Shown here piece after piece: positions 1-20,911 of a stretch of 20,911 nt of DNA. The stretch's first letter is position 1. Each line of letters starts with the position of its first letter. This DNA is from Lachnospira sp. UBA5912 (GTDB taxonomy: Bacteria; Bacillota; Clostridia; Lachnospirales; Lachnospiraceae). The position numbers were made by a program, and so were the translations under genes. The stretch spans positions 16,314 through 37,224 of the forward strand of contig DJDY01000002.1 of the NCBI GenBank assembly GCA_002435585.1, in the 5' to 3' direction. The notes under the pieces were generated by a model that saw only the letters and a program-made list of their open reading frames with translations, ran no database searches and was not told the origin of the DNA.

Positions 1-1
1 T

Positions 2-991
2 AATAATGGTTTAAAAAATCAGGATAATAATAAAAGAAACCATTATCATAATTTAAAACAAAATAATCAGCATAGTGACAGAATTATTAAAGATGTTATG
101 CCTGAGAGAATTGAAGGCGATAGTGAAAAGAAAAATAATAAAACAGTAAGGTTTGCTATGAAAGCAATTGCAGTTGTTGTGGTGTTAAATGCAGTCCTAA
201 GTATGTTTTTCAGGAAATATGCGCCAGTTAAGCTCAATACGATAACATCGGTAATATGTATAATATCAGGTATGTTTATATTCTATATATCCCACAAAGT
301 GGCGGATATTATAGGTGAACTTACAAGTGAAGATAAAGTGACGGAAGACGAACTTATGCCATATAGATTGCATAACAATAAGGCTGATGAAGATAATGAA
401 ATAGATTATCAGGGCAATATTCATGCAGATAATTATTCGGATATCATACATAGTAACAATAAGATGAATAATTATACAGACAGAGATAGAAATGCATCAG
501 AACCACAATATGACAGAAAAAATGATGATTCAGAAAAAACAGTATACAGTAATATGGTAACAGCAAAGGTGATGAAGGATGAAGAAGAACAAAAGACGAT
601 GGTTAATCATACAATGCTGTTAAGCGATTATCTTAAGATGTTAAAAGATAATAAACTTACACTTAGTCTGCTGGACAATAAGGATAAACAGCTATATCTG
701 AAAAAAGGAGATACATATGAGCAGCCATTAGAAAGCATAGAACTGTCGAAATATCCATGTACAATAGGAAGCCTTGAGGGAAGTGCAGATATATTCATAG
801 ATTCACCAGTTATAAGTAAAATGCATGCTTGTCTGCTTCAGGATGATGATAAGTTTTACATAGAAGATATGAATTCTACCAATGGAACATATATAAATGA
901 TGAGAGAATAGATATGCATAATAAAACACGTATAGCGGATGGGGATATATTAAGGGTGGCATCTTATAATTTTAAGGTGAGCATATCTTAG
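2..991 (+). CDS. FHA-domain membrane protein, 5'-truncated by window edge
   Basis: The reading frame is open from base 2, and the first ATG (98) has no ribosome binding site, so this is the 3' part of a longer gene. The visible protein has an Asn/His-rich linker, two predicted membrane helices (about nt 155-211 and 236-298), a polar linker and a C-terminal FHA domain (about nt 710-991). FHA hallmarks are DIFIDSPVISKMHA and NSTNGTYIN. FHA domains bind phosphothreonine peptides, so this is probably a membrane-bound partner of Ser/Thr kinase signalling. In Lachnospiraceae such proteins often start with a DUF6382 domain, which would lie outside the window; that is an inference. The Arg of the usual IGR motif is Ser here (TIGS), so phosphopeptide binding may be weakened. 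Confidence 0.85.
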   Translation, partial: NNGLKNQDNNKRNHYHNLKQNNQHSDRIIKDVMPERIEGDSEKKNNKTVRFAMKAIAVVVVLNAVLSMFFRKYAPVKLNTITSVICIISGMFIFYISHKVADIIGELTSEDKVTEDELMPYRLHNNKADEDNEIDYQGNIHADNYSDIIHSNNKMNNYTDRDRNASEPQYDRKNDDSEKTVYSNMVTAKVMKDEEEQKTMVNHTMLLSDYLKMLKDNKLTLSLLDNKDKQLYLKKGDTYEQPLESIELSKYPCTIGSLEGSADIFIDSPVISKMHACLLQDDDKFYIEDMNSTNGTYINDERIDMHNKTRIADGDILRVASYNFKVSIS

Positions 992-1041
992 CTAGTTGTT
1001 TTATTGAAAAAATAGTGGATTGAAGGAAAGTTGTATTATGT

Positions 1042-1296
1042 ATGAATATTGATATAATAAAAGATGCATATATTATGATGGGAATTCAGCCAATGGATTA
1101 TGAAAAGGGAGTTAATATGTGTAATGCTTTGAAAAAACTGCAGAATGCAGGGAAGATGGAAGGAAAAATGGAAGAAAGAATAGAAGCAATAGTTTCTATG
1201 CTTGAGTTTGGCATAACAAAAGAACAAATATTAACAAAGTACTCAGAAGATGAATACAATAAGGCAAAGGAAAAGCTTAGTATAAAGAATAAATAA
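1042..1296 (+). CDS. Small protein resembling the C-terminal tail of Rpn-family nucleases (probable remnant)
   Basis: An 84-residue highly charged protein. The stretch EKGVNMCNALKKLQNAGKME, followed by repeated GKMEERIE-type helices and a final small helical unit (FGITKEQILTKYSEDEY), resembles the C-terminal tail of Rpn/PD-(D/E)XK nuclease family transposase proteins, which are very common in Lachnospiraceae. The N-terminal nuclease domain is absent: the frame is closed by TGA at 1021-1023, only 50 bp after the FHA gene. An AAGGAAAG lies 11 nt before the ATG, so it could still be translated. It is probably a decayed fragment rather than an active nuclease. The family assignment is from remembered tail sequences only. 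Confidence 0.55.
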   Translation: MNIDIIKDAYIMMGIQPMDYEKGVNMCNALKKLQNAGKMEGKMEERIEAIVSMLEFGITKEQILTKYSEDEYNKAKEKLSIKNK

Positions 1297-1333
1297 ATAT
1301 ATGTACCAGTATATCGCCAAATCCATTTTCATA

Positions 1334-1342
1334 TGATACAAT
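1334..1342 (+). promoter_or_regulatory. Candidate extended -10 promoter
   Basis: TG at 1334-1335, one base, then TACAAT at 1337-1342, about 40 bp before the flavodoxin-like gene. There is no convincing -35. It is supported only by consensus match. Confidence 0.3.
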
Positions 1343-1381
1343 TTAATTTACTGGCAAAATCAGTATATGGAGGACTATTTT

Positions 1382-2374
1382 ATGAATATTAATATATATT
1401 ATGGTGGACGCGGAATGGTTGATGATCCAACAATAGTTGTGATAAACAGAATACAGGAAGTGTTAGAAGAACTGAATGTAACTGTTACAAGATATAATCT
1501 GTATGAGATGAAGAACACAATAACAACATTATCACAGTCGGTAGCGGATGCAGATGGTGTTATATTTGCTACAACAGTAGAGTGGGTTGGCATGGGTGGA
1601 TACATGCAGACACTTCTTGATTCATGCTGGTTATATGCAGATAAGAATAAGGCCGCATCTACATATATGTTTCCGGTTGTAATGTCAAGGGCATATGGTG
1701 AGAGAGAGGTTGTAACAGCACTCTGTAACTCATGGGAAATAATAGGTGGTGTTGTAGGAAGTTCACTTAGCGCATATGTTGATGATACAACTGATTTTGA
1801 ATTCAACCAGGAGTACAAGGATATTATAGAAAAGTATGCTGAGAATATATACAGGACTATATCAAAGAAGGTTAAGAGACTTCCTTCAAGCAGCCAGACA
1901 ATAAGAAAGAATGTTATAAAGGAAGTGGTAAACTTTACACCACAGGAGAGCGAACAGCTGTCAGAGTATGCTTCTGATGATGAATTCGTTAAGACACAGA
2001 AGGAAGATATAGAGTCACTTGCAAGTATATATAAGGAACTCATGAATGACCAGGCTAACGGAGGCGATGATTATTATCTAAGTGTATTTAGAAATCACTT
2101 TAAACCAGAGCTTAGTTATAATGGCAGATATATGTTTATGATAAGCGACAAGGATAAAAATATTGTTGTCGATGTTGCAGGTGATCAGCTTAATGTAGCC
2201 TTTGGAGAGGATATGGCGGCAGATGTCATAGGTAAGATGTCAAAGGAAACATTTGATAATATAGTTCAGGGAAGAATTACATTTCATAGGGCATTCATGA
2301 CCGGTGATATGACAGCAAAGGGTAATTTCAGGACACTCAGAATGCTGGATGAGATATTTGATTTCGGAGAGTAG
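1382..2374 (+). CDS. Flavodoxin-like NAD(P)H-dependent oxidoreductase fused to an SCP2-like domain
   Basis: About 330 residues. The start is ATG 1382, placed 7 nt after GGAGGA (1369-1374); the in-frame ATG at 1367 overlaps that Shine-Dalgarno sequence and is rejected. Residues 1-160 look like a flavodoxin/NADPH-dependent FMN reductase fold: a beta strand plus loop at the N-terminus (NINIYYGGRG), then DADGVIFATTVEWVGMGGYM, the typical wall of the flavin site, and a conserved SRAYGEREV. A helical linker follows. Residues about 225-330 resemble the SCP2 sterol-carrier fold, with strands around GRYMFMISD and a final RITFHRAFMTGDMTAKGN segment that is characteristic of SCP2-like proteins. It is probably a cytosolic redox protein binding FMN and a hydrophobic ligand; the substrate is unknown. 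It has its own candidate promoter and converges on the kinase gene. Confidence 0.75.
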   Translation: MNINIYYGGRGMVDDPTIVVINRIQEVLEELNVTVTRYNLYEMKNTITTLSQSVADADGVIFATTVEWVGMGGYMQTLLDSCWLYADKNKAASTYMFPVVMSRAYGEREVVTALCNSWEIIGGVVGSSLSAYVDDTTDFEFNQEYKDIIEKYAENIYRTISKKVKRLPSSSQTIRKNVIKEVVNFTPQESEQLSEYASDDEFVKTQKEDIESLASIYKELMNDQANGGDDYYLSVFRNHFKPELSYNGRYMFMISDKDKNIVVDVAGDQLNVAFGEDMAADVIGKMSKETFDNIVQGRITFHRAFMTGDMTAKGNFRTLRMLDEIFDFGE

Positions 2375-2389
2375 AAGACTTTTGTGGGT

Positions 2390-2416
2390 ATAAAATGAAA
2401 TTTTATGCTTAAGCAT
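2390..2416. repeat. Overlapping palindromes after the flavodoxin-like gene
   Basis: ATAAAAT-gaa-ATTTTAT (2390-2406) overlaps the perfect 12-bp palindrome ATGCTTAAGCAT (2405-2416), just after the stop at 2374. No U-run follows, so it is not a typical terminator, although it may form one weakly. Confidence 0.35.
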
Positions 2417-2475
2417 TCTGGATGTGTTTATAGATAAGTATAAATATATATATATTAGCTTGGAATTATTACAAA

Positions 2476-2555
2476 AAGACCTGATGTATACATGCATGTT
2501 TATTTTTGATAGCAATAGCACAATATATCAATACATTAATACATCAGGTTCTTTA
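2476..2555. terminator. Long inverted repeat between convergent genes, possible bidirectional terminator
   Basis: Perfect 11-bp arms ACCTGATGTAT (2479-2489) and ATACATCAGGT (2539-2549), with a 49-nt spacer. On the reverse strand the stem runs directly into CTTTTTG, and on the forward strand into TTCTTTAAATT. Its place between a + gene ending at 2374 and a - gene ending at 2567 suits a shared terminator, but the loop is unusually long. Confidence 0.5.
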
Positions 2556-2566
2556 AATTAAGTTTT

Positions 2567-3571
2567 TTAAGCTTTTTTCAAGGTAATACTTGTCGTTGTC
2601 ATATGTGAATAACTGTTATAAGTCATATTGAAGCTGGTACCGCTTAATATGCACATCTGATAGACACTTGATAATCCAAGACCTGTGTGGTTTTCTTTCG
2701 TTGTAAAGAATGGTGTACAAAGTTTTCTTAAGTCATAGTTGTATGTATTGGAATTATCATTTCCAATCTTATCATAACCAGAGTTGCTTTCTATCGATAA
2801 ATTATCATCTTTGCTACAATCTTTGCCACTGACTAACAGTGAATAGTCTGGTTCATTGTCTGACTGGTTCATTATCGATATAATAATCGTATTATTATGG
2901 TTACTTACGCGTATAAGCAGTTGTATATGGTCAGAAGTCCCACATACATTATTTATGGCAGTCTCATATACATTATTTGCGGCAGTCTCACAGATATTAT
3001 CTATAGCAGCTTCGCAGGCATTATCTATAAGTTCGTTGATGCCAAGTGTGAGAAGATGGGAGGATATGTAGAATACTGCGTTCTCATCTGTATTTATAAG
3101 CTCGGTTTTTAGCAGGATGTTGCTGCTATTTCTGTCGCTGGTATAATTTTTCTCATCATATTTTTTTTCGTCATAATCCTTATTACAATAATCTTTCTTA
3201 CAACAATCTATAGCACTATATTTTTTATCAATATGTTTTGAGATGCGTTCAAGGATATCACTTACACTGCATTTAACAGTTTCGCTATCCTTAAAGCTGT
3301 AGCGGTATAAAGAAGTCCGGTTCATGTATTCGACAAGTTCGTCAATAGTTGTCCCCATATTGTTCCAGAATTTATTATCATTTAGCTCGGAATTTTTACG
3401 TGAAATAAACTGGTAAGAAGTTTTAAGATATGCTGCATAATTCTTGATTTCGTGTGAGACAACAGATAATTCATCTAAAGAAGTTTCTCTTAAGTCAGAT
3501 AATACGCGTGATAGTTCATCGTTTTTATTACATATTGATGCAATTGTATCATACTCCTCTTTGTTAAACAT
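2567..3571 (-). CDS. Soluble orphan sensor histidine kinase
   Basis: About 334 residues. I place the start at the ATG whose first base is 3571, since AGGGG lies 4 nt upstream on the reverse strand; the frame stays open to 3730, but that extension runs into a repeated element. The H-box VSHEIKNYAAYL has the phosphoacceptor His40, in the SHEIKN form seen in NtrB-like kinases. The ATPase N-box is LGINELIDNACEAA and the late box is PFFTTKENHTGLGLSSV. There is no membrane helix and no N-terminal sensor domain of note, and no response regulator is adjacent. Two low-complexity insertions interrupt the ATPase region: a Lys/Asp/Tyr-rich stretch (KKDYCNKDYDEKKYDEKNY) and a run of 8-residue repeats directly after the N-box, encoded by 24-bp DNA repeats. 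Kinase identity is firm; function and partner are unknown. Confidence 0.8.
   Translation of the reverse strand: MFNKEEYDTIASICNKNDELSRVLSDLRETSLDELSVVSHEIKNYAAYLKTSYQFISRKNSELNDNKFWNNMGTTIDELVEYMNRTSLYRYSFKDSETVKCSVSDILERISKHIDKKYSAIDCCKKDYCNKDYDEKKYDEKNYTSDRNSSNILLKTELINTDENAVFYISSHLLTLGINELIDNACEAAIDNICETAANNVYETAINNVCGTSDHIQLLIRVSNHNNTIIISIMNQSDNEPDYSLLVSGKDCSKDDNLSIESNSGYDKIGNDNSNTYNYDLRKLCTPFFTTKENHTGLGLSSVYQMCILSGTSFNMTYNSYSHMTTTSITLKKA
2936..3031. repeat. Four imperfect 24-bp tandem repeats inside the kinase gene
   Basis: Units at 2936-2959, 2960-2983, 2984-3007 and 3008-3031, each opening AGTCYCAYA- or similar. In the reverse-strand protein they encode four 8-residue units in order: IDNACEAA, IDNICETA, ANNVYETA, INNVCGTS. 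The first overlaps the catalytic N-box. Confidence 0.85.
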
Positions 3572-3686
3572 ATAGCCCCTCATTTCTACGTGCCATTGCA
3601 GATAACGGCTTTGTGCCAGGCACGTACAGACACATAACGTTAACATAATTGCTACATCATAATTACCCGTTTCCTTTGCACTCATT

Positions 3687-3714
3687 ACAATATATAATGT
3701 GATGTGAGTGTCAA
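3687..3714 (-). promoter_or_regulatory. Candidate sigma-A promoter of the orphan kinase
   Basis: On the reverse strand, a perfect TTGACA (3714-3709) is followed by a 16-nt spacer and TATTGT (3692-3687). Transcription would begin near 3680, about 110 nt before the kinase start. The site overlaps the left end of the 82-nt repeat. Confidence 0.4.
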
Positions 3715-3781
3715 AAGTGAATTTTGCCACTCACTGATGTATCAGGATTGCTACATTGCTATGCAATTCACGCAATCCTTA
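3700..3781 (+). repeat. Dispersed 82-nt structured repeat, copy A
   Basis: Matches 10744-10825 over 82 ungapped positions with 11 differences (87 %). Hairpin 1 has arms GAGTGtCAAAA and TTTTGcCACTC with one mismatch. Hairpin 2 has arms AGGATTGC and GCAATCCT around an inner ATTGC/GCAAT. In the other copy the second stem keeps pairing through a G-U wobble, which suggests an RNA structure on the forward strand. Confidence 0.8.
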
Positions 3782-3841
3782 AACACCTCAAACTTTCATA
3801 AAATGCCGTATTCACGACATTTTATTACGTTTTCGGTGTTT
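3781..3841 (+). repeat. Nested inverted repeat downstream of repeat copy A
   Basis: Outer arms AAACACC (3781-3787) and GGTGTTT (3835-3841) enclose ATAAAATG (3798-3805) and CATTTTAT (3818-3825), with a further CGT/ACG inside. Together with the flanking hairpins this makes a continuous chain of stems between 3706 and 3891. Confidence 0.55.
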
Positions 3842-3855
3842 AGCGTGTCACAAGT

Positions 3856-3891
3856 AAAAAAGTCTTTTTCTGCAAGCAGAAACGACTTTTT
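3856..3891. terminator. Strong intrinsic, bidirectional terminator-like hairpin
   Basis: AAAAAGTC...TTTCTGC, a short loop, then GCAGAAA...GACTTTTT. The stem is flanked by an A-run on the left and a T-run on the right, so it could terminate in either direction. It lies between divergent genes (kinase -, HIT +), where neither needs a terminator, so it may end a small RNA or act as an attenuator. Confidence 0.7.
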
Positions 3892-3948
3892 ATACTTTTG
3901 ACAGTTACATTTTAATATTGATGGTGCATAATTAATTATACATACATT

Positions 3949-3970
3949 TGAATAATTATTGAATAATTAT
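3949..3970. repeat. Tandem 11-bp direct repeat
   Basis: TGAATAATTAT occurs twice in immediate succession (3949-3959 and 3960-3970), just upstream of the candidate HIT promoter. A regulator-binding role is possible but unproven. Confidence 0.5.
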
Positions 3971-3981
3971 CAGCAAAAATG

Positions 3982-4023
3982 TTGTAATCAGCCTTGCTTT
4001 AAGTTATTATACGAGTATATACT
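3982..4023 (+). promoter_or_regulatory. Candidate promoter of the HIT gene
   Basis: TTGTAA (3982-3987), a 17-nt spacer and TATTAT (4005-4010). An overlapping alternative is TTGCTT (3994-3999), 18 nt, TATACT (4018-4023). Both are consensus matches only. Confidence 0.4.
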
Positions 4024-4069
4024 TAAATATGAAATAAGTAAATGATGTATAAGGAGGAAGAAAGAGTTT

Positions 4070-4492
4070 ATGAAAAAAGATGATTGTATTTTTTGTAAAC
4101 TGGCTAATGGAGACATACCAACCAATTCAATATATGAAGATGATGTAGTTAAGGTTATATTTGATGCGAGTCCGGCAGCACCGGGGCATATACTTATATT
4201 ACCGAAGAATCATTATGATGATATATATTCAATGGATGATGAAACGGCTGCACATGTGTTCAAGGTTGCTGTTAAACTGTCTAAGGCATACAGAAAAGCG
4301 CTTGATTTTGATGGACTTAACATAGTCCAGAATAATGGAGAAGCAGCAGGGCAGACAGTATTCCACTTCCATATGCATATTATTCCAAGATACAAGAATG
4401 ATACGGTAAACGTAACATGGAAGCAGAACGAGGCAGATGCTTCGGTTATAGAGGATATTAAGAATAAGGTTTCTAAATATCTTGAAGATTAA
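4070..4492 (+). CDS. HIT-family hydrolase (Hint-type purine nucleoside phosphoramidase)
   Basis: A 140-residue cytosolic protein spanning the whole HIT domain. It begins with the zinc-type CIFCKLANGDIP (Cys6, Cys9) and has the fold core DASPAAPGHILILPKNHY. It ends with the catalytic histidine triad HFHMHIIPR (His99, His101, His103), where the last His is the expected nucleophile that attacks the alpha-phosphate of nucleotide conjugates. Length and motif order match bacterial Hint proteins, which hydrolyse adenosine 5'-phosphoramidates; the physiological substrate is not known. AAGGAGG lies upstream with a rather long spacing of about 12 nt. The aconitase gene follows 102 bp later on the same strand and could share the transcript. 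Confidence 0.93.
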   Translation: MKKDDCIFCKLANGDIPTNSIYEDDVVKVIFDASPAAPGHILILPKNHYDDIYSMDDETAAHVFKVAVKLSKAYRKALDFDGLNIVQNNGEAAGQTVFHFHMHIIPRYKNDTVNVTWKQNEADASVIEDIKNKVSKYLED

Positions 4493-4594
4493 TAGAAGGT
4501 TTTTTGATATTTTGATTAATTTCAGAAATTCTAAATCTGGAAAGTCAGATACCAGAAAGTATATTATTAAAACGGGAAAGGAAAAGAGTTTGCG

Positions 4595-6883
4595 ATGATT
4601 AAGTTAAGCAAAGGTGGAGCATACCTCATTAACGGAACGGAAGTAGTTGAGGATAGCCAGACAGCGGCGCAGGAAGTTGCTGCTAAGACAGGTAAGAATA
4701 TAACTAAGGAAGAGGCAGCTAAGAATACTATAGCTTATGGCATATTAGAGAATCATAACACTTCTGGTAATATGGATAAGCTTAAGATTAAGTTTGATAA
4801 GATGACTTCGCATGATATTACATTTGTAGGTATTATACAGACAGCAAGAGCTTCAGGACTTGAGAAGTTCCCTATTCCTTATGTACTTACTAACTGCCAC
4901 AACAGCTTATGTGCAGTAGGTGGAACTATCAACGAAGATGACCATATGTTTGGTCTAACCTGTGCAAAGAAGTATGGTGGAATCTATGTACCACCTCATC
5001 AGGCAGTTATCCACCAGTTTGCAAGAGAGATGCTTGCTGAGGGTGGAAAGATGATTCTTGGTTCAGACAGCCATACACGTTACGGTGCCCTTGGTACAAT
5101 GGCTATGGGTGAAGGTGGTCCTGAGCTTGTTAAGCAGCTTCTTAACAAGACATATGATATCAATATGCCTGGTGTAGTTGCCATATATATGACAGGTGAG
5201 CCTATGAAGGGTGTAGGTCCTCAGGATGTGGCACTTGCCATAATTGGAGAGGTATTTGCTAACGGATATGTTAAGAATAAGGTTATGGAGTTCGTAGGAC
5301 CAGGTGTTTCAAGCTTAAGCGCTGATTTCAGAATCGGTGTGGATGTTATGACAACAGAAACTACATGTCTTTCATCTATCTGGAGAACAGATGATAAGAT
5401 TAAGGAGTTTTATGATATCCATGGAAGAAGTGAAAGCTATAAGGAACTCAATCCTGGATCTGTTGCTTACTATGATGGTGTTGTATACGTTGACCTTAGC
5501 AAGATTAAGCCTATGATAGCTATGCCATTCCACCCAAGCAATACATATACTATTGATGAACTCAATGCCAACCTTGTTGATATTCTTCATGATGTAGAAA
5601 AGAAAGCGCTTGTAAGTCTTGATGGACAGGTAGACTTTAAGCTTACTAACAAGATTAAAGATGGCAGGTTATATGTAGATCAGGGAATCATCGCTGGTTG
5701 TGCTGGTGGTGGATTCGAGAATATATGCGCAGCAGCTGATATATTAAGAGGACACTCTATCGGTGCTGATGAGTTCACACTCAGTGTATATCCTGCAAGT
5801 ACACCTATATATATGGAGCTTGCAAGAAACGGAAGACTTGCAGATCTTATGGAAACAGGTGCTATCGTTAAGACTGCGTTCTGTGGACCATGCTTTGGTG
5901 CTGGTGATACACCTGCTAACAACGCATTTTCAATCAGACATTCTACAAGAAACTTCCCTAACAGAGAAGGTTCTAAGCTGCAGAATGGACAGATATCATC
6001 AGTTGCACTTATGGATGCAAGGTCTATCGCAGCTACAGCAGCTAATAAGGGCTTCCTTACAGCAGCTACAGATTGTGATGTTGAGTTTACAGGCCCAACA
6101 TATCATTTTGACAGCAACATATATGCTAACAGAGTGTTTGACAGCAAGGGAGTAGCAGATCCTGACCAGGAAATCCAGTTTGGTCCTAACATCAAGGACT
6201 GGCCAGAGATGGTTGCACTTCCAGAAAATCTTATAATAAAGGTTGTTTCAGAGATACATGACCCTGTAACAACAACAGACGAACTTATTCCATCAGGTGA
6301 AACATCATCATTCCGTTCTAATCCTTTAGGACTTGCTGAGTTTGCACTTTCAAGAAAGGATCCAGCATATGTTGGACGTGCCAAGGAAGTGCAGAAGGCA
6401 GAAAAGGCAAGAGAAGCCGGTGAATGTATGGGTGAGGCACTTCCAGAGTTAAGAGATATTATGCATAAGATTAAGGAAACTTATGATGTAAGTAAGGAAA
6501 ATGTTGGTGTAGGAAGTACAATATTCGCAGTTAAACCAGGTGATGGTTCAGCCAGGGAGCAGGCAGCTTCATGTCAGAAGGTACTTGGTGGATGGGCTAA
6601 CATAGCTAACGAATATGCTACCAAGAGATACCGCTCTAATCTTATCAACTGGGGTATGCTTCCATTTATAGTAGATAAGGGTGAACTTCCTTTTGCCAAT
6701 GGTGACTATATATTCATACCTGAGATAACAGAGGCTGTTAAGAACAAGGCAACATCTATGAAAGCGTATGTTGTTAACAAGGATATGAAGGAATTCACAC
6801 TTAAGATGGATGAACTTACAGATGATGAACGCCAGATTATTCTTGATGGATGTCTTATCAATTATTATAGAAACAACAAGTAA
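4595..6883 (+). CDS. Aconitate hydratase (aconitase)
   Basis: A 762-residue aconitase/isopropylmalate isomerase superfamily enzyme, which interconverts citrate and isocitrate via cis-aconitate using a [4Fe-4S] cluster. The three cluster ligands are visible: Cys369 (IIAGCAGGG), Cys430 and Cys433 ([13 protein letters not shown]). Their 61- and 64-residue spacings are close to those of classical aconitases. Other hallmarks are [36 protein letters not shown] and [12 protein letters not shown]. The C-terminal swivel domain holds [20 protein letters not shown]. The length fits the roughly 750-residue form found in Clostridia and Bacteroides rather than the 900-residue AcnA or AcnB types, so I give no symbol. 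It acts in the oxidative branch from citrate to 2-oxoglutarate, supplying glutamate. The codon pattern (CTT, GGT, ACA) suggests a well-expressed gene. Confidence 0.93.
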
Positions 6884-6908
6884 TTAATAAATGATAATTA
6901 AAATAAGT

Positions 6909-6949
6909 GCTGGTTACAGTCCGAATATTAATTTCAGACTGCAGCCAGC
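6909..6949 (+). terminator. Hairpin after the aconitase gene
   Basis: Arms GCTGG/CCAGC and CAGTC/GACTG with a 3-nt internal loop, about 25 nt after the stop. There is no clear U-run, so it may be a 3'-end stabilising stem or a weak terminator. Confidence 0.4.
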
Positions 6950-6998
6950 GGTTATATGTTATGTATTTATATATGATGGTGTCAGGTGGGTCTGAAAA

Positions 6999-7033
6999 TC
7001 AAAAGTTTTATGCAGGCATAAACGGCTTTTTGA
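6999..7033 (+). terminator. Candidate intrinsic terminator downstream of aconitase
   Basis: TCAAAAG (6999-7005) pairs with CTTTTTGA (7026-7033), enclosing TTTATGC/GCATAAA (7007-7022). An A-rich 5' side and U-rich 3' side surround a compact GC-containing stem. It is flanked by two TATATGAT...GTGTCA direct repeats (6970-6984 and 7050-7067), so the block may instead be a small repeat unit. Confidence 0.45.
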
Positions 7034-7062
7034 CCTTTCATTCTTACGTTATATGATACCAG

Positions 7063-7090
7063 TGTCAAAAGACATGTTAAGATATATTAT
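7063..7090 (+). promoter_or_regulatory. Weak candidate promoter of the coiled-coil membrane protein
   Basis: TGTCAA (7063-7068), a 16-nt spacer and TATTAT (7085-7090), about 25 nt before the start codon. The -35 is poor. Confidence 0.25.
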
Positions 7091-7114
7091 GGATAGATAA
7101 CACAGGAGTAGACA

Positions 7115-8206
7115 ATGGCAGAACAGAATATACTAAGTGCAGACCAGAGTGTTTTAGAGCAGATTTTATCCGATATTAACGAGTATGAGGATAATCAGGA
7201 AAGACTTGAACACATATCTGCAAGCATTAAAGATATAACTAAAGAGACTGATAACACGACAAAGGCCATGCAGGAAGAAATATCAGCCAGAATTAAAGAA
7301 AGCACTGATTCTATTTGTGCCGGATATGATAAGGCAATAGCCTGTGATAAAGATAAGATAAAACAGGTACAGGCAGACAGAGATAAGGCAAAACAGCAGG
7401 GAATGAAGGAGAGAATCCAGACAGAAACTGCATCTTTAAGGCAGGAGAATAAAGAGCTTTCTTCACAGATAGAGAAAGCATTTATACAGGAAAATATTCC
7501 AAAGATTACAAACAATACATTCTTTCTTGCGGTATTTTTGTCACGCAAGGTAAAGGATGTGCTTGTATATATTCTTTTTATGCTTATAATGTGTGCGGGA
7601 ATTCCAGCATTGCTTTATATTCTTCCTTTCGTACCAGTATGGGTTTCTGTCGTATACACGGCTGTGGTTGCAATACTATTCCTTATAGTAAGCAGATGTG
7701 TGTATATTAACCTCATCATGCCACACTATAATACTATAATAGCTGCAAGGGATACCAAGTACAGAATAAGAAATAATAAAAATATTATTAAGAAGATCCG
7801 TCATTCCATAAAGAAAGATGATAATGATTCTCTATATGGACTTGAAAGCTTTGATCACAAGATTAATGACATTCATGATAACATAGAAAAGACGGAAAAT
7901 GAAAAACAAGGTGCACTTAAAGAGTTCGAAGAGACAGTAAAACCAGATATCTTAGAGGAGATACAGGGAAGATATGTAGATAAGCTTGAACTTATGAAAA
8001 ATGAGCTTACAAAGAAAAAAGATGAATATACAAAGCTTGATGATCTGATAAAGCAGCAGCGTATATATATATCATCTAATTATGAAGCATATCTTGGCAA
8101 GGAATTCGTAGATAAAGAAAAACTTGCAGAGCTGTATAATATTATGAAGAGCGGAGCCTGTACAACTATAGCACAGGCAGTCGCAGAATATAAAAACCAG
8201 CATTAG
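7115..8206 (+). CDS. Coiled-coil protein with two central membrane helices, function unknown
   Basis: A 363-residue protein started at ATG 7115 behind AGGAG with 7-nt spacing. Residues 1-135 are a charged, Gln/Lys/Glu-rich coiled coil. Two strongly hydrophobic helices follow (about residues 149-172 and 176-198: VLVYILFMLIMCAGIPALLY and WVSVVYTAVVAILFLIVS). A second, highly charged coiled coil then runs to the C-terminus. With a short hairpin between the helices, both coiled coils would lie on the same side of the membrane, probably the cytoplasm. I do not recognise a family. It has a possible promoter of its own and converges with the yyaC-like gene 26 bp away. A membrane scaffold or a phage-shock-like role is conceivable, but nothing in the sequence shows it. 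Confidence 0.75.
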   Translation: MAEQNILSADQSVLEQILSDINEYEDNQERLEHISASIKDITKETDNTTKAMQEEISARIKESTDSICAGYDKAIACDKDKIKQVQADRDKAKQQGMKERIQTETASLRQENKELSSQIEKAFIQENIPKITNNTFFLAVFLSRKVKDVLVYILFMLIMCAGIPALLYILPFVPVWVSVVYTAVVAILFLIVSRCVYINLIMPHYNTIIAARDTKYRIRNNKNIIKKIRHSIKKDDNDSLYGLESFDHKINDIHDNIEKTENEKQGALKEFEETVKPDILEEIQGRYVDKLELMKNELTKKKDEYTKLDDLIKQQRIYISSNYEAYLGKEFVDKEKLAELYNIMKSGACTTIAQAVAEYKNQH

Positions 8207-8232
8207 AACTGATTAATTGCAGTATTATCAGA

Positions 8233-8766
8233 TTAGTCAGTCTGAAGCATCCCGAATGCACTTGTGATGACATCGGCAATCTGCATAATAACACACAGAC
8301 GGGTTGTCTGGAGTGTGGAGTGGTTTTCATTACTGGATTCGTTTACGATTCCAGTGATGTGGACATCCCCCACTTCAGGCAGCTTTTTTTTAACCCCAAG
8401 ACCAGGGCGAAGGGGACCAGCTCCAAGAGTGATAAGTCCAACGTGATCTTTACGGCCAAGAGAAGCATCGATTGCGATGATGTAGGGGTTGGTAAATGTC
8501 TGGTTGATACATTCCATATATCTTGAAAGATTAGCGGCATGGACAGGGTGTGTAAGATCACCATACACATAGAAGCCACACTGCATACTTTTCTTAAGCT
8601 TGTACCCTACAATGGGACCAAGACTGTCGCCAGTAGAACGGTCACTTCCAACACATAATATAATAGTTTCCTGTTTGCAATCCTTAGAAGTTTTTATTAT
8701 GTACTTTAACTTTTCACTTAACAGAAAAGCGGCATCGTTACTTGAAGAATCGTAATAATAGCGCAT
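8233..8766 (-). CDS. yyaC: YyaC-family putative sporulation protein
   Basis: About 177 residues from the ATG whose first base is 8766, preceded by GGGGA at 5 nt. Upstream alternatives (ATG 8778, ATG 8790, TTG 8817) lack a ribosome binding site, and the TTG falls in a hairpin. The YyaC/DUF1256 core is clear: an N-terminal LCVGSDRSTGDSLGPIVGYKL, then YGDLTHPVHAANL, then IIAIDASLGRKDHVGLI and VGDVHITGIVNES. The fold resembles the hydrogenase-maturation and GPR-type peptidases, with Asp residues in GDSLGP and AIDASLG in the likely active-site places. In Bacillus, yyaC is a sporulation gene of poorly defined role. Its presence supports an endospore former. It is slightly shorter than the Bacillus protein. 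Confidence 0.88.
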   Translation of the reverse strand: MRYYYDSSSNDAAFLLSEKLKYIIKTSKDCKQETIILCVGSDRSTGDSLGPIVGYKLKKSMQCGFYVYGDLTHPVHAANLSRYMECINQTFTNPYIIAIDASLGRKDHVGLITLGAGPLRPGLGVKKKLPEVGDVHITGIVNESSNENHSTLQTTRLCVIMQIADVITSAFGMLQTD

Positions 8767-8803
8767 AATAATCCCCATTTCTGCGCACATTTTTTGTGTA
8801 TAT

Positions 8804-8839
8804 CGGGTTTGTATCAAGTGTGCGCAGACACAAATCCCG
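8804..8839. repeat. Inverted repeat upstream of the yyaC-like start
   Basis: CGGGTTTGT (8804-8812) and ACAAATCCCG (8830-8839) pair with one bulge. It lies in the 5' leader of the reverse-strand yyaC-like gene if translation starts at 8766, and may be an operator or RNA stem. Confidence 0.45.
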
Positions 8840-9043
8840 TGTATGAAAAATCAGATATCAAATCGATAATGTTTTTCGTACTATGTTCATTTTATAATGA
8901 TATTTAACAGTCATGTCTGTATGATAAGACTGATAACATCATTTTATTCAAAAACACATAAAATATTCCCCTATTTAAAAATATATTTTTCTCCGACATT
9001 TTCTGATAAAATTCACAAACGTTTAATGATATTATTCAAGCAT

Positions 9044-9120
9044 TATAAGTGGACATCCCTGTGTTTACGGGATGAAAACTTGACATCAGCCATGGGCGTA
9101 AAGCCTTTTACCCATGATGT
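9044..9120 (+). promoter_or_regulatory. Two adjacent hairpins in the leader of the LysM gene
   Basis: After a possible -10 TATAAG (9044-9049) comes CATCCC/GGGATG (9054-9059, 9069-9074). It is followed by ACAT/ATGT plus CATGGG/CCCATG plus TAAA/TTTA (9083-9120). Such consecutive stems before a long leader suggest a structured 5' UTR. No known riboswitch core is recognised. The 8818-9053 stretch upstream holds only AT-rich DNA without a credible gene. Confidence 0.4.
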
Positions 9121-9138
9121 ATTAATATAAATGATGTT

Positions 9139-9168
9139 ACAGACAGCTAAGCTATAGAACCTGTCTGT
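9139..9168 (+). promoter_or_regulatory. Perfect 8-bp stem just before the LysM-gene ribosome binding site
   Basis: ACAGACAG (9139-9146) and CTGTCTGT (9161-9168) with a 14-nt loop, ending 12 nt before GGAGGAGG. No U-run follows. It is more likely a translational or stability element, or an operator, than a terminator. Confidence 0.5.
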
Positions 9169-9189
9169 TAAAGCAGAATGGAGGAGGAC

Positions 9190-10554
9190 ATGATAGAGAT
9201 AATATGTAACAAAGATGATTCAGATAAATCAGAAAAAAATCCCAAAGATAATAAAACATGTATAAGAAGACCTAAGAATATCAAGCAGATAGGTGATGTC
9301 AGCTCAGATAAGAAGATATACATAGAGGATTACGCGTTTACATATATTAACTCTATTGCGTATAACAACCCGGAAGAAGAACAGGCAGGGGTTCTGCTGG
9401 GGGAACTGGCGAAGGAAGAAAACGAAAAATGTGTGTTTGTAAAAGGCGTAATAAAGGCGGCTTTAGGCGACACATCAGATACAGGGATATACTTTAATGA
9501 AAATGTATGGAATAAAATATACTCGGATACAGAAAAATATTTTCCTGATCTTTCGGTTGTGGGATGGTTTGCTGTAGTGCCGGAGGTAACAGATGAACGT
9601 ATGGCAAGACTAAAAAAGCTTCATCTTGATAACTTTGCAGGAAATATGAAGACATTATACCTTGTTGATACGGTTGAGAAGGAAGAACATTTTTATCTGT
9701 ATGAAAAAGGAGCGTTAAAAAGGCAGAAGGGATATGTGTGCTTCTATGAACGAAACTATGAGATGCAGGAATATATGCTTGAGCGCAGTGAAAAAAAGTC
9801 GTGTGAGGATACAACAGGTGACAGGGTTGTAAAGAATATCAGGAATATAATAAGGGAAAAGGAAGAACTAAAGGAGCAGAGGAAAAGCGGAAGTTTCATG
9901 TATGGTGTAAGTGCTTTCCTTGTGGTTGTAATCATAGTTATTGGAATTAATCTTATGAATAATTATGAGAGAATGAAGCATCTTAACCAGTCGGTTAATA
10001 ACCTGATGAACCAGCTTGAAGGAAGCACAGGAGGACAGAATAGCAATGATAAATCAGCACAGAATGTCAATTCATCAGAAGATAATGTTGATGAGGGAAA
10101 TGCTATAAAGGTAAACAAGCTGTCAGGGGATGTGTATCCTCTTGATGAAAACAGCATGGCAGATAAAACACCAGCTGAACATAATTCAGGTACATCACAT
10201 AATACAGATAACTCTGATACCACAGGCGCCGAAACATTAAATCATGCAACAGAAACTGTGTCGGATTCTGTTGCAACGCAGGAAACATCAGAAACAGCTA
10301 CAACAACGCAACAGTCCGTAGTGAGTGGTGGACAGGGTTCTGATGATGATAATGATGATGGAGTATCACCAGCAGCCAATAGTGCAAAGCCGGACAGCTA
10401 CAGTACATACACAGTAAAATCAGGTGATACACTTATGGGTATATGCAAACGTCATTATGGAACTACAACTAAATATCAGGAGGTTATGAGGTATAACGGA
10501 TTAAGCGATAGTAACGTGTTATATATAGGACAGGAGATAAAGCTGCCGGATTAA
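9190..10554 (+). CDS. Degenerate JAMM/MPN-like domain protein with one membrane helix and C-terminal LysM
   Basis: 454 residues from ATG 9190; ATG 9178 overlaps the Shine-Dalgarno sequence GGAGGAGG and is rejected. Residues 43-170 look like a JAMM/MPN (JAB) domain. EQAGVLLGE keeps the conserved Glu (E64), three residues before Gly67 as in Rpn11-type proteins. VVGWFAVVP replaces the usual GWxHSHP, so both zinc-binding histidines are Ala128 and Val130, and no downstream SxxD is seen. It should be catalytically dead, like MPN-minus scaffold subunits. A single membrane helix (about 233-258) is followed by a coiled segment, a long Ser/Thr/Asn/Asp-rich linker (about 275-400) and a LysM domain (about 405-452: VKSGDTLMGICKRHYG...YIGQEIKLP) that binds peptidoglycan outside the cell. 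It would link a cytoplasmic MPN-like platform to the wall. The MPN call rests on motif pattern only; LysM and the helix are firm. Confidence 0.8.
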   Translation: MIEIICNKDDSDKSEKNPKDNKTCIRRPKNIKQIGDVSSDKKIYIEDYAFTYINSIAYNNPEEEQAGVLLGELAKEENEKCVFVKGVIKAALGDTSDTGIYFNENVWNKIYSDTEKYFPDLSVVGWFAVVPEVTDERMARLKKLHLDNFAGNMKTLYLVDTVEKEEHFYLYEKGALKRQKGYVCFYERNYEMQEYMLERSEKKSCEDTTGDRVVKNIRNIIREKEELKEQRKSGSFMYGVSAFLVVVIIVIGINLMNNYERMKHLNQSVNNLMNQLEGSTGGQNSNDKSAQNVNSSEDNVDEGNAIKVNKLSGDVYPLDENSMADKTPAEHNSGTSHNTDNSDTTGAETLNHATETVSDSVATQETSETATTTQQSVVSGGQGSDDDNDDGVSPAANSAKPDSYSTYTVKSGDTLMGICKRHYGTTTKYQEVMRYNGLSDSNVLYIGQEIKLPD

Positions 10555-10593
10555 ATAAAGCTTTGTAATATAACTGTAAAACGTAAACAGTAA

Positions 10594-10639
10594 AAACAGG
10601 TTGGAATATAATGGGTTGAAACAGGTTGGGATATAAAGG
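10594..10639. repeat. Two-copy 21-bp direct repeat after the LysM gene
   Basis: Units at 10594-10614 and 10619-10639, each AAACAGGTTGG[A/G]ATATAA then GG, with a period of 25 bp. They lie in the gap before the DUF5711 promoter. Role unknown. Confidence 0.5.
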
Positions 10640-10690
10640 ATTAGAATAAAAAATCCTGGAATCAGGACGTTAACATTAGGATAAACTTTC

Positions 10691-10718
10691 TTGAATATTT
10701 ATGTGTATTATGTATAAT
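10691..10718 (+). promoter_or_regulatory. Promoter of the DUF5711-CvpA unit
   Basis: TTGAAT (10691-10696), a 16-nt spacer and perfect TATAAT (10713-10718). Transcription from about 10725 would give a 170-nt leader containing repeat copy B. Confidence 0.6.
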
Positions 10719-10743
10719 TAAAATCAGTATTTTATTTATAAAA

Positions 10744-10825
10744 TGATGTGAGTGTCAAAAGGAAACTTTGCCACTCAGCTATGTATCAGGATTGTTACAT
10801 TGGCATGCAATTCATGCAGTCCTTA
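10744..10825 (+). repeat. Dispersed 82-nt structured repeat, copy B
   Basis: Aligns without gaps to 3700-3781 at 71 of 82 positions. Hairpin 1 (GAGTGtCAAA / TTTGcCACTC) keeps the same single mismatch. In hairpin 2 AGGATTG faces CAGTCCT, where a T-G wobble replaces a T-A pair. Here the element falls in the presumed 5' UTR of the DUF5711-like gene, and no terminator hairpin follows it, unlike copy A. Confidence 0.8.
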
Positions 10826-10895
10826 TATTATAAAATACTAATTATTAATATATCAGATAAAAATGGCAGAATACCTGCAGAATGAGGGATAAATA

Positions 10896-12191
10896 ATGGC
10901 TGACATAATATCAGGTGGTTCAAGATTCACAGGAGATAAGAACGCTCCTGTAAGGAAAGTAATTAAGTTAAATACAGATGGCAATACAGTAGGAAGCATT
11001 AACAAAAACATAGAACAGTCAGCAGTTACTGAAGAAGCTGATTATGAGGAAGTAAGGAGACGCATAGTAAGACACAGGATAAGGATGGGACTGCTTATAG
11101 CGCTTGTTATAGCACTTATAGCAGGAGCAGTTGTGCTTGCTATGCACCTTTTAGATGGATATTCATATACGTCTTATAGTGTGACTGGTTCGATAAACAG
11201 GGAGGATACTGCAACTTCACAGTATATAGCTTATCAGGGAGGATACATCAAGTACAGCAATGATGGCGTGTCATACTATACAGATAAGGGAAAAGCTATA
11301 TGGAACCAGACATATTCCATGCAGAAGCCACAGGTAAAGATGTGTGAGGACTGTGTAGCAGTAGGTGATATCAACGGAAACACAGTATATGTATTTAACA
11401 AGACAGGGCTTCTTGGAAAGATAGATACCTCACTTGTCATATCACAGATAGAAGTTGCATCCAATGGTGCGGTTGTGGCAGTTCTTGAAGATAACGAAGC
11501 TAACTATATCAATATGTATTCCAAGGAAGGAACTAAAATATACAGTATCAAGACAACAGTATCGGGTGACGGATATCCTCTGGATGTAAGCATATCCAAC
11601 GATGCAACCAAGCTTATAGCCTCATACGTATATGTAAGCGGTGAAGATATTAAGACCAATGTTGTATTCTACAATTTCTCAGAGGTCGGACAGAATGAAA
11701 CAGAGCGAGTGGTCGGTGGATTCAACCATTACAATGATACACTTGTAGGAGATGTGCAGTTTCTTAGTAACAACATAGCAGTAGCAGTAGGTGAGAATGT
11801 TATAAGCATATATAAGATAAAAGAATATCCAAGCCTGGAGAAGGAAATAAGCATAGACAGTGCAATAAGCAGAGTGTTTTTCTCGGAGAATTATATAGGC
11901 GTTATAGTAGATAACTCAGCATCAGGTGAGCTTTATAAAATGCTTGTATACAACACATCCGGCGGCAAGGTGTGTGAGGCACAGTTTGGAACACAGGTTG
12001 AGAATATTGCATTTGATAAGAAGAGCGTGGTGATGAATAACTCAACGACACTGTCTGTATACAACCTTAGCGGTAAGAATATAGCCAGCATGAGCTTCGA
12101 TATGCCGGCAAGCAAGGTTATACCTATAGGCACAAGAGGGGAGTATGTGCTTATAAGTGCCAAGTATATACAGAATATAAAGCTTAAGTAG
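10896..12191 (+). CDS. DUF5711-like membrane-anchored beta-propeller protein
   Basis: A 431-residue protein started behind GAGGGAT. It has a short cytoplasmic tail with an Arg-rich patch (RRRIVRHRIRMG) and one membrane helix (about residues 66-87: LLIALVIALIAGAVVLAMHL). A long extracytoplasmic region follows with repeated WD/PQQ-like four-stranded units: AIWNQTYSMQKPQVKMCEDC, GNTVYVFNKTGLLGKI, EANYINMYSKEGTKIYSI, NVISIYKIKEY, YKMLVYNTSGGKV and TLSVYNLSGKNIA. This architecture matches the DUF5711 family common in Lachnospiraceae, whose biochemical role is not known. It would sit outside the membrane as a propeller scaffold. It precedes the CvpA-like gene by 93 bp and probably shares its transcript. 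The family call is from memory of the fold and layout. Confidence 0.8.
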   Translation: MADIISGGSRFTGDKNAPVRKVIKLNTDGNTVGSINKNIEQSAVTEEADYEEVRRRIVRHRIRMGLLIALVIALIAGAVVLAMHLLDGYSYTSYSVTGSINREDTATSQYIAYQGGYIKYSNDGVSYYTDKGKAIWNQTYSMQKPQVKMCEDCVAVGDINGNTVYVFNKTGLLGKIDTSLVISQIEVASNGAVVAVLEDNEANYINMYSKEGTKIYSIKTTVSGDGYPLDVSISNDATKLIASYVYVSGEDIKTNVVFYNFSEVGQNETERVVGGFNHYNDTLVGDVQFLSNNIAVAVGENVISIYKIKEYPSLEKEISIDSAISRVFFSENYIGVIVDNSASGELYKMLVYNTSGGKVCEAQFGTQVENIAFDKKSVVMNNSTTLSVYNLSGKNIASMSFDMPASKVIPIGTRGEYVLISAKYIQNIKLK

Positions 12192-12199
12192 GATGTTAA

Positions 12200-12255
12200 G
12201 TTACTGTTAAAGAACAGCAATATGCAGTGGGTGCTGCATAGCTGTGAACAGTAAC
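12200..12255 (+). promoter_or_regulatory. Compound hairpin between the DUF5711-like and cvpA-like genes
   Basis: Perfect outer arms GTTACTGTT (12200-12208) and AACAGTAAC (12247-12255) enclose ACAGC/GCTGT and ATGCAG/CTGCAT. No U-run follows, so it is likely an mRNA processing or stability stem in an operon gap rather than a terminator. Confidence 0.6.
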
Positions 12256-12284
12256 CATAAGTAAAGAAACGGAGAACAGATATT

Positions 12285-13031
12285 ATGGTTTTGATAGCGG
12301 TATTGGCAGTTCTATGTATATTTGCATTAGCTGGAATGAGAAAGGGTGTTATAAGGATAGCGGTTTCGCTTGCAGCCATGATAGTAACCATAGCAGTTAC
12401 AACATTTGCATCCCCTGTGCTTAGTGAATATATAAGAAACAACACACAGTGGGATGACAAGATAGAAAAAAGCATATATGAAAATGTATCAAGGGATGGA
12501 AAAAGCTATGGCGAGGATGATTCCAAGCTTATTGAGTCAGGTGTGTCATCATATGTAGATGATATAGAAGAAAAGGTCGCAGTGATAAGTGAGCGCATGA
12601 ATCTTCCAGAAAGTCTTACTAATAGTATGTCAAAGTCAGTGACATCAGCGCTTGTAGAAGTGGCAGGAGATTCGGCTGCATCTACATTAAAAGATATAGC
12701 CTCAAAGATATTTGCAGCACAGATGACACTGATTATAGTAAATGCTGTCAGCTACTGTGTTGTATTCATAGTACTGTATACAGTGCTTAAGCTTCTTACC
12801 GCAGTAACCGGAATCATAAGCAGGCTTCCGGTTATACACCAGGCAGACAGGCTTCTGGGAATGCTTGCGGGCATTGTGGAAGGACTTATAGTTGTATGGC
12901 TTGTATTCACTATCGTGACAGCAGCAGGAAACAGCTCGTGGGCAGCAGATATACTTGCACAGATACATTCTAACAGCTTCCTTGAGTTCGTGTATAATAA
13001 TAACCTTATAATGAAGATTATTCTTGTATAA
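12285..13031 (+). CDS. CvpA-family membrane protein
   Basis: A 248-residue multi-pass protein. The N-terminal pair of helices with the intervening GMRKGVIRIAVSL is the CvpA signature (a G.rkG stretch between two helices). The next 100 residues are a soluble helical insert (about 50-140) that is longer than in E. coli CvpA. Two or more helices then follow (about 142-175 and 198-220), with the conserved ISRLPVIHQADRLLGMLAGIVEGLIVVWLV. This LPxxxxxDrllG...G...G pattern is strongly diagnostic. CvpA proteins are linked to colicin V production and membrane stress tolerance; the molecular activity is unclear. GGAG lies before the start. The LytTR regulator begins 48 bp downstream with no visible terminator in between. 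Confidence 0.87.
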   Translation: MVLIAVLAVLCIFALAGMRKGVIRIAVSLAAMIVTIAVTTFASPVLSEYIRNNTQWDDKIEKSIYENVSRDGKSYGEDDSKLIESGVSSYVDDIEEKVAVISERMNLPESLTNSMSKSVTSALVEVAGDSAASTLKDIASKIFAAQMTLIIVNAVSYCVVFIVLYTVLKLLTAVTGIISRLPVIHQADRLLGMLAGIVEGLIVVWLVFTIVTAAGNSSWAADILAQIHSNSFLEFVYNNNLIMKIILV

Positions 13032-13079
13032 TGAAAATGTTTTATATGTGTATCAGGAAATAGAAAGGGGAACTGTAAG

Positions 13080-13826
13080 ATGAAGGTGGCAATATGCGAG
13101 GATGACAGGATACAGGCTGGACAACTGGAGAATTATCTTAAGGAACGGCTAAAAAAAACACAGACAAAGTATGATATAGACATATATTTCAGTGTGGATG
13201 ATATTAAAAAAATAGAGAATGATATTATAAAATATGATGCCTATTTTCTTGATATAGAGCTTGGCAAAGATAATGGTGTTGAGCTTGCAAGATATATAAA
13301 GTCAAAAAATAAAAATGCAATGATAGTATTTACAACAAGCCATACTGGTTATATGCATGAGGCTTTTGATGTGCATGCATTTAATTATCTGATAAAGCCA
13401 GTTACGAAAGAGAAGACCGATAAGATAGTGACACAGCTTGAAGAGATGATGTATGAGAATGAGGAAAAGCTGGTGTTCAGCTATAAAAGAGAAATAATAA
13501 GTATATATTACGATGATATAGTATATATTGAGTCTAATGCAAGACGTGTTAAAATAGTCACATCAGATAACGAATACTGCTTCTATGGGATAGTTAAGGA
13601 GATATATAGTGAACTGCCAGAGCTTATATTTGGAAGACCAAGAAGTGGCTGTATAGTAAATTACAGATATGTATGCAATATACATAAAACAGAAGTGATA
13701 TGCAAAAGAGCAATAGGGGAAGAAGAAATACATCTGAGTATGGGAAGAGGTATGTACAATAATATAATAAGTGACTATACACGGTACATAACATCAGAAA
13801 GAGGCAGAAGCAGAAGACTCTGGTAG
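13080..13826 (+). CDS. LytTR-family response regulator
   Basis: A 248-residue two-domain regulator. The receiver domain (1-120) has the acidic pocket Asp8/Asp9 (ICEDDR), the phosphoacceptor Asp58 (YFLDIELG), Thr85/Thr86 (VFTTSHTGY) and Lys106 (NYLIKP). The LytTR DNA-binding domain (about 140-235) contains YDDIVYIESNARRVKIVTSD, an elongated beta fold that binds direct repeats in AgrA/VirR/ComE-type regulators. AAAGGGG precedes the start. The GHKL kinase gene follows 54 bp downstream, forming a classic Agr-like pair. The likely targets are the two matching promoters at 15.2 and 15.95 kb, which carry a correctly spaced direct repeat. Confidence 0.93.
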   Translation: MKVAICEDDRIQAGQLENYLKERLKKTQTKYDIDIYFSVDDIKKIENDIIKYDAYFLDIELGKDNGVELARYIKSKNKNAMIVFTTSHTGYMHEAFDVHAFNYLIKPVTKEKTDKIVTQLEEMMYENEEKLVFSYKREIISIYYDDIVYIESNARRVKIVTSDNEYCFYGIVKEIYSELPELIFGRPRSGCIVNYRYVCNIHKTEVICKRAIGEEEIHLSMGRGMYNNIISDYTRYITSERGRSRRLW

Positions 13827-13880
13827 AGTAAAGGCACAACTTGTTATGCGCAAAAAACATGCGCAGAAAAGAGGATTAGT

Positions 13881-15140
13881 ATGATATACGATACATATAT
13901 ATTAGATATATTTATGGGAATTCTGGATTACATTATATATATGGAGTATAAAAGATATGCGGGGAGAAAAAGAGAATATAACAGTATAAATTATATCAGT
14001 GCAGTTGCAGTTATAATCATAGATATTATATGTAACTGCACATTCTTATATTACAACAGAAGTGGAATGTATATAATTCTTGCGCCTGTTATGCTGCTTA
14101 CACGGGACAAAACAGTAGAGATATACAGAAATATTACGGATATAGCTTATTATATAGGAATGATGATAAGCACTAATATTGTTGTGAGATTTTTCCTTGA
14201 AACATATTCTTTTACAAGAATAGAGAAACATTATGCAGATATAAAAAGTGAGATAATGTGTATAATAATGATAAAAATAATATTTATTATACTTGTAAAT
14301 GTATATAAAAAATATATAGGGGTAGAATTTGGGAAAATAGGAGGAACAGCCATAACATTTACATCATTGTCGGTTACAATGCTAATCGTGCTGGTCAGCC
14401 GTATCGGATATGAATATGTCCAGATACGACATAGTATAACAGTAATACTTGTAATATTATGGTTTTTTATGAATATTATCGTAATATTTACTAATGCAAT
14501 AGAGAGAAGCAACAGATATAGCTATGAACTTATTATGCTGGAAAGGGAGCGTGAAACTAACCGCAAGATATATGACAATATAAAAGCAGGTCAGGAAGAA
14601 CTAAGAAATATAAGACATGATATGAAGAACCGTCTTAATACGCTCAGAGCTGTTGTATCACAGAATGACAGCGATACAGTACTTGAGTATCTTGATAGTA
14701 TGATAGGAAGTGTAGACAGTGTTAAAGGAAAAATATACTGTAACAATCTTCTTATCAATAATATACTTACATATAAGCTGGATGGTCTGGATGCTGATAT
14801 AGAGCTTAAATGTGAAGCAGAGGTATCTGAACAGCTCGATATAGATATGGGAGATATGGGAGTTATAATAGGCAATCTTCTTGATAACAGTATCAGGGGA
14901 GCTAAAGCTGTCGAAAAGGGTGGTTACGTACATATAATTATAACGCAGAGTATAGGAAGACTTATAATTGTAATTGAGAATAACTATATAAAAAATAAAG
15001 TAAAGAAGCCAATATCATACTATATAGACCATGGAAGAGGCATTAATAATGTGCGCCGCCTTGTAAATAAGTATGAAGGTACATATAGTGAAAAAATAAC
15101 GGATAATGTGTATCGAACGGAGATAACAATAGAAATATAA
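13881..15140 (+). CDS. AgrC-like GHKL sensor histidine kinase
   Basis: A 419-residue kinase. The N-terminal half (about 1-210) has six or seven hydrophobic segments forming the sensor. A coiled linker (LIMLERERETNRKIYDNIKA) then leads to the dimerisation helix with phosphoacceptor His246 in IRHDMKNRL, the HxxxN form of the HPK10/AgrC class. The GHKL ATPase has N-box IIGNLLDNSIRGA (Asn336) and the glycine box DHGRGINNVRRLV. Kinases of this class sense peptides or membrane state and pass phosphate to LytTR regulators, here the preceding gene. AGAGG lies 6 nt before the start. The duplicated promoter unit begins directly after the stop codon. The signal is unknown; the secreted proteins next door are candidates, or the cell-wall stress they may cause. 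Confidence 0.92.
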   Translation: MIYDTYILDIFMGILDYIIYMEYKRYAGRKREYNSINYISAVAVIIIDIICNCTFLYYNRSGMYIILAPVMLLTRDKTVEIYRNITDIAYYIGMMISTNIVVRFFLETYSFTRIEKHYADIKSEIMCIIMIKIIFIILVNVYKKYIGVEFGKIGGTAITFTSLSVTMLIVLVSRIGYEYVQIRHSITVILVILWFFMNIIVIFTNAIERSNRYSYELIMLERERETNRKIYDNIKAGQEELRNIRHDMKNRLNTLRAVVSQNDSDTVLEYLDSMIGSVDSVKGKIYCNNLLINNILTYKLDGLDADIELKCEAEVSEQLDIDMGDMGVIIGNLLDNSIRGAKAVEKGGYVHIIITQSIGRLIIVIENNYIKNKVKKPISYYIDHGRGINNVRRLVNKYEGTYSEKITDNVYRTEITIEI

Positions 15141-15160
15141 GCAATAATTTCACCACAACA

Positions 15161-15178
15161 TTGTTAAAATAATAACAA
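15161..15178. repeat. Palindromic site upstream of peptide gene 1
   Basis: TTGTTA (15161-15166), six bases, TAACAA (15173-15178). It is kept exactly upstream of the second peptide gene (15895-15912), although it no longer follows a kinase gene there. It therefore belongs to the promoter unit and is probably an operator rather than the kinase terminator. Confidence 0.5.
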
Positions 15179-15190
15179 GCTTGCAAAATA

Positions 15191-15251
15191 TTACATCAAC
15201 GGATACAACTTTTTACATTTGGAAAATATCGTAAAATTAATGTGTTATAAT
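15191..15251 (+). promoter_or_regulatory. Peptide gene 1 promoter with LytTR-like direct repeat
   Basis: Extended -10 TGtTATAAT (15243-15251). The -35 position (15223-15228, AAAATA) has no consensus. Just upstream, TTACAT occurs at 15191 and 15213, a 22-bp period that places both on one helix face, as LytTR dimers require. A weak -35 plus an adjacent activator site implies activation by the neighbouring regulator. Confidence 0.65.
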
Positions 15252-15318
15252 GCATCACATAGTAATTTGTCGGCAGAATTCTATATAACAATCATTTAAA
15301 TACGAGGAGGTACTTAAG

Positions 15319-15753
15319 ATGATAAACAGAAAGTTATCAAGTAAGATTATTACAGGATTATTTGCTGTGATGGTTGGTGTTGCAGGTGTACAGGGAGTTA
15401 CGGCATATGCAAGTAACTATAGTGATACAAAATTTGAGTTTGAATTTGAATATTTTAATAAATCTTGTGAAACTGAAGTCAGAGCTAAAGAGGATACAAG
15501 CTCAGTATATATTTATTGTACAGAATATGAAGGCGATGATTGTGGTTTTAATGGCTATGCTTATGGATGCGATAATTATGATAAAGCTGGAAGCGAATGT
15601 AAGAGTAACAGATATTCTATATATTATGGTACTAAACGTAAAATGATAAATTATATAAGAGAAGATGGCAAAGATTATGCCTACATAAAAGGTGACCTTA
15701 AAACTTATGGTATTGTTTATTATGGAGGTTTGTGGAGTCCGGACTCTATATAA
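15319..15753 (+). CDS. Secreted cysteine-rich small protein 1 (bacteriocin-like)
   Basis: 144 residues behind GAGGAGG. A Sec signal peptide (basic INRKLSSK, hydrophobic core, TAYA) predicts cleavage after Ala31 and a mature chain of about 113 residues. The mature part is rich in Tyr, Asp and Gly, with VRAKEDTSSVYIYC and the C-terminus YYGGLWSPDSI. Small secreted proteins with this general layout and a Trp-containing tail occur in the lactococcin-972 and DUF2712 groups next to transporter genes; the relation is remembered, not computed. It has five cysteines (50, 67, 75, 84, 94). The second copy has a sixth where this one has Arg107, so one thiol here is unpaired. It is followed by a gene fragment, not by the transporter genes. 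Toxin, signal or surface-ligand roles remain open. Confidence 0.8.
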   Translation: MINRKLSSKIITGLFAVMVGVAGVQGVTAYASNYSDTKFEFEFEYFNKSCETEVRAKEDTSSVYIYCTEYEGDDCGFNGYAYGCDNYDKAGSECKSNRYSIYYGTKRKMINYIREDGKDYAYIKGDLKTYGIVYYGGLWSPDSI

Positions 15754-15775
15754 TTATGATGATGTAATTAATTAG

Positions 15776-15844
15776 GGCAAAATAGATTTTTATGAGTATC
15801 CCGTTCATAAGGCAGTGCTGCTTGAAGATATAAAAGGGCTTTAG
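15776..15844 (+). pseudogene. 3' remnant of a DUF5028-like gene
   Basis: The reading frame between TAG (15773) and TAG (15842) encodes IDFYEYPVHKAVLLEDIKGL-stop. The intact gene at 18283-18849 ends LDFSNYPVHKAVLFEDVKGF-stop. A 17-bp block (tatcccgttcataaggc) is identical, and similarity continues past the stop (GTAAAAAT...CCAG.ATGA). There is no start codon or ribosome binding site. It is the tail of a lost second copy of the gene. Confidence 0.8.
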
Positions 15845-15894
15845 GTAAAAATGTACCAGAATGAGAAAAGAAAAGCAATAATTTAGCCATAATA

Positions 15895-15985
15895 TTGTTA
15901 AAATAATAACAAACTTGCAAAATATTACATCAACAGATACAACTTTTTACATTTGCAAAATATCGTAAAATTAATGTGTTATAAT
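15895..15985 (+). promoter_or_regulatory. Peptide gene 2 promoter with LytTR-like direct repeat
   Basis: An exact positional copy of the first promoter, offset by 734 bp: palindrome 15895-15912, TTACAT at 15925 and 15947 (22-bp period), extended -10 TGtTATAAT ending at 15985. Only about 7 of 132 bases differ from the first copy, none of them in the TTACAT boxes or the -10. Confidence 0.65.
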
Positions 15986-16049
15986 GCATTACATAGTAAT
16001 TCGCCGGCGGAATTCTATATAACAATTTTAAATTATGGAGGTACTTAGA

Positions 16050-16481
16050 ATGATAAACAGAAAATTATCAAGTAAGATTATTACAGGATTATTTGCTGTG
16101 ATGGTTAGTATTGCAGGTGTACAGGGAGTTACAGCATATGCAAGTAACTATACTGATACAAAATTTGAGTTTAGTTTTGAATACGGTAATACATGTGAAA
16201 CTGGAGTCAGGGCCAAAGAGGATACAAGCTCAGTATATATTTATTGTACACAAAACGAAGGCGATGATTGTGGTTTTAATGCTTACGCTTATGGATGCGA
16301 TAGTTATGGTAGAGATGGAAGTGAATGTAAGAGTAATGGATACTCTATATATTATGGTACCGTGTGTAAAATGATAAATTATATAAAAGAAGATGGCAAA
16401 AATTATGCCTATATAAAAGGTGACCTTAAGGCTTATGATGCCGTCTATTATGGAGGTTTATGGAGTCCCGACTCTATCTAG
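16050..16481 (+). CDS. Secreted cysteine-rich small protein 2 (bacteriocin-like)
   Basis: 143 residues. The start is ATG 16050, matching copy 1 and placed after GGAGG; an in-frame ATG at 16035 overlaps that site and is rejected. It has the same signal peptide (cleavage after Ala31) and the same C-terminus GLWSPDSI. The two proteins are about 84 % identical overall, but most changes fall in the mature part (S/T, E/S, Y/N, N/S, A/D, R/G, KR/VC and others). This copy has six cysteines (49, 66, 74, 83, 93, 106), enough for three disulfides, and may be the better-folded form. It is followed at 33 bp by the lipoprotein gene, so it is the first gene of the transporter operon. Family placement is as for copy 1. 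Confidence 0.8.
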   Translation: MINRKLSSKIITGLFAVMVSIAGVQGVTAYASNYTDTKFEFSFEYGNTCETGVRAKEDTSSVYIYCTQNEGDDCGFNAYAYGCDSYGRDGSECKSNGYSIYYGTVCKMINYIKEDGKNYAYIKGDLKAYDAVYYGGLWSPDSI

Positions 16482-16514
16482 TCTTCGAGTAGCACAAAAA
16501 GGTGAGGTATATAT

Positions 16515-17384
16515 ATGAAAAAAATCATAATACTGCTGATGGCTTCATTGACAATAGCCATAACTGGCTGTGGAAAGAAGAGTGTTGATGATATATATTC
16601 AATGATGGATGAGAGTGATAGTATGCAGGATGCTGCTACACAAAGTTCTGACTCTGATAAATATAAGAAAAGCATTAAATCAGAAGGTTATAAGGAATGT
16701 GTTAATGATGTACCCGAACTTATAGAGCAGGGTAATGCAGTTACAGTAACATTACAAGGTAATGATAAGGACACTTTAACATTGCGTGTAGACGATGTGC
16801 TGGCATGTGACAATATAAGTGCATTGAAGCAATTAACATCAGAGAATGCATATAATAATTTAGTGAATTATGCCTTATACAAGGATAATAATGATTTTAT
16901 CGCTGAGGATGGCAGTATTACAGAAAGTGAAAGAGGAATAAAAAGAAAAGCGGTATGCGTTAAGCTTGGAGTAACTAATAATGATAATGATAGCTATATA
17001 TTAAGCCCAGCAGCTTTTATGTTATATGACCTGCGTGATATAAAAGAAGATGGTACATTTCAATATCAGAGATTAGAAGGAAGATTTGCATATACAGATG
17101 TACCAGATGGATGGAAATATAAGTCATCCGATAAGGTTACATTACAACCGCATGAAGAAAGAGAGATTGTTTTAATATTCTTTGTAGAAACAGAGTGGAT
17201 TGATAGTGGCGTGAGGTTAAATGATAATGGCAATTGGACATACGTAGATATTAAAACAGGTGGTTCGTCATTTAATAATATTTATATGACAACTTCATTT
17301 GCTGAGGTCAGTGGTGTGAATGTAAAAGAGGGATTAGCAGCTAATAAGGCATTGCTGCAATTAAACATCATGGATACAGATTAA
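16515..17384 (+). CDS. Lipoprotein with DUF4352-like beta-sandwich region
   Basis: A 289-residue protein. A type II signal peptide ends in the lipobox AITGC with Cys19 as the lipidated residue, so the protein is anchored to the outer face of the membrane. A Ser/Asp-rich linker (about 25-60) follows. The body has alternating beta strands, including AVCVKLGVTNNDNDSYILSP and VTLQPHEEREIVLIFFVETE. This 'conserved interaction strand, then residue-capped effector strand' pattern is typical of DUF4352/DUF5067-type immunoglobulin-like lipoproteins. It starts 33 bp after peptide gene 2 with GGTGAGG as ribosome binding site. Membrane lipoproteins beside a secreted toxin-like gene are often self-immunity proteins; that role is inferred from context only. 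Confidence 0.78.
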   Translation: MKKIIILLMASLTIAITGCGKKSVDDIYSMMDESDSMQDAATQSSDSDKYKKSIKSEGYKECVNDVPELIEQGNAVTVTLQGNDKDTLTLRVDDVLACDNISALKQLTSENAYNNLVNYALYKDNNDFIAEDGSITESERGIKRKAVCVKLGVTNNDNDSYILSPAAFMLYDLRDIKEDGTFQYQRLEGRFAYTDVPDGWKYKSSDKVTLQPHEEREIVLIFFVETEWIDSGVRLNDNGNWTYVDIKTGGSSFNNIYMTTSFAEVSGVNVKEGLAANKALLQLNIMDTD

Positions 17385-17390
17385 CAGGTT

Positions 17391-17427
17391 ATGGCAGTTG
17401 TACTTACATAGTTAGTATGACTGCCAT
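17391..17427 (+). terminator. Attenuator-like hairpin between the lipoprotein and permease genes
   Basis: ATGGCAGT (17391-17398) pairs perfectly with ACTGCCAT (17420-17427), with TACT/AGTA inside, followed by TAGTTTATT. It sits in an 87-bp operon gap and could end part of the transcripts, giving more peptide and lipoprotein than permease. Confidence 0.5.
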
Positions 17428-17471
17428 TAGTTTATTAAAATTAAAATAGATGATATTAAGGTGGAAGAAGT

Positions 17472-18296
17472 ATGAAACAGATGCTTAAAATAGAAATGGA
17501 AAGGGCGTTTAGGGGCACTGCACTTAAAGTTGCTCTGGCTATAGGGATGATTATATGTGTATTGCAGTTCGTTATACAGGTTATACCTGCGGCTGATAAT
17601 CCTTTGGAATATTATGTTCCAATGAGTCTTGCTATACCGGTCAATGTGCATAATACATGGATAGGAGGCTGGTATAATATGTATTATACATTGTATATAA
17701 GGCTGATACCATTGCTGGCGGTAATACCATATGCAGTTACATTCTATACGGATAATAAAAAAGGAATAGTCAGAAATTATTATGTCAGAACCAAAAAGAT
17801 TAATTATCTGCTTGCTAAGCTTATTGCAGTATTTTTAACAGGTGGTTTTGTCGCAACAATTCCGCTTCTGCTAAATCTTATAGCAACATCGGCAGTTCTT
17901 CCGTCAATTATAGGTATTAATGGAACTATTAGCTGTAATGCCAATGGAATGTGGTCATACATATGGTATTCACATCCATATGTATATTATTTTATGTATT
18001 TAATTCTTCAATATATATGCGCTGGATTACTTGCAACAATATCTCTGGTGATATCCCAGTGGGTTAATAACAGTTTTATAGTGCTGCTGTTTCCTATAGT
18101 ACTATGTGAATTCCTTAATGCTGTTACGAACTGGTCATCTAACAGAGCATTAAGAGGAATGGCTGCATATAAGCTGCTTAGTATTGAACAGCTATTACCT
18201 AATTACTGGCAGAGTTATGTGCTATTTATTTTAATTATTATTGCATTTGATGTTGTATTTTATTTGTGGAGAGGTGTTAAGAATGACACATTATAA
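17472..18296 (+). CDS. ABC-2-like membrane permease 1
   Basis: A 274-residue hydrophobic protein with about six membrane helices. The first follows a short cytoplasmic start (MKQMLKIEMERAFRG, as in ABC-2 permeases). A long extracytoplasmic loop (about 40-75) comes next, then paired helices around LIPLLAVIPYAVTFY, LIAVFLTGGFVATIPLLLNL, YVYYFMYLILQYICAGLLAT and FIVLLFPIVL, and a last helix near the C-terminus. The motif DNKKGIVRNYYVRTKKINYLLAK between helices 2 and 3 corresponds to the coupling region of ABC-2 permeases (RGxxxNxxxR...K-type). It probably transports or protects against the secreted protein as part of an ABC complex whose ATPase is not in this window. It overlaps the next gene by 14 bp, showing translational coupling. 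Confidence 0.75.
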   Translation: MKQMLKIEMERAFRGTALKVALAIGMIICVLQFVIQVIPAADNPLEYYVPMSLAIPVNVHNTWIGGWYNMYYTLYIRLIPLLAVIPYAVTFYTDNKKGIVRNYYVRTKKINYLLAKLIAVFLTGGFVATIPLLLNLIATSAVLPSIIGINGTISCNANGMWSYIWYSHPYVYYFMYLILQYICAGLLATISLVISQWVNNSFIVLLFPIVLCEFLNAVTNWSSNRALRGMAAYKLLSIEQLLPNYWQSYVLFILIIIAFDVVFYLWRGVKNDTL

Positions 18297-18849
18297 TAAA
18301 AAGAAGATGATAAAATTAGCAGGCGGCATAATAATATTGATTGCAGTAGTCATAATATGGGCTGTTAATTTTATTGATGTAAATAAAAGATTTCCTAAAG
18401 CGGTGCAAGAGATATATCATATTGGAGAAAGTCTTGAATATAGAAATTTTACAATAAATGTAAATGATATTTCGTATATTTTAGCAGATGAGGCAAAAGA
18501 AAAGTATGGCATAGAAGGAAAAGATGACTTTGAATATTTTGTTATAAGTATGAATGTTACTAGTGAAAGTGATGTAACAGAAAATCTGGAAAAAGCGATA
18601 GGACAGTATATTGGTTTAGAGGCATATCCAATAGGATATAGTAATCAAGGTACGATAATTGAAGATGGAAAAGAAGATATCAATATTGAACCGAAGGAAA
18701 GCAAGGATGTAATAATTTATTTTGTTATCACCAATGGAATGGTAAGAGAAGACAGGAGAGAACTGTTTAAAAAATCGGATATATATTTAGATTTTTCTAA
18801 TTATCCCGTTCATAAGGCCGTACTCTTTGAAGATGTAAAAGGTTTTTAA
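18283..18849 (+). CDS. DUF5028-like membrane-anchored protein
   Basis: 188 residues from ATG 18283, placed 8 nt after GGAGAGG within the end of the permease gene; longer upstream starts have no ribosome binding site. One N-terminal helix (about 10-30: IKLAGGIIILIAVVIIWAV) anchors an extracytoplasmic beta-rich domain. It begins NKRFPKAVQEIYHIGESLEYRNFTINVND and ends NYPVHKAVLFEDVKGF. The opening pattern (KxFPxP..E.Y..gE.leyxxf.i.V) resembles DUF5028, small anchored proteins seen beside ABC permeases in Lachnospiraceae; this is from memory. The domain parallels that of the lipoprotein two genes upstream. A second, nearly lost copy of its 3' end lies at 15776-15844. Accessory transport or immunity function is inferred from context. 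Confidence 0.7.
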   Translation: MTHYNKKKMIKLAGGIIILIAVVIIWAVNFIDVNKRFPKAVQEIYHIGESLEYRNFTINVNDISYILADEAKEKYGIEGKDDFEYFVISMNVTSESDVTENLEKAIGQYIGLEAYPIGYSNQGTIIEDGKEDINIEPKESKDVIIYFVITNGMVREDRRELFKKSDIYLDFSNYPVHKAVLFEDVKGF

Positions 18850-18944
18850 ATTAACATTCAGGAGCGGTTGTTCATCATATAAGACAGTACTTGTAAAAAT
18901 AGAGGAACCAGGATGAAATATAGTCAGAACGGAGGTAAGTGATT

Positions 18945-19703
18945 ATGAAAAGGTTAGTAGATTTATTGAGAATAAATGAAGTCAGATTTACGGCTATAAT
19001 ACTGTCGGTTATGACAATTGCTGCTTTGATTAGCTCAAAGGGTAATCTTATGTCCGGAGGGGCTGTGCCATGTATATATGATATATATCTGTTAGGGGTG
19101 ATGTATATGGTGTCAACATTCTGTGTGCCATTTGTACTTTTTTATATATTATTTGTAGAAAGGTATAATCAAAGACCAATGCAGGTTATCCGCGAAGGGA
19201 GTGTGAGTAATGTATGGAAAAGAAGTGTTGTTGACTTGCTTATTTTAACAGTATTTTTTACATTATATGTATTCATATTGACAACAATAGCAGGACTGGT
19301 GTTCACGGATAGGTTTTATAACTGGAATGAATTAAACAGCCGCTGTGTAGCATGGAGTGGCAGGATATGTGAGGAACAGCCTTCATTTGTATTACTTCTT
19401 ATATCATACATAGTGGAAACCTTTGAAACATTTCTTGTCACTGGTATTGTTATGCTCGGAGTATCGTGGTGTACGAATAAGGAGTGGACAGGATATCTGG
19501 CATCAATAGCATTAATAACAGTTGATAAGGCAGGTGTGTGTGACGGGGTTATATTTACAAGATACTATATATCAGGCGGAGTTTATAAGAAGGGGCTAAG
19601 TATAAGTACTAATATTATATATCCGTTGCTGGCTGCTATTATAGTGTTTGCTCTTGTAAATGTGTTAGTCAGATTTAAAAAGAAGGAATTTCTGGGGTCG
19701 TGA
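18945..19703 (+). CDS. ABC-2-like membrane permease 2
   Basis: About 252 residues from ATG 18945, 9 nt after GGAGG; an in-frame GTG at 18939 is too close to that site. About six membrane helices: FTAIILSVMTIAALISS, an extended VYDIYLLGVMYMVSTFCVPFVLFYILF region, SVVDLLILTVFFTLYVFIL, FVLLLISYIVETFETFLVTG, WTGYLASIALITVDKA and YPLLAAIIVFALVNVLV. The basic coupling-like stretch RYNQRPMQVIREGSVSNVWKR follows the second helix. The family is distant from permease 1 but the layout is the same. A 95-bp gap separates it from the DUF5028-like gene; part of that gap resembles the sequence after the DUF5028-like remnant at 15.85 kb. Confidence 0.72.
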   Translation: MKRLVDLLRINEVRFTAIILSVMTIAALISSKGNLMSGGAVPCIYDIYLLGVMYMVSTFCVPFVLFYILFVERYNQRPMQVIREGSVSNVWKRSVVDLLILTVFFTLYVFILTTIAGLVFTDRFYNWNELNSRCVAWSGRICEEQPSFVLLLISYIVETFETFLVTGIVMLGVSWCTNKEWTGYLASIALITVDKAGVCDGVIFTRYYISGGVYKKGLSISTNIIYPLLAAIIVFALVNVLVRFKKKEFLGS

Positions 19704-19769
19704 TGTTATGATATGATAGGGATTAACAGCAGCTTAAATATACCTTGGTAAGTGGGAGGTGTGACGTAT

Positions 19770-20630
19770 ATGCATATGTTTATGTTGCAGATAAAGTACG
19801 ATATAAGAGAAGGAATAGTACAGCAGTGGAAGAAATATGCGGTGCTTTGTGTGGTATATATAGCCTGTATTATACATTTTATAATGCTGTGCAGGGCAAA
19901 CAGGCATATAGATACATATACATGTGGTGATATGGTTATGTGGATGTTTGATGGTGTTAAGAAGTTTGATGCAGGTGCTAGAAATAATGTTGACATATCA
20001 TCTGTATATATACTTCCTAACATATTTATAGCCTATATTATAGGCAATTATGTCATAAAAGACCTATATGGGTATGGTAAGGACATACTTATAAGGACTG
20101 GAAGCCGTATTAAATGGTGGCTTAGCAAGTGCATATGGTGTGTCTTGACCTCCTGTATGTGTTATGCAATGTTATATGTCATTATTATTATAGCAGGTAT
20201 ATGTACGGGTGGTTTTACATTTGTACCAACGAAAGAGGTATGCTATTCACTTCTTCATATGGATAAGCAGCTTATTATTGATAATCCTAATCTGACAGGG
20301 CTTATGGCAAGTATGATGGTTATGAGCCTTGTAATGACTATAACCTTTGGCATTATCCAGATTGCTGTGGGACTTATCGTTTCACCTACAATCTCATATA
20401 TTATAGTTGTGTCGTTTCTGGTTGTAGGGGCATTTTCTGATAATCCGCTTGTTATATCTATATATTGTATGGCGCTTAGAAGCGGAATGTACAGTCCGGG
20501 CGGTTACAATATGTGGCTTGGACTTCTTATTATGGCAGTGATAATAATGTGCTGCATAATTGCCGGTACATTGTATGCACGCAGGATGGACATAATAAGT
20601 AAAAAGCAGGAATGGCAGAATCCGGAATAA
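19770..20630 (+). CDS. ABC-2-like membrane permease 3
   Basis: About 286 residues from ATG 19770, behind GGGAGG at 10 nt; GTG codons at 19752 and 19761 lie in or too near that site. Six or seven predicted helices, including YAVLCVVYIACIIHFIMLC, IYILPNIFIAYIIGNYVI, CVLTSCMCYAMLYVIIIIAG, LMASMMVMSLVMTITFGIIQ, ISYIIVVSFLVVGAF and the C-terminal IMAVIIMCCIIAGTLYARRM. The segment DLYGYGKDILIRTGSRIKWWLSKC is the coupling-type stretch (RxGSRxxWxxxK) of ABC-2-like permeases. It is the last gene of the cluster, and no ATPase follows within the window. Confidence 0.72.
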   Translation: MHMFMLQIKYDIREGIVQQWKKYAVLCVVYIACIIHFIMLCRANRHIDTYTCGDMVMWMFDGVKKFDAGARNNVDISSVYILPNIFIAYIIGNYVIKDLYGYGKDILIRTGSRIKWWLSKCIWCVLTSCMCYAMLYVIIIIAGICTGGFTFVPTKEVCYSLLHMDKQLIIDNPNLTGLMASMMVMSLVMTITFGIIQIAVGLIVSPTISYIIVVSFLVVGAFSDNPLVISIYCMALRSGMYSPGGYNMWLGLLIMAVIIMCCIIAGTLYARRMDIISKKQEWQNPE

Positions 20631-20911
20631 ATTATATTTATAGTTAAAGTAAAAATGTTCTTTAAAATTACGAATAAAATATATGCCAGTTTAACTTTTT
20701 TTCTATGCTCATTTAAAAATTTTTGAATGAAATTAAGACATTTTTATAGGCCGTTTTTATATGAAATGTGGGTAAAATGATGTAAAAAGCACAAAAAAAC
20801 GTTAAAAATTCCTCAAATAACAAAAGTGCGTAAACCTAGTATTTATGCGGCTTCACAGGAATATTTTGCCGCCGGAAAACAAAAAAATAAAAAAAATCAA
20901 AAAAAGTTGAA
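20631..20911 (+). other. Gene-free, A-rich stretch at the window end with nested inverted repeats
   Basis: No credible gene. A near-perfect 20-bp palindrome lies at 20710-20729 (CATTtAAAAATTTTTgAATG). ATTCCT (20808-20813) pairs with AGGAAT (20857-20862) and encloses GCGTAAA/TTTATGC (20828-20848). A competing GCGGC/GCCGC pair spans 20847-20872. It could be the 3' end of the permease operon or the structured leader of a gene beyond the window. Confidence 0.4.

Follow-up and report, generated by a model that had tools for sequence, protein, structure and literature searches.

The gene cluster at the end of the window (the whole 20,911-nucleotide stretch of DNA analyzed here) stands, in our judgment, an even chance of encoding a regulated bacteriocin-like protein and a LanFEG/Cpr-like self-protection transporter, with an orphan ATPase acting in trans. 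Computation gave the gene content, the protein family, a predicted fold for the secreted protein S2 and a conserved operator-promoter; it found no ATPase gene in the genome's three clusters, and it showed an orphan ATPase to be conserved and to fall in the right clade. According to the model we favor, an AgrA-type LytTR regulator, phosphorylated by a GHKL kinase, would bind paired TTACAT half-sites and thereby activate both S1 and the S2-LP-M1-X7-M2-M3 unit. The two S proteins would be exported by Sec, lose their signal peptides, fold into small, disulfide-containing beta-sandwiches and attack the envelope of competing bacteria. LP and X7 would capture S on the surface of the producing cell, and the permeases, powered by an ABC ATPase whose gene lies beside pth-mfd, would clear it, a transporter-based immunity like that of LanI and LanFEG for lantibiotics. 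Against this model weigh the absence of S from many clusters that are otherwise whole, the acidity of mature S1 and S2, the want of a solved fold matching S2, the absence of an agrB above the cut-off in the genome, the orphan's lack of an exact operator, and a cluster in another genome (G153) that has neither an ATPase nor a close orphan. The features are as follows:

13080..13826, + strand: RR, AgrA-like response regulator (receiver + LytTR; Pfam Response_reg E 6e-12, LytTR E 2.5e-9)
13881..15140, + strand: HK, AgrC-like GHKL sensor kinase (HATPase_c_5, PF14501, E 2.7e-12)
15191..15251, + strand: putative LytTR operator (pair of TTACAT half-sites at 22-nt spacing) with -10 box, 5' of S1
15319..15753, + strand: S1, secreted DUF2712-family protein, 144 aa including signal peptide, C-terminal WSPDSI
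15783..15852, + strand: remnant of an X7 3' end, IDFYEYPVHKAVLLEDIKGL and stop (DNA identity and tblastn)
15925..15985, + strand: the same putative operator with -10 box again, 5' of S2
16050..16481, + strand: S2, secreted DUF2712-family protein, 143 aa (mature 112 aa), C-terminal WSPDSI
16515..17384, + strand: LP, lipoprotein, DUF4352/MPT63-like beta-sandwich (lipobox ITGC)
17472..18296, + strand: M1, ABC-2-like permease (no Pfam match of its own)
18283..18849, + strand: X7, single-TM protein of DUF5027/DUF5028 type (position and profile)
18939..19703, + strand: M2, second permease (homologues in the C46, C86 and G008 clusters)
19752..20630, + strand: M3, third permease, DUF2705-like below cut-off (PF10920 E 0.0013 and E 5.1e-4)
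20631..20911, + strand: non-coding contig end (the window ends with the contig)

Mechanical ORF calling recovered every gene of the preliminary description, all on the + strand, including the lipoprotein, the three ABC-2-like membrane proteins and the DUF5027/5028-type protein at the places it had given. That description had not mentioned the lack of an encoded ABC ATPase, the X7 remnant between S1 and S2, or the fact that window and contig end together. Signal peptides and membrane helices were judged by eye rather than with a prediction tool; the lipobox was recognized with a simple motif. For S2, a start at 16035 was rejected in favor of the ATG at 16050, which has a GGAGG ahead of it at 16037. 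The cluster very probably ends at M3, since its counterpart in genome G008, which lies behind the same CvpA-like gene, runs from M3 into a 16S rRNA gene. The host, Lachnospira sp. UBA5912, is a gut bacterium.

Two secreted proteins ending in WSPDSI are indeed present, with signal peptides recognizable by eye, and S should consequently need no ABC exporter. Their suggested link to DUF2712 (PF10916), a family with no assigned function and named in no paper found in our literature search, was borne out among their homologues, which carry a precomputed PF10916.15 assignment in 25/25 cases in one search and 102/105 in another. The local model, PF10916.13, matched 26/89 family members at E<=0.01 (the strongest at 3.3e-12) and neither S1, S2 nor anything else in their own genome; the assignment of S1 and S2 to DUF2712 thus rests on homology. 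The description 'cysteine-rich' suits S1 and S2 (5 and 6 Cys, respectively, per 112 aa) but not the family at large: of 89 members, 64 have at most two Cys among their C-terminal 110 residues. AlphaFold2 predicts mature S2 to be a beta-sandwich (mean pLDDT 95.2), and a search of the PDB with this model (Foldseek, VIA-align) returned no solved fold at E<=0.001.

The S1/S2 duplication is genuine, with a spacing of about 730 bp, 84.6% protein identity and 87-92% DNA identity between the repeat units, promoter region included. Between the two genes lies a remnant of X7, 80% identical in DNA to 18788-18857 and matched by X7 in tblastn (E 3.5e-5), which suggests that the duplication spanned a larger block and that the remnant is the scar of a bigger tandem duplication.

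Could S instead be a non-toxic envelope or adhesion protein, placed or recycled by the transporter? The predicted all-beta fold would suit such a role, as would the assorted beta-sandwiches that are the best fold matches of the S2 model and the Tyr/Gly/Asp-rich, acidic composition of mature S1 and S2 (charge -6 and -7, in a family of mixed charge). Against this, S has no anchor signal by eye, Sec should suffice for its export, and the ATPase of related clusters is nearest to lantibiotic protection and BcrA; we consider this role improbable.

All six other family genomes with S (6/6) also have M1, X7, ATPase and M3, and five a labelled LP. The set that these genomes share with many loci further afield comprises a DUF2712 protein, a lipoprotein, ABC-2-like permeases (two or three), a protein of DUF5027/5028 type and an ABC ATPase whose nearest relation is the lantibiotic-protection protein LanF. 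M1 is the most widely matched membrane gene, with homologues in 15/22 Lachnospira genomes and up to five matches per genome. The permeases are three membrane proteins of 254-292 aa (helices read by eye), and among 27 relatives Pfam found one with ABC2_membrane_2 and three with DUF2705. DUF5027 was found in 6/22 and DUF5028 in 3/22 LP/X7 relatives, with neither matching the window's own X7. The preliminary description was to fall if gene order were not conserved in relatives; gene content is conserved there while order varies, and given the conserved content we do not count the variable order against it.

When loci were retrieved by their ATPase alone (the best 80 of 581 confirmed), the same-strand gene run held M1 in 78/80, M3 in 75/80, X7 in 68/80 and S in 33/80. 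Under one flank rule (at least 3000 on the 5' side and at least 250 on the 3' side, removing 7/37 genus clusters and 26/80 named loci), S is absent from 11/30 genus clusters and 30/54 named loci, and is therefore not the core of the system. The G008 cluster keeps the two-component pair, operator, permeases and LP and yet has no S match, and LP genes are multiplied in L072 and L180. These observations fit a system for detoxification, in which LP, X7, permeases, ATPase and two-component pair give Cpr/Bce-like resistance to antimicrobial peptides of foreign origin, S being not a toxin but a secreted accessory that binds or acts as a decoy. We regard this as rather unlikely: S itself is duplicated in several clusters (the window, L066, L072, L081, L144), and in L071 and L089 agrD lies immediately 5' of S in a cluster that also carries agrB, which is wiring for production and not for sensing a foreign peptide.

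The LytTR regulator and GHKL kinase first read from the sequence are supported by their Pfam matches, and both also hit agr models far below the model cut-offs (RR, NCBIfam NF046049 AgrA, E 1.1e-12; HK, NF046015 HisKinAgrCStaph, E 1.5e-5). Control of the cluster by this pair is backed by a common operator and by complete agr systems embedded in three related Lachnospira clusters, agrB accompanying RR/HK in L071, L089 and L. eligens L213/L098. Unlike these, the window has no agrB or agrD: no AIP-like small ORF was found by motif 5' of S1 or S2, and no AgrB (PF04647) exceeds the cut-off in its genome, which is 78.7% complete (best E 0.019).

The predicted operator-promoter, TTACAW-N16-TTACAW-N27-TAKAAT, occurs as an exact composite three times in this genome (before S1, S2 and a second cluster, C46) and once in G008, each time preceding a cluster operon, with no further exact matches in either genome. 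The 22-nt repeat alone is significant in G008 (reached by 0/300 shuffles) and not at S1, S2 or C46, where 0.66, 0.82 and 0.23 of shuffles reach it; the case for the operator therefore lies in its being conserved from one locus to another. When up to two mismatches are allowed, the composite is no more frequent than the reversed pattern used as control (18 vs. 15 in the own genome, 11 vs. 15 in G008). One such match, directly 5' of the orphan ATPase gene in G008 but on the opposite strand, was taken as chance.

No ABC ATPase or remnant of one was found in the three clusters of the window's genome; with the C86 cluster starting on the first base of its contig and genome completeness at 78.7%, one may have been missed. 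A single intact ATPase gene stands alone beside pth-mfd, in the same place in this genome and in G008. It is under purifying selection (dN/dS 0.067), is nested in the tree among cluster ATPases as sister to one of them (support 98/94), and has no exact operator. The best NCBIfam model for the cluster ATPases is lantibiotic protection TIGR03740 (E 1.4e-48, 7/7 members matching; 165.5 bits, under the 309.75 cut-off), and the first functionally named record, among 30 of 1318 plasmid records listed, is BcrA at 41% identity. The orphan may power the ATPase-less clusters in trans.

Loss of the ATPase can also mean decay, the window's cluster no longer working and the orphan serving something else. 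Besides the three clusters in which no ATPase was found, one of which (C46) also lacks M3, genome G153 (99% complete) has a cluster without ATPase and no close orphan; among the clusters counted as ATPase-less are L083, whose ATPase lies behind an insertion, and L097, which a contig end truncates. Decay is nonetheless a doubtful explanation: the orphan is intact and kept in place in two genomes, and RR, HK and the permeases look to be under purifying selection relative to G008 (dN/dS 0.12-0.24, rough figures given dS of 1.2-2.2, near saturation).

Extending the self-protection model, we propose more tentatively that DUF2712 proteins are widespread, often agr-controlled beta-sandwich bacteriocins of about 12 kDa in gut Firmicutes and Coriobacteria, each with a LanFEG-like self-protection pump, and that this pump is split in the window's Lachnospira and one relative, where the orphan LanF-like ATPase beside pth-mfd energizes ATPase-less permease clusters in trans. 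The clusters are common in Lachnospira, and the hypothesis of antagonism plus pump makes them testable, including the yybN operon of B. subtilis 168. If true, one ATPase for three permease sets would be an unusual shared motor for self-protection transporters, and genome mining for complete operons would overlook split systems.

The suggestion of an undescribed variant was only partly right. Annotated Priestia plasmids (NZ_CP072476, NZ_CP086209) already show the layout DUF2712-DUF2705-WxPxxD-DUF2705-ABC, i.e. a secreted protein, three permeases and an ABC ATPase; DUF2705-type permeases and an ABC ATPase also adjoin DUF2712 at the ATPase loci. The B. subtilis genome has PF10916 and PF10920 matches, which we take to be yyb genes, and yybNMLKJ is probably the same system. 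Unlike Priestia and yybNMLKJ, the window has a duplicated S, a lipoprotein, a LytTR/GHKL pair and no ATPase in the cluster. The ATPase-less clusters with an orphan beside pth-mfd, and the operator-promoter common to cluster operons, look new. The yybN operon is described as Rok-repressed and of unknown function (PMC11841835, PMC2978689), and the Rok targets given in the latter, all repressed, include sdp, sunA and sboA-alb besides yybN, which we count in favor of the bacteriocin-like reading.

A proposed link to lactococcin 972 found no support in sequence, PF09683 matching 0/89 family members at E<=0.01 and hhalign against the one member tried giving a probability of 13.7 over 22 columns. Lactococcin 972 and streptococcin B (scbABC) may resemble the window in having a Sec-secreted beta-sandwich (predicted for S2) with transport/immunity genes, and scbBC without scbA, reported in 27.5% of pneumococcal genomes, parallels the S-less clusters (PMC11796350). 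They differ in that no sequence relation was found and that scbABC is a three-gene operon with a single B gene, whereas the window's permeases are separate proteins.

MsiK is a shared ATPase for permeases encoded elsewhere. FhuC is likewise described as one ATPase energizing permeases encoded elsewhere (PMC10147376). Both serve importers, whereas here sharing is proposed for an ABC-2-like, LanF-like transporter. LanFEG/LanI and CprABC resemble our system in a lipoprotein and a two-component system, with its permeases being ABC-2-like and its ATPase nearest to LanF. Cpr-type resistance operons, as described (PMC5786555), resemble the S-less loci that have a two-component system, lipoprotein and transporter (e.g. 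L074, L076-L078), which, like the scbBC parallel, we count in favor of the self-protection model. The window departs from LanFEG/LanI and CprABC in its three permeases plus X7, its presumed remote ATPase and the lack of lanthionine genes seen, and from LanFEG/LanI in having a 112-aa Sec-type secreted protein in place of a modified peptide.

The gene cluster lies towards the end of the window, with all nine of its genes on the plus strand, in a genome that is 78.7% complete in 227 contigs.

G000:C104:16314-37224, the window; its end is also the contig end
Window 3735-3912, minus strand, Clostridiales-1 RNA (RF01699; 108.9 bits, E 2.7e-24)

The genes for the two secreted proteins, S1 and S2, lie in tandem as copies of a stretch of about 730 bp that includes the promoter. 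Between them lie 70 nt left over from the 3′ end of a copy of X7, the single-TM DUF5027/DUF5028-type gene (80% DNA identity; tblastn E 3.5e-5), reading IDFYEYPVHKAVLLEDIKGL*. This suggests that a whole block, from S through X7, was duplicated once, and that most of the copy was later deleted. The pattern TTACAW-N16-TTACAW-N27-TAKAAT is found 5′ of S1, S2, the S gene of a second cluster of the same genome (contig C46) and the M1 permease operon of a relative, G008. Exact matches number three in the source genome and one in G008, with no others in either, the pattern having been derived from these same four sites; only three sites are independent, because two of the four are duplicates. The 22-nt spacing fits LytTR regulators.

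The proposed link of S1 and S2 to DUF2712-type proteins was borne out by precomputed PF10916 assignments on 25/25 homologues in one search and 102/105 in another. The local PF10916 model matched neither S1 nor S2, and matched 26 of the 89 members of our family alignment, 88 of which carry a W[STC][PA]D motif within 28 residues of the C-terminal end. AlphaFold2 models mature S2 as an all-beta domain (mean pLDDT 95.2), without a PDB match at E≤0.001. Both proteins are acidic; acidity is unusual among membrane-active bacteriocins.

S is present in 7/150 genomes of the bacterial family, source genome included. Gene order, on whose conservation the preliminary description had staked its proposal, varies, but gene content is conserved: S, M1, X7, an ATPase gene and the M3 permease adjoin in all six other S-bearing genomes, five of which have a labelled lipoprotein gene in the cluster. 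M1 occurs in 15/22 Lachnospira genomes, with up to five matches per genome. Scanning named genomes with an ATPase alignment gave at least 581 relatives, of which the best 80 were retained (Lachnospiraceae, Oscillospiraceae, Coriobacteria, Bacillaceae and others); within the same-strand gene run of these best 80 loci, M1 was found in 78, M3 in 75, X7 in 68 and S in 33. With one flank rule throughout, S was missing from 11/30 genus clusters and 30/54 named loci. Lipoprotein-like genes are multiplied within clusters L072, L077, L082 and L180, whether S is present or absent; two of those in L077 are identical at their shown ends. On a Priestia plasmid, RefSeq annotates DUF2712, DUF2705, WxPxxD, DUF2705 and ABC ATPase genes, and a second such locus differs solely in having the first DUF2705 gene labelled hypothetical. 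PF10916 and PF10920 matches are also present in B. subtilis, presumably in yybNMLKJ. This operon is described as of unknown function and is repressed by Rok, like sdp, sunA and sboA-alb (PMC11841835, PMC2978689).

Some related clusters contain agr genes. At L071 and L089, an agrD-like ORF lies directly 5′ of S and agrB inside the cluster; L067 has a shortened agrB-like ORF. L071 belongs to the same L. eligens genome as L213/L098, where RefSeq annotates a cyclic lactone autoinducer peptide and an AgrB-family protein. There, the agrD ORF overlaps the DUF2712 reading frame in a different frame (L098 8667-9142; L213 3761-4236), and the S frame starts within agrD without encoding a signal peptide. 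The transporter genes are present there, but the gene for the secreted protein seems to be broken. Outside the genus, L144 and L164 have agrB-like genes, as do L153 and L168 farther off. No agrB scored above the cut-off in the 78.7% complete source genome.

Neither an ATPase gene nor a remnant was found in the three clusters of the source genome (window, C46, C86) or in that of G008 (L065). In the window, truncation at the contig end very probably does not explain this, because M3 is followed by a 16S rRNA gene in G008, whose cluster lies directly 5′ of it (L065 11364-11998), and by another gene, about 165 nt on, in C86. The window contig breaks at the place corresponding to the G008 junction. 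The 5′ side of the C86 cluster is out of view, since it begins at the contig's first bases. The C46 cluster (L015, G000:C46, 7309-8719) also lacks M3, and thus has a permease set unlike that of the window.

The source genome does have one ATPase of the cluster type, isolated on C72, with 48% identity to a cluster ATPase from another genus; the next best, on C23, is much weaker (E 2e-41 vs. 2e-108). The C72 ATPase gene stands between one encoding a large secreted protein and pth and mfd, the latter two recognised by eye; its G008 counterpart adjoins the same pth and mfd. These two orphans are 86% identical, with a dN/dS of 0.067, close to the 0.047 of pth, both values being rough because dS is high. 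A tree of 46 ATPases places them among cluster ATPases, as sisters of that of L087 (support 98/94). A profile-labelled permease or X7 gene lies beside the ATPase in 25/30 genus loci (30 of 39 matches); the remaining five are the two orphans and three matches at 38-43% identity. The operator-promoter pattern was not found at the orphan ATPase. Two genomes argue against sharing of a remote ATPase between clusters: both have a cluster without an ATPase gene, G153 (99% complete) showing only a weak ATPase match elsewhere (E 9e-36) and G168 (72% complete) none at E≤1e-35. Set against the related L094, the G153 cluster (L090) has two-component genes but lacks S, and its X7 is shortened; it is probably a decaying copy.

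The cluster had been proposed as an undescribed variant. It is a variant rather than a new kind, since clusters of this kind are already visible in databases; what sets it apart is the duplicated S, AgrCA-like control and an apparently remote ATPase. None of the open-access papers searched named DUF2712, DUF2705, DUF5027 or DUF5028. The ATPase is nearest to the lantibiotic protection model TIGR03740 (E 1.4e-48, under the model's cut-off), and BcrA is its first functionally named plasmid match among the 30 of 1318 records listed. The transporter is unlikely to export S, because S has its own signal peptide. A bacteriocin with its immunity genes is our candidate reading, at roughly even chances. 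The rival reading, a resistance module to which S is an accessory secreted protein, seems rather improbable; the frequent occurrence of the transporter without S fits it, and fits a bacteriocin with immunity too. Cpr operons likewise occur without the producer's genes (PMC5786555) and scbBC without scbA (PMC11796350), as the transporter here often does without S.
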